64,000 bases of DNA from Paracidobacterium acidisoli. GTDB taxonomy: Bacteria > Acidobacteriota > Terriglobia > Terriglobales > Acidobacteriaceae. Location of the stretch: positions 310,001 to 374,000 of the forward strand of contig NZ_QVQT02000001.1 of the NCBI RefSeq assembly GCF_003428625.2, given 5' to 3'. The notes beneath the pieces are model-generated. The model saw only the letters and a list, made by a program, of their open reading frames with translations. It made no database searches and had not been told where the DNA came from. A program made the position numbers and the translations under genes. Below are positions 1 through 64,000 of the stretch, one piece after another; position 1 is the first letter of the stretch; each line of letters opens with the position of its first letter.

Positions 1-1204
1 TGTTGTTGATGAAGACGTTGTAGTTGTTGACGATCGTCGTGTTGTGAATCACCGTGATGTTCACGTTGGTCACGTTCACCGTCCGCACGTAGTTCGGCGA
101 GCAGCGGTACCACGGCACGTACGGCTCGGCCACGCCCAGCGGGAACCATGCCGCCACGCCTCCTCCGCCGCCGAAGCTCACCCCCACCGAAACGCCCGGA
201 CCGCCGCCCACGAAGGCGACAAACGCCGGAGCATACACCGGACGCACATTCACCGGTCCCGGCACCCATCCCCAGCGTCCACCTACCGTCACCCAGCGTC
301 CGTAATGGAACGGCGCATACCCCCAAGCTGCATCGTCGACCCATGTATAACCCCACGGCGCCACATACGCCCAGTGGCCCACCGTGTACGGCTGCCAGCC
401 CGCGGCCACGCTGCGCGGATACCACACCGGCCCGTAATCCGGTGTCGGCGTCCACGATCCGTAATCGTCCAGATCGTCGTAGCCCGGAATATCTCGGCTC
501 ACATACCGCGCCGAGACCGAAGCCTGGATATGGCGGTCGCGCTCTTCGCTCCAGCGGTCCAGATCATCGGGAGGCATCATGTCCACGGCGCCGATCTCGA
601 TCGCGTTCGTGCCGTACAGCTGCACCGCCTCGCCCTGATCCACCTCCTGGTTTACATTCGGGCCGGCAATCTGCACCGTGCCCGCATTCACCTGCACCAC
701 CGATCCCTGATTGTCCGGATACACATTGATCCGGTAATCGCCCGGCTGCTGCATGATCACCGCGCCGTTCGGCGTGTCCACCTCGATCGTCCCGCCCGGC
801 ACCAGCGCGTACACGCGCACCCGCACGCTGCCCTGCGCCACGCCAACCTGCTCGTAGTCATCGGTCAGGTTGGTCAGCGTCACGTCGCTGCCGCCGCCCA
901 GCCGCAGATCGTTCGATCCGTTCTGCAGCACCGCGCGTCCTCCCTGGTCCACATACAGGCGGTCGCCGCTCGTCATCGGATAATTCGGCGGAGCCGCGCT
1001 CCACTCATCCGCGCCCGCCGTCTGCAGCGACACATTTCCGCCGATCCAGGCGATGCGCGCCACACGCCCCGGCGGGTCCTCATCCTGCGCAAAGGTGGAT
1101 ACCGCACAAAAAAGAACCGCGGCCATCACCGCGGTCATTACGCCAAACATCGGCAGCTTCCTGCAGATCCGTATACCGGATGCGGGGGTCATGCTGGTCT
1201 TCAT
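1..1204 (-). CDS. FecR/DUF6600-type exported protein, cut by the left edge
   Basis: An open frame runs without a stop from ATG at 1204 to the window edge, about 401 codons, so the C-terminus is missing. GGAG lies 6 bases upstream of the ATG. The N-terminus is a signal peptide with a hydrophobic stretch ending in STFAQ. Residues ~45-190 look like a FecR-type beta domain: an SLQT start, then repeated GG-x-V strands and a PNGAVIMQQPGDYRI segment. After that comes the W/Y/P/G-rich repeat typical of DUF6600 proteins (WYPRSVAAGWQPYTVGHW, then AWGYAPFHYGRW). It is probably periplasmic or surface-attached, and its substrate is unknown. The opposite strand holds a 471-codon Arg/His-rich frame that is only its shadow. 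Confidence 0.85.
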   Translation of the reverse strand, partial: MKTSMTPASGIRICRKLPMFGVMTAVMAAVLFCAVSTFAQDEDPPGRVARIAWIGGNVSLQTAGADEWSAAPPNYPMTSGDRLYVDQGGRAVLQNGSNDLRLGGGSDVTLTNLTDDYEQVGVAQGSVRVRVYALVPGGTIEVDTPNGAVIMQQPGDYRINVYPDNQGSVVQVNAGTVQIAGPNVNQEVDQGEAVQLYGTNAIEIGAVDMMPPDDLDRWSEERDRHIQASVSARYVSRDIPGYDDLDDYGSWTPTPDYGPVWYPRSVAAGWQPYTVGHWAYVAPWGYTWVDDAAWGYAPFHYGRWVTVGGRWGWVPGPVNVRPVYAPAFVAFVGGGPGVSVGVSFGGGGGVAAWFPLGVAEPYVPWYRCSPNYVRTVNVTNVNITVIHNTTIVNNYNVFINN

Positions 1205-1632
1205 ACGTTCTCCGGGCCCTGTAAAGCCTTGCTGGTGAAAACCCGCTTCTCGCGGGAAGTGGGCAGGACCGGAAGATCTTCTCCGCTCCCGCGTTGCCGC
1301 AGAGCCGGCCCAGCCGCTGCCCGCCTGCGAACGATCGGCAAAATCTTCAGAGAAACCGGCGGCGTCCGCGCCTTATCCGGTTCGCATGCGCCTTTGCCAG
1401 GCCCGTCTTCCGGCCTCGATTGCCAGGGAGTATACCCCACCATCCTTTCTTTTTGCTGAACGGCTCTGCTCTCTCTTCCGCTCAGAACCCGCATCGCGAA
1501 GTTTCCACCCGCTCCCGCACCAAAATGGTTGCACCCTGGGATGCCTCCTTCGCCCGCCACGTCCACACGGCCTCGACAATTCGCAATACCCTGCCCGAAA
1601 ATCCCCCTCAATATCTTTCGAAAAATCCTCCC
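1205..1632. other. Intergenic region between divergent genes
   Basis: About 430 bases separate the FecR-like gene from the ArsR promoter. A small hairpin CCCGC-ttctc-GCGGG sits at 1242-1256, in the 5' region of the leftward gene. Several overlapping frames are open on both strands, but none has a ribosome-binding site or recognisable protein content. No RNA gene was seen. Confidence 0.5.
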
Positions 1633-1662
1633 TTGACATATTCCGATATAGGAATGTATTGT
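1633..1662 (+). promoter_or_regulatory. Promoter of the ArsR-type gene, probably leaderless, with internal inverted repeat
   Basis: A perfect -35 TTGACA (1633-1638) is followed after 18 bases by TATTGT (1657-1662). Transcription should begin about 7 bases later, at or next to the A of the ATG at 1670, and there is no Shine-Dalgarno sequence. The spacer holds the inverted repeat ATTCC-N6-GGAAT (1640-1655), a likely site for the encoded regulator. Confidence 0.7.
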
Positions 1663-1669
1663 TCCGGTC

Positions 1670-2047
1670 ATGGCAAGAGCAAGCACCACCTCGGACGCCT
1701 TCAACGCCGTGGCCGAGCCCCGCCGGCGCGAGATTCTTACGTATCTCGCCGGGGTCGAGCGGCCCGTCGGTGAAATCGTCGCAGCCCTCGGCCTCGAACA
1801 GCCCTCCGTCTCCAAACACCTCCGCGTGCTGCGCGACGTCGGCCTCGTTCGCATGCGCTGCCAGGGCCGCCAGAAGCTCTACAGAACCAACGCCGAAGCC
1901 ATTCGCCCCCTCCACGAGTGGACCGCGACCTTCGAGCGCTACTGGCAGCATCAGCTGCATCACGTTAAGGCGCGCGCCGAAGCCATGGCTCGCGGCGTCG
2001 CAGCAGATCCACACACATCCGACCCGAATCTCAAGGAGAAAGCATGA
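1670..2047 (+). CDS. ArsR/SmtB-family HTH regulator
   Basis: This 125-residue winged-helix regulator has the family's compact layout. AVAEPRRREILTYLA is the first helix pair, and the recognition helix region is PSVSKHLRVLRDVGLV (about residues 46-61). The wing is RMRCQGRQKLYRTN. It lacks the CxC metal site of arsenic-sensing ArsR proteins, so it belongs with the stress or SRPBCC-linked branch of the family. Its stop overlaps the next start (ATGA at 2044-2047), so the SRPBCC protein is translationally coupled to it. In this branch the regulator usually represses its own operon; the inverted repeat in the promoter fits that. What signal it senses cannot be told from sequence. Confidence 0.9.
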   Translation: MARASTTSDAFNAVAEPRRREILTYLAGVERPVGEIVAALGLEQPSVSKHLRVLRDVGLVRMRCQGRQKLYRTNAEAIRPLHEWTATFERYWQHQLHHVKARAEAMARGVAADPHTSDPNLKEKA

Positions 2048-2529
2048 TTCCCACCGAACAGACCCTCGAAAACCTCACCCTCACCATCAACCAGGAGATC
2101 CACGTCCAGGCCTCCCTCGACATCACCTTTGCCGCTCTGCTCGAACAGCTCGGCCCCGGCAACGAGACCCCCGACGGCAAATCCCTCAATATGAGAATCG
2201 AGCCCTGGCCCGGCGGCCGCTGGTACCGCGACCTCGGCGACGGCAATGGACACTTCTGGGCTAACGTGCAGGCCATCAAACGCCCCACGCTGCTCGAATT
2301 CGCCGGTCCCCTCTTCGCTTCATTTCCCTTCGTCTCCAACGTGCAGTACCGCCTGAGCGAAGTCGATGGGGGAACCCTCATCTCCTTCCGCCACACCGCC
2401 CTCGGTTTCGTTCCTGAAGAGCACCGGCCCGGCATGCATAAAGGCTGGTCCCTGATGCACGATCGCGTTCGTAAACATGCCGAGGCCAGCGGGCAACAGC
2501 TCGCGTCGCAGTCAGCCAATCGCGGATGA
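2044..2529 (+). CDS. SRPBCC/AHSA1-like domain protein
   Basis: A 161-residue protein of the Bet v 1-like SRPBCC fold (Aha1/AHSA1 C-terminal type). It opens with the typical IHVQASLDITFAALLEQL strand-helix and carries the WPGGRWYRDL and GHFWANVQ strands, then a C-terminal amphipathic helix with GWSLMHDRVRKHAE. Such domains bind hydrophobic ligands, and ArsR-plus-SRPBCC pairs are common two-gene units in soil bacteria. It overlaps the ArsR-type gene by 4 bases. The ligand is unknown. It is placed with a thioredoxin-like DUF899 protein, which suggests a role in stress or xenobiotic handling, but that is only inference. Confidence 0.85.
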   Translation: MIPTEQTLENLTLTINQEIHVQASLDITFAALLEQLGPGNETPDGKSLNMRIEPWPGGRWYRDLGDGNGHFWANVQAIKRPTLLEFAGPLFASFPFVSNVQYRLSEVDGGTLISFRHTALGFVPEEHRPGMHKGWSLMHDRVRKHAEASGQQLASQSANRG

Positions 2530-2539
2530 GGTGAATCGC

Positions 2540-2707
2540 ATGTGCCCGGTATGCCTTGCCACAGCGGCGCTCATTGCCGGCAGCCTCACCTCCACCGGTG
2601 GACTCTCGGCCATCGCTCTCAAAAAATTCGGCGCCAAAAGCGCCGCAGACCACCCACCCGCACCCATCCCGTCAAAGGAGGAATCCTCATGGCCGGCAGC
2701 GCAGTAG
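2540..2707 (+). CDS. Small CPVC-motif membrane protein
   Basis: A 55-residue protein starting at ATG 2540, with GAGGTG 7 bases upstream. It begins MCPVC, so the CxxC pair is at the extreme N-terminus, and runs straight into a hydrophobic segment (ATAALIAGSLTSTGGLSAIAL, about 21 residues read as LATAALIAG onward) ending in KKFG; the tail is Pro/Ser-rich. It overlaps the following DUF899 gene by 19 bases in a different frame. An upstream in-frame ATG at 2477 would add 21 residues inside the SRPBCC gene and has no ribosome-binding site. The CxxC could be a redox pair or a metal site. I recognise the pattern from small hypothetical proteins near thioredoxin-like genes, but know of no function. 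Confidence 0.65.
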   Translation: MCPVCLATAALIAGSLTSTGGLSAIALKKFGAKSAADHPPAPIPSKEESSWPAAQ

Positions 2708-3492
2708 CAACAGCACGCCCGAATGTCGTCTCACATGCCGAATGGCTCTCCGCCCGCAATGAATTTCTGCGCAAAGAGAAGGAGTTCACCCGCCTGCGCG
2801 ACGAGCTCAGCCGCCAGCGCCGCGCTCTGCCCTGGGAAAGGGTGGAGAAGCGCTACGAATTCGACGGAGCCGGCGGCAAAATCACTCTTGCCGATCTCTT
2901 CGGCGGCCGCAGCCAGCTCATCGTCTATCACTTCATGCTCGGCCCCGGCTGGCAGGAGGGCTGCCCAAGCTGCTCCTATATCGCGGACCACTTCGACGGC
3001 TCAACCATCCACCTCGCCAACCGCGATACCACCCTGGCCGTCATCTCGCACGCGCCCATCGACGAGATTGAAGCCTTCCGGAAGCGCATGGGATGGAAGT
3101 TCCCGTGGGTCTCGTCGTACAACAGCAACTTCAACTACGACTACCACGTCTCCTTCACGCCCGAGGAACTCTCCCGCGGCAAGGTCAGTTACAACTACAC
3201 CACCGACTTCTTCCCCAGCGAGGAAGCTCCCGGCATGAGCGTCTTCGCCAAAGATGCTGCAGGCGGCGTCTTCCACACCTACTCAACGTATGCGCGAGGA
3301 CTCGATATCCTGGTCGGCGCTTACAACCTGCTCGACCTCGTTCCCAAAGGACGCGACGAAGAGGGTCTGGCCTTCAGCATGTCCTGGGTACGCCATCACG
3401 ACAAATATGCGGAGGGCTACCTCCTCGATCCCTCCCGCCAGTATGAGCCGCCAAAGAAATCCGCCTGCTGCTCCGGCGAAAGCCACTCGTAA
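2689..3492 (+). CDS. DUF899 thioredoxin-like protein
   Basis: A 267-residue DUF899 family protein. The start at 2689 is set by a near-perfect AAAGGAGGA; the open frame extends upstream but only through the small CPVC gene in another frame. Signature segments are LSRQRRALPWE (residues 41-51), the thioredoxin-like strand LIVYHFMLGPGW, and the motif GCPSC at 91-95, followed by a helix and by MGWKFPWVSSYNSNFNYD. The fold resembles AhpC/TSA or thioredoxin, with Cys92 and Cys95 as the likely redox pair. The C-terminus ends CCSGE, adding a further CC pair. The biochemical role is unknown. It is the last gene of the ArsR-SRPBCC-CPVC operon and is followed by a hairpin at 3509. Confidence 0.88.
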   Translation: MAGSAVATARPNVVSHAEWLSARNEFLRKEKEFTRLRDELSRQRRALPWERVEKRYEFDGAGGKITLADLFGGRSQLIVYHFMLGPGWQEGCPSCSYIADHFDGSTIHLANRDTTLAVISHAPIDEIEAFRKRMGWKFPWVSSYNSNFNYDYHVSFTPEELSRGKVSYNYTTDFFPSEEAPGMSVFAKDAAGGVFHTYSTYARGLDILVGAYNLLDLVPKGRDEEGLAFSMSWVRHHDKYAEGYLLDPSRQYEPPKKSACCSGESHS

Positions 3493-3508
3493 TCTGCCGC
3501 GCCATCCG

Positions 3509-3535
3509 CCTGACCGGCCTTCAAAGCCGGTCGGG
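3509..3535 (+). terminator. GC-rich hairpin after the DUF899 gene
   Basis: GACCGGC (3512-3518) pairs with GCCGGTC (3526-3532) around a 7-base loop; flanking CC/GG extends the stem. No T-run follows. It lies between convergent genes and closely resembles the hairpin at 7439-7466. Confidence 0.5.
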
Positions 3536-3578
3536 TACGGCCCCGCCGAAGCCTTACCACCTTCATGCTCCGGCTGCA

Positions 3579-4217
3579 TCATGTCCCCGGCAAATCGCGG
3601 TCGCGCTTTCTGCGCTGATAGGCTGCGACCTTGAGCCGGTTGCCGCAGATATTCATGCTGCACCATCGGCGCGAGCCCTTCTTGCTCGTGTCGAAGAAAT
3701 GCACCACGCACGATTCGCACTTGCGAAGCCGCGACATATCCGTCTCCGCAAGCAGATCCGCCGTCGCGTCCATAATCGGCGCCCAGAAGTCGGCCGGCTG
3801 CCGCGGCTCGAACCACATCTCCCGCACCACCTTCCCCTCTCGCCTGTGGAGCGCGATATGCAGCGGATACCGCGCCAGATGTGCGTTCACGTCTTTAAGA
3901 AACTCCTCTGCCGGAGCGGCTCCGCTCTCCATGCGCAGCACCGCCTCTCTCAGCCTCTCCCTGAAGATCAGCAGATCCTTCAGAAACGCCTCCGCCTCTG
4001 CGCTGTGACGCCAGCTCCGCAGCAGCGCCTTCATTCTCGCTGTGCTCACCGTCCCTGAAGCGATCAGCCATCGTTCCAGAGCGTGGCTGTCGGTAAGCAG
4101 CTCCGTCAGCCCGTCTGCCAGCACCGGCTTCGTGTTCAGAAAGTCCAGGATCGGTCTGTTCGCGACAAACAGAAATCCGTCGATCCATTCACCCGCCTCC
4201 TGTGAAGCAGTGCCCAT
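3579..4217 (-). CDS. CGNR zinc-ribbon regulator (ABATE domain)
   Basis: A 212-residue protein with the N-terminal ABATE (DUF1470) stress-sensing domain, starting around FVANRPILDFLNT, and a C-terminal CGNR zinc ribbon. The ribbon has CESC then WCSMNICGNR, giving four cysteines, followed by the basic stretch LKVAAYQRRKR. CGNR proteins are predicted DNA-binding stress regulators. A run of seven G/A purines precedes the ATG. The gene diverges from the alpha/beta hydrolase operon. The 135-base gap contains an inverted repeat over the rightward promoter, so it likely controls that operon and perhaps itself. The inducing signal is unknown. Confidence 0.88.
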   Translation of the reverse strand: MGTASQEAGEWIDGFLFVANRPILDFLNTKPVLADGLTELLTDSHALERWLIASGTVSTARMKALLRSWRHSAEAEAFLKDLLIFRERLREAVLRMESGAAPAEEFLKDVNAHLARYPLHIALHRREGKVVREMWFEPRQPADFWAPIMDATADLLAETDMSRLRKCESCVVHFFDTSKKGSRRWCSMNICGNRLKVAAYQRRKRDRDLPGT

Positions 4218-4252
4218 ATTCCCCCCACATAAAAATATCGTAAGAAAACTTT

Positions 4253-4290
4253 AACACCGTCATTGACATTTTTATCGGTGTTCAGATAAC
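4253..4290 (+). promoter_or_regulatory. Promoter with AACACCG/CGGTGTT operator
   Basis: A perfect 7-base inverted repeat, AACACCG (4253-4259) and CGGTGTT (4276-4282), 16 bases apart, brackets TTGACA (4263-4268). GATAAC at 4285-4290 is a plausible -10 with a 16-base spacer. The arrangement suits repression or control of the hydrolase operon by the divergent CGNR protein. Confidence 0.6.
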
Positions 4291-4352
4291 CTCACTCCTG
4301 TCGCTGAGCAATCGCGGCGCAGGCCCTCAAAATCCCCAAAAGGAGAATACCC

Positions 4353-5201
4353 ATGATCACGTATCAACACGCCACCGTTCGCGGCCACAAAATCTTCTAC
4401 CGTGAAGCAGGCTCAAAGTCTTCTCCCACCATCGTGCTGCTGCATGGCTTTCCCAGCTCGTCGCACATGTTCCGCGATCTGATCCCACAGCTTGCAGATA
4501 CATTTCATGTCATCGCACCGGACTACATCGGCTTCGGCTACAGCGATGCCCCGGATGTCAGTGAGTTCGAGTACACCTTCGACAATCTCGCCGCTCATAT
4601 CGAGGAGCTGCTCTTCGGCGCCCTCGGCCTGAAAAAGTTCAGCATCTACGTGCAGGATTACGGCGCTCCGGTTGGCTTTCGTATCGCCGCGAATCATCCG
4701 GACGCCATCGAGGGCATCGTCGCGCAGAACGGAAACGCCTACGCCGAAGGCATTGGCGCTGGCTTCGACGCCATGAAGCCCTTCTGGGCAAATCGCAACG
4801 CGGAGACGGAGAAGCCCGTGCGTGCGCTGGTCACAAAGGAAACAACCATCTTCCAGTACACGCATGGCGTGCAGGACGTCTCCCGCATCAATCCGGACTC
4901 TTACACCTTCGATCAGTTCCTGCTCGATCGCCCCGGCAACGATGCCATCCAGCTCAACCTGCTCCACAACTACCAGTTCAACCTCGCACAATACGACCGC
5001 TGGCATGAGTTCTTCCGGAGCAGGCAGCCGAAGACCCTCATCGTGTGGGGCAAAAACGACCCCTTCTTCACCGTCGAAGGCGCAAAGGCTTACCTGCGCG
5101 ATATCCCGAAGGCCGAGCTGCACCTGCTCGACACCGGCCACTTCGCCCTTGAGGATTCCTGCGACTTCATCGCGCAGCAGATCGTGAAATCGCTTCGCTG
5201 A
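4353..5201 (+). CDS. Alpha/beta hydrolase, haloalkane dehalogenase/epoxide hydrolase type
   Basis: A 282-residue alpha/beta hydrolase with an intact catalytic set. HGFP (31-34) forms the oxyanion region. The nucleophile is Asp102 in VQDYG, which marks the dehalogenase/epoxide-hydrolase branch rather than a serine esterase. The acid is near Asp236 (GKNDPFF) and the base is His263 (DTGHFALED). A cap domain lies between residues ~130 and 215. AAAGGAGA precedes the ATG. It is the first gene of a rightward operon opposite the CGNR regulator. Related proteins open epoxides or remove halides from small organics; the exact substrate cannot be read from sequence. Confidence 0.88.
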   Translation: MITYQHATVRGHKIFYREAGSKSSPTIVLLHGFPSSSHMFRDLIPQLADTFHVIAPDYIGFGYSDAPDVSEFEYTFDNLAAHIEELLFGALGLKKFSIYVQDYGAPVGFRIAANHPDAIEGIVAQNGNAYAEGIGAGFDAMKPFWANRNAETEKPVRALVTKETTIFQYTHGVQDVSRINPDSYTFDQFLLDRPGNDAIQLNLLHNYQFNLAQYDRWHEFFRSRQPKTLIVWGKNDPFFTVEGAKAYLRDIPKAELHLLDTGHFALEDSCDFIAQQIVKSLR

Positions 5202-5262
5202 ACCGGCCACCGGCCGCCGCTCTGCATACTTCCACCTGGAACCACCCGAAAGGAAACATGTC

Positions 5263-5958
5263 ATGAGTAGCCTGAAAAACGCCACCGTTGTTGTGGTCCA
5301 CGGAGCGTGGGCCGATGGCTCAAGCTGGGAGCCGGTCATACGCCGGCTCCAAAACCAGGGCTTCAGCGTGGCCGCCGCCCCCATTCCCCTTACCTCTCTC
5401 AGCGACGATGCCGCAGCGCTGAAGCGGACGATAGCAAGAACCGAGGGACCGGTCATCGTTGCCGGTCACGCCTATGCCGGCGGAGTCATCGGCACCGCGA
5501 ACGACGAGCGCGTCAAAGCCCTGGTCTACATCGCCGCTCTGGCGCCCGACGAAGGCGAGACGGTGGCGCAGGTCTTCTATCGCGACGACCCTCACCCGAA
5601 CGCCCCGCAGCTTGCTCCTGATGCCGACGGCTTTATCTGGATGACCGATTCCGGATTCGACCACGCCTTCGCCCAGAACGCGACCGCGGAACAGATCGCC
5701 CTCTGCAAAGCCGTGCAGCGGCCCATCTCGGTAAAAAGTATTCAGGAGCCGGCTCCTGCCCCGGCCTGGAAGACAACGCCGGTGTGGTATCTACTCGCGG
5801 AAGACGATCGCATGATCAATCCACAGACGCAGCGCTTCATGGCCGAGCGCATGCAGGCCACGATCAGGTCTTATGCCGTCGACCACACGCCGCTGCTCAC
5901 CGCGCCGGACAAAGTAGTGGACATCATCCTCGAAGCGGCGCAAGCCACGCTTTCCTGA
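5263..5958 (+). CDS. Alpha/beta hydrolase-fold protein without serine nucleophile
   Basis: A 231-residue small alpha/beta hydrolase (AB_hydrolase_6 type). VVVHGAW forms the oxyanion strand. The nucleophile elbow reads GHAYAGG (residues 68-74) where active relatives have GHSYGG: codon GCC replaces serine at position 70. The likely acid (AEDDRM) and histidine (VDHTPLL) are still there. It may therefore be a non-hydrolytic member, as in cofactor-free dioxygenases and binding proteins with this fold, or may use another residue. AAAGGAAAC lies upstream of the start. It sits 61 bases after the Asp-type hydrolase and 26 bases before the TMEM175-like gene, so it is co-transcribed. Confidence 0.85.
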   Translation: MSSLKNATVVVVHGAWADGSSWEPVIRRLQNQGFSVAAAPIPLTSLSDDAAALKRTIARTEGPVIVAGHAYAGGVIGTANDERVKALVYIAALAPDEGETVAQVFYRDDPHPNAPQLAPDADGFIWMTDSGFDHAFAQNATAEQIALCKAVQRPISVKSIQEPAPAPAWKTTPVWYLLAEDDRMINPQTQRFMAERMQATIRSYAVDHTPLLTAPDKVVDIILEAAQATLS

Positions 5959-5984
5959 TACCGGCGCGAGACAAGGGAGGAGCC

Positions 5985-6581
5985 ATGCCCGAGAGAAAAA
6001 CCTCATCTGAACGGCTGGCGGCGTTCTCCGATGCCGTCTTCGCCGTCATCATCACGATCATGGTGCTTGACCTTAAGCCGCCCGCCGAGGCAACCCTGCG
6101 CGCGCTTCTTCCGCTGTGGCCCACAGCTCTCAGCTATGCGGTCAGCTATTTCTTCATTGCCATCATCTGGGTCAACCACCATCACCTGCTGCGGTTCGCT
6201 CACAGAGCAACGCCGCAGCTTATCTGGTGGAACTTCGCCCATTTGTTCATGGTTTCGCTGGTGCCGGTCGCTACCGCATGGATGGCCGCAACAAGGCTCT
6301 CCGCGGCACCCGTCTTCATCTACGCGCTGGTCTTTGTCCTCGTGGAAGTGGCATACATCGCCTTCGAGCGAACCGCATTTTCTCAGGCCGGCAGCAACGA
6401 TATCTCTCTCCGGCTCCGTCACATCGCGAAACTGCGTTCTTACCTGGCGCTGGGCATGTTCGTCGCTGCAACGTCTATCGCCTTCTGGTCGCCTCTGAGC
6501 GGGCTCGCGCTCATCTGCTGCGTCCTGCTCATTTACCTCAGCCCGCGCGTGCCGGATCTCTTCCGCTGGACGGCGCGCTGA
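5985..6581 (+). CDS. TMEM175/DUF1211-family membrane protein
   Basis: A 198-residue polytopic protein with the family signature near its start, RLAAFSDAVFAVIITIMVL (R-x3-FSD and the AxxxT helix), which in TMEM175 lines the potassium pore. Five to six hydrophobic helices follow, including YAVSYFFIAIIWVNHHHLL. GGGAGGAG is 5 bases before ATG 5985; the same frame is open further upstream, but only within the hydrolase gene. Bacterial TMEM175 proteins are tetrameric cation (mostly K+) channels with one such domain per subunit. It is placed in a stress operon between a hydrolase and an SDR. Confidence 0.85.
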   Translation: MPERKTSSERLAAFSDAVFAVIITIMVLDLKPPAEATLRALLPLWPTALSYAVSYFFIAIIWVNHHHLLRFAHRATPQLIWWNFAHLFMVSLVPVATAWMAATRLSAAPVFIYALVFVLVEVAYIAFERTAFSQAGSNDISLRLRHIAKLRSYLALGMFVAATSIAFWSPLSGLALICCVLLIYLSPRVPDLFRWTAR

Positions 6582-6611
6582 TACCCTCTTTTCCACTGCA
6601 GGAGGAACATC

Positions 6612-7382
6612 ATGAAAAATTCCGTAGCCGTTGTTACCGGAGCCAGTCAGGGCATTGGACGCTCCACCGCTCTTCGTCTGGCTCGCGATTTCTCCGCCGT
6701 CGTCCTGGTAGCCCGCAACGCGGAGGCTCTGGAAGAGGTCGAGGCCTCCGTTAAAAACGCCGGAGCCGAAGCACTTTCAATCCCGGCCGACCTCAGCCAG
6801 GTCGAGGCATCGGAGCTTGTCGTCAAATCCACCCTTGAGCGCTTTGGACGAATCGATGCGCTTCTCAACATCGCCGGCGCCGTGCCCCAGATCGATCTCT
6901 TCGAGATGACCGACCAGCAGTGGAACGCGGGCATGGAGCTGAAGCTGCACGGTGCCCGCCGCCTCACCATCTGCGCCTGGGATGCGCTCAAACAGGCAAA
7001 GGGCTCCGTCGTCTTTATGTCCGGCAGCGCCGCTCTCGATCCCAAGCCAGGCTTCGCCGCCGTGGCTGCGACCAACGCCGCCATCATCGCTCTCGCAAAG
7101 GCCTTCGCCGAACAGGGCATTAAAGATGGCGTCCAGGTCAACAGCATCGTCCCCGGAGCCGTCATGACCGGCCGCCGCCGCTCCTTCCTCGAAAAATGGG
7201 CCCCCGCTCACAACATGACCGTGGAAGAGGCGACGAAGAAATTTCCGGAAGATGCAGGCATCAGCCGCTATGGAGAGCCCGAAGAGATTGCAGAGCTTCT
7301 CGGCTTCATGGTCTCTCCGGCCGCCAGATGGATGACCGGAACATCGGTTCGCATGGACGGTGGCGAGGTCAAAGGCATCTGA
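6612..7382 (+). CDS. SDR-family protein with altered catalytic Tyr/Lys
   Basis: A 256-residue short-chain dehydrogenase fold protein. The cofactor site is intact: TGASQGIG (9-16), VARN at 33-36 (which suggests NADP) and PAD at 58-60. NIAGA (86-90) stands for the usual NNAG. The catalytic region is unusual. Serine is kept (SGSAA, 137-141), but the YxxxK pair appears as Val151 and Asn155 (VAATN). PGAVMTG and the C-terminal MDGG tail are normal. It may bind nucleotide without classical oxidoreductase chemistry. GGAGGAAC precedes the ATG. It is the last gene of the CGNR-linked operon and is followed by a hairpin at 7439. Confidence 0.85.
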   Translation: MKNSVAVVTGASQGIGRSTALRLARDFSAVVLVARNAEALEEVEASVKNAGAEALSIPADLSQVEASELVVKSTLERFGRIDALLNIAGAVPQIDLFEMTDQQWNAGMELKLHGARRLTICAWDALKQAKGSVVFMSGSAALDPKPGFAAVAATNAAIIALAKAFAEQGIKDGVQVNSIVPGAVMTGRRRSFLEKWAPAHNMTVEEATKKFPEDAGISRYGEPEEIAELLGFMVSPAARWMTGTSVRMDGGEVKGI

Positions 7383-7788
7383 CCCTGCTTCGGCATCGGG
7401 CAGCCGGCAAGCGGCTCACCCTCTGCCCTCCCAAACTGCCTGACCGGCCTCGAAAAACCGGTCAGGCGAAGCCATATCCCTCAGTCTGCGGTCCATCCTT
7501 CCTGCCTGAACTTTCCGCATTCTTCCACTCCGAAAAAACGTGATAAAGTGCGGTTGCAAACAAAATAGCCCTCTGCTCGTTGCGTAATGTGAATTATGCT
7601 ATGCGGCATACCCACCCAAAACGGTGACGGCAGGGCCTCCGGAGAGGAAAAACAGACGCATGGAAGGTCCGGAAACATCACGAAAGGCAAATGCCGAACA
7701 GCGTTACGCCCTGCGTGAAAGACACAATTGTTTTTTTGAACCAGATACGCCTGTCCGCATGGCAGACACGGCGGCGCGAGGAAATCTC
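7383..7788. other. Intergenic region before the quinoprotein gene
   Basis: The 406-base stretch holds the hairpin at 7439-7466 and, further on, AT-richer sequence around 7540-7610 that probably carries the quinoprotein promoter. The quinoprotein frame is open from 7624, but nothing before 7789 resembles the family or has a ribosome-binding site. Confidence 0.45.
7439..7466 (+). terminator. Hairpin terminator candidate after the SDR gene
   Basis: A perfect 9-base stem: CCTGACCGG (7439-7447) and CCGGTCAGG (7458-7466), around a 10-base loop with an A5 run. No T-tract follows. The left arm matches the hairpin at 3509. Confidence 0.6.
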
Positions 7789-10059
7789 ATGAGCAGGCTC
7801 CGCCTGGTTGTTCCCGCTGTTTTGGCCGCTTTCGTCTGCGGCGGAACCTTGTTCGCGCAGCAGACCCGGACCACCTGGGAGGATTACCTGGGCGGGCCCG
7901 ACAGCTCGCACTACTCGGCCCTGAAGCAGATCAACACCGGCAACGTGAATAAGCTCGAGGTTGCCTGGACCTATCAGACCGGCGACGAGCTGAGCTATAC
8001 ATTCAGTCCCATGGTCGTCGACAACGTCGCTTATTTCGCGGCGAAGAGCGGTTCGCTGGTGGCAGTCGACGCAACCACCGGCAAAGAGCTGTGGGTTCAC
8101 AACTTTGGACCCACCACCGGCATGCCTTCCCGCTTCGGCGGCATCGCCGGCATGCGCGGCGCAAACTACTGGCAGAGTAAGGATGGAAAGGACCGCCGTA
8201 TCTTCGTGCCTGCGGGCGGCTTCGAGCAGGCCATCGACGCGCAGACCGGCAAGCTCGTCGACTCCTTCGCCGATCACGGCAAGCTCGACCTGAAGATCGG
8301 CATCGACCGCACCGGCAGGCCGCTCTCCTCGCGCACCCCGGGCCGCATCTTCGAGAACATCCTGATCCTCGGCAGCGCCACCGGCGAGGGATACCTCGCG
8401 CCTCCGGGAGACATTCGCGCCTTCGACACCGTTACCGGCAAGCTTCTCTGGGTCTTCCATACGATTCCACGGCCGGGCGAGCCTGGATATGACACCTGGC
8501 CCAAAGATGCCTACAAATACATGGGCGGCGTAGACGTGTGGGGCGAAATCACCGTCGATCCGAAGCGCGGCATCGCCTACTTCCCGATCGCTTCAGCCAA
8601 GTACGAGCTCTACGGCGCCGACCGTCCGGGCGACAACCTTTATGCCGACTGCCTGCTGGCGCTCGACGCGCGCACCGGTAAGCAGCTCTGGCACTTCCAG
8701 ACCATCCACCACGATGTCTGGGACTACGATCCCGACGCGGCGCCGCAGCTCGCGACCGTGAAACACGACGGCAAAATGGTCGACGCCGTCGCGCTCGCCT
8801 CGAAGAACGGCTTTCTCTATGTCTTTAACCGGGTTACCGGGCAGCCGCTCTGGCCGATCGTCGAGCGTCCCGTTCCGGCCAGCGACGCCCCCGGTGAAGT
8901 CACCTCGAAGACCCAGCCTTTCCCGACCGTCGTCCCCCCATTTGGACGCCAGGGCATGACGGTGAACGACATGTACGAGGGCTTCATGAAGCCAGACGAA
9001 GTCGCCTGGTGGAAGGAGCGTCTCTCGAAGGCCAAGACCGGTTTCTACATGCCGCCTTCCGTCGGAGCGGATACGATTAACCTTCCCAGCGTGAACGGTG
9101 GCACCCTCTTCTTCGGCACCGGCGCGGACCCGACAAACGGCACCGTCTACGTCCTGTCGAAGGATATGCCGTCCATTGTCAAGCTGGTGCCGGAGGGTGA
9201 ATCCACCACCGCAAATGCCGGCAATCTGATCCCCACCCGCTCGCACACCGAAGCGCGCCGCTCCAGAGGAGGATTCCCGACTCAGGAGGAGATGGGACGC
9301 GGCGTCTACGAACAGAACTGCCAGGTCTGCCATGGCCCCGAGCTGAAGGGCGATCGCGGACCCGAGATCGATACGGCCATAAATACCCTGGGGCTGGAAA
9401 CGGTCCGCAATACCATCACGAACGGCAGAGGCGGCATGCCCTCCTTCTCCGGACTGCCGGCACAATCCATGAACCAGCTTCTGGCGTTTCTCAAGTCGCC
9501 CGATCTGGCTCCTCCGGGCTCAGCGCCTTCCGCTGCCACCCAGGCCATGATGAAGTCGTTTTCCGAGCCCGATTACCCCGATGATGTCGACGGTCCCACC
9601 CGCTACAAAACCGGTTACGGAAACGAGCCCTATGTCATCACTCCGCCGTGGAGCACCATCACCGCCTACGATCTGAACACCGGCAAAATCAGGTGGAAGA
9701 CGCCCTATGGCGGTGTTCCCCAGGCGCCTGCGGGAGACAAAATGAAGGGGAACATCTATCCCAAGAGCGGGTTTGTGGTCACCGCCGGAGGGCTGCTCCT
9801 CTTTGCCGGCAATGACGCGAAGCTTTACGCCGTAAACAGCGCCACCGGCAAAATCATCTTCAGCAAGGACCTGCAGAACGGATCGCAGGGTGTTCCCGCA
9901 GTCTATGAAGTGAATGGACGCGAGTACATTCTGGTTGCCGTCAGCGGTGGAGGCACGCCCTATCCCCAGGGAGCCTACATGCCGCCCGGCGGTACCTCCA
10001 GCCCTTCGACCGGGAAGGAATACGTCGCCTTCGCGCTGCCGGAAGCCGGTAAAAACTAA
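7789..10059 (+). CDS. PQQ-dependent dehydrogenase with cytochrome c domain
   Basis: A 756-residue exported quinoprotein. GAGGAAAT precedes ATG 7789, and a signal peptide ends around LFAQQ. Propeller repeats with W-docking style segments (WEDYLGG, GKELWVHNFG, GKLLWVFHTIPRPGEPGYDTWP, GKQLWHFQTIHHDVWDYD) resemble PQQ glucose or alcohol dehydrogenases. A cytochrome c domain with C511-QV-C514-H515 and a methionine-containing stretch (MPSFSGLP) is inserted before the last propeller blades, which resume at ITAYDLNTGKIRW. Electrons from the oxidised sugar or alcohol would thus pass from PQQ to haem within one chain. No PQQ-synthesis genes are seen nearby. The gene is convergent with the MBL-rhodanese gene across a shared terminator. 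Confidence 0.9.
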   Translation: MSRLRLVVPAVLAAFVCGGTLFAQQTRTTWEDYLGGPDSSHYSALKQINTGNVNKLEVAWTYQTGDELSYTFSPMVVDNVAYFAAKSGSLVAVDATTGKELWVHNFGPTTGMPSRFGGIAGMRGANYWQSKDGKDRRIFVPAGGFEQAIDAQTGKLVDSFADHGKLDLKIGIDRTGRPLSSRTPGRIFENILILGSATGEGYLAPPGDIRAFDTVTGKLLWVFHTIPRPGEPGYDTWPKDAYKYMGGVDVWGEITVDPKRGIAYFPIASAKYELYGADRPGDNLYADCLLALDARTGKQLWHFQTIHHDVWDYDPDAAPQLATVKHDGKMVDAVALASKNGFLYVFNRVTGQPLWPIVERPVPASDAPGEVTSKTQPFPTVVPPFGRQGMTVNDMYEGFMKPDEVAWWKERLSKAKTGFYMPPSVGADTINLPSVNGGTLFFGTGADPTNGTVYVLSKDMPSIVKLVPEGESTTANAGNLIPTRSHTEARRSRGGFPTQEEMGRGVYEQNCQVCHGPELKGDRGPEIDTAINTLGLETVRNTITNGRGGMPSFSGLPAQSMNQLLAFLKSPDLAPPGSAPSAATQAMMKSFSEPDYPDDVDGPTRYKTGYGNEPYVITPPWSTITAYDLNTGKIRWKTPYGGVPQAPAGDKMKGNIYPKSGFVVTAGGLLLFAGNDAKLYAVNSATGKIIFSKDLQNGSQGVPAVYEVNGREYILVAVSGGGTPYPQGAYMPPGGTSSPSTGKEYVAFALPEAGKN

Positions 10060-10084
10060 TAACCCGCAGAACAAACCCAGCCTC

Positions 10085-10119
10085 GCCGGGGCATGACGGA
10101 CACAATCGTCATCCCCGGC
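10085..10119. terminator. Bidirectional terminator between convergent genes
   Basis: GCCGGGG-c-ATGACG (10085-10098) pairs with CGTCATCCCCGGC (10107-10119) around an 8-base loop: 13 base pairs with one bulge. It lies between the stops of the quinoprotein and the MBL-rhodanese gene and can serve both. Confidence 0.75.
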
Positions 10120-10176
10120 AAAGCAGAAAATCTTCCGCCTCTCCGTATTGCCGCCCTGCACCGTCCCTGCTGAAAA

Positions 10177-11577
10177 TCAGACCTTCAAATTGGCCGGCAG
10201 TTTAGCCGCCTCCCAGGCAGCCAGTCCGCCCGCCATCTCGATCAGATCGCCGATCCCGTGCCGCTGCAGAATGCTGCACGCAATTGAGGAGCGGTACCCG
10301 CCCGCGCAGTAAACCGCAACGCGATCTCCGCGCGGAATCTCCGCAATGCGCTCCTGCAGATGATTCAGAGGAATATTCACGCTGCCGGGAATATGCCTGG
10401 CCTCCCACTCCCGCGGATTCCGTACATCCAGCAGAACCGGTGGCGCAGCTCCCTCCAGCTCCTCTGCAATCGTCGCGGCGCTGTGCCGCTCCGTCTGGCG
10501 GATCAGCTCCGGCCTCTCCGCCAGCGCCGCCATGCCCCTGTCCAGATACCCTCTGACGTGATCGAAGCCGATGCGCCCCAGGCGCAGGGCCGCCTCCTGC
10601 TCCCGTCCCGGCTCCGCAATAATGACGATCGGCGTGGCCCGGTCCAGCAGTGTGCCGGCCCATGTCGCATATTGACCGCCCAGTCCGATATTGACGCTCC
10701 CCGTCAGATGCCCCTTGGCAAATTCGGCCGCATCCCGCACATCCAGCACCTGTACATTCGTCACTCCCAGCTCGATCAGCTCTTCGAGCGTGATCGGATG
10801 CAGCGCTTTTTCGAGGTTGCTCTCGAGCGTCGCCCGCTCGCGCGTGTTCAGTATGGCGTCGTAGGTAAAGTACTGCGGAGCATCCGGCTGGTCGGCCGTC
10901 ACCAGGCGGATAAACTCCTCCTTCGCCATCGGCTGCAGGGCATAATTCATACGCCGCTGATCGCCGAGCGAAGACACCGTATCGGAGGAGAGCTGCTTGC
11001 CGCAGAGCGAGCCGGCTCCATGCGCCGGATACACCAGCGTCTCATCCGGCAGCGGAAGCAGCTTGTCATGCAGCGAATCGTAAAGATGAGCGCCCAGGTC
11101 GTTGGCAGTCCATCCCAGCGAGGCCCGCAGGTCCGGCCGCCCCACATCGCCGATAAACAGCGTATCGCCCGTCAGCACCGCGTAAGGCTTCTCCCGATCC
11201 TTCCCCGGATCGAAGACCAGAATCGAAATCGACTCGATCGTGTGCCCCGGTGTTTCCATCACCTCGAGCCGCATCCCCGGAAAATCGAGGCTGTCTCCAT
11301 CGCCCATGGGCATAAAGGCATATTCGGCCTCGGCGCGGCGGCCAAGACAGATCGCTGCACCGCACCGGTCGCGCAGCTCCAGGTGCCCGGCGACAAAGTC
11401 GGCGTGAAAATGCGTCAGAAACACGTGGCGTATCCGCAGACCCGCCTTCTCCGCGTCCGCCACATACTGTTCCACATCGCGCTGCGGATCGACAATCACC
11501 GCCGTCGCGCTCGCCTCATCGCCCAGCAGGTAGGAGGCATGCGCCAGGCACCCCAGATAGTACTGTTTGAGAATCAT
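10177..11577 (-). CDS. MBL-fold persulfide dioxygenase fused to two rhodanese domains (CstB-like)
   Basis: A 466-residue three-domain protein. Residues 1-240 are an ETHE1-like metallo-beta-lactamase domain with the metal motif THFHADFVAGH (His56, His58, Asp60), then METPGHTIES and LTGDTLFIGDVGRPDL. Two rhodanese domains follow. The first has IIAEPGREQEA at its active loop and no cysteine; the second has VYCAGGYRSS with the catalytic Cys. The order matches CstB-type persulfide-oxidising sulfurtransferases of sulfide detoxification. GTGGAGG lies 6 bases before ATG 11577; a longer frame begins at 11622 without such a site. It probably converts low-molecular-weight persulfides to thiosulfate or sulfite. 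Confidence 0.9.
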   Translation of the reverse strand: MILKQYYLGCLAHASYLLGDEASATAVIVDPQRDVEQYVADAEKAGLRIRHVFLTHFHADFVAGHLELRDRCGAAICLGRRAEAEYAFMPMGDGDSLDFPGMRLEVMETPGHTIESISILVFDPGKDREKPYAVLTGDTLFIGDVGRPDLRASLGWTANDLGAHLYDSLHDKLLPLPDETLVYPAHGAGSLCGKQLSSDTVSSLGDQRRMNYALQPMAKEEFIRLVTADQPDAPQYFTYDAILNTRERATLESNLEKALHPITLEELIELGVTNVQVLDVRDAAEFAKGHLTGSVNIGLGGQYATWAGTLLDRATPIVIIAEPGREQEAALRLGRIGFDHVRGYLDRGMAALAERPELIRQTERHSAATIAEELEGAAPPVLLDVRNPREWEARHIPGSVNIPLNHLQERIAEIPRGDRVAVYCAGGYRSSIACSILQRHGIGDLIEMAGGLAAWEAAKLPANLKV

Positions 11578-11802
11578 GACAAGCCTCCACGTGAACGCAC
11601 CGTTATCTCCATGCCGCAGCACATGCCTTCAGCCGGCCGCGGTATGCATTTAAATCATGCTGCAGCGCTGACCTCTTCGTAAACGAGGCGCACATGCGTG
11701 GAGTTGCGGAAGAAGATACGCAAAGAAGCGCGTCGAGGCAAGCAGCATCTCCGGCGCAGGAGATCATCAGGGACAAACCACCGGGAAGCCCGGCCTGTCG
11801 CA

Positions 11803-12888
11803 TCAGTCCGCCTGGACGAAAAGCCGCCGCCGCAGGAAGAACGCTGCATTCACCAGACCGATGAGTGCCGGAACTTCGATCAGCGGCCCCACCACTCCGA
11901 CAAACGCCTCTCCGGAATTCAGCCCGAACACTGCGACCGCGACTGCTATCGCCAGCTCGAAGTTATTTCCGGCGGCGGTGAAGGAGAGCGTGGCTGATTG
12001 TGCGTAATTCGCCCCGAGCCGTTTTCCCATCCAGAAGCTCACCAGAAACATCACGAGAAAGTACACCACCAGCGGCGCGGCAATCTTCACCACATCCAGA
12101 GGCAGCCGCACGATCAGGTCGCCCTTGAGAGAGAACATCACCAGAATCGTGAAGAGCAGCGCAACCAGCGTAAGGGGGCTGATGCGCTGCACAAAGCGGG
12201 TGGTGTACCACTCTTCGCCCTTTGCGCGGATGAGTGCATACCGCGTCAGGAAGCCTGCCGCAAACGGCACACCGAGGTACAGCCCAACACTCTCCGCAAT
12301 CTGCCCAATGCCGATCCTGACGGCCATGCCCTGAAGCCCGAACCATCCAGGCAGGACAGTAAGGAACAGCCACGCATAGACGCTGTAGAAGAGCAGCTGA
12401 AAAACGCTGTTGATTGCAACCAGCCCGGCAACGTAATCCGTATCGCCTTCCGCAAGCTCATTCCACACCAGCACCATCGCAATGCACCGTGCAAGGCCGA
12501 TCAGGATCAGTCCGCGCATGTACGCAGGCTCACTCCGCAGAAAGGCGACAGCGAGCGCAAACATCAACACCGGGCCGATAAGCCAGTTCTGCACCAGCGA
12601 CAGCCCCAGTACCCGACGATTACGGAAGACCTCACCCAGCTTCTCATAGCGAACTTTAGCCAGTGGCGGGAACATCATCACAATCAGACCGACGGCAATC
12701 GGAATATTCGTCGTACCGCGTTGAAAGCGATTGACGAACGCAGCCGAGCCGGGAACGAAGTGCCCGATGCTCACGCCTGCCGCCATCGCAAGGAATATCC
12801 AGAGCGTCAGATAGCGGTCGAGGAATGACAGCCGTCTCCGCTGTGCCGGAGCACACACGCGCCCCTGTGTTGTCGCTGCGGCTCCCAT
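11803..12888 (-). CDS. acr3: ACR3-family arsenite efflux transporter
   Basis: A 361-residue membrane protein with about ten helices, of the ACR3 branch of the bile/arsenite/riboflavin transporter superfamily. Diagnostic segments are [15 protein letters not shown], with the essential Cys in the fourth helix, and [13 protein letters not shown], with the conserved Glu. Start choice: ATG at 12888 overlaps the arsR stop as TGATG and has GAGG 7 bases upstream; a start at 12906 (six residues longer) is possible. It exports As(OH)3 using the proton-motive force. It is translationally coupled to arsR and is the final gene of the leftward ars operon. Confidence 0.93.
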
Positions 12889-13298
12889 CAGCAGGCCTCG
12901 CAGCATGATTCAGTGACAGCAGCCGGAAGCGGAGCGCCATCGAGCGCATACTTCGCGGGCGAGCAGCAGGCCCTTGTAAGGCGCGCCCGGTCCGCCTGCA
13001 TCGCCCTGTCTTCCTTCAGCCAGTCAAGCGTCTGCCTCAGAATCTGAGCCGCTCCGATATGCGGAGGCATAACAATGCGGTAGTGCATCCACTTGCCCTC
13101 GCGCCGGGCTGAGACGATGCCGGCGTTCCGCAGATACGCGAGATGCCGGGAGATCTTCGGCTGCGGGCCGCCCAGAATCTCGACGAAGTAGCAAACGCAT
13201 ACCTCCTGCTCCCCCATCAGATTGAGAAGGCGAAGGCGCGTGTTATCGCCGAGAGCCTGAAAGAACTGCTGCATGTCGAACTGAGCTTTTCGACCCAT
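12888..13298 (-). CDS. arsR: ArsR arsenic-responsive repressor
   Basis: A 136-residue winged-helix repressor. The arsenite-sensing pair CVC (Cys34, Cys36) is in helix 3 ([13 protein letters not shown]), and the recognition helix is [19 protein letters not shown]. The C-terminus is unusually cysteine-rich (RACCSPAK, then ESCCEAC), giving extra potential As(III) ligands. The start at 13298 has no Shine-Dalgarno sequence and falls about 7 bases after a TATATA -10, so the message may be leaderless. It is divergent from arsM and coupled to acr3. It should repress both directions until arsenite binds. Confidence 0.92.
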
Positions 13299-13304
13299 GC
13301 TTAA

Positions 13305-13358
13305 TATATACGCGTTGACGAATGTGACTGCAATGGATATATTCACCTGAGCGAATAT
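13305..13358. promoter_or_regulatory. Overlapping divergent ars promoters and operator
   Basis: Rightward: TTGACG (13315-13320), 17 bases, TATATT (13338-13343). Leftward, read on the minus strand: TTGCAG (13333-13328), 17 bases, TATATA (13310-13305). The inverted repeat ATATTC-N8-GAATAT (13339-13358) covers the rightward -10 and start point. A second, looser pair AATATAT/ATATATT flanks the region. One repressor could close both promoters. Confidence 0.78.
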
Positions 13359-13373
13359 GTTGCGAGGTGGATC

Positions 13374-14267
13374 ATGGCTGAGATTCTCGATTCCGTCCGA
13401 TCGAAGTACGGCGCAGTCGCCGAGAGCACCCTTTCCGGCAACGATGCGGGGGTAAAGGCCGTGGCCGAAGCCTTCGGCTATTCGGCAGACGAGCTGACCT
13501 CCATTCCGGCAGAGGCAAATATGGGGCTGTCCTGCGGCAATCCCACTGTGACCGCGCATCTGCGGCCCGGCGAAGTTGTCGTGGACCTCGGCTCCGGCGG
13601 TGGCCTGGACGTGTTTCTGGCTGCGAAGAAGGTAGGGCCGGAGGGCCGCGTCATCGGCATCGACATGACTCCGGCCATGATCGAGCGGGCGCGGGCGAAC
13701 GCGGTATCCGGCGGCTACACCAACGTGGAGTTTTACCAGTCCACCATCGACGCCATCCCGCTGCCCGATGCTTCGGTCGACTGCGTCATCTCGAACTGCG
13801 TCCTGAACCTCGCGCCCGACAAGCCCGCCGTCTTCCGCGAGATAGCCCGCATCCTCAGACCCGGCGGCCGCCTCGCCGTCAGTGACATCGCCCTTAAAGG
13901 TGAGCTGCCCGAGGCCATCGCCCGCAGCATGGCCGCCTACGTGGGTTGCATCGCCGGTGCAATCAGAATCGACGACTACCGCACCGGGCTGCTCGCTGCC
14001 GGCTTCGAGCATGTTGAGATCGTGGACAGCGGCGCGGACCTGAACGCATACGCGAAAGTGGAGAACCAGTCCGGTTGTTGTTCCCCGGCAATGGATGGGA
14101 GTGCGTGCTGCTCCGCTGCAACCGTTCCGGATACGGCCACGCTTCACGCAGAGCTGTCAGAGCTGCTGAATCAGTACGACGTGAACGCAGCAGCCGCCAG
14201 CGTAAAGGTATACGCCATCAAACCGAAGTCTGCGGCTTCCTGCTGCGGGCTCGACTGCTGCGCATAA
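13374..14267 (+). CDS. arsM: Arsenite S-adenosylmethionine methyltransferase
   Basis: A 297-residue class I methyltransferase of the ArsM family. The SAM motif is [13 protein letters not shown] (70-82) and motif II is [12 protein letters not shown]. The three arsenic-binding cysteines are all there: Cys54 (MGLSCGNP), Cys142 (ISNCVLNL) and Cys192 (YVGCIAGA). The C-terminal extension carries CC pairs ([20 protein letters not shown]) that probably bind further arsenite. GAGGTGG precedes the ATG. It converts As(III) to methylated, partly volatile forms. It is the first gene of the rightward ars operon, followed 14 bases later by arsC. Confidence 0.93.
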
Positions 14268-14281
14268 GCAGAGGAGACGAC

Positions 14282-14680
14282 ATGCTCAGGGTAATCTTCG
14301 CCTGCGTTCACAATGCCGGACGCTCACAGATGGCCGCCGCCTTCTTCAACCAGCTCGCAGACCCACAGAAAGCGCAGGCCATATCAGCGGGCACGGAGCC
14401 GGGCGAGCGCGTCCATCCTGAAGTCCAGGCCGTAATGCAGGAGATCGGCATCGACCTCAGCCACGCGAAGCCCCGCAAGCTCACCGAGGACCTGGCGAAG
14501 GATGCTCAGCTGCTCATCACGATGGGCTGCGGGGATAAGTGCCCGTATGTCCCGGGTCTGCGCCGCGGTGACTGGCCTCTCCGCGATCCGAAGGGATTGC
14601 CCGCAGAGGAAGTCCGGGCGATACGCGACGAGGTGAAGCACCGCGTAGCGGAGCTGATCCACAACGAAGCTGTGTCCTGA
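14282..14680 (+). CDS. arsC: Arsenate reductase, low-molecular-weight phosphatase (thioredoxin) type
   Basis: A 132-residue ArsC with the P-loop CVHNAGRS (Cys8 to Arg14, CX5R) and the two further redox cysteines at 83 and 87 in MGCGDKCPYVPG, the pattern of thioredoxin-coupled arsenate reductases. Asp102 in WPLRDPKG is the general acid. The start at 14282 follows GAGGAGA closely; the frame is open upstream through arsM. It reduces As(V) to As(III), which feeds both Acr3 export and ArsM methylation in this locus. Confidence 0.93.
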   Translation: MLRVIFACVHNAGRSQMAAAFFNQLADPQKAQAISAGTEPGERVHPEVQAVMQEIGIDLSHAKPRKLTEDLAKDAQLLITMGCGDKCPYVPGLRRGDWPLRDPKGLPAEEVRAIRDEVKHRVAELIHNEAVS

Positions 14681-14983
14681 TGCGTTCGTCCTGAAAGAGT
14701 CAGGAAAAGCGCTCATTCCGGATGCAATCCCTGTTTCCCGCCTTTCGCAGGTGCTCGGGAATCGCCGGACACTCCACAGTCATTCCATACAAAAATCTGC
14801 CGGTCGATGAGTCCGCAAGCATGCTCAAGCATGGCGCGGCAGCCGCTCGCCAGAGCCGGGCTGTAAGTTTTATCCCTTCTTTATAACTTCCGGAGTGTAC
14901 TGAAAACGTGGCAATGGTCTGGTTCAGCCGATGCTGAGCCGGGATTCCAGTCCGGAGGGAGCCTGTCTCGGATTCAGGGCCAA
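14681..14983. other. Intergenic gap inside the arsenic region
   Basis: This 303-base stretch has a weak hairpin TCCTGA-aagag-TCAGGA (14689-14705) just after arsC and an AT-rich patch near 14876-14910 that could hold a promoter for the acetyltransferase. No gene is supported here. Confidence 0.4.
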
Positions 14984-15529
14984 ATGGGAACTGACGTCGG
15001 CGCTGTTATTACCGAAAAAAATGCTTCCGGCGCATCGCAATGCCTGGTTCGTTCTGCCACTCCGGCCGATATTCCTTACATCACCGCCATCTACTCCCGA
15101 TTCGTCACGACGAGTACGGCGACCTCTGAGATGACCGCTCCGGCGGAGCCGGAGATGTTTCGCCGATGGCGGGCGGTGCTCGATCGCGGTCTGCCCTATC
15201 TGGTCGCCGAGCTGGAGGGTTATGTCGTCGGCTTTTGCTACGCCTCTCAGTTCCGCCCCCGCGAAGGTTACCGCTACACGGTGGAAGATTCGATTTACGT
15301 GCGGCCCGACTGTATTGGTCACGGCGTCGGCCGGCTGCTGCTGTCGGATCTGATCGGGCAATGCCGCGAAAAGGGGTGCCACTCCATGGTGGCCTGCATT
15401 CTGGGAGTGAACCCTTCCTCAATCGCTCTGCATACAACGCTCGGCTTTCAACAGGTCGGCCAGTTGCCGGACGCAGCGTACAAATTCGGCGAATGGCTGC
15501 ATCTGCTGATCATGCAGCGCCTTTTGTAG
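14984..15529 (+). CDS. GNAT acetyltransferase, phosphinothricin acetyltransferase/ArsN1-like
   Basis: A 181-residue GNAT enzyme of the Pat/Bar group. The signature N-terminal segment is RSATPADIPYITAIYSRFV, followed by STATSEMTAPAEPEMFRRW, the RPREGYRYTVEDSIYVRPD strand region and the acetyl-CoA loop GHGVGRLLL. HTTLGF and the C-terminal Trp segment (FGEWLHLLIMQR) also fit. Family members acetylate phosphinothricin or methionine sulfoximine. A related group, ArsN1, is found in ars operons and detoxifies organoarsenicals. Its position 303 bases after arsC makes the ArsN1 role plausible but not shown. No good ribosome-binding site precedes ATG 14984. Confidence 0.82.
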   Translation: MGTDVGAVITEKNASGASQCLVRSATPADIPYITAIYSRFVTTSTATSEMTAPAEPEMFRRWRAVLDRGLPYLVAELEGYVVGFCYASQFRPREGYRYTVEDSIYVRPDCIGHGVGRLLLSDLIGQCREKGCHSMVACILGVNPSSIALHTTLGFQQVGQLPDAAYKFGEWLHLLIMQRLL

Positions 15530-15644
15530 CCTGCAGACAGAGTGCTGCCTGCTCTCTTTCCATCCTGATTTCCTGCCTGAAAAAAAAGGATTATCGCTGG
15601 CATACAATTTCGCGCCATTCGTTAAAATGAAGGAGTGAGAACAA

Positions 15645-15679
15645 AAGCCCATCCTTTAAAGGGACGGGCTTTTTCTTTT
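15645..15679 (+). terminator. Strong rho-independent terminator
   Basis: AAGCCC-A-TCC and GGGACGGGCTT form a GC-rich stem with a short AAA/TTT loop, followed by TTTTTCTTTT. An AT-rich TTAAAAT-like element at 15622-15628 lies only 20 bases upstream, so a very short transcript could also end here. Confidence 0.75.
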
Positions 15680-15910
15680 GGCTCAGGAAGAAGAGGGGGA
15701 GCCGGCATACCAGAAGCCCGTGGTTCTGCCCCATCACGGCCGTGAACTTTGGCAAAACCATCCAAAACGGCCGGATTTTGAGAGGGTCAATCCCTTTAAA
15801 AACAGCAGCTTAGCCAGGTATAACCGAGGTAATCCCCTGCTAAACCGCTGAAAGCATGGCACTTGCCGGACAGGGGTGGTACAAAATCAAAGTTGTCAAA
15901 AACCACGCCC
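15680..15910. other. Non-coding region downstream of uvrB
   Basis: No convincing gene. It holds a 10-base palindrome CACGGCCGTG (15735-15744). There is also an imperfect long-arm hairpin: CAGGGGTGGT (15870-15879) and ACCACGCCCT (15901-15910), with an AT-rich interval reading TTGACA on the minus strand (15899-15894). It could be a dispersed intergenic repeat or uvrB 3' structure; this cannot be decided from one copy. Confidence 0.4.
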
Positions 15911-17899
15911 TCAGCTGAACAGATACTCCTTCGTCCGCAGGTCCTTGATCGAATCGCGCAGCCGTGCGGCCTTCTCAAACTCAAACTTCTTCGCCGCCTC
16001 CCGCATCTCGCCTTCGAGCTTCGTCACATAGACATCCAGCTCCGCCTGCGACTGGAACTCCGGCAACTGTTCCACCTCTTCCGACAGGTCGCCATACTCG
16101 GCCTTGAGAATCTTCGCCAGCGCCATATCCGTCTGCCGGATCACCGACTGCGGTGTGATGCCGTGTTCTTCGTTGTAGGCCCGCTGCACCTCGCGCCGGC
16201 GCTCCGTCTCATCCATCGCCTGGCGCATCGAATCGGTGATCCTGTCGGCATAGAGAATCGCCCGTCCGCTCAGATGCCGCGCCGCACGCCCCATCGTCTG
16301 GATCAGCGATCCGGAGGAGCGCAGAAAGCCCTCTTTATCCGCATCGAGGATCGCCACCAGCGAAACCTCCGGCAGATCGAGCCCCTCGCGCAGCAGGTTG
16401 ATCCCGATCAGCACGTCATACTCGCCCCTGCGCAGATCGCGCAGCAGGCGTACCCGCTCCAGCGTCTCGATCTCCGAGTGCATATAGCGGCAGCGCACGC
16501 CCACTTCACTGTAGTAGCCGGCCAGGTCCTCCGACATGCGCTTGGTCAGCGTGGTCACCAGCACCCGCTCATTCTTCGCCGCGCGGTCCCGAATCTCCGC
16601 CAGCAGATCGTCAATCTGCCCGCGCACCGGCCGAATCTCGACCTCCGGATCGATCAGCCCCGTCGGCCGGATGATCTGCTCCACCACCACGCCCGCTGCT
16701 TTGGTCAGCTCATACGGTCCCGGCGTCGCCGAAACATAGACGATCTGGTTCGTGCGCGCCTCGAACTCATCGAACTTCAGCGGCCGGTTATCCACAGCCG
16801 ACGGCAGGCGGAAGCCGTAATCCACCAGATTCTGCTTGCGCGAGCGGTCGCCATGCCACATTCCATGCAGCTGCGGCACCGTCTGGTGCGATTCGTCGAT
16901 GAAAAGCAGATAATCCCGCGGAAAGTAGTCGAGCAGCGTCGGCGGCGGCTCGCCCGGCAAACGCCCGGAGAAATGCCGCGAATAGTTCTCGATCCCGTGG
17001 CAATAGCCAACCGACTTGATCATCTCCAGGTCGAAGCGCGTGCGCTGATGAATCCGCTGCGCTTCCACCATCCGCCCCTGCGACTCCAGCTCCTTCTCCC
17101 ACCACCCCAGCTCATCCAGAATCGAATCGATGGCCGTCTTCTTTCTCTCCGGCAGCACCACGTAATGGCTCTTCGGATAAATCGGCAGACGCGAATACTT
17201 CTGCTTCACCGTGCCGAAGAGCGGATCGATCTGCGACAGCGAATCGATTTCGTCGCCAAACAGCTCGATCCGGTAAGCATTCTCGTCGTAGGTCGGAAAG
17301 ATCTCAATCACATCGCCGCGCACCCGGAACGTCCCGCGCCGGAAATCCGAGTCATTCCGCTCGTACAGAATTTCGACCAGCTTCCGCGTAATGTCTTCGC
17401 GCCGGACCCGCTGCCCTTTTTCCAGCAGCAGCAGCATGCCGTAATACGCCTCCGGCGAGCCAAGTCCGTAAATGCACGAAACGGAAGCTACGATGATTGC
17501 GTCCCGCCGCTCGAAGAGCGACCGCGTCGCCGAAAGACGCAGCTTGTCCAGCTCTTCGTTGATGGTGGCTTCCTTCTCGATGTAAAGGTCGCCCGCCGGA
17601 ATGTACGCCTCCGGCTGGTAGTAGTCGTAATACGAGACGAAGTACTCGACCGCATTGCCGGGGAAGAACTGCTTGAACTCGTGAAAGAGCTGCGCTGCAA
17701 GCGTCTTGTTATGGGCAAGAATCAGCGCCGGCCGGTTGAGCTCCTCGATGATTTTGGCCATCGTGAATGTTTTGCCGGAACCGGTGACACCGAGCAACAC
17801 CTGATGCTTCTCGCCGGACTGGATACCTTCCACGAGCTCAGGAATGGCGCGGGCCTGATCCCCTCGCGGCTTATAGTCACTGACAAGCTGAAAGTCCAC
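15911..17899 (-). CDS. uvrB: Excinuclease ABC subunit B
   Basis: A 662-residue UvrB when started at GTG 17899, which gives the family's usual opening ([14 protein letters not shown]). The frame is open upstream to 18073, but the extra ~58 residues are unlike UvrB. Walker A is GVTGSGKT (37-44). The beta-hairpin that grips DNA reads [13 protein letters not shown]; helicase motifs include [10 protein letters not shown] and QTMGRAARH; the C-terminal UVR domain ([19 protein letters not shown]) contacts UvrC. It verifies damage in nucleotide excision repair after UvrA loading. No uvrA or uvrC is in the window. No ribosome-binding site is evident before the GTG. Confidence 0.96.
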
Positions 17900-18073
17900 A
17901 AAAGAATGGTAACGAATCTGCTGTGACTCTGTTGTGGAAACGAACGGCGCATCTCTTCTGCAGAATGTAAATGTAAACGCAGAACCGGGCTCAGCCAGAC
18001 GGCGCGGAGCAGGCACAAACCATTCCGCGCCACAGACCGGCGGCGAAGTCGCGTCCGCCCGTGCGGCCAGCAC

Positions 18074-20752
18074 TCAGAAGTTAAACCGCATGGCCAGCTG
18101 CGTGCGTCGGGGCGGATACGCGCTGGTGACCTCGGCAAAATCAGGACTGCCCTGGGTCGTGTCTACATACGAGCCGTTCGGGTGGTTTATCACGTCAAAT
18201 GACGAAACAGAGAACCCTAATGTCGGACTTTTATCGAGTTCCTTCGGCTGAAGCTTGAAATCATATCCCCAGCGAAGATCGACATCTGCATATCCAGGAC
18301 CACGTTCCGAATTGCGGGCCACATCCGCCGGCCGGGCATTAAACAGATTGTCCCCGTAGGCATCCGTGCCGGTAAGAATCGTCCACGGCTTTCCGGTGTT
18401 TGCGAAAACACCAATTCCGAGATTCAGCAGATGTTCCGGATTAATCATGCCGTAGAGACCAAAATGCTGGCGCTGATCCCAGTCTGCAGGTCCCCACTCC
18501 GCGTTCGGATTCTGCTGATCTTCAGGAAACCAGCTGATGCCACTTGTATTGTTGTCGTAGTGGCTCCACGTATACCAGGCAAATCCAGTGAAGCGCTTAT
18601 TGAAACGACCGCGATAGTTAATGTCCAGTGCCGATCCCATCTGCGTTCCCTCGGACTGAATCTGACGAATCTGCGAATAATCAGAATCGGGGCGCACGGA
18701 ATAATCGGGAGCCAAAGGAGCATTTACGTCGATAGAGCGAAAAGATCCTACTCCCCGATTCATGCGTCCACCAATGGAAATCGTTGCCTTCTCACCGAGC
18801 TTCCGCTCCAGCAGCAGGCCGTACTGGATCTGATACGGCGTCCTGATTCCTGGCTGAAGCTCCACAAGCGAGGGCGGCAAAGCATCCACGCTGAGGCAGT
18901 CAGAAATGGGGTAACAAAGCGGTCCCTGGCTCGACGAAACCTGCACCAGACGGCGTTTGGCAAACTGATATCGGGCCAGATCGATAAGCGGTCCTGAACC
19001 AATCCGGTCGTAATAGATGCCCCCGCCGCCGCGTAAAACAAGCTGAGTGGGCTGATTCAGAACAACTGCAAATGAGAAGCGCGGTGAGAAGTTGTTTACG
19101 TCATCACCGAGGAAATTCTGCCAGTCGTACCGTAATCCCGGAGTGATCGAAAGCCATTTCCGCAGCTTGATCTGATCCTGGATGAAACCGCCGACCTCCT
19201 GCTGGTGGTACACAAACCGCGTTTGTCCCTGTGCGGCTGAGAAACCGGATGGATTCCCTGCCTGCTCATTCTGAATCGCGGTCGTGAGTACCGTTGTTCC
19301 ATCTGCCGCGTAGGTAGGGCTGTACGTATAGGTGCCATCTTCATTCGTGTTGTCGTCAAACACGCGACGGCTGAAGTGCGGCAGATTGATCCCGAACTTG
19401 AGAGTATGTGGCCCGGCGGTCCAGGTGACCATCTCATTCATGCGCAGGTTGTATTCCGTCCGCACCTGATCGCTCTGCGCGCTGCCACCCGCATAGTCTC
19501 CGTTTACCTTAATCTGCGGACCTTCCTGCACATCGGAGGTCGGATAATAGGTCCGTTCCAGCACTATGGAAGACTGGTTCAGCGTTGTGGCTGAAACGAT
19601 GTAATCGTCGTGAAAAACCAGATCGTCTTCACGTGACTCTGTGTTGTAGCCGGCTTCCGGCAATGTCTGATTTCCAACCCCCTCATTCCGGTTGGTAGCG
19701 TCCTGGAAGGAATACATGGCATATGCATTGTTCTTCTCAGAAAACTGATGCCCTACCCGCAGAGAAAATTCCGTATCGCGAGTGGGAGCAGGAACGTTGA
19801 CGTTATATATTCCATCGGGATTCTCGCTCGAAGGCGCGACCGTTGCATTTACAACAGCTTCCAGATCTTCTTCAGCGCGATTAAAGGAAAACAGAAACGC
19901 ACTCTTCGGAGCATGAGGGATCGGTCCGGTGATATCTCCTTCATAGATACGACGCTGCTCAGATGGCTTGCTCGGCGAAAAGTCCTGTTGCGCATTCAGA
20001 GCCGAATCGCGGAAGAGAAAGTTAAGCTCGCCATGATAGGAATCTGCTGCCTGTTTGGTAATGATCTCAATCTGTCCGCGGCCTGGCCGGTAATACTGCG
20101 CCGAATAAGGATCTTCATTAATTTTGACCGATAACACCGCAGAAGGAGAGACCGTAACACGATTTGCCTCGACTCCATCAACCATGATTCCAGTGCCAGC
20201 CGTAGCTGTATCTCCTGAGTCGAGAAAAGCGCTCATGGCTGAAACGTAGTCATTATCGAATACAGGCAGCGCCTTCAGATCACTGGCCGTCATCACACTG
20301 GTATCGCCATTGTTCTCCGTACTGGAAAGGTCGATGCTGTTGCTGGCATTCACCGTTACCTGCTGCACGGCCTCAGCAACCTTCAACGTGATGTTGAGCG
20401 TAACCGGAGAAGAACCATCCACATGCACGGCTTGTGTCGACGTCTGAAAACCAGTGAGACTCACACTCAGGGTATAGTCACCGGTGTGTGATGGCTGCAG
20501 ATGAAAACTGCCGGAGCTGTCTGTGGTATTTGCCGCAGCTACCGAGCCATCAGAGGCGAGAAGGCTCACCTGCGCGCCCGGGATGATTGCTCCCGTTCCA
20601 TCGGCAACAGTTCCGGTCACGACCGGCAAAGTTGCCGCAGCGCCATTCAGGCCAATCTCAGATGGTACAGAAATCGAGGTGCCTGGTGTTGCGGCATATG
20701 TAACGATCGAAGGACACAATAGCAAAAGAACCAAAGAAAGGACGCGCGGCAA
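18074..20752 (-). CDS. TonB-dependent receptor with carboxypeptidase-regulatory domain
   Basis: An 892-residue outer-membrane protein. The start is TTG 20752, with GGGAG 8 bases upstream and no ATG or GTG in frame before an upstream stop. A signal peptide ends around VTYAATP. A CarboxypepD_reg-like Ig domain follows (TGTVADGTGAIIPGAQVSL to YTLSVSLTGFQ, about 45-115). The plug spans ~150-260, and the rest is a beta barrel that ends in the sequence AMRFNF with the terminal Phe expected for BAM recognition. Acidobacteria carry many such receptors, generally for oligosaccharides or other large nutrients. It is placed alone between uvrB and the HAD gene, with no specific substrate clue. Confidence 0.9.
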   Translation of the reverse strand: MPRVLSLVLLLLCPSIVTYAATPGTSISVPSEIGLNGAAATLPVVTGTVADGTGAIIPGAQVSLLASDGSVAAANTTDSSGSFHLQPSHTGDYTLSVSLTGFQTSTQAVHVDGSSPVTLNITLKVAEAVQQVTVNASNSIDLSSTENNGDTSVMTASDLKALPVFDNDYVSAMSAFLDSGDTATAGTGIMVDGVEANRVTVSPSAVLSVKINEDPYSAQYYRPGRGQIEIITKQAADSYHGELNFLFRDSALNAQQDFSPSKPSEQRRIYEGDITGPIPHAPKSAFLFSFNRAEEDLEAVVNATVAPSSENPDGIYNVNVPAPTRDTEFSLRVGHQFSEKNNAYAMYSFQDATNRNEGVGNQTLPEAGYNTESREDDLVFHDDYIVSATTLNQSSIVLERTYYPTSDVQEGPQIKVNGDYAGGSAQSDQVRTEYNLRMNEMVTWTAGPHTLKFGINLPHFSRRVFDDNTNEDGTYTYSPTYAADGTTVLTTAIQNEQAGNPSGFSAAQGQTRFVYHQQEVGGFIQDQIKLRKWLSITPGLRYDWQNFLGDDVNNFSPRFSFAVVLNQPTQLVLRGGGGIYYDRIGSGPLIDLARYQFAKRRLVQVSSSQGPLCYPISDCLSVDALPPSLVELQPGIRTPYQIQYGLLLERKLGEKATISIGGRMNRGVGSFRSIDVNAPLAPDYSVRPDSDYSQIRQIQSEGTQMGSALDINYRGRFNKRFTGFAWYTWSHYDNNTSGISWFPEDQQNPNAEWGPADWDQRQHFGLYGMINPEHLLNLGIGVFANTGKPWTILTGTDAYGDNLFNARPADVARNSERGPGYADVDLRWGYDFKLQPKELDKSPTLGFSVSSFDVINHPNGSYVDTTQGSPDFAEVTSAYPPRRTQLAMRFNF

Positions 20753-20893
20753 AGCGATTTGCTCCCGAAAAGAAATAGACTTTAGGTGGCATCAGCCTGG
20801 CATCCCGGATACGAAAACTAAAACGGTGCTCTCGGCTCCGTCTGAAAACGCTTTTATTAAGGAGCAATCTCATCCTGGTTGCCCAATGTGTTT

Positions 20894-21592
20894 TTATTTT
20901 CCGGATGAGAGGGCCTTTGCCCATTCCGATGGCGAATCAACCAGGCAATCGGATGGTATCGTCTCCACTGTATGGGAAGACAGCCCGTATTTGCAACCAA
21001 TTGCCCAGGTTCCTGAGCGGCGCGCCGTGAGAATGTCTACATCGGAGTCGCCAATCATCAGCGTCTCGCCAGGAGAGACTCCAGCTTCTGCAATCAATCT
21101 GTTCAAACCTTCGGGATCAGGCTTTTTAGTCACGAAACTGTTGCCGCCGTAAATGCGGAAAAAATAGGGACTAAGTCCCAGCGCCGAACAGATTGCCTCG
21201 GACGGGCCAATCGGTTTATTAGTCAGAACTGCCATGCTTCGCGACGAACCATCCGGCAGCGCGCGCATCGCCTGAAGAGAATCGAAAACACCTTCATACA
21301 CGTATGTGTGATCGAGTTTGTGTTCCCGGTAATAGTCGAGAAAGTGTGTCAGCGCATCCTCGATTAAAGCCTCATCGTGAGGATCTCCGAGAGCGCGCCG
21401 CACCAGCATCCCTGCTCCATCCCCGATGTATGTCGAGATAATCTCTTCCGGAAGCGGTTGGCGCCTGAATTCGCTGAGCATGGCATTGACGGAATTGCAC
21501 AGATCCTTTCGGGAATCAATCAGAGTGCCGTCGAGATCAAAAACAATCAGGCGTATGGCCTCTGCGGGAATCGGTTGAAAAATAGAAAGCAT
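20894..21592 (-). CDS. gph: HAD-family phosphatase, phosphoglycolate phosphatase-like
   Basis: A 232-residue HAD hydrolase with all four motifs: FDLDGTLID (nucleophile Asp19, acid Asp21), VLTNK (motif II), KKPDPEG (motif III Lys) and GDSDVDI (motif IV). The alpha-helical cap at ~30-100 is of the C1 type, as in Gph/PGP. Phosphoglycolate from repaired 3'-ends or side reactions is the usual substrate, but substrate range varies widely. It lies 36 bases after the MATE gene on the same strand, so the two are probably co-transcribed. Confidence 0.85.
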   Translation of the reverse strand: MLSIFQPIPAEAIRLIVFDLDGTLIDSRKDLCNSVNAMLSEFRRQPLPEEIISTYIGDGAGMLVRRALGDPHDEALIEDALTHFLDYYREHKLDHTYVYEGVFDSLQAMRALPDGSSRSMAVLTNKPIGPSEAICSALGLSPYFFRIYGGNSFVTKKPDPEGLNRLIAEAGVSPGETLMIGDSDVDILTARRSGTWAIGCKYGLSSHTVETIPSDCLVDSPSEWAKALSSGK

Positions 21593-21628
21593 GCTTCCAT
21601 TTTATGGACCGATACCGCAAACCTGAAC

Positions 21629-23050
21629 TCAGATGATCTGTTTCTTCCATCGCCCTCGGCGAAACAGAATGGCGCTGGCTCCAGCAACAGCACACTCTGC
21701 GATCACAATCGCCAGAAAGGCTCCTTCCGCGTGCAGGCTGGTTCGCGTTGCAAGCCACCACGCGGCAGGAAGTTCGAGTACCCAGAATCCGAAGAAATTT
21801 ACGATGGTCGGCGTGATGGTATCGCCCGCTCCGTTGAAAGATTGCAGCATCACCATGCCGTACGCAAAACCGACATTGCCGCAGCTGAAGGTACGCAGGG
21901 CGCGCACAGCTACAGGAATGACCTCAGGATCACTGACAAAAATGCGCACAACGGGATCGGCAAAGATAAAAAATATGATGCCGATGATGCCGAGAAACAG
22001 CATGTTATAAAATCCAGTGCGCCATACAGCCTGCTCCGCACGATCCGGTCTTCCAGCGCCAAGATTCTGACCGACCAGCGTAGCTGCGGCGTTGCTCAGT
22101 CCCCAGGACGGCAGAATGAAGAAGATTACGATGCGAATCGAAATCGTGTAGCCCGCAACGGCCGCTGCTCCAAAAAGCGAGACGATGCGCACCAATCCAA
22201 TCCAGCTGGCGTTCGCGATAGCGAACTGCAGAATTCCGGTGGAAGATATGCGCAGCAGTCTCCACAGGACCTCTGGGCTAACGCGTAAATGACGTACGAA
22301 TACACGAATGCGTTCTGTGCCGTGAAGCAGGCGATAAAACTGATAAAGCACGCCAATACTGCGCCCCGTAAAGGTCGCCAGAGCCGCACCAGTCACTCCA
22401 AGGTGCGGGAATGGACCGAGCCCGAATATGAGACAGGGATCGAGAATCAGATTGATGATGTTCGAGACCCACAGCAGGTGCATGGCTACGGCTGCATCGC
22501 CTGCACCGCGGAAGATAGCATTGTTGAGAAAAAGCATAATGATCGCACCGCATCCACCAAGCGCGATACGTGCATATCCCGAACCGGTCGCAACAATCTC
22601 CGGCGAAGCCCCCATGAGATGCAGCAGACTGGGCGCAAACAGAAATGCAGGAATGCCTATTCCCAGCGAAACGAGCAAGCCGAGAACAACCGCCTGCACG
22701 GCGCTGATCGCGGCGTCTTCGGGATCTTTTTCTCCAATTCGGCGGGCGACCATTGCAGTTGTGGAAATGGCCAGGCCGATGCCGATAGCCATGGCAAGCG
22801 CCAGCATAGACTCGGTGATTCCAACCGTCGCTACGGCATTCGCTCCAAGCCGGCCGACCCAGAAAATATCCACCACGGCGAACAGGGACTCCAGCACCAT
22901 CTCCAGAACCATGGGAATGGCAAGCAGCAAGATAGCCCGGTTCAGGCTGCCGGAGGTGTAATCCTGGTGAGAACCGCGCAGAGCTTCACGAATTGACGCC
23001 CAGAAGCCCGGTCTTGTGGGAACAATATCGGCCTGGGCTGGCGGCAACAT
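21629..23050 (-). CDS. MATE-family multidrug exporter
   Basis: A 473-residue protein with twelve hydrophobic helices in two similar halves. Typical MATE segments are NRAILLLAIPMVLEMVLESLFAVVDIFWVGRLG near the start, AVATVGITES, FRGAGDA in the first half, and the matching SFNGAGDTITP in the second. It should use a sodium or proton gradient to expel cationic compounds. The N-terminal ~30 residues are polar. The ATG at 23050 has no clear ribosome-binding site. It leads a two-gene unit with the HAD phosphatase. Confidence 0.9.
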   Translation of the reverse strand: MLPPAQADIVPTRPGFWASIREALRGSHQDYTSGSLNRAILLLAIPMVLEMVLESLFAVVDIFWVGRLGANAVATVGITESMLALAMAIGIGLAISTTAMVARRIGEKDPEDAAISAVQAVVLGLLVSLGIGIPAFLFAPSLLHLMGASPEIVATGSGYARIALGGCGAIIMLFLNNAIFRGAGDAAVAMHLLWVSNIINLILDPCLIFGLGPFPHLGVTGAALATFTGRSIGVLYQFYRLLHGTERIRVFVRHLRVSPEVLWRLLRISSTGILQFAIANASWIGLVRIVSLFGAAAVAGYTISIRIVIFFILPSWGLSNAAATLVGQNLGAGRPDRAEQAVWRTGFYNMLFLGIIGIIFFIFADPVVRIFVSDPEVIPVAVRALRTFSCGNVGFAYGMVMLQSFNGAGDTITPTIVNFFGFWVLELPAAWWLATRTSLHAEGAFLAIVIAECAVAGASAILFRRGRWKKQII

Positions 23051-23429
23051 ACAGGTTTCAGCAGTCTACAGGGTTTGCAGAATACGCGATATGCCATTGT
23101 TCATAGCCATTCGCTCGCTTTTATACAGCCGCCGCGATCTCTTTGAGCAAGCCAATTCAGTCACTCATAAATCATGGGAGGATGCTTCTTCCGATGGAAA
23201 AACACGCCATGTCATACGATGTGACAGCAGACTACGTAAGCGGATTCAGAGAGATTTTCGTGTGAGAGTTGTAAACCAATGGCCGGCGGGTATCTCAGCG
23301 GTTTTCAAAACGCAACGCCTGCATCGTCCTCGTCAACATTGACGGCCATCCGGAGCGAGCTGAAAAACATGCTCTGGGAAACAGGTATACCGGCGACGAG
23401 CGGCAAGACGCAGCAGGCGCTGCGCCTTC
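23051..23429. other. Intergenic region with no supported gene
   Basis: About 380 bases between the MATE start and the end of the ccm-linked gene. A rightward ATG at 23279 opens an 89-codon frame, but it has no ribosome-binding site, resembles no family and runs 119 bases into the neighbouring gene in antisense. The region probably holds only the MATE promoter and the upstream operon's end. Confidence 0.4.
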
Positions 23430-24773
23430 TTATTTTTCGGTTGTCTGACGCGAGAGTGCCCTGCGCAGCACAACCTCAAAAGCAGCTTTCAACTCAGCAT
23501 ACTCAGAGCTATCGAGCTTCCCTTCAAGCCGTTCGGACTCGAGCATAAAGAGCTCATCTTTCAGCGCTGCAAGTAAAGCGCTGCTGCCTGCGACGGCATG
23601 TGCACCGTTGGGCGATGCCTGTCCCGGCTCATAAAACCCCGACGGTACGGGCGTAGGAGTTAGTGGCGAAGGCAGAGGAACTGCAGCCTCTGTTGCCTGT
23701 TCCGGTTTTGCGCGGAGGAAGAATGCCGCGGCAATTACCAGAACGATTGCCAGTCCGCTCAGAATCCACCATTTGTATTTCTGCAATGGATCGGGAGTAT
23801 CAATCGGCGTGCCCAGTCCACCTCCCGGCCGCGTATCCTGTGCAGCCGAAGACGACGGTGCCGGTCCCCCTTCCCCCGCAGCGGCCTGTGCATTCTGTGC
23901 CCCTTCAGCGCCCTGCTCTTCGCGAGGCTGAGAACCGGTTCCTGAAACGGTGAAGGCCAGGGTCTGACCCGCTTTTACGCCTCTGGCAAGAAATGTCTGC
24001 GCATTCACATCGTCATTGATGCTCTGAAATGGGAAGGAGCCACCATCAAACTGCATGCTCTTCGGCAGAATAATCGCAACATTGTCAGTCGCTGTTACGA
24101 TGTGCGCGTCGAACTTGTAGCTGCCCTTGTATGGAATGTAATAGCTGAGCTGAAACTGCGTTTCTCCCGGCCGTATCGGAAAGACAAAGGCGTAATGCCC
24201 TTTCTCCGCCAAAGGCATCGGAGAAGACGCAACCGGCATGCCTCCCGGTCCCTTCGCTGCGGCGCCTTCAATCTGAGCACCCGGCTGGAGCCAGAGTTCA
24301 TAACTGTGATTGCTGAACTGTGTGAGTGGCGGGCTCGAGCTGTTTTTGACAAAGTAGTTTTCAATTACATGAAGTCCGCGCTGATCCGTCTCTATGCGCA
24401 TGACATCCGCTTCGGTGGAAACTCCTTTCACCTGGGGTGCGGCGTCATATACATCAACATTCACATTGTTCGTACCCGGAGGCAGAGGGGCAAAATATGG
24501 CGCCTGCTGATGATCCACGCGAATGAGATGCATGTTGCTGTCAGGCACATCGATTGAGAAATGTCCGGTGGCATCCACCTTTGTTCTGGCCGCTTCCTGC
24601 ATGCCCTGACTGAGGGAAAGAAGAATGACATCGTCACCTGTGTCAGGCTTATTCGTGGTCCTGTTCGTGACCACACCTTTTACCGTGGCCGAAAATGCCA
24701 TCAGCGGCATAATCATCAGGAGCAGCACAGCGAGGCTTACGCCCCGGATATTCCAGTGTGAAGAAGGCTTCAT
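23430..24773 (-). CDS. Membrane-anchored carboxypeptidase-regulatory-domain protein in the ccm operon
   Basis: A 447-residue protein. A signal or first helix (SLAVLLLMIMPLMAFSA) leads into a CarboxypepD_reg-like domain (VKGVVTNRTTNKPDTGDDVILLSL). Beta-rich sequence follows to ~290, then a Gly/Ala/Ser-rich linker. A single membrane helix (WWILSGLAIVLVIAAAFFL, about 335-353) precedes a cytoplasmic tail with a helical segment (LLAALKDELFMLESERLEG). The tail has the look of an SHOCT-like or short coiled coil. It is the last gene of the cytochrome c maturation operon, 45 bases after the ccmI-like gene. A role in haem delivery, redox assembly or envelope sensing is possible; none is established. 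Confidence 0.8.
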   Translation of the reverse strand: MKPSSHWNIRGVSLAVLLLMIMPLMAFSATVKGVVTNRTTNKPDTGDDVILLSLSQGMQEAARTKVDATGHFSIDVPDSNMHLIRVDHQQAPYFAPLPPGTNNVNVDVYDAAPQVKGVSTEADVMRIETDQRGLHVIENYFVKNSSSPPLTQFSNHSYELWLQPGAQIEGAAAKGPGGMPVASSPMPLAEKGHYAFVFPIRPGETQFQLSYYIPYKGSYKFDAHIVTATDNVAIILPKSMQFDGGSFPFQSINDDVNAQTFLARGVKAGQTLAFTVSGTGSQPREEQGAEGAQNAQAAAGEGGPAPSSSAAQDTRPGGGLGTPIDTPDPLQKYKWWILSGLAIVLVIAAAFFLRAKPEQATEAAVPLPSPLTPTPVPSGFYEPGQASPNGAHAVAGSSALLAALKDELFMLESERLEGKLDSSEYAELKAAFEVVLRRALSRQTTEK

Positions 24774-24818
24774 TGATATTCGATCCGTAGCAGAGCTTAT
24801 TTTTTTGACAGGTGCATG

Positions 24819-25127
24819 TCAGCGTGATGGGCGGACAGCCTGCGAATTTGTAGTGCCGGTCCATCGCGATTCCAGCAGATCAATCTCAGCCAGTACTTCA
24901 GCGGTTTCGTTTTCCAGAGCTGCACGCTGTGCAACGAAGTCCTCTTCGGGATATTTGCCGGCACTGTGTTCGAAATTCAAATCCCGCAGATTGTCGTAAA
25001 GTACATCTCTGCGCTCAAAAAGATACTCAAGGCGAGTCTTGCCTCGCTGCGCTTCGACGTTGCGCTCAGGATAAAAGACATAAACAAAGATGGCGATGAG
25101 AAGCAGACCACTCGCAATCAGGCTCAT
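24819..25127 (-). CDS. Short CcmI-like N-terminal domain protein
   Basis: A 102-residue protein with one N-terminal membrane helix (LIASGLLLIAIFVYVFYP) and a coiled-coil-like segment (TRLEYLFERRDVLYDNLRDLNFEHSAGKYPEEDF), the pattern of the N-terminal half of CcmI. The large TPR domain of full CcmI is absent. DLNFEHSAGK matches the conserved CcmI motif around D(L/I)xFD...GK. It overlaps nothing but starts 2 bases after the ccmH stop. Its partner is likely CcmF/CcmH in the haem ligation complex; the chaperone function of the missing TPR part must lie elsewhere or be dispensed with. Confidence 0.78.
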   Translation of the reverse strand: MSLIASGLLLIAIFVYVFYPERNVEAQRGKTRLEYLFERRDVLYDNLRDLNFEHSAGKYPEEDFVAQRAALENETAEVLAEIDLLESRWTGTTNSQAVRPSR

Positions 25128-25129
25128 TT

Positions 25130-25594
25130 CTACAGCTCCGTTTCCCGGCGAATCCGGTCACGCAGAGTGCGAAAAGCCGGTTCCTGAGGCACATTTGGCA
25201 TGGGTACAGTACGCAGCTTCCATTTGCGGACGAGCATAAGTGTCGCGCCGATACCGATCAGCAGCAGGGCGGGGGGAATCACCCAGGCCACAATATTGAA
25301 TTTCGTCAGCATAGGAGCTGCCAGAATGGTAGGGCCATACTTATTCTGGAATGCCGTCAATATGGTGTTATCGCTGTCGCCGCGCTGAATGGCCGTACGC
25401 AGCTCCGCAAGCATAGGCCCGGAGTCGGGACAGCCCATGTGGTTACATTCAATCAATACCTGTCCACAGCCGCAGGCACACATCATCTCGTGCCCAAGAT
25501 CGTCATAACGCCTGCCGCTGTCAGCAAAACCCGCGGTTAAAATCGTGAGCGCGACTAGCATCGGCAGCAATAGCCATTGATTGAATCGGCGCAT
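25130..25594 (-). CDS. ccmH: CcmH-like thiol-disulfide protein, cysteine-rich variant
   Basis: A 154-residue protein with a signal or anchor helix, a short three-helix CcmH domain and a second membrane helix (VAWVIPPALLLIGIGATLMLV). The redox site is unusual. Instead of the classical LRCxxCQN it reads MMCACGCGQ then ECNHMGC: cysteines at 39, 41, 43, 50 and 55 with His52. CcmH normally reduces the CxxCH thiols of apocytochrome c before haem attachment. The start overlaps the ccmF stop as TGATG at 25592-25596, so translation is coupled. Confidence 0.87.
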   Translation of the reverse strand: MRRFNQWLLLPMLVALTILTAGFADSGRRYDDLGHEMMCACGCGQVLIECNHMGCPDSGPMLAELRTAIQRGDSDNTILTAFQNKYGPTILAAPMLTKFNIVAWVIPPALLLIGIGATLMLVRKWKLRTVPMPNVPQEPAFRTLRDRIRRETEL

Positions 25595-27672
25595 CAGTCG
25601 CCACCTCTTCCGGCGGCGGCCATCTCATTTTCCTTTGCGGAAGCGTCCTGAGGCCGATTGCGGGCCGATGCAAGCGCAGCCGACATGTTCGGCACCAGGG
25701 CAATCCCGGTACCCACCGCGACAATGACCACTCCGATCCATATCCACATGACCAGTGGATTTAGAAAAGCCTTGATGATTGGCTGGCCTGTATCAGGATT
25801 TTTACCCGCATAAATTACGTACAGATCCCAGGCGGGCGTAGAGTGGTTTGCCACAATCGTGGAAGTCTGCTGGCTCGCCGTGTAGAAGCGCAGCTCCGGC
25901 GAAAGCCGGGTTATCTTTTTTCCACCACGATACACATCCAGGAGCGCGAATTCCGTGTCGTAGTTCGAATTGGAATCCTGAGAATAGTCAAGGCACTCGA
26001 TGCGGTATGGGCCAAGATGGAAACTTTGCTTAAAGCCCAGCTCCTGCTCCTGGGTCTGATTGAAGGCATGACCGGCAAGACCGATAAAGATGACCACCAC
26101 GCCGAAATGCACGATATACCCGCCATACCTCCGGGTATTCCGCCGTGTGAGCTGCACCATTGAGGCAAACAGATTTTGCCCGGTGTGGCGCTGGATGACA
26201 TGAGCGCCCCGCAAAAATTCCGATGCCACGGCCGTAACAACAAATGCCGCCAGCGAAAACGCCACCCAGGAATAAAACGACCCCTGATCGTTTGTCGTGA
26301 AGATTTCCCAGGGATGCACACCGCAGAACATCACAACCACGGCCGTTACCAGCGCGGCGATCGATGGAAGGACCAGGTTTCTGCGAATACTGCGAAAAGA
26401 TGTGCTTCGCCATGCCAGCAGCGGCCCGATGCCGGTCAGAAAGAGCAGGAAAAGTCCGATGGGTACAGCCACGCGATTGTAAAAGGGAGCGCTGACCGTG
26501 ACTTTGTTTCCCTGCACATATTCCGACAGAACCGGAAAGAACGTACCCCACAGCACTGTGAAGCAGGCAACCAGCAGCACCAGATTATTGAAAAGAAAGC
26601 TGGATTCGCGTGAAACCAGCGATTCCAGCTTATTTTCGGTCTTCAGATGGTCGCGGTGCAGGATATAGGTGAAGGTACAGACCGCGAGCACGATAACCAG
26701 AAAAGCCCAGAACCAGCTTCCGATCGAAGACTGCGCAAAAGCATGGACCGAGCTGACCAGACCAGAGCGGGTCAGAAGCGTTCCTAAAATCGACAGCATG
26801 AACGTGGAGAAGATCAGCCATACATTCCACGACTTCATCATGCCCCGCTTTTCCTGCATCATGACCGAATGCAGAAATGCGGTGCCTGTCAGCCAGGGCA
26901 TCAGTGAAGCATTTTCAACCGGATCCCAGCCCCAGTATCCGCCCCAGCCCAGAACCGCATAGGCCCAGTGCGCGCCGAGGAAGATGCCGCAGGTCAGGAA
27001 GAGCCACGTGACCATAGTCCAGCGCCGGGTGATGTGAATCCACTTTTCACCGGGATACCGCATCATCAGAGCACCCAGCGCAAAGGCAAACGGCACGCTG
27101 AACCCTACGTAACCCAGGTACAGCATCGGCGGATGGATGACCATCTCGGGGTACTGCAGCAGTGGGTTCAGTCCAAAGCCGTCCTGCGGAACAGCTCCCG
27201 AGACCAGCGAAAAGGGAGTGGCTGCGAAGTTGAGCAGCAGGAAGAAAAAGACCTGAATACCTGCCAGAATCGCTGAAGCATAGGCCGTCAGCGTTACATC
27301 CACTTTATGGCGCAGCCGCAGGACGAACCCATAAGCCGACAGCAGCCAGGCCCACAGCAGCAGTGAGCCTTCCTGCCCCGACCACAGGGCCGCAAACTTA
27401 TACGGACCAGGCAGCGCGCGATTTGAGTGGTGCAGGATGTAGGAAACTGAAAAATCGTTGGTAAATGCCGCCCACACCAGCGCAAATGCCGCGCAGGACG
27501 CAGCAATAAAGCTGCCGATTCCGGCCCGACGGGCCGTCTCAGCCAGCCGTTCAGGAGAGACGCGTCCCCGCGAACCGGTGGAGAGCTGCCGTAACGCGAT
27601 CGCGCCGGCCAGAAGACTGTAGCCACTCAGTACAAGACCAAGCAGCAGCGCAAAACTGCCGAATGCAGGCAT
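25594..27672 (-). CDS. ccmF: Cytochrome c haem lyase subunit CcmF
   Basis: A 692-residue polytopic protein of the CcmF/NrfE family. The haem-handling WWD domain is clear: WGGYWGWDPVENASLMPW. Conserved histidines border it (VIHPPMLYLGY; TGTAFLHSVMMQ). About fifteen membrane helices and a periplasmic domain near the C-terminus (residues ~560-640) fit the family. It joins haem to apocytochrome with CcmH. No ccmA, B, C, D, E or G gene is seen in this window, so those are elsewhere. It is the first gene of a four-gene leftward operon. Confidence 0.95.
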   Translation of the reverse strand: MPAFGSFALLLGLVLSGYSLLAGAIALRQLSTGSRGRVSPERLAETARRAGIGSFIAASCAAFALVWAAFTNDFSVSYILHHSNRALPGPYKFAALWSGQEGSLLLWAWLLSAYGFVLRLRHKVDVTLTAYASAILAGIQVFFFLLLNFAATPFSLVSGAVPQDGFGLNPLLQYPEMVIHPPMLYLGYVGFSVPFAFALGALMMRYPGEKWIHITRRWTMVTWLFLTCGIFLGAHWAYAVLGWGGYWGWDPVENASLMPWLTGTAFLHSVMMQEKRGMMKSWNVWLIFSTFMLSILGTLLTRSGLVSSVHAFAQSSIGSWFWAFLVIVLAVCTFTYILHRDHLKTENKLESLVSRESSFLFNNLVLLVACFTVLWGTFFPVLSEYVQGNKVTVSAPFYNRVAVPIGLFLLFLTGIGPLLAWRSTSFRSIRRNLVLPSIAALVTAVVVMFCGVHPWEIFTTNDQGSFYSWVAFSLAAFVVTAVASEFLRGAHVIQRHTGQNLFASMVQLTRRNTRRYGGYIVHFGVVVIFIGLAGHAFNQTQEQELGFKQSFHLGPYRIECLDYSQDSNSNYDTEFALLDVYRGGKKITRLSPELRFYTASQQTSTIVANHSTPAWDLYVIYAGKNPDTGQPIIKAFLNPLVMWIWIGVVIVAVGTGIALVPNMSAALASARNRPQDASAKENEMAAAGRGGD

Positions 27673-27831
27673 AGCTGAATAGCATATATTGTCGCACCTG
27701 CACCTGAGGGGGGCAATGCGGCTCCCGCTACTATTTACTCAGGCAGGGAAAGAAATATCGCTTATCAGCAACAATGACTTTGGAAATAAGGCAGGAGCGG
27801 TCTCCTCTGAGCGAGAGAAGGAGCGAACAAC

Positions 27832-28221
27832 TCAGGCCGTACGGCTCATCGGCTCGTTTAAAAGACACTGGACCAGAGAAATGAGTTGTTCGGGAGCCAG
27901 AGGCTTCATACGAAACACAACATCGAGATGATCGTACTGGGTTTCCACGTCGGGTAATCCGCTCAGGACGAGGACGGGGATCTGAGGCAGGCGTTCACGC
28001 AGAATCGTTACGAACTGAGGGCCATCCATCCCAGGCATGAGATGATCCGTAATGACGAGGCCAGGCGAATTCTGCATCTCAGAGAAATCAAGCATCTCAA
28101 GAGCCTGCATCGCGCTGTCGGCGACGATAATTTTGCGTCCCAAACGGCTCAGAATAGCCCGGCGCGTCATAGCCTGCACGGCATTGTCATCCACCAGAAG
28201 AATGTCGGCAAGCAGATTCAT
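27832..28221 (-). CDS. Single-domain CheY-like response regulator
   Basis: A 129-residue receiver domain with no output domain. The acidic pocket is DD at 11-12, the phosphoacceptor is Asp59 (LVITDHLMPGMDG), and the conserved Lys is in FRMKPL. It opens MNLLADILLVDDN. Proteins like this relay phosphate or act by protein contact. It stands alone, 160 bases from ccmF, with no kinase next to it; its partners are unknown. Confidence 0.88.
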   Translation of the reverse strand: MNLLADILLVDDNAVQAMTRRAILSRLGRKIIVADSAMQALEMLDFSEMQNSPGLVITDHLMPGMDGPQFVTILRERLPQIPVLVLSGLPDVETQYDHLDVVFRMKPLAPEQLISLVQCLLNEPMSRTA

Positions 28222-28672
28222 GAATAAAATTGAGTCCGAAAAGTACTGAAATGAGGGATGACACTTAATCGGAAAATGTTGTCCGATATATCCCCATTCT
28301 TTTATCCATTTCGCGAAATAAAATCAACATCGAGGGTTTTTCCGGCCGGTTTCAGACCCGATATTTGATTTATTTTTATCGGAAGCAGCCTGCTAACGCC
28401 TTTATTCGTCTGAAGTTAATGGGATTTTTTACCGGCCCCTTACCGCTTTGCTCCTGGCCGCATGTAGAATTCCCATCATCCTCTTCTTTGCATGCTTAAA
28501 TCGATACTGGAAAGTGCTTTGTTTTGTTTAGTATCCTGACACCCTTTTTCGCAATGCAGCGGCTTTTCCGAACTGTTATGCTGTCGCCCTGCCCTTGCCG
28601 CGATGGCATTGGGCGTCTGACTTCCAAACGCATTCATCCGGCATTTTCAGTTAACGGAGAAACCTTAAGGCC
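28222..28672. other. AT-richer intergenic region
   Basis: A 451-base stretch between divergent genes, visibly richer in A and T than its surroundings from 28222 to about 28560. It includes a perfect 12-base palindrome ATTTCGCGAAAT (28308-28319). No coding frame or RNA gene is supported. It must contain the promoters of the response regulator and of the UbiA-family operon. Confidence 0.45.
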
Positions 28673-29641
28673 ATGAATCAGGCGGTCCTGGTTAACCCTG
28701 GCGCCCTGCCGTTCGTGAAGCGGGTGCGCGCGCATCTGGCTATCATGCGGCTGGATCATTTGGTCAAGCAGATTTTCGTTCTTCCCGGTATCGTGGTCGC
28801 TTTGACGCTGGGCACCATCAGGATTTCCCCCATTCTCCTTTGGCATGCTCTTCTGGGGCTTCTGACGGTAACCCTGATAGCGAGCAGCAATTATGTGCTG
28901 AATGAGATGCTGGACGCTCCATTTGACCGCCTTCATCCGTCCAAGCATTCTCGCCCTGCTGCCTGTGGCGCGATTTACTATCCAGCAGGTTATGCTCAAT
29001 GGCTCCTGCTGGGTGCTCTTGGATTGCTGTTGGCCCACTCCCTCTCCGCCGGCCTGACTCTCAGCATGATCGCGTTTTGGTTTATGGGCTGTGTTTACAA
29101 TATTGCGCCGATACGAACAAAAGACATTCCATGGCTGGATGTACTTTCAGAATCGATCAATAATCCCCTGCGCTTCTGTGCCGGGTGGTATATCGTCGCC
29201 ATCGCCGTCCCTCCCATCTCTTTGCTCATCTCATACTGGATGCTGGGCGCCTATTTCATGGCACTGAAGCGCTTCAGCGAATACCGGCAGATAGGAACCG
29301 AGACGGCGGGCTGGTATCGCAAATCATTCCGCATTTACACAGAAAAATCACTGCTGAATTCGGTCATGTTCTATGCCGCTGCGGCCATGCTGTTCTTCGG
29401 CGCGTTTATCATGCGCTATCGTCTGGAACTGGTTTTTTCATTTCCAATCATCGCATTGCTGATGGCGCTTTACTTCAACATGGCATTCGAGCCTGACAGC
29501 GCCGTGCAGAATCCCGAGAAGCTTTACCGCGAACCTAAACTGTTGGTGCTGCTGAGCGTGTGCATTGTTCTGCTCGTGGTTCTTCTTTTCGTGAAGATGC
29601 CCTGGCTGGCTCAGGTCTTCCCCAAATCGGTACTGCAATAG
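28673..29641 (+). CDS. UbiA-family prenyltransferase
   Basis: A 322-residue membrane enzyme with about eight to nine helices. The first diphosphate-Mg2+ motif is NEMLDAPFD, followed by RLHPSKHSRP; the second region (DVLSESINNPLRF) is modified, lacking a full DxxxD. The sequence is close in style to decaprenyl-phosphate phosphoribosyltransferase-like members, including the spacing DRLHPSKHSRP. It would move an isoprenoid onto, or from, a small polar acceptor. It is followed 16 bases later by a GT-C-like membrane protein, which supports a shared lipid-carrier pathway (inference). Confidence 0.82.
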   Translation: MNQAVLVNPGALPFVKRVRAHLAIMRLDHLVKQIFVLPGIVVALTLGTIRISPILLWHALLGLLTVTLIASSNYVLNEMLDAPFDRLHPSKHSRPAACGAIYYPAGYAQWLLLGALGLLLAHSLSAGLTLSMIAFWFMGCVYNIAPIRTKDIPWLDVLSESINNPLRFCAGWYIVAIAVPPISLLISYWMLGAYFMALKRFSEYRQIGTETAGWYRKSFRIYTEKSLLNSVMFYAAAAMLFFGAFIMRYRLELVFSFPIIALLMALYFNMAFEPDSAVQNPEKLYREPKLLVLLSVCIVLLVVLLFVKMPWLAQVFPKSVLQ

Positions 29642-29657
29642 ATTTGGGCGGAACGGA

Positions 29658-31157
29658 ATGCGATCGTCTGCTGTTGTAAAACCACTGTTGTCTGTCCTGA
29701 GGTTCCCGCTGCTTCAGCTTATTCTGCTGACAGTCGCAGCTCTTTTCATCCATGGGTACCATCTCGGAACCGAAGATGGGGCGATCTATATCCCGGCTGT
29801 CCGGTATTTTGCTGATCCGGCACTTTATCCCTTTGGCCGCGAATTCTTCACCTCTCACAGCCATCTTTCTCTCTTTTCGATCTTCGTGGGAGGCACTTCC
29901 CGCTTCTTATATGTTCCCGTGGATGCAGCCGTCTTTTTATGGCAGGAATTAAGTGTCTTCCTGACACTGTTCGCCTGCCGGAATTTACTGAAGATATGTT
30001 TCAGCAGCGAAGCAGCATACCTGGGCGGCTTATTGCTGATCACCGTCCTTCTGACGCTGCCGGCCACAAATACGGGTCTGCTGCTCATGGACCCTTACCT
30101 CACGGCTCGATCTCTTTCGACACCGCTGACGCTTCTCGTCATCGGAGATGCACTGCGGCGTGAAGGGCTGCGCACAGCGATATGGCTGGTGCTGCTGGCT
30201 CTGATACATCCTCAGATGTGCGCCTATGCCCTGTTCTTCCTGTTTCTGGCCTGGCTCGTTGCATTTCAGAAAGCGGCGAATCTTCGCAATTACGCGCGTG
30301 CTTTGTTTCTGCTGCCTGCAGGATTTGTCTTTCACCCAGCGACCGGACCCTATCGTGAAGTCCTGCTCTCGCGGGATTATTTCTTTCTTGCGAACTGGAC
30401 CTGGCTTGACTGGCTGGGCGTCGCAGGCCCGCTCATGCTTCTCTGGTGGTTCTCACATATCAGACTTAGAGGCACTCTGCCTGCGTTTGCACAGATATGC
30501 CGCGCCACACTCCCGTTTGGGGTGATTTCGATTGTGGCAGCGGCCGTGGTATCTTTTCCGCCGCAGATGCAGTATTTTGCGCGGCTGCAGCCAATGCGGT
30601 CATTCCACCTTATCTATATTCTGTTCTTTCTTTTCATGGGAGCGCTGGCTGCTGAATATGCCTTTCGCAGCCGGCCATGGCTGGTATCGTTGCCGCTGGC
30701 GTTGCTCGCGGTTACGATGTTTTGCGTCCAGCGAGCGGAATTTCCATTCAGCCCTCACATTGAATGGCCGGGAGTGCGTACGGCTAACCCCTGGCAGGAG
30801 ACATTTCGCTGGATTGAAGAGAATACTCCGAAAGATGCTGTTTTCGCGATCGATCCGGAATACATGAAAGCTCCGCAGGAGGACGATCATGGATTTCGCG
30901 CCCTTACCGCACGCAGTGTGCTTGCCGGAGAATATAAGGATTCGGGTGTAGCAGCGATGTTTCCTAAAGTCGCAGAAGAGTGGAAGCGCGAGGTCCAGGC
31001 GCAAACCGGGATCAATCACTTTTCCCTGGCTGATTTTCAACGGCTGGAGAAAAACTGGCCCGTTACCTGGGTGGTCCTGGAAACTGCGCATCCACCGGAA
31101 TGGCTTGACTGCCCTTATCGCAACCAGATGCTCTCAGTCTGCAAACTGCCTCAATAA
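29658..31157 (+). CDS. Polytopic membrane protein, possible GT-C glycosyltransferase
   Basis: A 499-residue protein with around ten to eleven hydrophobic helices and a soluble C-terminal domain (from about residue 375). The first loop has HGYHLGTEDGAIYIPAVRYF, with acidic residues after the first helix, as GT-C lipid-linked-sugar transferases have. The soluble part (WIEENTPKDAVFAIDPEYM) resembles the periplasmic domain of such enzymes. I do not recognise a specific family beyond this. It is in tandem with a UbiA-type prenyltransferase, which may provide or modify the lipid carrier. Confidence 0.65.
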   Translation: MRSSAVVKPLLSVLRFPLLQLILLTVAALFIHGYHLGTEDGAIYIPAVRYFADPALYPFGREFFTSHSHLSLFSIFVGGTSRFLYVPVDAAVFLWQELSVFLTLFACRNLLKICFSSEAAYLGGLLLITVLLTLPATNTGLLLMDPYLTARSLSTPLTLLVIGDALRREGLRTAIWLVLLALIHPQMCAYALFFLFLAWLVAFQKAANLRNYARALFLLPAGFVFHPATGPYREVLLSRDYFFLANWTWLDWLGVAGPLMLLWWFSHIRLRGTLPAFAQICRATLPFGVISIVAAAVVSFPPQMQYFARLQPMRSFHLIYILFFLFMGALAAEYAFRSRPWLVSLPLALLAVTMFCVQRAEFPFSPHIEWPGVRTANPWQETFRWIEENTPKDAVFAIDPEYMKAPQEDDHGFRALTARSVLAGEYKDSGVAAMFPKVAEEWKREVQAQTGINHFSLADFQRLEKNWPVTWVVLETAHPPEWLDCPYRNQMLSVCKLPQ

Positions 31158-31207
31158 GGACAACCCATCAGAAAGCATTTGCTCCACGGCAATTATCTGG
31201 TTCGACC

Positions 31208-33106
31208 ATGCGATTTATGCCCAGCAGACAAGATCTTCCAGACCGTTCGGCAGAAAATGAAGCAATCGTGGAGCCGGTAATACCGGGCGATTACAGCCCC
31301 GCCGACATCTATTCGCGCAAGCTGGAAGTACTGCGAGCAAAGCAGAATGCAGGCCAGCGACGTGAGAAGCAGTTCGGATTTGCAAAACTGGCGACAGGCT
31401 GCGTTTTCATTTTGATGGCAGCTTTATTCATGCGTCGGCCAGCCGCGCTGACACTGCTCCTGATCCCTGTAGCTATCTTTGTAGTGCTGGCTGTTTTTCA
31501 TGAAAGGCTGCTGCGCTCTTTGCGATCGCGAGCGCGCACCATTGCGTATTATGAGCACGGGCTGGCTCGGGTGAGCGGTACATGGCAGGGAACCGGAGAA
31601 TCCGGAGAGAATTTTCTCGATCCAATGCATCCCTATGCCCGCGACCTGGACCTGTTTGGAAAAGCCTCTCTTTTTGAATTGCTTTGTACCGCACGTACCA
31701 GAGCCGGTGAATCCACTTTGGCCAAATGGCTGCTGGACGCAGCGCCTGTTGGGGAGATCCGCGCGCGGCAGAAAGCTATATCAGAGCTGAAAGACAAGCC
31801 CGATTTTCGGGAAAGATTGTTTTCGCTCGGTGAGACGGTACGCCTCGGCGTCCAGCCAGAGAAGCTTTCCGCCTGGGGAGAACATCCGCCGATACTGCGT
31901 ACGCGGACAATCCGCATTTTAACCACCGCATTTTCGGTTCTCTGGGTGGCCAGCCTGGTAAGCTGGGGCGTTTGGGGCTGGACAGCATTTCCGGTACTCA
32001 TGTCGATTCTTAACCTTGGCTATTCTCATCATCTGCATAGCCGATTAGACGAATCAGCCGACGAGATCGAGAAGGCTGCAGCGGACCTGAAGCTGCTGGC
32101 CGATGTACTTCAGCTACTGGAGCGGGAGGCATTTACCTCCCCGAAGCTGACGGAGTTGCAGGAGGCCCTGAAGCGTGACAACACCGTACCTTCCGAAGCG
32201 GTACGAAAACTCAGCCGGCTTGTGGAATGGCTGGAATCCCGGCACAATCCCTATGCCAGGTTTCTGGATATCTTTACATTCTGGATAGCACAGGTCGTCT
32301 TCCTGGCTGAAGACTGGCAAAAGAGATTTGGCCCGGCAATTCGAGGATGGCTGGAATCGGCTGGAGAAGCTGAGGCGCTCACGGCGCTTGCAGGATTTGC
32401 ATGGGAACATCCGGATTATGTGTTCCCGCAGCTGATCGAGACCGCAGGAAGCGCGGCCTTCGACGCCGAGGGACTGGCGCATCCATTACTGCCCGCATCA
32501 GGCGCGGTGCCAAATGATCTGAAGCTCGGCTCTGGCGATACGGCGAGGCAGCCAGGCACAATACCGCAGCTGGTTATCCTGAGCGGGCCGAATATGGCCG
32601 GCAAAAGCACCTTTATCCGCAGTATTGGAATCAATGCAGTGCTGGCACAGTGCGGTGCTCCGGTAAGAGCACGGCGGCTTGTTCTGTCGCCACTCGCTGT
32701 GGCCGCTTCGATCTGCGTTCTCGATTCTCTGAATGGTGGTACCTCACGGTTTTATACGGAGATCCGCAGAGTAAAGCTGATTGCGGACCTGGCGGAACAA
32801 CAGGTTCCAGTGCTGTTTCTGCTGGATGAACTCCTGTCCGGGACGAATTCACATGACCGCCTGGCTGGAACAAAGCTGGTCGTGGATCACCTGATCAGGC
32901 AGGGAGCCATCGGCATCGTGAGCACTCACGATCTGGCTCTCACCCAGATTCCCGAAGCACCCGGAATGCATGCCGTTAACTGCCACTTTGAAGACCGGCT
33001 TGAGAACGGCGAATTGCACTTCGATTACCGTCTGAAGCCGGGAATTGTACGGACAAGCAATGCCCTGCAGCTGATGCGATCCATTGGGCTGGGCATTGAA
33101 AGCTAA
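31208..33106 (+). CDS. Membrane-anchored MutS homologue
   Basis: A 632-residue MutS-related protein without the mismatch-recognition domain. Two hydrophobic pairs occur (CVFILMAALFMRRPAALTLLLIPVAIFVVL at ~62-95, and LTTAFSVLWVASLVSW at ~238-255). The lever/core region follows, then a complete ABC-type ATPase: Walker A GPNMAGKST (460-468), the signature-like LNGGTSRFYTEI, Walker B PVLFLLDELLSGTNS, and the H-loop VSTHDL. Membrane MutS homologues are known as a sporadic family but have no agreed function; without the N-terminal domains it should not act in classical mismatch repair. It follows the GT-C-like gene by 50 bases. Confidence 0.86.
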   Translation: MRFMPSRQDLPDRSAENEAIVEPVIPGDYSPADIYSRKLEVLRAKQNAGQRREKQFGFAKLATGCVFILMAALFMRRPAALTLLLIPVAIFVVLAVFHERLLRSLRSRARTIAYYEHGLARVSGTWQGTGESGENFLDPMHPYARDLDLFGKASLFELLCTARTRAGESTLAKWLLDAAPVGEIRARQKAISELKDKPDFRERLFSLGETVRLGVQPEKLSAWGEHPPILRTRTIRILTTAFSVLWVASLVSWGVWGWTAFPVLMSILNLGYSHHLHSRLDESADEIEKAAADLKLLADVLQLLEREAFTSPKLTELQEALKRDNTVPSEAVRKLSRLVEWLESRHNPYARFLDIFTFWIAQVVFLAEDWQKRFGPAIRGWLESAGEAEALTALAGFAWEHPDYVFPQLIETAGSAAFDAEGLAHPLLPASGAVPNDLKLGSGDTARQPGTIPQLVILSGPNMAGKSTFIRSIGINAVLAQCGAPVRARRLVLSPLAVAASICVLDSLNGGTSRFYTEIRRVKLIADLAEQQVPVLFLLDELLSGTNSHDRLAGTKLVVDHLIRQGAIGIVSTHDLALTQIPEAPGMHAVNCHFEDRLENGELHFDYRLKPGIVRTSNALQLMRSIGLGIES

Positions 33107-33262
33107 ATAACTGGGCTGCAATGATCTGCAGCATATCCCCGGCTCAAAAACACAGGTTTCCTGTTTCCTTTGAATTTCCTTCGGTGCTTTGCCCTGCAAG
33201 CCTTGAGCCATATACCATACAAAAAATGACGCTTCATTACGGCGATCACATCCAATTGACTG

Positions 33263-33904
33263 ATGCTGGCCACTATGCCTGAGACAGAGCCGCTGCAGAG
33301 CACCGGGGAGATCCATCCGGACATCCTGCTGGTTAACCAGGCGCGCGCGGGTGATGTGGCAGCGTTCGAAAAGCTGGTGCGGCAGTATGACCGCCAGGTT
33401 TTCCGTATAGCGCAGCACATCACGCAGAATCGCGAAGATGCCGAAGACGTGGTCCAGGATGCGTTTCTCAAAGCATACGAGAAGCTGGATCAGTTTCAGG
33501 GAAATTCGAAGTTTTACACGTGGCTGGTACGCATCGCTGTCAATGAGTCGCTGATGCGGCTGCGGCGGCGGCGCACCGGGAAGATGGTCTCAATTGATGA
33601 AGATGTAGAGACCGACGAAGGTTCGATGCCACGCGATCTGGCTGACTGGAGCCCGAATCCTGAAGCCCAGTATGGCCAATCGGAGATGGCAGAGATTTTG
33701 CGCAAGACAATCCAGGGATTGCCACCTGGGTTTCGTGTCGTATTTGTGCTGCGCGATGTGGATGGCCTTTCGACCGAAGAGACTGCAGAAACTCTGGGCC
33801 TGAGCGTGCCGGCAGTGAAGTCACGCCTGCTGCGAGCTCGTCTGCAGTTGCGGGAACGGCTTAGCCGGTACTTCCGCAAAAAAAATGGGGATGGTGTGAA
33901 GTGA
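33263..33904 (+). CDS. ECF RNA polymerase sigma factor, RpoE-like
   Basis: A 213-residue group IV sigma factor. Region 2 has RQYDRQVFRIAQHITQNREDAEDVVQDAFLKAY with the promoter-melting helix FYTWLVRIAVNESLMRLRR. Region 4 has LPPGFRVVFVLRDVDGLSTEETAETLGLSVPAVKSRLLRARLQL. Its stop overlaps the following GTG start (GTGA, 33901-33904), so the anti-sigma factor is coupled to it. A later Met5 start is possible. It presumably directs an envelope or oxidative stress regulon. Confidence 0.92.
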   Translation: MLATMPETEPLQSTGEIHPDILLVNQARAGDVAAFEKLVRQYDRQVFRIAQHITQNREDAEDVVQDAFLKAYEKLDQFQGNSKFYTWLVRIAVNESLMRLRRRRTGKMVSIDEDVETDEGSMPRDLADWSPNPEAQYGQSEMAEILRKTIQGLPPGFRVVFVLRDVDGLSTEETAETLGLSVPAVKSRLLRARLQLRERLSRYFRKKNGDGVK

Positions 33905-34134
33905 CCTGCACAGAATTTATCGCTCAGCTCGACGATCTGCTCGACAATAACGTGGCGGCTCCTTTGCGCGCCGATCTGGAAGAGCATCTTCGGGGATGTG
34001 AGCACTGTGTGATTACGCTGAACACGACCCGGAAAACGATTGAGATTTATCGCAGCCATGAGATCTATGAGCTGCCCGGTGAGCTGCGCGATCGCCTGCA
34101 AAAGGCCATCCTGGCCAAATGCCGAAAGTGCTGA
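33901..34134 (+). CDS. Short zinc-binding anti-sigma factor
   Basis: A 77-residue protein beginning with GTG. It holds the anti-sigma ZAS core: Cys3, then HLRGCEHC (His29, Cys33, Cys36), the H-x3-C-x2-C motif. There is no membrane helix, so this is a soluble anti-sigma factor. It ends CRKC, a second cysteine pair. The length is close to the minimum for the family. Loss of zinc on thiol oxidation would release the sigma factor, as in RsrA-type systems (family knowledge, not shown here). It is convergent with the kinase gene. Confidence 0.85.
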   Translation: MTCTEFIAQLDDLLDNNVAAPLRADLEEHLRGCEHCVITLNTTRKTIEIYRSHEIYELPGELRDRLQKAILAKCRKC

Positions 34135-34171
34135 TCCGGCTGATACTGATTCGGCTCTGGAACTCCAAACG

Positions 34172-34200
34172 GATGACTGCTCGTGATGTCATCAGTTTTT
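34172..34200 (+). terminator. Terminator after the sigma/anti-sigma operon
   Basis: GATGAC (34172-34177) and GTCATC (34188-34193) form a stem around a 10-base loop, followed by AGTTTTT. It overlaps the stop codon of the convergent kinase gene. Confidence 0.55.
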
Positions 34201-36648
34201 GGGCAGCTGCTCCAGCAGACGCTTCCATGTTTTCTGATTTCGGCGGAAGATTCGTTTGAGATCCTCGAGAATACGCTCAAAATCCGTGTGGCCGTGAAGA
34301 CGGTTCCAGCCAGGATTTTTCGAGAACCAGGGGTAATTTTCATTTCCAAGATAGATGGCGCGGCGCAGCCAGTGGAGGGCTTCGCTCTCATCGCCATCTA
34401 CTGCAAAGTAGGTCGCGAGGCGGTACGCCATCTCGCTGTCGGCTTCGGCGGCAGCAATGGTGTCCTCTTCGATGAAGGCCGCTGCGCGCTCGCGGTCACC
34501 TGCCTGTGCATAGCACATCGCCAGCGTAGGCACAGCAATACGCATGCTGCTGTCATCGCGAATGACCCCTTCGAGCATTTCGATAGCCTGCGCCATCTCC
34601 CCCTGCCGCATGCGCTGATAAGCAAGAGAGGTACGAAGAAGCGGGTGGCGGGATTCGAGTGTGAGACCTTTCTGCAGCTCGTCCTCGGCAAGCTCCAGCT
34701 GGTTCTGATACTGATAAACGCGGGCACGATGGTTATAAATGATGGGTGCGTTGGAAGGGTTGAGGATAAGGGAGCGGCTGAATTGCTCCAGTGCCTGCTC
34801 GTACATACCGTCGAAACGCAGCGTTATGCCGGCAACCATGTGAACATTCCAGTCGTTTGCGGCGGTTTGCAATAAGTTTTCAATGCCGTGACGGGCGCTC
34901 TCTTTCTCACCACGTGAAAGCAGCATGTAAACGCGATACAGATTGGCCTCGACCGACCCCGGATCGAGACCAAGAGCACGATCGAAGGCTCGCCGCGCTG
35001 CGATAACGTGCATCTGGCCACCAAATCCATGTCGAGTGTACTGAAGCTCCGTCATGCCGAGTCCGCTCCATGCGGCTGCAAACGACGACTCACGTTCGGC
35101 AACCTTTTCGAAGAGATCGTGAGCACGATCGAGATCGGCCCGGCTGCCGGTACGCTGCATAAATGAAGACAGCATGGCGCGGGCCTGAAGATAGTCCTCG
35201 GAGATATCTTCGGCGAGCGGCTCTGTTCGAAGGGCTCCTCGCACCACACTCCTTTCAGGTCGTTGATCGAGCTGGCCAAGCCCCTGAAGCGAAGCAAATA
35301 CTTCATTACAGATTTCAGTCTGTACTGCAATGAGATCGAAGGAAGGGACGCTGATCGCAGCGCCTCCACGGACACTTTCCCGTTCGACATCAAGCAACTG
35401 CCAGTTCAGATCGAACCCCTGATCTGAGCGCAGAAAACTGCCCGTGAGGACCCAGTCGACAATGAGCTTGTGACCAATAGCAAGTGGATCCATTTGTCCT
35501 ACGGGCAGCTGCATCAGCGCGCTCGTGGGACGAACGACAAGCGACGACTTACGGGCGATGCGCGCAGCTACAGCGTCGGCCAGCGCGTAGCCATAGAGCG
35601 GCGCGACATCGGTTGTTCCCAGATTTTGAAAAGGCAGTACCAATATGCTGTTTTGCCTCTCGCGCTCACCAGAGGATTCGCGAAAGCGCTCGGCAAGCAT
35701 AGACAGCAACCCGGTGGCGCGCTTTTCATCCTCGGCCGGCGAAGACGGCAGCTTTGCAGCGGCATCGCCAGGAATGATGCCGGTTTCAATCTGCAGAGCC
35801 TTCATGATGGTCTTGAGCGCCTCACGCACATCGGCAGCGCTGGAATAGCGCTCAGTGGGTGTTTTCTGCAGACAGCGGAAGATGACCGAACGAATTTCTG
35901 CCGGCACTTCCGGCAAGGGTGCGGGGTCAGCAAACTGGATAGCGCGGATGCTCTGAAATTCATCGACATCGGGGCGCGCAAATGGATGGCGCCCACTGAC
36001 AAGCTCGTAGAGAATGACGCCGAGTGCCCACAAATCGCTTTGCACGCTGCTTTGCCCTGTGACAAATTGCTCCGGAGCCATGTAGGCTATGGTTCCGCCG
36101 CGCGCGGTATATGTCGCAATCGGCATGCCGGGCGTCCGGCGTGATGATTTCGCAGGGTCGAAATCGGCTTCTTCCGGATTGAGCCGACGGGCGAGACCGA
36201 AATCCAGGATCTTTATCAGGCCACCATCCGTGAGCATGACATTGGCAGGCTTCAGGTCACGGTGAAAGATGCCAAGGGAGTGCGCCGCGGCAAGACCATC
36301 CGAGATCTGAATCCCCACGGAAAGCGCAAGCTGCAGATTCGCAGGCCCTTTGATGATTAGCTTGTCGAGCGATTGACCGGGCACATATTGCATTACGATG
36401 AAGGCTTCCTCGCCCTCTTCGCCGACTTCGTAGATGCCGCAGACATTGGGGTGCTCGATTGCGGAAGCCATACGGGCCTCGCGCAGAACCGTGGAGCGCA
36501 TCTGTTCGGATGTCAATGCGCCGCGGCGAAGCACTTTAAGCACCACAGGGCGCTGCAGCAGGGTGTCATCCGCCAGGTAAACGACGCCGCTGCCGCCCGC
36601 TCCCAGCTTTCGGACGAGCGCGTAATGTTCGATCGTGCGCTGCTTCAT
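34192..36648 (-). CDS. Serine/threonine protein kinase with TPR repeats
   Basis: An 818-residue protein. Residues ~9-270 are a Hanks-type kinase: the glycine loop LGAGGSGVVYLAD, Lys38, the catalytic HRDLKPANVML (Asp131), DFGLARR (Asp149), an activation segment with GGTIAYMAPEQF, and YELVSGRHPF. A middle domain (~310-450) resembles the FlgO/TolB-N-like regions seen in such kinases (SILVLPFQNLG, then YALADAVAARIARKSSLVVRPTSAL). TPR-like helical repeats fill the rest, ending at LLEQLPKN. No membrane helix is evident. The layout is common in acidobacteria. The gene diverges from the Xre/RES pair. Confidence 0.92.
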   Translation of the reverse strand: MKQRTIEHYALVRKLGAGGSGVVYLADDTLLQRPVVLKVLRRGALTSEQMRSTVLREARMASAIEHPNVCGIYEVGEEGEEAFIVMQYVPGQSLDKLIIKGPANLQLALSVGIQISDGLAAAHSLGIFHRDLKPANVMLTDGGLIKILDFGLARRLNPEEADFDPAKSSRRTPGMPIATYTARGGTIAYMAPEQFVTGQSSVQSDLWALGVILYELVSGRHPFARPDVDEFQSIRAIQFADPAPLPEVPAEIRSVIFRCLQKTPTERYSSAADVREALKTIMKALQIETGIIPGDAAAKLPSSPAEDEKRATGLLSMLAERFRESSGERERQNSILVLPFQNLGTTDVAPLYGYALADAVAARIARKSSLVVRPTSALMQLPVGQMDPLAIGHKLIVDWVLTGSFLRSDQGFDLNWQLLDVERESVRGGAAISVPSFDLIAVQTEICNEVFASLQGLGQLDQRPERSVVRGALRTEPLAEDISEDYLQARAMLSSFMQRTGSRADLDRAHDLFEKVAERESSFAAAWSGLGMTELQYTRHGFGGQMHVIAARRAFDRALGLDPGSVEANLYRVYMLLSRGEKESARHGIENLLQTAANDWNVHMVAGITLRFDGMYEQALEQFSRSLILNPSNAPIIYNHRARVYQYQNQLELAEDELQKGLTLESRHPLLRTSLAYQRMRQGEMAQAIEMLEGVIRDDSSMRIAVPTLAMCYAQAGDRERAAAFIEEDTIAAAEADSEMAYRLATYFAVDGDESEALHWLRRAIYLGNENYPWFSKNPGWNRLHGHTDFERILEDLKRIFRRNQKTWKRLLEQLPKN

Positions 36649-36764
36649 GTTCCTTTCAGTTTATCGGCTTTGAGCAACCGGAAGGAGTTGCTGTGTTTCA
36701 CGCCGCCCTCGCAGGCAAAATCAATGAAGTGATATCGGCAACTGCTGATGATTCGATCATGGGA

Positions 36765-36817
36765 TTGCTCTCGTTAGCTCATAAATGTATATAATAATCT
36801 CCAATATTGGAGATTAT
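36765..36817 (+). promoter_or_regulatory. Promoter and 24-bp palindromic operator of the Xre/RES pair
   Basis: A perfect TATAAT (36790-36795) has TTGCTC 19 bases upstream. It is fused to a perfect 24-base palindrome (36794-36817) with half-site ATAATCTCCAAT. The TTGGAG that serves as ribosome-binding site for ATG 36821 lies inside the right half. A bound antitoxin complex would cover promoter and start region together. Confidence 0.82.
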
Positions 36818-36820
36818 GGC

Positions 36821-37258
36821 ATGGCTTTCCCTGCACTTATTCCAGATCTCAGCCAGTCACCGGGCAACGTTCCGGATCTGACAGACACAGGAACGAGACA
36901 ACGATTAAGTGCACCGGCGCTGGAAGCATTTTTCCGCATCGCGGAAATCTGGAAGCTCAGAAATGACGACGCCATGGCTCTGCTGGGCGGTGTTTCAAAT
37001 GGCCGCTATTATGACCTGAAAAAACACAGGCGAGGCATACTGACCCAGGATGAGCTGACACGCATTTCTCTGCTGACTGGCATCTTCAAATCACTGAATA
37101 TTCTCTTCCAGCAAAAGCTCGCCGATGAATGGGTTATACGGCCAAACAGTCACGCGATGTTTAGCGGTGCACCACCACTGGTCATGCTGATCCGGGACGG
37201 GGTACCGGGCATACTGAATGTGCGCCGCCTGTTGGATGGCAGACGTGGCGGCCGATAG
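36821..37258 (+). CDS. Xre/MbcA/ParS-type antitoxin
   Basis: A 145-residue antitoxin of the RES-linked Xre/MbcA/ParS family. An HTH-like N-terminal domain spans LSAPALEAFFRIAEIWKLRNDDAMALLGGVSNGRYYDLKK. The C-terminal toxin-neutralising region ends in DGVPGILNVRRLLDGRRGGR. The start at 36821 is placed after the operator; a start at 36785 would lie within the promoter. Its last 23 bases overlap the toxin gene. It should bind RES to block its active site and repress the operon through the adjacent palindrome. Confidence 0.88.
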   Translation: MAFPALIPDLSQSPGNVPDLTDTGTRQRLSAPALEAFFRIAEIWKLRNDDAMALLGGVSNGRYYDLKKHRRGILTQDELTRISLLTGIFKSLNILFQQKLADEWVIRPNSHAMFSGAPPLVMLIRDGVPGILNVRRLLDGRRGGR

Positions 37259-37943
37259 TTCCCTTCCACCTCTGCACTCGATCAACCGCCGCAGGACACA
37301 TCGGCTGATCCCCGCGAAGTTCGCCAACGGCGGAAACTCCGTACTGGCGCGCCTAAGCAGCGATCCAGCGATGCTGAATGGCATCTTCGAGCTGGACAAC
37401 GCAACGAACGATCGATTGCTGGCAGAGCTGGGCAAGGTTCCAGGGATTGACAGGCGTGAGCTGATCTTTGGGGTTCCCTCGGCAAGCATCGTCAACGCGG
37501 CCTTCTGCCATCCTGCCCCTACAGGGTCTCGCTTCAATTCTTCCGAGAGAGGCGCGTGGTATGCGGGCTATGAAGTGAGAACTTCCCAGGCGGAAGTGAT
37601 CCACCATCGCAGGCAATGGCTGCGTGAAACGAACTGGACTGAGGAAGACCTGGCAGAATATGTCGACTATCTTGCCGATTTTCACGGCGAGTTTTATGAT
37701 CTCCGCGGCACAGCTGAGTTTTCCGCATGCCTTGACCCGGACAGCTACACGGCATCGCAGGCGCTTGCGGCATCGTTGTTACATGCGAGCGGACTGGGAA
37801 TTATCTACCCCAGCGTTCGGCGTGCTGCCGGCACATGTCTCGCCTGCTTTCGGCCGGCAATCGTGACACACGTGCGCCGGGACGCGACATATCGATTGAT
37901 TCTCCGCGGCTGGCAGGGTCCGGTAAAAGTAGAAAAATTGTAA
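37236..37943 (+). CDS. RES-domain toxin (NAD-degrading)
   Basis: A 235-residue RES protein from ATG 37236; an in-frame ATG at 37218 would add six residues. The N-terminal THRLIPAKFANG and the FELDNATNDRLLAE helix are typical, and GSRFNSSERGAWYAGYEVRTSQAEVIHHRRQ contains the Arg-x-x-x-x and Tyr/Glu active-site region of RES domains. RES toxins of MbcT/ParT type destroy NAD+ by phosphorolysis or ADP-ribosylate targets. The gene overlaps the antitoxin, giving tight coupling. At least 700 bases are intact, so the module appears functional. Confidence 0.88.
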   Translation: MADVAADSSLPPLHSINRRRTHRLIPAKFANGGNSVLARLSSDPAMLNGIFELDNATNDRLLAELGKVPGIDRRELIFGVPSASIVNAAFCHPAPTGSRFNSSERGAWYAGYEVRTSQAEVIHHRRQWLRETNWTEEDLAEYVDYLADFHGEFYDLRGTAEFSACLDPDSYTASQALAASLLHASGLGIIYPSVRRAAGTCLACFRPAIVTHVRRDATYRLILRGWQGPVKVEKL

Positions 37944-37977
37944 CGATGCACAGATTGCAAAATGACATCGCCCGGCA

Positions 37978-38994
37978 TCAGGGATGCGCCGACGAATCCC
38001 TGCGTGTCTGCTCTATAGACAGGGTGCCGGGCTTCAGTACGCGAGGCATATAAAAATCGTAGAACTGCTGCACATCTGAATTCAGGCAAACCTCAGCATT
38101 GGGCGTACCTGGCGCAGGACGAGTAAACCCTTTGTCGTCGACCTCTATGTGCATGGGCTTTACGGGACAGAGCTCGGGGCGTATCGCATAAGCAGCAGCC
38201 ATGGCATCAAAGAGCGTTGGGGTAGGAGTGCGATTAGCCGCAGACCACTGGTGGTAAAGCAGGGTGAGCGCGTCTGTCATCGCTGTACCGTGACTGAAGA
38301 GCTCGTCGCGACGTACTTCATCCAGTGGGATCTGCGTCGAATCGAGCGGCATCATGTAGATCGGCACATCTGCGGTGAATAGTTTTTTGGAGGATGAGAT
38401 ATCCGAATATATGTTGTATTCGGCTTCCGGACCGTGGCCAGGAGCGTAACCGGTATCTCCGTAGCCTCGATAAACGGAACCTCCCATGATCACAACCCGC
38501 TTCAGCTTACGAAAGGTAGAAGCGTCCCTCGATATGAGCGCTCCAACGTTGGTAAAGGGCGCCACAGAAACGAGTGTGACCTCGCCGGGATATCTGCGAA
38601 TCGTGTCGAGCATAAAGCTGACAGCATCCGGATAACGGCGCTCCGGAGATTGTCCGGCCCATTGCGCCTGGCTGAATTTCGCTGCGCTTTTCGTCTCTGT
38701 TCCGGAAAAGACAGGAATATCGCTGTGACCGGTTTCGCGAAGAAAGCGGGATACCAGACGTGCACGGAGATTCGTATCTCCCCACGCTGTGGTCACACCG
38801 AGAATTTTGACTTCAGGGCTCTGCAGCAGCAGCGCCAGTGCAAAGGCATCATCGATGTCGTCGCCAATATCTGTGTCGAAGATGATTTTTTCGGGCACCG
38901 AAGCAGAATACTCTGCACTCGACTGAGACACGGCCAGTGAAGAGCCTGGGGCAATGAGCAAAAAGAAGAGTGCGGCAAAGGCGATGCGGCGCAT
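37978..38994 (-). CDS. Exported inosine-uridine-type nucleoside hydrolase
   Basis: A 338-residue protein from ATG 38994, a start that begins directly with a signal peptide (MRRIAFAALFFLLIAPGSSLA). The calcium and ribose site DTDIGDDIDDAFAL is intact, as are VAPFTNVG and VIMGGS. The downstream EYNIYSDI motif replaces the usual E-(F/Y)-N-x-x-x-DP. It would cleave ribonucleosides to base and ribose outside the cytoplasm, which is less common than cytosolic forms. It diverges from the MFS transporter across less than 100 bases, which may import a product. Confidence 0.87.
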   Translation of the reverse strand: MRRIAFAALFFLLIAPGSSLAVSQSSAEYSASVPEKIIFDTDIGDDIDDAFALALLLQSPEVKILGVTTAWGDTNLRARLVSRFLRETGHSDIPVFSGTETKSAAKFSQAQWAGQSPERRYPDAVSFMLDTIRRYPGEVTLVSVAPFTNVGALISRDASTFRKLKRVVIMGGSVYRGYGDTGYAPGHGPEAEYNIYSDISSSKKLFTADVPIYMMPLDSTQIPLDEVRRDELFSHGTAMTDALTLLYHQWSAANRTPTPTLFDAMAAAYAIRPELCPVKPMHIEVDDKGFTRPAPGTPNAEVCLNSDVQQFYDFYMPRVLKPGTLSIEQTRRDSSAHP

Positions 38995-39089
38995 GCCATG
39001 AATAGTACTCTGACCTATTTTCAAAAATACAGCGGCGACACGCGGCAGCTACAATGACGGGGATCTCAGATTACCGGATAACAAACGGA

Positions 39090-40343
39090 ATGAATCAGGC
39101 GAGTACCGCGGCATTGCGCGATAAATGGAAAATCGCATTCCTGCTGGGAATCGGTGTTCTTATCAATTATTTCGACCGCGTTAACCTCTCGGTCTCTCAC
39201 GAAGCGCTCTATGCCACCTTCGGCATATCCGATATCACCTTCGGCTATCTTTCAGCCGCCTATAACTGGACATACGCGCTCTGCCAGCTTCCTATCGGGG
39301 TCATTCTCGATACATTTGGCGTCCGCCGCGTGGGCCGGATCAGCACATTTATATGGAGTATCGCCACCTTTGGCGCAGCGATCACGCCAAACATCAGCGG
39401 CTTCTTCGGTGCGCGCCTGCTGCTTGGCGTGGGCGAGGCCCCGTCCTTCCCGGGCAATGCAAAGGCGATCGGTTTATGGTTTCCGCAGAAAGAGCGGAGC
39501 CTGGCAACAGCAATCTTCGATTCTGCCGCAAAACTGGCGCCGGCTCTGGGTGTGCCATTACTGGGCATTTTCCTGATTCGTTTTGGGTGGCGCTGGAGCT
39601 TTGCCTTTACAGGACTGCTAAGCCTGTTCTTTTTCGCGCTGTTCTATTTCGTCTATCGCGATCCGGACGTTCCCGCTGATGCCGAAACCGATCAACCGGA
39701 GCAGGTGGATAGTGGCGAGCCGCTTTCCCTCTGGTATCTGATGCGGCAGAAAAAAGTGCTGGGCCTGCTGCTTGGATTTGGTGCATACAATTATGTCTTC
39801 TATCTGCTGCTGACCTGGCTGCCGAGCTATCTGGCACAGTCACTGCATATCGATCTGCTGCACTCCTTTCTCTACACAGGCGCACCCTGGCTGTTTGCTG
39901 CCGTAACCGATATCGTGGTGGGCGGCTGGCTCGCGGACTCGCTGATTCAGCGGGGGTGGAACGCGGATTATGTACGGCGTGCCATTTTGATTGGCGGGAC
40001 TGCGCTGGGGCTGGGAATTCTCGGAGCCGCGCATACTCATTCCGCGCCAGTTGCACTTTTCTGGATCAGTATCTCAATCGGCGGGCTCTCGGCAGCGGCT
40101 CCTATAGGATGGGCTGCGACAACTCTGATTGCTCCGCGAAGCAGCGTGGGTACTCTTGGAGGAATTCTCAATTTCTCAAATCAGCTTTCTGGAATTGCCG
40201 CGCCAATCATTACGGGCTATCTGGTGTATCACAGACAGTCTTATGCCGCAGCCTTTGGAGTAGCCGCGGCATATCTGATCGTTGGAATTATGGGTTACTG
40301 GTTCCTGATGGGGAAGATCGAACCGGTTCCTGCCAATCTCTGA
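39090..40343 (+). CDS. MFS transporter, anion:cation symporter (sugar-acid) type
   Basis: A 417-residue protein from ATG 39090 (ACGGA just upstream); an in-frame ATG at 39054 would add twelve residues. Twelve helices are clear. The ACS-family signature is YFDRVNLSVSHEAL in helix 1, with GVRRVGRISTFIWSI in loop 2-3 and FLGVGEAPSFPGNAKAIGLWFPQKER in helices 4-5, as in glucarate, galactonate and hexuronate carriers. It is convergent with the SDR/dehydrogenase pair, whose products are typical of sugar-acid or polyol routes. The substrate is therefore probably an aldonate, uronate or similar acid. Confidence 0.87.
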   Translation: MNQASTAALRDKWKIAFLLGIGVLINYFDRVNLSVSHEALYATFGISDITFGYLSAAYNWTYALCQLPIGVILDTFGVRRVGRISTFIWSIATFGAAITPNISGFFGARLLLGVGEAPSFPGNAKAIGLWFPQKERSLATAIFDSAAKLAPALGVPLLGIFLIRFGWRWSFAFTGLLSLFFFALFYFVYRDPDVPADAETDQPEQVDSGEPLSLWYLMRQKKVLGLLLGFGAYNYVFYLLLTWLPSYLAQSLHIDLLHSFLYTGAPWLFAAVTDIVVGGWLADSLIQRGWNADYVRRAILIGGTALGLGILGAAHTHSAPVALFWISISIGGLSAAAPIGWAATTLIAPRSSVGTLGGILNFSNQLSGIAAPIITGYLVYHRQSYAAAFGVAAAYLIVGIMGYWFLMGKIEPVPANL

Positions 40344-40378
40344 GTACGGGACGCTGGAGCCAGATGGGGCATGACGGA

Positions 40379-41182
40379 CTACTCGTCTGCATCTGCAGGG
40401 CGCATGGTCGCACGCATTGCACCGGTTGAAATGCCTCCGTCAATCAACAGCGTCTGGCCCGTAATATAACGGCTTGCTTCTGACGCAAGAAAGACAACCG
40501 CACCATCCAGATCGTCAGGCGCTCCGGGGCGTTTCAGCGGAATACGATCCACAAGGTATTCCACCCATTCCTTGTTTTCATAAAGCACGCTGTTTTGTGC
40601 AGTACGGAACCAGCCCGGAGCAAGACAATTCACAGTGATACCGTGTCTGCCCCAGTCGTCGGCAAGGCTCATAGTAAGCTGCCGTACACCTCCGCGGCTG
40701 GCACAGTAAGGACCGAGACCGGCATAACCGAAAACGCTGGTGACCGAACCGATATTAATAATGCGCCCATAGTGATGAGGAATCATAAGGCGCGCCATTG
40801 CCTGAGCGACAAAGAAGCTGCCACGCAGGTTCGTATCGAGAACGAGGTTCCAGTCTTCCCAGGTAACATCGACAGCGGGTTTCCGAACATTGCAGCCGGC
40901 GTTGTTGACCAGAATGTGAACCTGCCCAAAGCTTTCGGCAGCCTGGGCGGCCATGGCGGTAATGCTCTCCGCATCGCGCACGTCGAGCTCCAGTTCGACA
41001 GCGCGGCGTCCCAGATCTCGAATCTCCTCGGCAAAGGGAGCGAGCGTTTCTTTTCGGCGACTGGTAAGTATCAGGTCTGCTCCAGCTCTTGCCAGGGCTC
41101 TCGCAAGATACTGGCCCAGTCCACGACTTGTCCCGGTAACGACAGCAACTTGTCCGGTGAGATCAAATAATGAGCCGCTCAT
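40379..41182 (-). CDS. SDR oxidoreductase, gluconate 5-dehydrogenase-like
   Basis: A 267-residue SDR with VTGTSRGLG (15-23), SRRKE for NADP-type binding, NNAG (93-96), Ser146 and Tyr159. The expected catalytic lysine is an arginine: YCASR (159-163) instead of YxxxK. PGWFRTAQN and the C-terminal IDGG are typical of IdnO/gluconate 5-dehydrogenase relatives. The gene overlaps the end of the preceding zinc dehydrogenase by 4 bases (ATGA). Together they could interconvert an L-idonate- or gluconate-like acid through a keto intermediate; the exact substrates are not known. Confidence 0.85.
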   Translation of the reverse strand: MSGSLFDLTGQVAVVTGTSRGLGQYLARALARAGADLILTSRRKETLAPFAEEIRDLGRRAVELELDVRDAESITAMAAQAAESFGQVHILVNNAGCNVRKPAVDVTWEDWNLVLDTNLRGSFFVAQAMARLMIPHHYGRIINIGSVTSVFGYAGLGPYCASRGGVRQLTMSLADDWGRHGITVNCLAPGWFRTAQNSVLYENKEWVEYLVDRIPLKRPGAPDDLDGAVVFLASEASRYITGQTLLIDGGISTGAMRATMRPADADE

Positions 41183-42234
41183 GCATGTACTTCCCCGGCA
41201 GGAAGTGGACTCAGCACGACTTTCATCAGATTCGGCTCGTGCGAATAAAGCCGTGAAAACCAGAGCGGCCCCTCTTCAAGTGGGGCCACAGCGGTAATCA
41301 GCGGCTGCACTTTGATCTTTCCGGTGGAGACAAGCTCGATGGCCTGTGGATACTCCCCTGCAGACGCGGCACTTCCCTGCAGCCGAATCTGACGTGAAAC
41401 AACCTTCTGTAATGGCAGGCGCACCTCCGGTGTAATGTTGCCGATCAGCGTTACAGTCCCACCCCGGCGTACGCAGTCGATGGCTCCTGCGACGGTTTCA
41501 TCGCGCCCAACAGCTTCAAGCACGAGATCGACACCTCGGCCGGCAGTTCTTTTCAAAATCTCTGCCGGAAGATCCGTCCCCGAAGCCAGCAGGGTCGTAT
41601 CGGCACCAGCCGCTTCCGCCATTTTCAGCCGCGAGGCATCGACATCGGCAACAAGAACCTGGGAACAACCGGCTGCTCGCGCAGCCTGCAGAGTAAGCAG
41701 GCCGATCATGCCCGCGCCAATCACGAGGGCAGTTTCGCCCCCCTTCACATCGGAGACACGCAACGCATGAAGCGCCACCGAGACAGCCTCCAGCATGGCG
41801 GCTTCTGCAAAAGACATTCCGTCTGGCAGGCGATAAACGATCCGCTCGGGTACCACTACGTATTCAGCGAAGGCTCCGGCGCGACGGAAGTCCGCGCACG
41901 ATACCCCGATTACCTCTCGTGATTCGCACAGATTGATGTCTCCGGAGCGGCAGTAATCGCAGTGCCCGCAATACACGGTCGAATCAAAGGTTACGCGATC
42001 GCCGGGCTGGAACTTCCCGGCATTGCTCCCGGTTGCCGCGATGACTCCGGAAGCCTCATGGCCCATGACAACAGGCGGAATACGGCGGCCTGAGCCTCCA
42101 TCGTAACCATGAACGTCGCTGCCGCAGATGCCACAGGCTGCAACGCGAATCAGTACCTCGTCTTCTCCTGGAACCGGTGCGGGAAGATCTGCCATTTCAA
42201 GCTGCTTGTATTCCGACAGCAACAATGCCTTCAT
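41179..42234 (-). CDS. Zinc-dependent polyol/idonate dehydrogenase (MDR family)
   Basis: A 351-residue medium-chain dehydrogenase. Catalytic zinc ligands are Cys37 (CGICGSDVHGYDG), His59-Glu60 (GHEASG) and a later Glu. The structural zinc site is YCGHCDYCRSGDINLC. The Rossmann motif VIGAGMIGLL follows. Similarity is to sorbitol, L-idonate and threonine dehydrogenases rather than ethanol enzymes. It is the first of a leftward two-gene operon with the SDR, opposite the MFS carrier. Confidence 0.88.
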   Translation of the reverse strand: MKALLLSEYKQLEMADLPAPVPGEDEVLIRVAACGICGSDVHGYDGGSGRRIPPVVMGHEASGVIAATGSNAGKFQPGDRVTFDSTVYCGHCDYCRSGDINLCESREVIGVSCADFRRAGAFAEYVVVPERIVYRLPDGMSFAEAAMLEAVSVALHALRVSDVKGGETALVIGAGMIGLLTLQAARAAGCSQVLVADVDASRLKMAEAAGADTTLLASGTDLPAEILKRTAGRGVDLVLEAVGRDETVAGAIDCVRRGGTVTLIGNITPEVRLPLQKVVSRQIRLQGSAASAGEYPQAIELVSTGKIKVQPLITAVAPLEEGPLWFSRLYSHEPNLMKVVLSPLPAGEVHA

Positions 42235-42579
42235 GCGATTCAGTCACCTCGTCCCTGCCAGATTACATCGTTGCGCCGGACGAAGCATGTTGAAGGACGC
42301 GATGGGCTCTTCAGTGCTGCAGGCCCCTGTTTTGCCTCGAAATTCTCATATGGGATACATCTCGATCCGATTGTGCAACGCGCTTTTATTTTCAATAAGA
42401 TGAGGATATTTCTACGTCATTTCGGCTCTTTCCTCAAAAATTCCGTGGCACGGTCTGTTACCGTAACAGCAGCAACGCTGCAAACTATGGGAACGCAGGG
42501 TTTTATTACCTGCGCACAGCACAAAGACAACGTCTTTCGACAGAACTCCAACAACCGGGACCGAACACACAGACCAGAT
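42235..42579. other. Intergenic region with a 15-bp operator-like palindrome upstream of rmlB
   Basis: The 345-base gap between divergent genes contains a 7-1-7 inverted repeat, CTGTTAC-c-GTAACAG (42455-42469), about 115 bases before the rmlB start. Its GTTACCGTAAC core resembles LacI/GalR-type operators. The rmlB frame stays open through the gap, but nothing upstream of 42580 is conserved. No other gene was seen. Confidence 0.5.
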
Positions 42580-43689
42580 ATGAATGACGCCATTCTTGTG
42601 ACAGGAGGGGCCGGCTTCATTGGCTCCAATTTCGTTCTTGACTGGATACAGCAGAGGGGAACACCAGTCATCAATCTTGATCTGCTTACATATGCCGGAA
42701 ACGCGGCGAATCTGCAGACGCTGGAGGGCGATACTCGCCACATTTTTGTTCGTGGCGATATCTGCGATGCTCCGCTTGTGAAGTCTCTTCTGGAGAAATA
42801 TCAGCCGCGCGCCCTGGTTCACTTTGCGGCGGAGAGCCACGTGGATCGTTCTCTTGTCTCTCCGGACACATTCATTCAAACCAATGTCTTCGGGACATTC
42901 ACCCTGCTTCGCCAGGCACATGAGTACTGGAACAGGCTGACGGGGCATGAACGCGAACAATTTCGTTTTCTGCACGTTTCCACTGACGAGGTATACGGCA
43001 CACTCGACGAGCACGATCCGGCATTCTCCGAAACAACTGCCTATGCTCCAAACAGCCCGTATGCTGCGTCCAAAGCCTCATCGGATCATCTGGTGCGTGC
43101 CTGGCATCATACGTGGGGCTTACCGGTGCTGACTACGAACTGCTCAAACAATTACGGACCATTTCAGTTTCCGGAAAAACTGATCCCGCTGATGATTCTG
43201 AATGCACTGGAGGGAAAGCCGCTTCCGGTATACGGCGACGGATTAAACGTACGTGACTGGTTATTTGTTGGCGATCACTGCACTGCCATCCGCGAAGTGC
43301 TGGAACGCGGACGCCCCGGTGAAACCTACAATGTGGGTGGATCGAGCGAGCGAGCAAATATCGACGTGGTAACGACAATCTGTGATCTGCTTGACGAAAT
43401 GCGACCCAATGCAGGTATTGGTCCACGCAGGAATCTGATCACGTATGTGACTGATCGGCCAGGCCACGACCGGCGTTACGCTATTAATGCAACAAAGATC
43501 ACACACGAGCTGAGCTGGCATCCGCTGGAACGATTTGAGAGCGGCATTCGTCGTACCGTGGCATGGTATCTGGATCATCTGGACTGGGTAAATAATGTGA
43601 GAAGTGGTGCATACCAGCAGTGGATAGAACACAACTATGCGGAGCGTTTAGGCACTGAGCGCCAGCAGACGGAGCAGCTACCCCAGTGA
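42580..43689 (+). CDS. rmlB: dTDP-glucose 4,6-dehydratase
   Basis: A 369-residue extended SDR from ATG 42580. NAD binding is [12 protein letters not shown] (8-19), and the dehydratase markers are [19 protein letters not shown] and the catalytic [27 protein letters not shown] is characteristic of RmlB, and the C-terminus carries [14 protein letters not shown]. It converts dTDP-glucose to dTDP-4-keto-6-deoxyglucose, the second step of dTDP-L-rhamnose synthesis. Its stop overlaps the GTG start of rmlA. It is the first gene of a complete rmlBACD operon. Confidence 0.95.
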
Positions 43690-44576
43690 AAGGAATCATC
43701 CTCGCCGGAGGCTCCGGCACGCGGCTTTATCCGGTGACGCACGTTGTTTCAAAACAGCTGCTGCCGGTCTACGACAAACCGATGATCTATTACCCGCTGA
43801 GCACATTACTGCTGGCTGGTCTGAAGGACATTCTGATCATCTCCACACCGCAGGACACGACTCGCTTTGCTGATCTGCTCGGCAATGGGAATCAGTGGGG
43901 GATCGAACTGTCGTATGCCGTTCAGCCTTCACCAGATGGACTGGCTCAGGCATTTCTTATCGGTAAGGATTTTATTGGCGACGACGCGGCAGCATTGATC
44001 CTCGGCGATAACATCTTCTACGGGCAGACACTCTCGCGGCAGCTCCGTCAGGCAGCGCAAAAGACACATGGCGCAACGGTATTTGCTTATCCAGTCCATG
44101 ATCCGGAGCGTTACGGTGTTGTGGAATTCGACAGAAATGGAAAAGCGATCAGCCTGGAAGAAAAGCCGGAGACTCCGAAATCGCGTTATGCGGTCACCGG
44201 GTTGTATTTTTACGATAATGACGTGGTTTCGATTGCTTCTTCACTGAAGCCTTCTCCTCGCGGGGAGCTTGAAATTACCGATGTGAATCGCCATTACCTC
44301 GTGCGCGACCAGCTGGACGTGGAGATCATGGGACGGGGCATGGCCTGGCTCGATACAGGTACGCATGATTCGCTTTTTGATGCCGGTCTCTTTATTCAGA
44401 CCATCGAGCGCCGCCAGGGATTGAAGATTGCCTGCCCCGAAGAGATTGTCTGGCGACTTGGTTATATCGGCGATCAGCAGTTAGAAGCGCTTGCCAAGCC
44501 GGTTCGAAAGAGCGGATACGGTCAGTATCTTCTGGGACTGCTGACCGACTCGAATATCTCCGATGACGTCCTGTAA
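43686..44576 (+). CDS. rmlA: Glucose-1-phosphate thymidylyltransferase
   Basis: A 296-residue nucleotidyltransferase starting with GTG that overlaps the rmlB stop (GTGA). The nucleotide loop [17 protein letters not shown], followed by [18 protein letters not shown], is diagnostic. LGDNIFYG carries the Mg2+-binding Asp, and [20 protein letters not shown] and [10 protein letters not shown] are also present. It makes dTDP-glucose from glucose-1-phosphate and dTTP, the first and feedback-regulated step. The length matches the short, tetrameric RmlA type. Confidence 0.95.
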
Positions 44577-44614
44577 CGGCCGCACATTAAATCCGACAGT
44601 AACGGAACGGTACG

Positions 44615-45160
44615 ATGAAAATCACAGAGACCTCTTTGCCCGGCGTTCTGCTGCTTGAACCGAAGACCTTTCGCGACAATCGTGGGGTTTTCTGGGAGAC
44701 CTATAATGAGCGTGCTTTCGAAGAAGCTGGCCTGCCGACAAAGTGGGTACAGGACAATTACTCGATCTCATCGATGGACGTGCTGCGGGGCATCCACTAT
44801 CAGATCACGCAGCCTCAGGGGAAGCTTGTACGCGTTGCCTCCGGCGCGGTGGTCGATGTGGCGGTCGATCTGCGGCGCAGTTCAGCAAACTTCGGGAAAT
44901 ATGTTGCTGTCGAGCTTTCCGAGATGGATGGCAATATGCTCTGGATTCCACCGGGATTCGGGCATGCCTTTCTCTGCCTGACGGAAACAGCAGGCTTTGC
45001 GTACAAGGTGACTGACTATTATTCGCCCTCCGGCGAACGCACCGTCCAGTGGAACGATCCGGAGATAGATATTTCGTGGCCCATCAGCTCTGACAAGGCG
45101 ATCATTTCGGCAAAGGATCAGCAGGGATGTCTGCTGAAAGACGCTGAGGTTTATCCGTGA
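44615..45160 (+). CDS. rmlC: dTDP-4-dehydrorhamnose 3,5-epimerase
   Basis: A 181-residue cupin-fold epimerase, the usual size for RmlC. The characteristic KTFRDNRGVFWETYNERAF and VLRGIHYQ (catalytic His) are followed by GKLVRVASGAVVDVAVDLRR, then WIPPGFGHAFL and the tyrosine in YKVTDYYSP. It flips carbons 3 and 5 of the keto-sugar. The gene follows rmlA by 38 bases. Its stop overlaps the GTG of rmlD, so the last two steps are coupled. Confidence 0.95.
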   Translation: MKITETSLPGVLLLEPKTFRDNRGVFWETYNERAFEEAGLPTKWVQDNYSISSMDVLRGIHYQITQPQGKLVRVASGAVVDVAVDLRRSSANFGKYVAVELSEMDGNMLWIPPGFGHAFLCLTETAGFAYKVTDYYSPSGERTVQWNDPEIDISWPISSDKAIISAKDQQGCLLKDAEVYP

Positions 45161-46053
45161 CAGCACCTGTCGTTCTGCTCCTTGGTGCGAATGGTCAGGT
45201 GGGAACAGAGCTTCAGCGCAGTTTTGCAGGCTTTGGAAAAGTCATCGCTTGTGACCGCTCGCATGCCGACCTGAGCCGTCCGGCAGGCCTCCGCAATCTG
45301 ATACGTGAAGTTCATCCACAGGTCATTCTCAATGCGGCGGCCTACACAGCCGTTGACCGGGCAGAAAGTGATCAGGAACTGGCCACTGCCATCAATGCAA
45401 CGGCTCCAGGGGTGCTGGCTGAAGAAGCGGCCCGTCTGGATGCGCTGCTGGTGCATTATTCAACAGATTATGTCTTCAATGGCGCAAAGACTTCTCCGTG
45501 GATCGAGACCGATACACCCGCTCCTTTGAACGTCTATGGTGCGTCCAAGCTGGCGGGCGAGCGCGCCATTCAGGCGGTTGATGGCAGACATCTGATTTTT
45601 CGCACGAGCTGGGTCTATGGGCCGCATGGGAAGAATTTCCTGCTGACCATGCTGCGCCTGGGACGGGAAAGAGATGAACTCCGCATAGTGGATGATCAGA
45701 TCGGAGCTCCCACCAGTTCCCTGGCCATTGCCCATGCAACACGTTCGGCAGTAGACAAAATGCTTTCAGAAGCGCCTTTATCTTCGGAAAGCAGGACAGG
45801 TATTTACCATCTCTCCTGCGAAGGAGAGGTTTCCTGGTGCGGGTTTGCCAGGGAGATTTTTTCGCGAGGTGGCGCCCTGTTGCACGGCAGGCAACCTTGT
45901 GTTGCCGCCATCCAGAGCGAGGAATATCCTACTCCCGCGATACGGCCGCGATATTCAGTATTGTCGAATGAAAAACTTCATTCCATTCTGGGAGTCAAAC
46001 TACCTCCGTGGCAGATTGCCCTCGATGAGGTGCTGTCCCGGCTTCAGGCTTAG
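45157..46053 (+). CDS. rmlD: dTDP-4-dehydrorhamnose reductase
   Basis: A 298-residue SDR starting with GTG at 45157. The cofactor loop is LLGANGQVGTEL. AAYTAVDRAESD is the signature helix of RmlD, STDYVFNG is next, and YGASKLAGERAI carries the catalytic Tyr and Lys. FRTSWVYGPHGKNF follows. It reduces the 4-keto group to complete dTDP-L-rhamnose. It ends the operon; an inverted repeat 39 bases later could stop transcription. Rhamnose made here likely goes to surface glycans. Confidence 0.95.
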   Translation: MTAPVVLLLGANGQVGTELQRSFAGFGKVIACDRSHADLSRPAGLRNLIREVHPQVILNAAAYTAVDRAESDQELATAINATAPGVLAEEAARLDALLVHYSTDYVFNGAKTSPWIETDTPAPLNVYGASKLAGERAIQAVDGRHLIFRTSWVYGPHGKNFLLTMLRLGRERDELRIVDDQIGAPTSSLAIAHATRSAVDKMLSEAPLSSESRTGIYHLSCEGEVSWCGFAREIFSRGGALLHGRQPCVAAIQSEEYPTPAIRPRYSVLSNEKLHSILGVKLPPWQIALDEVLSRLQA

Positions 46054-46091
46054 GATCAGCCGCAACATCTCTCGGCACTTTTTCGTCTAAT

Positions 46092-46113
46092 AAGCGCTGC
46101 TTCCAACGCGCTT
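46092..46113 (+). terminator. Weak hairpin after rmlD
   Basis: AAGCGC (46092-46097) and GCGCTT (46108-46113) pair around a 10-base loop, 19 bases before the next ATG. There is no clear T-tract, so attenuation or a structured leader of the next gene is as likely as termination. Confidence 0.35.
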
Positions 46114-46131
46114 TCAGAGGACGTTTCCTGT

Positions 46132-47337
46132 ATGTGTCTGAAGTTGTTTCGCCATACCATATCTTTCCGTACGACCTGCTGGGTGCTGGCAGTCAGTTTT
46201 GCTCCTGCCCTGATGGCTTCGACAGCAACTGCTCAGGCGGTCGATGCGTCTTCCTCCCAGACGCCTCCATCCGGCACTACGGCCTCGACACAACCAGCCA
46301 CACTGAAGGTCGACGTCAGAGTCGTAACGATGGCCGTTACCGTACGCGACAAGAAGGGCGCGATCGTCAATAACCTCACAGCCGACGATTTTGCGCTCAC
46401 CGACGACAATCATCCGCAGACGATTAAATACTTTTCGCATGACACCAATCTGCCGCTCACGCTTGGTCTGCTGGTGGATACCAGCATGAGCCAGCACAGC
46501 GTACTCGACGACGAACGCACAGCCAGCCAGCACTTCTTATCGCAGATGCTGACCGATCCTAAAGACAAAGCATTTCTGGTCCAGTTCGATCATGAAGTTG
46601 ATTTGCTGGAGGACATCACTCCTTCAAAAGACAGACTGCAGAAGGCTCTCGACCAGCTTGGAGTTCCTCAGTTTGGCTCATCCTCGAGTCAGGCTTCGCC
46701 GGATGACAGCGATCACGGAGCAGATGGTGAACACCGGAGAGGACGCGGCGGCACAACGCTGTATGACGCCATCTATCTTGCATCGAGCGATGTAGCAGCA
46801 AAGCAGCCGGGACGCAAGGCACTTATCGTGCTGACGGATGGTATCGATCGAGGCAGCAAAGAAACGCTGAACGGAGCAGTGGAAGCGGCGCTCAGGGCAA
46901 ACACCGCGATTTATGCAATCTACTTTAAAGGCGAAGAATCACGAGACAATGGTAACGGTCCGGGGATGGGCCGCCACGGTGGAATGGGTGGAAGGTGGCC
47001 TGGTGGTGGAGGTGGTTATCCTGGCGGAGGATCTCCCGGCGGCTACCCCGGAGGCGGTGGCAACCCAGGTGGGGGCCGCACTGCTGACAGCCACGGTGAC
47101 GGGAAAAAAATTCTGGAAGAAATTTGCGGCCGTACCGGCGGTTATATGTTTGAAGGGAAAAAGGGTAAGACAGACGAAATCTACGGGAAGATCTCCGAAG
47201 AACTGCGGGGGCAGTATCAGCTGGGATATATCCCAGGCAAGGATGCGAGTGATTCGGGCTATCACCGAATTGCTCTTACTCCAAAGAAGAAGGATCTGAT
47301 TGTTCAGACACATGATGGCTACTACACCGCCGAATAA
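46132..47337 (+). CDS. VWFA-domain protein of the acidobacterial type
   Basis: A 401-residue exported protein. A hydrophobic leader (CWVLAVSFAPALMASTATAQA) precedes the acidobacterial VWFA-related layout: VDVRVVTMAVTVRDKKGAIVNNLTADDFALTDD, a beta strand region, then the VWA core with a MIDAS motif DTSMS. Further MIDAS parts are TTLYDAI and VLTDGIDRGS. A long Gly/Pro-rich stretch (GGRWPGGGGGYPGGG and onward, about residues 284-316) is inserted between core strands. GYIPG near the C-terminus is also a family mark. Function is unknown; the family is widespread in Acidobacteria, perhaps as an envelope adhesion module. Confidence 0.88.
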   Translation: MCLKLFRHTISFRTTCWVLAVSFAPALMASTATAQAVDASSSQTPPSGTTASTQPATLKVDVRVVTMAVTVRDKKGAIVNNLTADDFALTDDNHPQTIKYFSHDTNLPLTLGLLVDTSMSQHSVLDDERTASQHFLSQMLTDPKDKAFLVQFDHEVDLLEDITPSKDRLQKALDQLGVPQFGSSSSQASPDDSDHGADGEHRRGRGGTTLYDAIYLASSDVAAKQPGRKALIVLTDGIDRGSKETLNGAVEAALRANTAIYAIYFKGEESRDNGNGPGMGRHGGMGGRWPGGGGGYPGGGSPGGYPGGGGNPGGGRTADSHGDGKKILEEICGRTGGYMFEGKKGKTDEIYGKISEELRGQYQLGYIPGKDASDSGYHRIALTPKKKDLIVQTHDGYYTAE

Positions 47338-47421
47338 CCCGGTCTCTGAAAATCAGGGAGTGATCAAAACAAATTTTGATGAGCCTCTGAATGAGGCTGA
47401 ATTCTGCCTTACAATGGGTGC

Positions 47422-47790
47422 TTGCGACGCGCACTTACCATTGTGTTGCTGCTTCTGTTCAGCTATCCGCTGATTGCGCCCGCATTTGCCTCATCAGCTG
47501 ATGAGGCAGACCTTCCCGCCTGCTGCCGCAGAAACGGCAAACATCACTGCGCTATGTCCGGCATGGACATGACGCAGAACACACAAAGCACATCCATAAG
47601 CGAAAGATGCCCATATTCCCCGCAGGTAAAGGCGCTCATGTGGCAGAGCACATTTGCACCAGCGTCTGATCAAATCATTTTTGCGGGATTGGTGCACCAA
47701 CCAGCCCTCGTGGCTCAGGCAGAGGCCGGTTTCCGTATCTCATTCAGCCGCTCTCGCCAGAAGCGTGGCCCTCCGCAATTCCTCTCGTAG
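47422..47790 (+). CDS. Small exported Cys/His-rich protein
   Basis: A 122-residue protein whose only plausible start is TTG 47422; no ATG or GTG lies in frame upstream near it. A clear signal peptide (LTIVLLLLFSYPLIAPAFASS) leads to LPACCRRNGKHHCAMSGMDM, where Cys, His and Met cluster as in periplasmic copper or heavy-metal proteins. The middle is not conserved with anything I recognise. The gene precedes a TonB receptor on the same strand by 154 bases, so the two might form a metal-linked uptake unit. The start codon is uncertain. Confidence 0.65.
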   Translation: MRRALTIVLLLLFSYPLIAPAFASSADEADLPACCRRNGKHHCAMSGMDMTQNTQSTSISERCPYSPQVKALMWQSTFAPASDQIIFAGLVHQPALVAQAEAGFRISFSRSRQKRGPPQFLS

Positions 47791-47944
47791 CAAATTCTGT
47801 TCAGCCATTCCGCATAGCTATCAGCCTGAAGCAACTCATGCCGCTGTAATACGGTGTATGAGTGAAGAGTTTGGCTGGCCCATGCCTGCGAATCGCTGTC
47901 TCTCATTTCTATAGCTCAGGGTTTATGCGAGGTGGTCTTCTCTC

Positions 47945-50212
47945 ATGCGAACTATGCGATTTTTCGCATTGCTGCTCTTTTGTCTCATCTGTGTGCCTAT
48001 GATCCGAGCGTCGGTCTTTGGACAGATCCAGGGTATTGTGCATGATCCGCATCATCGGCCAGTTCCCGGAGTGCATGTTTCCGTTCATGCTGCGCATTCG
48101 GATCTCAGCTTTTCTGCCATAACCAATCAGGACGGTGCTTTTCGTATCCCCGCTGTTCCTTTGGGAGATTATGTTGTCACCGTTTCCAGCGAAGGCTTTG
48201 CAACACTGCAGCAGACCATTACTGTCACTTCAGATTCCACTCTCATTCTGCACTTTCCACTTGAGATCGCAACCGTTGCGCAATCCACCACGATCACCGC
48301 GGAGCACCCGGCCCTTAATCCGGACACGGTAACCCCAACAACACAGATCAGCCGAATGGATATTGCTGAAACACCCGGAGCGGGCCGCACAAACAGCCTG
48401 GCGATGATAACGGATTACGTGCCCGGAGCCTACATGACGCATGACATGCTGCACATGCGTGGCGGGCATCAGCTAAGCTGGCTGATCGATGGAGTATCCA
48501 TTCCAAATACGAATATCGCCAGCAATATCGCACCGCAGATCGATCCCGGAGACATCGACACGCTGGAAGTAGATCGCGGCAGCTATAACGCAGGCCTGGG
48601 TGATCGAACATATGGAATTTTCAATGTAGTTCCTCGTACCGGCTTTGAATACAACCGCGAGGGAGAATTTGTAACTTCAATTGGATCGTATTATCAAACC
48701 AACAATCAGCTCAGCCTCGGCAGTCATTCAGAAAAATTTGCATGGTTCACAAGTCTAAACGGCAATCGCAGTAATTACGGCCTTCAGCCGGCCATCGAAC
48801 AGCCGGTTCATGATGCCGAAAACGGATATGGCGGCTTTGGCTCTCTCATTTACAACGTGAACACGGCGAACCAGATGCGGCTGGTCAGCCAGTTGCGGAC
48901 GGATTACTACCAGATTCCTCGCGATCCCGATCCGGATGACTGGCAGAATCAGCTTTATCCATCCAGCGGCCTGCGTGATGGCGAACATGAGACAGACGGC
49001 TATGTTGCATTTACATGGGTTCACACTTTCAACCCGACAACACTGCTGCAGGTTTCGCCCTTTTATCACTACAACAGTGCGAAGTACGAACCGCATTCCG
49101 ATGATTTCCCCACGGCAACAACTGCGGATCAAACGGGAAACTATGCTGGTCTGCAGGCTGCAATTTCGACTTCGATTGCAAAAAATGCTCTCTCCGGAGG
49201 TGTGTACAGCTATGAACAACATGAGGGCGACCTGTTCAGTATTCAGGGACAACTCTCTCCCCAGAACAGCAATGTAAATGGCGGTATCGAAGAATTATGG
49301 CTCGAAGACAGCTATAAACCGGCACCGTGGCTGACACTGACAGGTGGCGAGCGCCAGACTCATTTCCAGGGGACGATCTCTGAAGATGCGATTTATCCGC
49401 GTATTGGAGCCGCCGTGCAGATTCCGAAACTCCACTGGGTTTTCCGAGGATTTTATGGCCATTTTTATCAGCCTCCTCCGCTGACAACGATCTCTGGCCC
49501 GTTGCTGCAACTCGCACAAGACAACAACACCAGCTTCCAGCCATTGCGGGGAGAGCGGGATGAAGAACATCAGTTCGGCGTCCAGATTCCGTTTCGCGGC
49601 TGGCTGCTCGATGCCGATACATTTCAGACAAGGGCCAATAACTTCCTCGATCACAGCAACATCGGTGCATCGAGCATTTATATCCCGGTTACCGTGGATG
49701 GTGCTTTGATTCAGGGATGGGAGCTGACGCTGCGCTCGCCGCAATTATGGAAATATGGTCGAGCCCATCTGGCCTATTCCAATCAGATTGCGCAGCAGCG
49801 AGGTCCCATCTCCGGGGGACTGATCTGTTATTCGCCGGGCGATCCTTCCGCCTGTGCAGTTCCCCCGGGTTATTCGCCGCTTGATCACGATCAGCGAAAC
49901 ACGCTGAATGTTGGGCTTGACGGCAATCTGCCGGATCACATATATGGCTCGTTCAATATCTATTACGGTTCGGGCTTTTCCAATGGATACACTGATCCAC
50001 CATCACCCTATTCTGGAGATTATCTCCCTGCACACACTACTGCAGATGCAGCGATGGGAAAAACCTTCTCTGACAAGGTAACCCTTTCGATCAATGCCCT
50101 GAATATCGCGAATACGAGGGTCCTGCTTGATAACAGCCTCACTTTCGGAGGTTTTCACTACAACGACCCGCGCCAGATTTATGGGGAGGTTCGCTACCGC
50201 TTTCATTTCTGA
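47945..50212 (+). CDS. TonB-dependent receptor with N-terminal Ig-like domain
   Basis: A 755-residue outer-membrane protein. A signal peptide ending near MIRASVFG is followed by a CarboxypepD_reg domain (IQGIVHDPHHRPVPGVHVSVHAAHSDL to YVVTVSSEGFATLQQ), then a plug (~105-240) with MLHMRGGHQLSWLIDGV and LEVDRGSYNAGLGD. The rest is barrel strands, ending in GEVRYRFHF with a terminal Phe. The plug reads HMRGG, typical of siderophore or metal-type receptors rather than SusC-like ones. The Cys/His-rich gene upstream fits a metal-related role. A hairpin follows at 50223. Confidence 0.88.
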   Translation: MRTMRFFALLLFCLICVPMIRASVFGQIQGIVHDPHHRPVPGVHVSVHAAHSDLSFSAITNQDGAFRIPAVPLGDYVVTVSSEGFATLQQTITVTSDSTLILHFPLEIATVAQSTTITAEHPALNPDTVTPTTQISRMDIAETPGAGRTNSLAMITDYVPGAYMTHDMLHMRGGHQLSWLIDGVSIPNTNIASNIAPQIDPGDIDTLEVDRGSYNAGLGDRTYGIFNVVPRTGFEYNREGEFVTSIGSYYQTNNQLSLGSHSEKFAWFTSLNGNRSNYGLQPAIEQPVHDAENGYGGFGSLIYNVNTANQMRLVSQLRTDYYQIPRDPDPDDWQNQLYPSSGLRDGEHETDGYVAFTWVHTFNPTTLLQVSPFYHYNSAKYEPHSDDFPTATTADQTGNYAGLQAAISTSIAKNALSGGVYSYEQHEGDLFSIQGQLSPQNSNVNGGIEELWLEDSYKPAPWLTLTGGERQTHFQGTISEDAIYPRIGAAVQIPKLHWVFRGFYGHFYQPPPLTTISGPLLQLAQDNNTSFQPLRGERDEEHQFGVQIPFRGWLLDADTFQTRANNFLDHSNIGASSIYIPVTVDGALIQGWELTLRSPQLWKYGRAHLAYSNQIAQQRGPISGGLICYSPGDPSACAVPPGYSPLDHDQRNTLNVGLDGNLPDHIYGSFNIYYGSGFSNGYTDPPSPYSGDYLPAHTTADAAMGKTFSDKVTLSINALNIANTRVLLDNSLTFGGFHYNDPRQIYGEVRYRFHF

Positions 50213-50222
50213 TACATCATTC

Positions 50223-50255
50223 CGCCAGCGGATAGAAATATTCTTTCCGCTGGCG
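50223..50255 (+). terminator. Long hairpin after the TonB receptor
   Basis: CGCCAGCGGA (50223-50232) pairs with TCCGCTGGCG (50246-50255). Inside the loop AGAA and TTCT can pair as well, with one T-T mismatch between the stems, giving up to 14 base pairs. No T-run follows. Confidence 0.65.
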
Positions 50256-50321
50256 TGACTGCATGAAGTGCACAGTCGTCGTCGTAATGTACGCTGGATA
50301 GGCAAAAGGAGGAGTATTTAC

Positions 50322-50741
50322 ATGGAGAAATCCCGACGCGTATTGTGCCAGGCGCTTCCACTGTTGTTTACCTCAATGGCATGGGCAGACAGCGAAACAC
50401 TCAGCTCTTTCGCAAAGCCATTTGATGAACTCCCGGTACACGAAAGCGGTGCGAATATATCCCGCGCGATTCTGAATGGCGTCACGCATGAAGGTGGCTA
50501 TCTGGAAGTACATGAGACAACGCTGGCGCCCGGCAGTATGCCGCACCCTCCCCATCATCACGAGCATGAAGAATTGTTTCTGCTTTCTAAGGGTACTGTA
50601 GCTGTCACCATCAATGGAAAAACAACGCAGCTGAATGCAGGTTCGGCAGCTTTTGTGCATTCCAATGAAGTACATGGTGTGCGCAACACAGGAAACGAGC
50701 CGGCACAATACTTTGTGGTAGCGATCGGCAAAGAAGCCTGA
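50322..50741 (+). CDS. Exported small cupin protein
   Basis: A 139-residue protein from ATG 50322, with a strong AAAGGAGGAG site. A signal peptide (VLCQALPLLFTSMAWA) precedes one cupin_2 domain. Metal-binding motif 1 is unusually histidine-rich: PHPPHHHEHEELFLL. Motif 2 reads HSNEVHGVRNTGNEP. A single metal-binding barrel is expected, located in the periplasm. An in-frame ATG at 50268 adds 18 Arg-rich residues without a ribosome-binding site. Its substrate is unknown. It follows the TonB receptor and may share its regulation. Confidence 0.82.
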   Translation: MEKSRRVLCQALPLLFTSMAWADSETLSSFAKPFDELPVHESGANISRAILNGVTHEGGYLEVHETTLAPGSMPHPPHHHEHEELFLLSKGTVAVTINGKTTQLNAGSAAFVHSNEVHGVRNTGNEPAQYFVVAIGKEA

Positions 50742-50786
50742 TCTGTGGATGGACGCTCGTCACGTTCACCGCTCTTTAAAAAACGA

Positions 50787-51818
50787 TCAGATACGAGTCC
50801 AGTCGAGGATGACCTTGCCTGTATTGCCGCTCATCATCGCCTCAAAGCCTTTTTCGAAATCACTGTAGTTGTAACTGTGCGTAATAACGGGGGTGATGTC
50901 GACCCCTGCGCCTACCAGCACCGACATTTTGTACCAGGTTTCGTACATCTCACGACCATAAATTCCCTTTATGGTCAGCATGTTGAAGATAACCTTGCGC
51001 CAGTCAATCTCCATCGGCTTTGCAGGAATGCCGAGCATGGCGATTTTCCCACCATGGCACATGTTTTCGATCATTTCCACAAAGGCGAGGCGGCTACCGG
51101 ACATCTCGAGACCGACATCGAAACCTTCCAGCATGCCGAGTTGCTTCTGCACCTCTGCCACAGCGGCTTCCGTGGGATTTATGGCAACTGTCGCGCCCAG
51201 CTTCCTGGCGAGATCAAGACGGAAGGGGTTGAGATCGGTAATAACAACATGGCGCGCGCCCGCGTGGCGCACAATGGGGATACACATCAAACCTATCGGG
51301 CCTGCTCCGGTGATCAGTACATCCTCACCCAGAACCGGGAAGGACAGTGCCGTGTGCACGGCGTTGCCAAAGGGATCGAAGATAGCAGCGACTTCTTCTG
51401 ATATCCCGGAGTGATGACGCCAGATATTCGTCATCGGCAGAGCAATGTATTCCGCGAAAGCACCGGGGCGGTTGACGCCCACCCCCAGCGTGTGGGCGCA
51501 GAGATGGCGGCGGCCAGCGAGACAGTTACGACAACGCCCGCAAACAACATGCCCTTCGCCGCTGGCCAGATCACCGGGATGGAAGTCGCTGACGTTGGAG
51601 CCAACCTCCACAATTTCACCGACAAATTCATGACCGATGGCCATTGGGACAGGAATAGTCTGCTGAGCCCATTCATCCCACTGATAAATGTGCACATCGG
51701 TTCCGCAAATACCTGTCTTCCGCACACGGATCAGAACGTCATTGATGCCGATTTCCGGTACGGGAATGTCTTCCAGCCAAAGACCGCGTTCGGCTCGACT
51801 CTTGACCAGTGCTCGCAT
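50787..51818 (-). CDS. tdh: L-threonine 3-dehydrogenase
   Basis: A 343-residue medium-chain zinc dehydrogenase. Catalytic zinc ligands are Cys38 and His ([18 protein letters not shown]), and the structural zinc motif is [32 protein letters not shown] and [11 protein letters not shown] are strongly characteristic of Tdh, and the C-terminal part has [16 protein letters not shown]. It oxidises threonine to 2-amino-3-ketobutyrate using NAD+. No kbl (ligase) gene is next to it. GGGAG lies upstream of ATG 51818. Confidence 0.95.
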
Positions 51819-51906
51819 CCAGACTCCCTTCAGTCCTCTGTGAATCCAGGGTATTCAATATGATTTTGATTGGAGCAGGAACAGAAGCATTCCCTCTGTG
51901 TGCTTC

Positions 51907-52764
51907 TCAGCGTTCACCCCACTTCAGCTTTGCCCGCAGTACACCGAAGAAATCCGGCGGCCCAAGACGAACCAGCTTTACGGTAAGCTCCGAACGGCGG
52001 CAGCGAATTTCATCTTCGGGACGAAGAGCTATGGCTTCCTGTCCGTCTATGGTAAGTACTGTTTGATCGGGGATACTCTCGACACTCACGACAATATTTG
52101 TCCCGCCATGAACCACAATCGGTCTGAGGGTCAGCTGGTGGGGACAGACCGGTGTAACGATCAGTGCGTCGACAGCCGGCACCAGGATGGGACCATCAGC
52201 AGCCAGAGAATAGGCGGTGGAGCCGGTAGGTGTCGCGACAATCACGCCATCGGCTCGAAAGGCCGCAGCAAGCTGGCCATCGACCGTAATGCGGAAATCG
52301 CCCATACGAGCGATGGCCCCTTTGGAAATCACTACATCATTCAGAGCTTCGTGTTCGGCATGCATTCTTCCATCGCGCCACAATTCACTATGCACCATGG
52401 TGCGAGCCTCGATGGTGTGACAGCTCTCACACCATCCCTCAAGGTGCGAATACAGATCTTCGAGGCGTACCTCTGTAAGAAATCCGAGCGAGCCAAGATT
52501 CACGCTAAGAATCGGGGTTCCGGTCTTTGCGAAGACGCGCGAAGCTGCCAGCAGCGTTCCGTCGCCCCCGAGAACGATGACCAGTTCCGGCTGTTCCGCT
52601 GGCAGCTCAGGACGTGGAACTATGCGGGCCTCACGGGTGTAATTGCCGCCCACGGGGTCCAGTATGGGCTCGAATCCTCGGGCGCGCAGCCACAATACCA
52701 GCTCTGGAAGCAGAGTGGTCAGCTCTTCCTTCTGCGGTTTTGAAATAATCGCAATCCGTCGCAT
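51907..52764 (-). CDS. nadK: NAD kinase
   Basis: A 285-residue NAD/NADH kinase. The phosphate-binding GGDGT is at 66-70, NLGSLGFLTEV follows, and NDVVISKG and the TPTGSTAYSLAADGPILVP segment complete the active site. It makes NADP+ from NAD+ and ATP or polyphosphate. The gene is divergent from the DUF1501 gene and follows tdh's start by about 90 bases on the same strand. No ribosome-binding site is evident before ATG 52764. Confidence 0.95.
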   Translation of the reverse strand: MRRIAIISKPQKEELTTLLPELVLWLRARGFEPILDPVGGNYTREARIVPRPELPAEQPELVIVLGGDGTLLAASRVFAKTGTPILSVNLGSLGFLTEVRLEDLYSHLEGWCESCHTIEARTMVHSELWRDGRMHAEHEALNDVVISKGAIARMGDFRITVDGQLAAAFRADGVIVATPTGSTAYSLAADGPILVPAVDALIVTPVCPHQLTLRPIVVHGGTNIVVSVESIPDQTVLTIDGQEAIALRPEDEIRCRRSELTVKLVRLGPPDFFGVLRAKLKWGER

Positions 52765-52893
52765 GAAGAACCAGTTTACCCGGAGATGGGTTTTCGCTTT
52801 TCAGTTACCGAAATTTGTATGAGTTCGCAGAAAATCAGACATTTTCCGCAACTTCAACCCTGCGATCGCGTTCGATTGCGCAGGAGCCGTTTT

Positions 52894-54150
52894 ATGCCGG
52901 TTACCCGTCGGTTTTTCATGAAAAGCGGAGCGATGGCCGTAGTTGGAACCTCCGCTATTCCCTCTTTTCTGACGCGCAGCGTTTTTGCTGAAGCGACAAC
53001 GGCACGAGCTCAAGGCAAAAAGCTGATCGTTATCTTTCAACGGGGAGCCGCCGATGGGCTAAGCGTCGTCGTGCCATACCGCGAACCATCGTATTATCAG
53101 TACCGATCCAGCATCGCTATTCCACAAAATCAGGTGATCGATCTGGATGGCTTTTTTGGCCTGCATCCGGCAATGCAGCCGCTGAAAACCCTCTGGGAGC
53201 AAAAGCATCTTGCCGTTGTACACGCGGCCGGGTCACCTGATCCCACTCGCTCACACTTTGACGCACAGGATTATATGGAGTCCGGCACACCTGGCGTGAA
53301 ATCCACTCGAGACGGATGGTTAAATCGCGCGCTGGCCGCGGAAGATGCCGCGCATTCCGGGACCGGCCAAAGCGGCAGGCATTCGCCGTTCCGCGCCCTG
53401 GCCTTCAGCCCGCAAATTCCGCGCACTCTTGAAGGACCGGTACCTGTAGTGGCCCTGGACAACATTCAGAACTTTTCAGTCAATCCGACTCCGATCGCTG
53501 CGAGCTTTGCCGCCATGTACGACGAATCAAGCGACGCAATACTCCATGGCACGGGTGCCGAGACCTTCGAGGCAGTGCGGATGCTCCGCACTGCCAACCC
53601 TGAAAAATATACTCCTGCGGCAGGAGCAAACTACCCCGGCGGAGCGTTTGGCAACAGCATGAAGCAGATTGCACAACTGTTGAAAGCCGATCTGGGGGTA
53701 GAAGCTGCATTTGCTGACATTGGTGGATGGGATACGCATCAGAATCAGGGAGGCAGCGAGGGACAGCTCGCGGGACGTCTGCGTGAGTTCAGCCAGTCAC
53801 TGGCCGCCTTCTGGATCGATATGGGGGATCAGGCGGAAGATCTGACGCTGGTCACCATGTCGGAGTTCGGACGCACAGTGCATCAAAACGGCACGGGTGG
53901 CACCGATCATGGACATGCCAATGTGATGTTCCTTCTCGGAGGCAGAGTCGGCGGCGGGAAAGTATATGGGGAATGGCCCGGCCTCGCGCCTGAAAATCTA
54001 TATCAGCAGCGCGACCTTGCGATTACGACCGACTACCGTCGGGTATTGGGTGAAGCCGTCGTAAAGACACTCGGTGCAGACAATCTCGGAATGGTTTTTC
54101 CTGGCGTTCCTCTGCACAGCAGGAATTTTCTAAACATCCTGAAAGCCTGA
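52894..54150 (+). CDS. DUF1501 protein with Tat-type signal
   Basis: A 418-residue protein from ATG 52894 (AGGAG upstream); the frame is open from 52786, but that extension is unlike the family. The N-terminus TRRFFMKSGAMAVVG has a twin-arginine pattern, so it is probably exported folded. KLIVIFQRGAADGLSVVVPY opens the domain, and SHFDAQDYMESG and DIGGWDTHQNQGG are typical. TMSEFGRTVHQNGTGGTDHGHANVMFLLGG carries the alkaline-phosphatase-like metal residues. DUF1501 proteins are usually paired with DUF1800 proteins; none is seen here. Function is not established. Confidence 0.88.
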   Translation: MPVTRRFFMKSGAMAVVGTSAIPSFLTRSVFAEATTARAQGKKLIVIFQRGAADGLSVVVPYREPSYYQYRSSIAIPQNQVIDLDGFFGLHPAMQPLKTLWEQKHLAVVHAAGSPDPTRSHFDAQDYMESGTPGVKSTRDGWLNRALAAEDAAHSGTGQSGRHSPFRALAFSPQIPRTLEGPVPVVALDNIQNFSVNPTPIAASFAAMYDESSDAILHGTGAETFEAVRMLRTANPEKYTPAAGANYPGGAFGNSMKQIAQLLKADLGVEAAFADIGGWDTHQNQGGSEGQLAGRLREFSQSLAAFWIDMGDQAEDLTLVTMSEFGRTVHQNGTGGTDHGHANVMFLLGGRVGGGKVYGEWPGLAPENLYQQRDLAITTDYRRVLGEAVVKTLGADNLGMVFPGVPLHSRNFLNILKA

Positions 54151-54411
54151 TGTGCTTCGGGAAGTTTCGCTGCGCCCAGATCTGCTTCCCATCGCCGTAA
54201 GTGTGAATAATCTTCATTTACGCTGGTAAACACACTCTGTCTGCGGAATCTCCTGCAGGATTTCACTGCATTTTCTCTGAAAAAATGCTATCTTCCAGAC
54301 TTCGACCTGTCTGCATCGCAGATTATGCTCCCTGTCCAGCCGGCATACCAGCACGCATCCGTCTGACTCAATCGCGGAGCCAGAACTTCGGTAGTCCGGA
54401 GAGTATTCGTC

Positions 54412-55668
54412 ATGAAGAATGCGTCGTTGAAATCGGCCTGGAGTACGGCCCTGATCCTTTCATTTGCAGGTGGCGCTACACCTCGATATATCCAGGCTGA
54501 ACCTTCTGCCATAGCTGGCGCCATGGGACAGGCCGCACCAGCGCAATCGTATAAACTACCCCAGGCAGATATCACCGAACAGGAGATTCGGCAGCGACTG
54601 ACGGGGAAACAGCTTTTTCTCCGCGGGCTGTGGCTGGACGACGATCTGAACTTCGATGCGCGCGGTGATCTGATGAGCCATTCACCAACGGGTTCATTCA
54701 CCCTGTGCGCAGTTGAAATTCAACGGGTGAGATTAACGAAACACACGCTCGAACTGGAGGGCGTTCGCTATGGAATTCACTTTTTGGGTGAATCGCCATG
54801 GCCGGAGCAGGCCACTTCATATGATCGCATCCGGCTGACGTCAAAGAAAAAAGTACTGAAGATATCCATCAATCGCGCTGATGTGATTCTTCCTAAACAA
54901 ACCCCTGAAGAAAAAGCTGCCCTGAAAAAACAGGAAAAGGAAACCGGACATATCTCCGGCGTTTATTCTTCCGCTGAGGCCGCTGCAGACGCGGCAAAAG
55001 AAGCATCCGCGAATACGCCACCGCCACCGCCACCGCCACCGCCACCGCCCACTCCCACTCCGGGAGCATCTGCCACCACCGACCAAAAGGTTTCGGAGCA
55101 GCCTGCCGGCAACGTGACAGTATCTTCTTACGACGAGGCGTCGGCGATGATGCGCACTGCGCTGGACCGGATTTTCGCTTCCTCGATTGATGCTCAAATG
55201 ATTGCGGCCATGCCGGAATACTGGCGATATTTCTATCAGGCGCAGCAGGATCACAAGTCAATCGAACCGACCGATGCATCCATTGTCCGCCCGGGGCCCG
55301 GAGTTCAGGGGCCAAAGATTGTGCATACCGTGGAGCCCGCTTCCAATGAATATGCGCAGGAAAATGAAATTGCAGGCATAGCGATCTACAAGATCATTCT
55401 CGATCCTGAAGGCAAGCCACTTGGCGTAGCCATTTATCGCCCAATCGGCTTTGGACTCGATGAGAATGCCGTGGATGCGATTCACAAATCCACGTTTACA
55501 GGAGCTACCCGCGAGGGCAAGCCGGTCACTTCCGTAATTAACCTCACCGTGAGCTTCAGGATTTACTCAGAGCGTACAGCCAGAATCGGCTCCGGTGAAG
55601 TCAGGAACATATCGGGCAACGGCTCCGCATCTTCCAGTCCTTCTCCGGCAAATACAGATCAACACTGA
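54412..55668 (+). CDS. Exported protein with TonB C-terminal domain
   Basis: A 418-residue protein with an N-terminal signal or anchor, a novel beta-rich domain (about 45-165, containing LFLRGLWLDDDLNFDARG), a lysine-rich segment, then a run of twelve prolines coded by repeated CCACCG. The C-terminal ~90 residues (IAGIAIYKIILDPEGKPLGVAIYRPIGFGLDENAVDAI) match the energy-transducer TonB fold. The Pro-rich spacer fits a protein that spans the periplasm. Its exact membrane topology is unclear, since the hydrophobic start may be cleaved. Its 3' end overlaps the convergent LytTR regulator gene by 10 bases. Confidence 0.8.
   Translation: MKNASLKSAWSTALILSFAGGATPRYIQAEPSAIAGAMGQAAPAQSYKLPQADITEQEIRQRLTGKQLFLRGLWLDDDLNFDARGDLMSHSPTGSFTLCAVEIQRVRLTKHTLELEGVRYGIHFLGESPWPEQATSYDRIRLTSKKKVLKISINRADVILPKQTPEEKAALKKQEKETGHISGVYSSAEAAADAAKEASANTPPPPPPPPPPPTPTPGASATTDQKVSEQPAGNVTVSSYDEASAMMRTALDRIFASSIDAQMIAAMPEYWRYFYQAQQDHKSIEPTDASIVRPGPGVQGPKIVHTVEPASNEYAQENEIAGIAIYKIILDPEGKPLGVAIYRPIGFGLDENAVDAIHKSTFTGATREGKPVTSVINLTVSFRIYSERTARIGSGEVRNISGNGSASSSPSPANTDQH
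55018..55050 (+). repeat. CCACCG microsatellite in the TonB-like gene
   Basis: About five tandem CCACCG hexamers encode the proline run. Gain or loss of a unit changes length by two prolines without shifting frame. Confidence 0.85.
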
Positions 55669-56471
55669 GCTTCGATAGTGCGCCGGTCAGTTGGCCGGGG
55701 GCCGGCACCCTGGCGGGCAAGAAGCCGGGCAATCCGTGCGCGGTATCCACGGCTTACGGGAACCTTTTGCCCATCTTTCATCAAAACAAAGGATTCCCCC
55801 TGCTGAGGATCGGTGCGGATTTCCTTTACATACTCGAGATTTACGATGGCTGAACGATGAACACGAATAAATGACTCCGGGTTGAGCCGTGTCTCAAACC
55901 GCGCCATCGTTTCGCGAAGAAGATGACTCTCCCGCTCGATGCAGATGCGAACGTAATTTTCTTCGGCGCCGATCCAGCGAATATCAGAAACCGCGAGGAA
56001 AAGAATTCTGCCTTTCGACTTGAACACAATCCGCGATGTATATGCCTTTTCTTCTGCAGTTAACTTCCTGTCTTCAGTGTCGCTTCGAAAACGAGCGATG
56101 TAATCCCTCACGCGTCCTATCGCATGCGCGAGTCTTTCGCGTGTAAATGGCTTCAGCAGATAATCGACAGCATTGATCTCGAAGGCGCGCAAAGCGTATT
56201 GATCATATGCTGTTGTAAAAACAATGCGCGGTGCCTGAAGAGATGGATCAGCACCAATTGCAGAAACAATCTCGAAGCCATCCATGTCAGGCATCTGAAT
56301 ATCGAGGAAAAGAAGATCGGGCTTCGTCTGTCGTACGAGATCAAGGGTACCGAGAGCAGTGGCTCCTTCGCCGACAATTTTGATATCAGCTTCACCGGCA
56401 AGTAACTGACGCAGCTTTTGTCTGGCCAGTAGCTCGTCATCTGCAATAACTGTCCTGACTGCCATATTCAT
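55659..56471 (-). CDS. LytTR-family response regulator
   Basis: A 270-residue regulator. The receiver domain has ADDE (10-13), phosphoacceptor Asp57 in FLDIQMPDMDG, and the Lys in LLKPF. The C-terminal LytTR DNA-binding domain starts around SRIVFKSKGRILFLAVSDIRWIGAEENYVRI and includes the FIRVHRSAIVNLEYV strand. Alternative start Met3 (56465) is better spaced from a purine stretch. The gene overlaps the kinase gene by 35 bases, so production is coupled. It likely binds direct repeats upstream of targets; its output domain is typical of the LytR/AlgR branch. Confidence 0.92.
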   Translation of the reverse strand: MNMAVRTVIADDELLARQKLRQLLAGEADIKIVGEGATALGTLDLVRQTKPDLLFLDIQMPDMDGFEIVSAIGADPSLQAPRIVFTTAYDQYALRAFEINAVDYLLKPFTRERLAHAIGRVRDYIARFRSDTEDRKLTAEEKAYTSRIVFKSKGRILFLAVSDIRWIGAEENYVRICIERESHLLRETMARFETRLNPESFIRVHRSAIVNLEYVKEIRTDPQQGESFVLMKDGQKVPVSRGYRARIARLLARQGAGPRPTDRRTIEAQC

Positions 56472-57711
56472 AACTCACAATACTTCCGTTGTCCTGCGGC
56501 TGAAACTGAAGAGGCAGCATCAGAATGGCCTGTACCTCTCCATCCGGGAATGCCTGCAGGGTAAACCGCTGTTCATTGTCATCGATGCCATAGTGCAGTT
56601 CAAGGCGATTTTTCACGTTGGCGATTCCAACGCGTTCTCTTGTCTTGTTCAGAGGCGGTTCTTCTATCCCTCGCCCTGAATTACGCACGCACAACCGCAG
56701 ATGGCCGTGCTGATTTTGTGCTTCAATCCCAAGAAAGGCTTCTCCGACGGTACGTGCAACTCCATGAAGATACGCGTTTTCCACGACCGGCTGCAGAATC
56801 ATGGCAGGCACCAGCGCGTCATGCACCTCGGGGTCAATAGCGACATAATGATGCACCGTTCCCTGGAAGCGCATTTTCTGGATTGACAGGTAAAGCTGGA
56901 TAAACTCGATCTCCTCGGTCAGAGGAATGAGTTGCGCGTCTCCTCTGTCCAGGGTCATACGCAGCATACTGCTCATTCGTTCCAGCATAATGTCGGCTGC
57001 CTCCACGTCGGACCGCATAAGGCTGGAAATGCTGTTCATCGTATTGAAAAGAAAATGCGGATTGAGCTGCATGCGGAGTGCTCGCAACTGGGCATTAACA
57101 AGTTCACTCTCAAGCCGCATTGCAGAATATTGTTGTTCCCGCAACTTCTGGTAATAGCCGATTCCCCGAAAGAGAAAAAATACCACCCAGAAGATCACCA
57201 GATTATTCAGCAGTTCAGAGTCAACGTAATAGCGGAGTCGATGCAGATACGTCCACGAAGACTGATGGAGAGGGACCTTTGGGAAGCATGCAATCCATAC
57301 CGCCTCTTCCAGAACACTGATGAGCACGCCACCCACAACCCATCTCGTGAGGATCTGAGGCAATGCAGCACGCTGGATTGAACCGCGCAATTTCCACCAG
57401 ATGATCTGACAGATAATGCCCCAGAGAAGGAAATGCCCTTCCCACGGAAAAAACAGAGCACCGAAGCCGACGGAATATTTCATGGAACGAGCCATGACAT
57501 ACTCCTGTAAGGAAAAAAGCGCTCCCAGAATGAGCCATGCCGCCAGAAAGATGGCAGGAGTCATAAGAAAGGGACGGTCGGATTTACCAGGTATGCCAGG
57601 ATGTGTCAGCGGCTGAGACTCCTTTTCGCGGCTGTACCTGCTGGCCAGAATACACCTGAGGTGGCAGAGAATCACTTTCAGGTGTCGTAAGGATGTGTCA
57701 GTCATTGACAT
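56437..57711 (-). CDS. LytS-type sensor histidine kinase
   Basis: A 424-residue kinase from ATG 57711, with AAGGAG 11 bases upstream; GTG 57723 would add four residues. Four membrane helices span ~50-195. The His_kinase (PF06580) box is LNPHFLFNTMNSISSLMRSD, where His is the phosphoacceptor. An ATPase domain with VVENAYLHGVAR and RERVGIANVKNRLELHYG follows. It has no obvious large sensory domain, so the signal probably arises in the membrane. It is paired with the overlapping LytTR regulator and is divergent from the sugar-transport region. Confidence 0.92.
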   Translation of the reverse strand: MSMTDTSLRHLKVILCHLRCILASRYSREKESQPLTHPGIPGKSDRPFLMTPAIFLAAWLILGALFSLQEYVMARSMKYSVGFGALFFPWEGHFLLWGIICQIIWWKLRGSIQRAALPQILTRWVVGGVLISVLEEAVWIACFPKVPLHQSSWTYLHRLRYYVDSELLNNLVIFWVVFFLFRGIGYYQKLREQQYSAMRLESELVNAQLRALRMQLNPHFLFNTMNSISSLMRSDVEAADIMLERMSSMLRMTLDRGDAQLIPLTEEIEFIQLYLSIQKMRFQGTVHHYVAIDPEVHDALVPAMILQPVVENAYLHGVARTVGEAFLGIEAQNQHGHLRLCVRNSGRGIEEPPLNKTRERVGIANVKNRLELHYGIDDNEQRFTLQAFPDGEVQAILMLPLQFQPQDNGSIVSYEYGSQDSYCR

Positions 57712-57755
57712 GCCGGGATTCACTCCTTAGAGTGAGGCTGCTACTTTATCGATAA
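57705..57755 (+). promoter_or_regulatory. Promoter and LacI-like operator of the sugar-transporter unit
   Basis: TTGACA (57705-57710), 17 bases, TAGAGT (57728-57733) on the plus strand. TCACTC-CTTA-GAGTGA (57720-57735) is a perfect inverted repeat over the -10. The palindrome TTATCGATAA (57746-57755) follows at about +6. Read on the minus strand, bases 57760-57741 match 16 of 20 bases of the operator at 59290-59309. Confidence 0.62.
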
Positions 57756-57779
57756 CGTAAATTTTCCATGAGGTATGGA

Positions 57780-57884
57780 ATGTCCTCCCTTCGAACGACG
57801 AAAGCTGTTCTTACAGACAGCCACTTTCTTATTCCGCTTGTCGTGCTGCTGCTGGGAATCATCCTTCTCATTCGGCTGCATTAA
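57780..57884 (+). CDS. Predicted 34-residue single-helix membrane protein
   Basis: ATG 57780 opens a 34-codon frame ending TAA. GAGG lies about 6-9 bases upstream. The peptide has a polar start (SSLRTTKAVLTDSH), then one hydrophobic helix of the sequence FLIPLVVLLLGIILLI and ends RLH. It is placed after the promoter and operator and 58 bases before the transporter start. The transporter's own frame is open through this region, but its translation there is cysteine-rich and unlike any transporter. Small single-helix partners of transporters are known in other systems; whether this is one is not known. Confidence 0.55.
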   Translation: MSSLRTTKAVLTDSHFLIPLVVLLLGIILLIRLH

Positions 57885-57942
57885 TCAGACGAAGAAAATC
57901 AATTCCAGTGCAGATCCACAACTTTCGTCAGAGAAAAAGAAT

Positions 57943-59235
57943 ATGAGTACCAGAGCGGAAATTTTGGCTTCACGACAGATGGGTGCTCTTCACGGACTTG
58001 GGGTGATCTGTGGCTTAGGAGCCGGAGTGTGGCTCGGCGCGGCAGAAGCGCCGACGAAGCTGGTGAACTCTGGTCTTTCCCCATTTGCTGTGTCTCTTTG
58101 CATGGTCGCAGGAGTTTTTACAGCTCGCTGGACCTTCCCCACAATGCTGAAAGGCACAGAGTACGTGTTTGCCGATCTGATGAGAAAAAAGCATCTGATC
58201 GTCTGGGCCATTCTGGCTGGAGCGTTGTGGGCAGTTGCCAATACACTTACCGTTTTCGCTGTCCGCGATGTTGGCCTCGCAGTGGCCTTCCCCCTCTGGA
58301 ATGCCAACTCGCTCATCGGTCTTTTCTGGGGAAGAGTTCTCTTTGGAGAATTAAAAGGAGCAGGAACTGGAACAGTTCTTAAGGTTGTTGCAGGCACCGT
58401 AGCCATTATTGCAGCGGCGATCTTACTTGGCTTCAGCACCATTCACGGCGGATCGACCATGCATCCTCACGCCATTCATGGCGTCATAGCTGCCGCTGGA
58501 GCAAGCCTGTTATGGGGCACAATGTATGTTCCATATCGTAAAGCCTACGTGAGCGGCATGAATCCGCTGTCGTTCGTCACGGCATTTACCGTGGGTGAGC
58601 TGGGAACAATGTTTGCGCTTGTGCTGACCCTTGACGGAGGCACGCATGCTGCTGTCTTTCACTCCAGTCACGTGAAGCCGATGCTCTTCTGGCTCTTTCT
58701 CGGCGGCTTTGTCTGGGTGATTGGCGATCTGCTGCAGCAGTTTGCAACGAAATATCTCGGCATTGGACGCGGTATTCCGCTTTCAAACACGAATCAGCTC
58801 TGGGGACTCGCATGGGGCGCTCTGGTGTTCGGCGAACTGGTGCACGCGCCAGCGACGCAAAAACTGATGGTCATTGCCGGCTCCGCCATCATGATTCTGG
58901 GAGCGCTTTTGATCAGTCTTGCAGCAGCCGGCCAGCAAGAGCACTCCTCAACAAGTGACGCCCTGCTGCGCGAATGCGATCGCTACGGCATGAACTACTC
59001 TCAGGTCCTGGCGGAATATTGCGGCTCCGAATTTGGAAATCGCAGCGAAAAACGCCGGTGGTGGGATTACGCCATCCTCACCGCGGCCGTGGGCCTGTTT
59101 GTCTGGCTGGGTAAAGATGCAGTTGTCCCTGCCCTCGCCATGAACTTCCACTGGCTCATTGCCCTTGTCGCCACTATGATTCTCTGCCTGGCAGCCTGTG
59201 GCTGGGCTCTCTGGAAAACGACCCGCTTTTCATAG
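57943..59235 (+). CDS. GRP/RhaT-type sugar transporter (DMT superfamily)
   Basis: A 430-residue protein with about ten to twelve helices from ATG 57943; the open frame extends to 57775 but that part is not transporter-like. Family marks include LGVICGLGAGVWLGAAEAPTK in helix 1, AVAFPLWNANSLIGLFWGRVLFGEL, and GRGIPLSNTNQLWGLAWGALVFGEL in the repeated second half. It belongs with glucose/ribose porters (GRP) and RhaT-like carriers. Extra soluble residues lie around 330-375. It is followed by inositol oxygenase and a rhamnosidase, so inositol, glucuronate or rhamnose are candidates. Confidence 0.82.
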   Translation: MSTRAEILASRQMGALHGLGVICGLGAGVWLGAAEAPTKLVNSGLSPFAVSLCMVAGVFTARWTFPTMLKGTEYVFADLMRKKHLIVWAILAGALWAVANTLTVFAVRDVGLAVAFPLWNANSLIGLFWGRVLFGELKGAGTGTVLKVVAGTVAIIAAAILLGFSTIHGGSTMHPHAIHGVIAAAGASLLWGTMYVPYRKAYVSGMNPLSFVTAFTVGELGTMFALVLTLDGGTHAAVFHSSHVKPMLFWLFLGGFVWVIGDLLQQFATKYLGIGRGIPLSNTNQLWGLAWGALVFGELVHAPATQKLMVIAGSAIMILGALLISLAAAGQQEHSSTSDALLRECDRYGMNYSQVLAEYCGSEFGNRSEKRRWWDYAILTAAVGLFVWLGKDAVVPALAMNFHWLIALVATMILCLAACGWALWKTTRFS

Positions 59236-59264
59236 TTTCTTCTTAAAAAGGTAAGCGGTTTTCT

Positions 59265-59307
59265 TTGCGCCGGACCTGCGAATTTGCTATAACGTTAGCG
59301 GTAACGT
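59265..59307 (+). promoter_or_regulatory. Promoter and LacI-like operator of the inositol oxygenase gene
   Basis: TTGCGC (59265-59270), 17 bases, TATAAC (59288-59293). The inverted repeat ACGTTA-GCGG-TAACGT (59292-59307) overlaps the -10 and start point, a repressor position. Bases 59290-59309 match 16/20 the minus-strand site at 57760-57741. Confidence 0.72.
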
Positions 59308-59331
59308 AGCCGCATCCGGCGGAGGATTCTT

Positions 59332-60192
59332 ATGGCCACTTCGAGTTCAGCATCTGCACAACCCCTCTCCAACCTTGAAGACTGGGACGACTTTCTGGAG
59401 GGCCGCTACAAAGAAGGCAAAACCGAGTCGGAATTTCGCCAGTATGACGCCGAGGCTACCCCCGGTGTAGCCGAGTTTTACAGGCTGAATCATCAGTATC
59501 AGACGGTAGATTACGTACTCGCCAAAGAGCGCCAATACTTTGGCCTCACACGCGGCGAAAAGACGATCTGGGAGGCAGCCGAGTACCTCAATACATTGGT
59601 AGACGACAGTGATCCGGATACGGATCTGACCCAGATCGAGCATCTGCTGCAGACCTCCGAATCGATTCGCCGGGATGGCCATCCGCGATGGATGGTATTA
59701 ACAGGCTTCATTCATGACCTCGGCAAATGTCTATGTCTGTATGGAGAGCCTCAATGGGGCGTCGTGGGCGATACTTTTCCCGTTGGCTGTGCATGGTCCG
59801 ATCAGATCGTTTTCCCGGAATATTTCGCTGACAATCCGGACAGGAATATTTCCCGGTATCAGACAAAATACGGCCTGTATGAGCCGAACTGCGGTCTCGA
59901 AAATGTTCACATGTCGTTCGGGCATGACGGCTACATTGCAGAAGTGATGAAGTCCTACCTGCCGGATGAGGCACTTTACATGCTTCGCTTTCATTCCTTT
60001 TACGCATGGCATCGACATGGCGCCTACAAGTACCTGGAGAACGAAAAAGACAAAGCGATGCTGTCATGGGTCAATAAATTTAATCCTTATGATCTATATT
60101 CCAAAGGCCATGCAAAGCCTGATATGAAGGCGCTGAAGCCCTATTACGACGACCTGTTTGCGGAGTTCCTCCCCGAGAAACTTGCCTGGTAA
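59332..60192 (+). CDS. myo-Inositol oxygenase (eukaryote-like)
   Basis: A 286-residue MIOX, the length of animal and plant enzymes. All six diiron ligands of the mammalian enzyme have counterparts: His104, His128, Asp129 (FIHDLGK), His198 (MSFGHD), His221 (RFHSFY) and Asp254 (NPYDLYSK). GEPQWGVVGDTFPVGC and YEPNCGLENV are nearly as in mammals. It cleaves myo-inositol to D-glucuronate with O2. GGAGG is 8 bases before the ATG. A LacI-like operator covers its promoter, and it is followed by a strong terminator, so it is likely a single-gene unit co-regulated with the upstream transporter. Confidence 0.94.
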   Translation: MATSSSASAQPLSNLEDWDDFLEGRYKEGKTESEFRQYDAEATPGVAEFYRLNHQYQTVDYVLAKERQYFGLTRGEKTIWEAAEYLNTLVDDSDPDTDLTQIEHLLQTSESIRRDGHPRWMVLTGFIHDLGKCLCLYGEPQWGVVGDTFPVGCAWSDQIVFPEYFADNPDRNISRYQTKYGLYEPNCGLENVHMSFGHDGYIAEVMKSYLPDEALYMLRFHSFYAWHRHGAYKYLENEKDKAMLSWVNKFNPYDLYSKGHAKPDMKALKPYYDDLFAEFLPEKLAW

Positions 60193-60219
60193 TATCGAAG
60201 ACAAATCGTTATTCCACAG

Positions 60220-60246
60220 GAGAGAGCCTTATGGCTCTCTCTTTTT
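60220..60246 (+). terminator. Rho-independent terminator after inositol oxygenase
   Basis: A perfect 9-base stem GAGAGAGCC (60220-60228) and GGCTCTCTC (60233-60241), with loop TTAT and a TTTTT tail. Confidence 0.88.
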
Positions 60247-60472
60247 GGATAGACGCTGTGCGCGGCTGGCAAGTGGTTTTCTGTGACTCCTACTCGCCTT
60301 GTTGTTTGGCACTTCGTTGATCTTCTATTGGAATTTTGTGTAGAGATTTCATCCGTAATCTTTATGTGATGAATGGTTCTCAATCTGCTCTGGCAGCGTG
60401 TAGGCTTTGGAACGCTGGAGACAATATCCCTTTGCGGCTCCGGCGGTCCGAAACATCATTTAAAGGTCAGCG

Positions 60473-63400
60473 ATGAGCCCAATTTCAAAAAGATCAGAAC
60501 AGAAGATCTTTACGGCAATTCTTCTTTCTCTGATTTACAGCGTTTCCTGTGCCGCACAGCATCCTGCCACCGCAGCCGCGGCAGGAAAGCCGGATCATCT
60601 GCGATGTGACTCACTGACGTATCCTCTGGGCATCGACACGACTCATCCCCTGCTTTCATGGCAGCTTCACGATGGTCGTTTTGGCGCCCGTCAAACGGCA
60701 TATGAAATTCAGGTGGCCACGACCCCTGCATTGCTGATCGCAGATAAGGCGGATGTATGGAATAGTGGGCGCGTCTCCTCCGATAGCTCAGTGAATGTGC
60801 CCTATACCGGGCCGGCGATGCAGCCTGAGACTCGCTACTACTGGCGCGTAAAGGTATGGGATAAAGCTGGGAAGTTGTATCCGGTAAGTGCTGCGGCCTG
60901 GTGGGAAACCGGCCTGATGTCGAAGGACGCCTGGAAAGCGGAGTGGATTGGCTTCGAGGAAAAGGAAGAGAGCAGTATTCGCAAATCGGGTGCAACGTGG
61001 ATCACCAATCCCGGACAGGAAAACTACAAAATCCCAGGCGAAACACATCATGCGTTCCGCTTTCGGTTCCACCTTCAGCAAACGGCTCGCCGCGCTGATT
61101 TATACGTGGCGGGCAAAGACTCTGTTGCGGCCTGGATGAATGGCCAGGAAGTCCTGACGGCGCTCCCTCTGCCACCGTGGAAACAAACTCCCTGGAAGAC
61201 ATGGACAAAGGTGGATGCAACCAGCGCATTGCACCAGGGAGAAAATCTGCTTGCCATAGATGCAGTTCTTTATGCGGCAAACCCAAATGGAATGCAGACG
61301 GTGAATGGCAGCGAGACCCCAATGAGCGCGTGCCTGTATGTCGAACTGACAGACGGCTCGACCGTGATCTTCACGAGCGGACGAGGGTGGAGAGCAGCAT
61401 TAAATCCTCCTCCGCAGTGGCAGAATCCGCAGTTCAACGATGATGGCTGGCAGGCCGCTGTTCCCTTCATTCCATCTGACACGACGGGAGAAGATGATAA
61501 CGATCCAGGCAATCCGTGGCCCACTGAATCAGTGAAACTGTTGCGAGACACCTTTGATGTGAACAGACCTGTCGTATCAGCGCGGTTGTATATCACGGCG
61601 CTGGGTGCATACCAGGCATGGCTGAATGGGCATCGGGTAGGCGATCAGATTCTCTCACCAGGCTGGACAGATTACCGGATTCGCGTTCCCTATCAGGTCT
61701 TCGATGTAACGAGCGAGTTGAAGCCGGGGAAAAATGCGATCGGAGCATTTCTCGCCCCAGGATGGTATACCACGCCGCTCAAGTGGTTCCGGCAGGGATA
61801 CAACTACGGCTCGACGCCGGACGCGCTGCGGGCACAGCTTCGAGTCGCGTATGCAGATGGATCTGTCGAGTGGGTCAATACGGATGAGCATTGGAAAGCC
61901 GCTGAGTCTCCCATTACAAAAGCAGAAATTTACGACGGCGAAAATTACGACGCTCGACGCGAGCAGACGGGCTGGAGTACAGCACCTTTCTCCGATGCAA
62001 ACTGGAAACCCGCGGAGGTCATTCAGCCCGTTGAACCGGCAATCGTCTCGCAATATTTTCAGCCGATTCGTATGGAAAAAGTATTGTCGGCAAAGAAGCT
62101 GACCAACCCTGCGCCCGGGGTCTACGTTTACGATTCCGGTCAGAATATGTCGGCAGTAGAACGCCTTCGCGTGCAGGGGCCAGCAGGCACAAATATAAAA
62201 ATGAGGTTTGCCGAGGTGTTGAATTCTGACGGCACGCTCTATACCGAAAATCTGCGTACAGCAAAAGCGACCGATCATTACATTCTTTCCGGAAAAGGAG
62301 TCGAAGAATACCAGCCACGATTTACCTTCCACGGCTTTCGTTATGCAGAAATCACTGGCCTGCAAACAAATCCTGGAATCGATGCGCTGAAAGCAGTTGT
62401 AATTCATACTGACGCGCCATTTACGGCGCGTCTGCACACCGGCAGTCCAATAATTAACCAGCTATGGAACAACATCTTATGGGGGCAGCGATCCAACTTC
62501 GTTGGACTACCAACAGATTGTCCTCAGCGCGATGAGCGGCTCGGCTGGACCGCCGATGCTCAGGTCTTCTGGCGTGCCGCATCGTACAACATGGATCTGA
62601 CACAGTTTTCAAAAAAGTTTGCTGCTGATTTGCGAGGCACGCAAAGCGGCACTGCAATGTATGGAATCATTGCCCCCGGAACTGCAAGCTCGAGCCCCGG
62701 TTTTGCCGCTGGCTGGAGCGAAGCAGGCATCATCATACCGTGGACGGACTGGTTCCAGCGGGGGGACAGACGCATTCTCGAAGAGAACTGGGATGCAATG
62801 CAGAAATATCTGAGTGCGATCCACCAGGCTAACCCTGATTATTTATGGGCAAAGGAATATGGCATATCGTTCGGCGATTGGCTGTCTCCGGAAGGAAAAA
62901 CCGATGAGACTCTGATCGCCACGGCCTACTGGGCCTACGATGTTTCATTGATGCGAGAAATGGCCCACGCGCTGGGAAAAACTAAAGAAGAACAGCAATA
63001 CGCAATTCTTTTCGGCCACATTCGCGACGCCTTCGATAAGGCCTTTGTTCACTCCGACGGATTTGTCGCTGGCGCGGATAACAGTGCTTCATCTTTTGGA
63101 CAGATTAATAACCCCAATGCAAAGAGCCATGGCGGCGACACGCAGACCGGATACGTGCTGGCGCTGCATATGAATCTTCTGCCAAACACGCTTCGTCGTG
63201 CGGCCGCAGAAAAGCTGGTTGAGAAGATTCGCGAGAATGGATGGCGGCTGGGAACAGGATTTCTGGGAACTCCATACCTGTTGTCGGTACTCGTCGATTC
63301 CGGTCATGCAGATATCGCATACCGCTTGCTGCTCAATACTGATTATCCATCCTGGGGATATCTCGTTGACCATGGCGCGACAACGATGTGGGAGCGCTGG

Positions 63401-63853
63401 AACGGCGACAAAATGCGAGATGACCCCAGTATGAATTCCTACAATCACTATGCCTATGGTGCCGTTGCTGACTGGATCTACGGTTATGCTGCGGGCGTGG
63501 ATGCGACCCCGGACGATCCGGGATTTCATACCATTTACCTTCACCCGAATTTCGATCGCCGGATTGGCAGCGTTGACTTCTCTTACGATTCGTCCTATGG
63601 ACAAATCAAATCAGCATGGTCGATTCAGGATTCAACCGTTACGTGGCAATTCACGATACCGCCGAACACCACAGCTCTTTTGTCAGAGAATAATGCCGGC
63701 ATGCGTCCATTCACACTGGATGGCGCGGCTCTGGATGATAGCCCAAAGGTGCATTTGAGTGAAATGGCCGAGGGCGAAAAAGTCTACAGGTTTCCAGCTG
63801 GCTCGTACGTGCTCAAAGCGGTTTTGCCGCCTCAGCCTCTCTCCGGAAACTAA
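60473..63853 (+). CDS. GH78 alpha-L-rhamnosidase
   Basis: A 1126-residue exported enzyme with the standard GH78 order. A signal peptide ends near SVSCAAQ. An N-terminal fibronectin-like domain (CDSLTYPLGIDTTHPLLSWQLHDG) is followed by two beta-sandwich domains. The (alpha/alpha)6 catalytic domain has DCPQRDERLGWTADAQVFW with the acid and DExx residues, and GDWLSPEGK. The C-terminal beta-sandwich ends at KAVLPPQP. It releases L-rhamnose from glycans or glycosides in the periplasm or outside. No sequence-specific operator like that upstream of the neighbours was seen before it; GAGC-like sites before ATG 60473 are weak. Confidence 0.94.
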   Translation: MSPISKRSEQKIFTAILLSLIYSVSCAAQHPATAAAAGKPDHLRCDSLTYPLGIDTTHPLLSWQLHDGRFGARQTAYEIQVATTPALLIADKADVWNSGRVSSDSSVNVPYTGPAMQPETRYYWRVKVWDKAGKLYPVSAAAWWETGLMSKDAWKAEWIGFEEKEESSIRKSGATWITNPGQENYKIPGETHHAFRFRFHLQQTARRADLYVAGKDSVAAWMNGQEVLTALPLPPWKQTPWKTWTKVDATSALHQGENLLAIDAVLYAANPNGMQTVNGSETPMSACLYVELTDGSTVIFTSGRGWRAALNPPPQWQNPQFNDDGWQAAVPFIPSDTTGEDDNDPGNPWPTESVKLLRDTFDVNRPVVSARLYITALGAYQAWLNGHRVGDQILSPGWTDYRIRVPYQVFDVTSELKPGKNAIGAFLAPGWYTTPLKWFRQGYNYGSTPDALRAQLRVAYADGSVEWVNTDEHWKAAESPITKAEIYDGENYDARREQTGWSTAPFSDANWKPAEVIQPVEPAIVSQYFQPIRMEKVLSAKKLTNPAPGVYVYDSGQNMSAVERLRVQGPAGTNIKMRFAEVLNSDGTLYTENLRTAKATDHYILSGKGVEEYQPRFTFHGFRYAEITGLQTNPGIDALKAVVIHTDAPFTARLHTGSPIINQLWNNILWGQRSNFVGLPTDCPQRDERLGWTADAQVFWRAASYNMDLTQFSKKFAADLRGTQSGTAMYGIIAPGTASSSPGFAAGWSEAGIIIPWTDWFQRGDRRILEENWDAMQKYLSAIHQANPDYLWAKEYGISFGDWLSPEGKTDETLIATAYWAYDVSLMREMAHALGKTKEEQQYAILFGHIRDAFDKAFVHSDGFVAGADNSASSFGQINNPNAKSHGGDTQTGYVLALHMNLLPNTLRRAAAEKLVEKIRENGWRLGTGFLGTPYLLSVLVDSGHADIAYRLLLNTDYPSWGYLVDHGATTMWERWNGDKMRDDPSMNSYNHYAYGAVADWIYGYAAGVDATPDDPGFHTIYLHPNFDRRIGSVDFSYDSSYGQIKSAWSIQDSTVTWQFTIPPNTTALLSENNAGMRPFTLDGAALDDSPKVHLSEMAEGEKVYRFPAGSYVLKAVLPPQPLSGN

Positions 63854-63874
63854 TGTTCGCTTCTGTCTGTCGGT

Positions 63875-64000
63875 TCACTTACGTAGTGCCTGGGAAACTG
63901 CAGCTTCAGCAAGTGGCGACATGATGGCATAACCTTCCGCAGTTGGATGCACGCCATCCACGGAAAGGCCGGGCCGCATACCTCCGTCCTTATCCGTCAT
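63875..64000 (-). CDS. C-terminus of an SGNH/GDSL hydrolase, cut by the right edge
   Basis: The last 41 codons and stop of a leftward gene. The piece GLSVDGVHPTAEGYAIM contains the Asp-x-x-His block (DGVHPT) that supplies the catalytic acid and base of SGNH hydrolases. The start lies beyond base 64000. It is convergent with the rhamnosidase gene 21 bases away. It may be an acetylesterase acting on the same polysaccharides. Confidence 0.75.
   Translation of the reverse strand: MTDKDGGMRPGLSVDGVHPTAEGYAIMSPLAEAAVSQALRK

Follow-up and report, generated by a model that had tools for sequence, protein, structure and literature searches.

The window, i.e. the whole stretch of 64,000 nucleotides of the Paracidobacterium acidisoli genome analysed here (C1:310001-374000), carries on its plus strand genes for a membrane microprotein, a sugar transporter and a myo-inositol oxygenase (MIOX), together with two sites of the LacI operator type (Table 1). 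The transporter reaches 49.8 bits against the Pfam family Sugar_transport (PF06800, gathering cut-off 26.3) and also exceeds the Pfam cut-off for TMEM144, a likeness to both the RhaT/GlcU symporters (TIGR00776) and TMEM144; its 37.7 bits against TIGR00776 are far below the cut-off of 319.6, and judged by these scores it is a relative of the RhaT/GlcU subfamily and not a member. A comparison with solved structures returned for it a single, irrelevant match (E 0.24), and its closest named relatives are found in Granulicella, Edaphobacter, Terriglobus and other Acidobacteriaceae. The MIOX protein carries the MIOX domain and aligns with the inositol oxygenase 2huo (E 4e-75) with conservation of the catalytic segments HLLQTSE, FIHDLGK, GHDGYI, RFHSFYAWH and YDLY, within which we take the metal-ligand histidines and aspartates to lie. 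Two neighbours complete the picture: a histidine kinase and LytTR response regulator pair (55659-57723, minus strand) diverges from the transporter, and a large gene for a GH78 alpha-L-rhamnosidase (60473-63853, plus strand) lies downstream of MIOX.

Table 1. Features of the locus and the candidate regulator gene (window coordinates unless a contig is named)
Feature	Position	Strand	Basis or remark
Promoter, sigma-70-like TTGACA-17-TAGAGT	57705..57733	+	Scan, 10/12 consensus matches; consensus match only
Operator 1, LacI type	57741..57760	-	Core GTTATCGATAAA at 57745-57756, 9/10 core positions
Membrane microprotein, 34 aa, single helix	57780..57884	+	MSSLRTTKAVLTDSHFLIPLVVLLLGIILLIRLH (stop included); first gene of the transporter unit
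Sugar transporter related to RhaT/GlcU and TMEM144, 430 aa	57943..59235	+	PF06800
Promoter-like TTGCGC-17-TATAAC of the MIOX gene	59265..59293	+	Read by eye, absent from scan output
Operator 2, LacI type	59290..59309	+	Core GTTAGCGGTAAC at 59294-59305
Myo-inositol oxygenase (MIOX), 286 aa	59332..60192	+	PF05153, E 1.6e-105
Candidate cognate LacI gene	Contig C8, 507,548-508,555		Outside the window; ortholog of the MIOX-linked clade

A preliminary description of this DNA had proposed that the two sites are related LacI-like operators in opposite orientation, agreeing at 16 of 20 positions. Direct reading gave TTACGTTATCGATAAAGTAG for operator 1 (minus strand, 57760-57741) and TAACGTTAGCGGTAACGTAG for operator 2 (plus strand, 59290-59309), which bears out this agreement. 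Both are even palindromes with a central CG, operator 1 having one imperfect arm, and both lie in the promoter region upstream of a start, the features expected of LacI-family operators: in a large survey of this family, the sites are even palindromes with CG at the centre, and over 75% of them are located 30-140 bp upstream of the start (PMC4052901). Since both sites are near-palindromes (the palindrome match at operator 2 was obtained on both strands), their orientation is uninformative, and the opposite orientation is not a real property of the pair. The sigma-70-like promoter ends 7 nt before operator 1 and likely serves the microprotein-transporter unit, the core of the operator starting 35 nt upstream of the microprotein start; promoters of this kind occurred at two places in the window, against a shuffle mean of 0.8. 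Upstream of MIOX, the hexamers TTGCGC (59265-59270) and TATAAC (59288-59293) are separated by 17 nt, the -10 hexamer overlaps operator 2, and the operator core starts 38 nt before the MIOX start codon. The spacing of 17 bases ascribed to both promoters is thus found by the scan in the first case and by eye in the second, which the scan did not list, and the sequence supports the idea that the positions of both sites would suit repression.

The frequency of the motif was assessed over the 5,001,827 bases (15 contigs) of the genome, a scan which the preliminary description had suggested. The joint pattern of both sites, WACGTTANCGNTAANGTAG, which matches them without mismatch by construction, had no match besides these two in the whole genome at 0 or 1 mismatch; at 2 mismatches it recovered both sites again on their opposite strands, together with one additional place, and up to 3 mismatches it gave 22 matches, against 57 for a reversed control pattern. 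The strict core GTWANCGNTWAC, which was picked after an exploratory scan, occurs at 6 places in the genome and its reversed control at 7. The motif is therefore not over-represented genome-wide, and what the scan yielded instead is one core place that heads a cluster containing a LacI gene. This site and the one at MIOX are clearly intergenic and upstream of genes, three of the other places fall in or at the end of open reading frames, and one is ambiguous. A loose 14-base pattern with up to 3 mismatches gave 30 matches in the window, against a shuffle mean of 16.3; alone it says little, and the case rests on conservation in relatives. Moreover, in all of the 38 genomes scanned, 19 with the LacI clade defined below and 19 without it, the looser ACGTTANCGNTAACGT with up to 2 mismatches gave fewer matches than its reversed control. 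The regulon therefore seems small, and a wide genome-scale regulon was dropped from consideration.

The statement that the window holds no LacI gene was correct: among 12 hits of the LacI helix-turn-helix domain in the genome, 11 of them over the cut-off, none falls in C1:310001-374000. One gene on contig C8 encodes a protein with both domains of the family (PF00356, 57.2 bits, cut-off 27; sugar-binding domain PF13377, 120.4 bits, cut-off 26.5), is the sole gene of the genome at E 1e-80 or better in the clade search, and groups in a LacI tree with the clade linked to MIOX in relatives (node of 18 rows, support 97/94). It lies on one strand with genes for an APC permease, a PfkB kinase and a GH4 glycosidase, with short gaps or overlaps between them; these genes apparently form one operon, which is headed by the third core site, ATACGTTAGCGCTTACGACG. 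A gene for an outer-membrane beta-barrel protein diverges from the cluster. The GH4 gene has two NCBIfam matches, to alpha-galactosidase and alpha-glucosidase, both far below the cut-off. Homologs of the C8 PfkB and GH4 genes are found in the MIOX neighbourhoods of four relatives (G053, G153, G127, G147), and homologs of the permease in those of G127, G147 and G053, among others. What lies together in other genomes thus seems to be distributed over two places in P. acidisoli, the shared operator joining both. In G053 (L170:5671-10257), the LacI gene that diverges from a PfkB-GH4-MIOX row is another one, with about 33% identity to the LacI of P. acidisoli (L024), which likely reflects a change of regulator.

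Gene linkage was examined in 200 genomes of the same family. MIOX was detected in 64 of them and a close transporter in 83 (match at E below about 1e-90; 102 genomes have any match). The transporter is present in 58 of the 64 genomes with MIOX versus 25 of the 136 others, and the two genes lie within 6 kb of each other, by coordinates, in 41 of the 64. The LacI clade (identity of at least 56% to the query C8:507548-508552, the next matches having at most 53%) was found in 23 genomes, P. acidisoli included; all 23 hold the transporter and 22 also MIOX, which in G137 is represented only by a match of 45 residues. In 19 of the 23, the LacI gene is a direct neighbour of MIOX or the transporter, the exceptions being G000, G063, G016 and G113; in many relatives a LacI gene is located between or beside these two genes. 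The neighbourhood gene calls were greedy and missed MIOX or the transporter in some loci, and absences were therefore counted by tblastn. In P. acidisoli itself the LacI gene is not beside MIOX, which is a counter-point to a common regulon. The preliminary description had also tied the transporter to inositol; the gene linkage upholds this tie, and inositol as the substrate is a prediction. It is possible, though somewhat doubtful, that the operators and the repressor function as we propose while the inducer and the cargo are something other than free myo-inositol, such as glucuronate, a different polyol, or an inositol glycoside like galactinol, which the GH4 enzyme would cleave. This would agree with the GH4 glycosidase, PfkB kinase and APC permease that the regulon seems to include and with the 25 of 83 transporter genomes without MIOX, whereas the transporter accompanies MIOX in 58 of 64 genomes and the MIOX protein aligns over its catalytic segments with a solved inositol oxygenase, both of which argue for inositol itself.

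The distribution of the operator in these relatives provided the main support for a shared regulator. Among genomes with the LacI clade, 20 of 21 have the core GTWANCGNTWAC in the 150 bp preceding MIOX (19 of 20 without P. acidisoli). The same is true of 2 of 41 genomes lacking the clade, and none of 393 control windows, taken upstream of the other genes predicted in these loci, contains the core; the control windows come from automatic calls of open reading frames of at least 200 residues, some of which may not be genes. The comparison covers the 62 of 64 MIOX genomes with usable upstream DNA, G107 and G137 being left out, and the beginnings of the 20 cores precede the MIOX start by 36-72 nt. 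A relaxed core (9 of 10 positions) gave a weaker contrast, with 20/21, 8/41 and 9/393 respectively. At the transporter unit, 12 of 22 genomes with LacI and 2 of 38 without had an upstream core of 9/10 or better, the remaining 10 of the 22 having none; its distance to the microprotein in these 12 loci, P. acidisoli included, is 35-62 nt in nine and 72, 74 and 112 nt in the others. The Fisher tests made on these counts treat the genomes as independent. In a MIOX tree of 61 rows (G107, G137 and G170 (short) left out), four supported independent pairs were available, in which the operator follows LacI in 2.9 on average and opposes it in 0.0, too few for significance. The exceptions are G128 and G065, in which the operator is present and the LacI clade is lacking (a relative with 52% identity occurs in G065), and G016, which has LacI and a core of only 8/10; the LacI clade and the operator were both unseen in G053 and G153, the two relatives closest by MIOX. 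A chance resemblance of the two promoter regions could be argued from the genome counts, 6 for the core and 7 for its reversed control. Given the position-specific core upstream of MIOX orthologs in 19 of 20 other LacI genomes against 0 of 393 control windows, we consider the probability of such a coincidence negligible, and it was rejected on the footprint in relatives.

These data back the earlier proposal that LacI-like operators join the transporter and MIOX, and they add a candidate cognate repressor, as the genome of P. acidisoli holds a LacI of the clade that co-occurs with the operator. Both the observation and the main interpretation of the preliminary description hold. We consider it likely that both sites are operators of one LacI-family repressor controlling a small regulon for inositol use. 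A different or second LacI paralog might bind the operators of the window, the C8 regulator serving its own cluster only; the 11 helix-turn-helix hits over the cut-off, the operator without the clade in G128 and G065, and a recognition helix that is similar in regulators about 50% identical would be compatible with such an arrangement. We regard it as unlikely, given that the operator and the C8-type LacI clade co-occur in relatives and that the same core is present at the C8 cluster.

A second comparison was made with named genomes, for which 80 of 120 confirmed transporter loci were kept and LacI was defined by at least 55% identity. The core was found anywhere in the locus in 31 of 35 loci with LacI versus 5 of 45 without, and within 150 bp upstream of MIOX in 23 of 27 versus 3 of 16; some of these records are the same genomes as in the set of 200, so that this check is partly independent. 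Terriglobus roseus DSM 18391 and Granulicella mallensis each have MIOX, the microprotein, the transporter, LacI and two cores. The cassette together with the core was also present in Alphaproteobacteria, namely Asticcacaulis taihuensis (L315), Sphingomonas pokkalii (L327) and two Sphingomonas records (L318, L323); in these four, MIOX diverges from the microprotein, transporter and LacI genes and the core lies near the MIOX start, that of L327 being outside the 150-bp window as aligned. Three loci (L279, L307, L325) have LacI and MIOX and no core within 150 bp of MIOX, one of which, the alphaproteobacterial metagenome-assembled genome (MAG) L307, has the cassette genes without the core, and the proteobacterial loci L299, L300, L301, L308 and L312 have no MIOX within the stretch examined. 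MAGs may be mis-binned, and L315 and L327 are named strains. The occurrence of cassette and core in Alphaproteobacteria therefore suggests that the cassette has been transferred between this group and the Acidobacteriota.

The same loci, which span only some kb around the transporter or MIOX, were used to follow the other neighbours. With tblastn, the histidine kinase of the window was matched in none of 80 loci of relatives (E 1e-20) and in one of 80 named loci (E 1e-15), and the GH78 rhamnosidase was matched in none of either set at the same thresholds. In G053, the genes that diverge from the transporter (L171:6319-9610) encode a HisKA kinase, a regulator of the OmpR type and a SpoIIE-type protein, and L173 and L187 carry regulator labels like these; the HisKA/OmpR-type pair of L171 is of a different kind from the LytTR pair of the window. 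Operator 1 might serve the divergent kinase and LytTR pair instead of, or besides, the transporter. The earliest possible kinase start is 18 nt downstream of this site, and in G053 (by label also in G153 and G107) a regulator pair, albeit a different one, diverges from the transporter; however, the kinase is practically absent from the loci compared and the distance between operator and microprotein is kept in 9 of 12 loci, and we therefore consider this quite unlikely. The LytTR pair was dropped as an operator target, as it is not kept near the cassette in relatives. The transporter could also be a rhamnose carrier belonging with the GH78 gene, in line with its RhaT-like family and the position of this gene downstream of MIOX. 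Such a role seems highly improbable, since the rhamnosidase is unmatched in both sets of loci and linkage to MIOX is common; the link to rhamnose was dropped because the GH78 gene is not kept near the cassette.

The least expected part of the system is the microprotein, whose open reading frame sits between operator 1 and the transporter and encodes one hydrophobic helix. A motif-guided search located it in 51 of 60 loci with the transporter. Over 280 pairs of microprotein DNA, differences at codon positions 3, 1 and 2 numbered 3599, 1842 and 927, and 53% of codon changes were synonymous versus 28% expected for random single changes; the reading frame thus shows the pattern of a protein-coding gene subject to purifying selection. 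A profile built from 22 sequences (threshold E 0.01) detected it in 84 of the 200 genomes, among them 81 of the 83 with the transporter. This companion and the score below the TIGR00776 cut-off set the present transporter apart from the RhaT/GlcU sugar-proton symporters. Directly upstream of the transporter on the same strand lie 75 of the 88 hits (median gap 55 nt); of the other 13, eight are close to MIOX or the transporter, and five are on contigs without MIOX and transporter or in genomes without the transporter. The microprotein is also present in 70 of the 80 named loci. It has no match in Pfam or NCBIfam and a literature search on it found nothing relevant; it is possibly a new family, and a candidate for a new small transporter subunit. 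More tentatively, and with less than even confidence, we propose that LacI, MIOX, the RhaT-like transporter and the microprotein constitute a mobile, self-regulated module by which soil bacteria use inositol, and that it has passed, operators included, between Acidobacteriota and Alphaproteobacteria, the microprotein being an obligate small partner of the transporter, from an undescribed family, acting in its assembly, stability or gating.

The mechanism would likely be classical LacI-type repression of a small catabolic regulon, for which we infer binding, repression, operon structure, effector and cargo from sequence comparison. In the absence of an inducer, the C8 repressor would block transcription at both sites: at MIOX it would bind operator 2 and so cover the -10 region and start site of the promoter, and at the microprotein-transporter unit it would sit on operator 1, immediately downstream of the promoter there. 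The inducer, most likely myo-inositol or a close product, would release the repressor; the substrate would then be taken up and MIOX would convert myo-inositol to D-glucuronate. One repressor, encoded outside the window, would probably switch on both units together when inositol or a related compound is available, and through the third operator, which heads the row of permease, PfkB kinase, GH4 hydrolase and LacI genes, it would control its own synthesis too. Systems of this kind are already known. The local LacI sugar regulons of the survey mentioned above (PMC4052901) resemble the present case in their CG-centred even palindromes and in having the regulator in or near the catabolic genes. 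IpsA of Corynebacterium, as the report on it describes, is a LacI-type regulator with palindromic sites, from which myo-inositol releases it in vitro (PMC3899939). The present regulator is like IpsA in family and in type of site, the effector being described for IpsA and predicted here; unlike IpsA, which activates inositol synthesis (ino1), it is predicted to repress inositol breakdown. A MIOX regulon under this LacI was not found described, no MIOX regulon being among the papers listed by our literature searches. Moreover, the survey covers 344 genomes of 7 phyla, and the string 'Acidobacteri' is absent from its main text (PMC4052901), so that the proposed regulon falls in a phylum unmentioned there. 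The analysis puts forward a testable repressor for MIOX-dependent inositol breakdown, along with a likely inducer and three candidate operators, and such a repressor could serve as an inositol sensor for MIOX-based production of glucaric acid.

Concerning the fate of inositol, IolE, a marker of the classical iol pathway, had no hit over the cut-off in the genome of P. acidisoli (7 weak hits below it). Genes for KdgD and UxaC are present elsewhere in this genome, so that a route from myo-inositol to glucuronate and then through the glucarate or the isomerase branch is possible. Short loci around both genes contain no strict core, and they were dropped as further targets. In one relative (G147, L176:600-2872), the neighbourhood of MIOX and LacI includes genes for KdgD and for an MFS carrier of the galactonate type, each scoring above its cut-off, which gives a hint of the glucarate branch.
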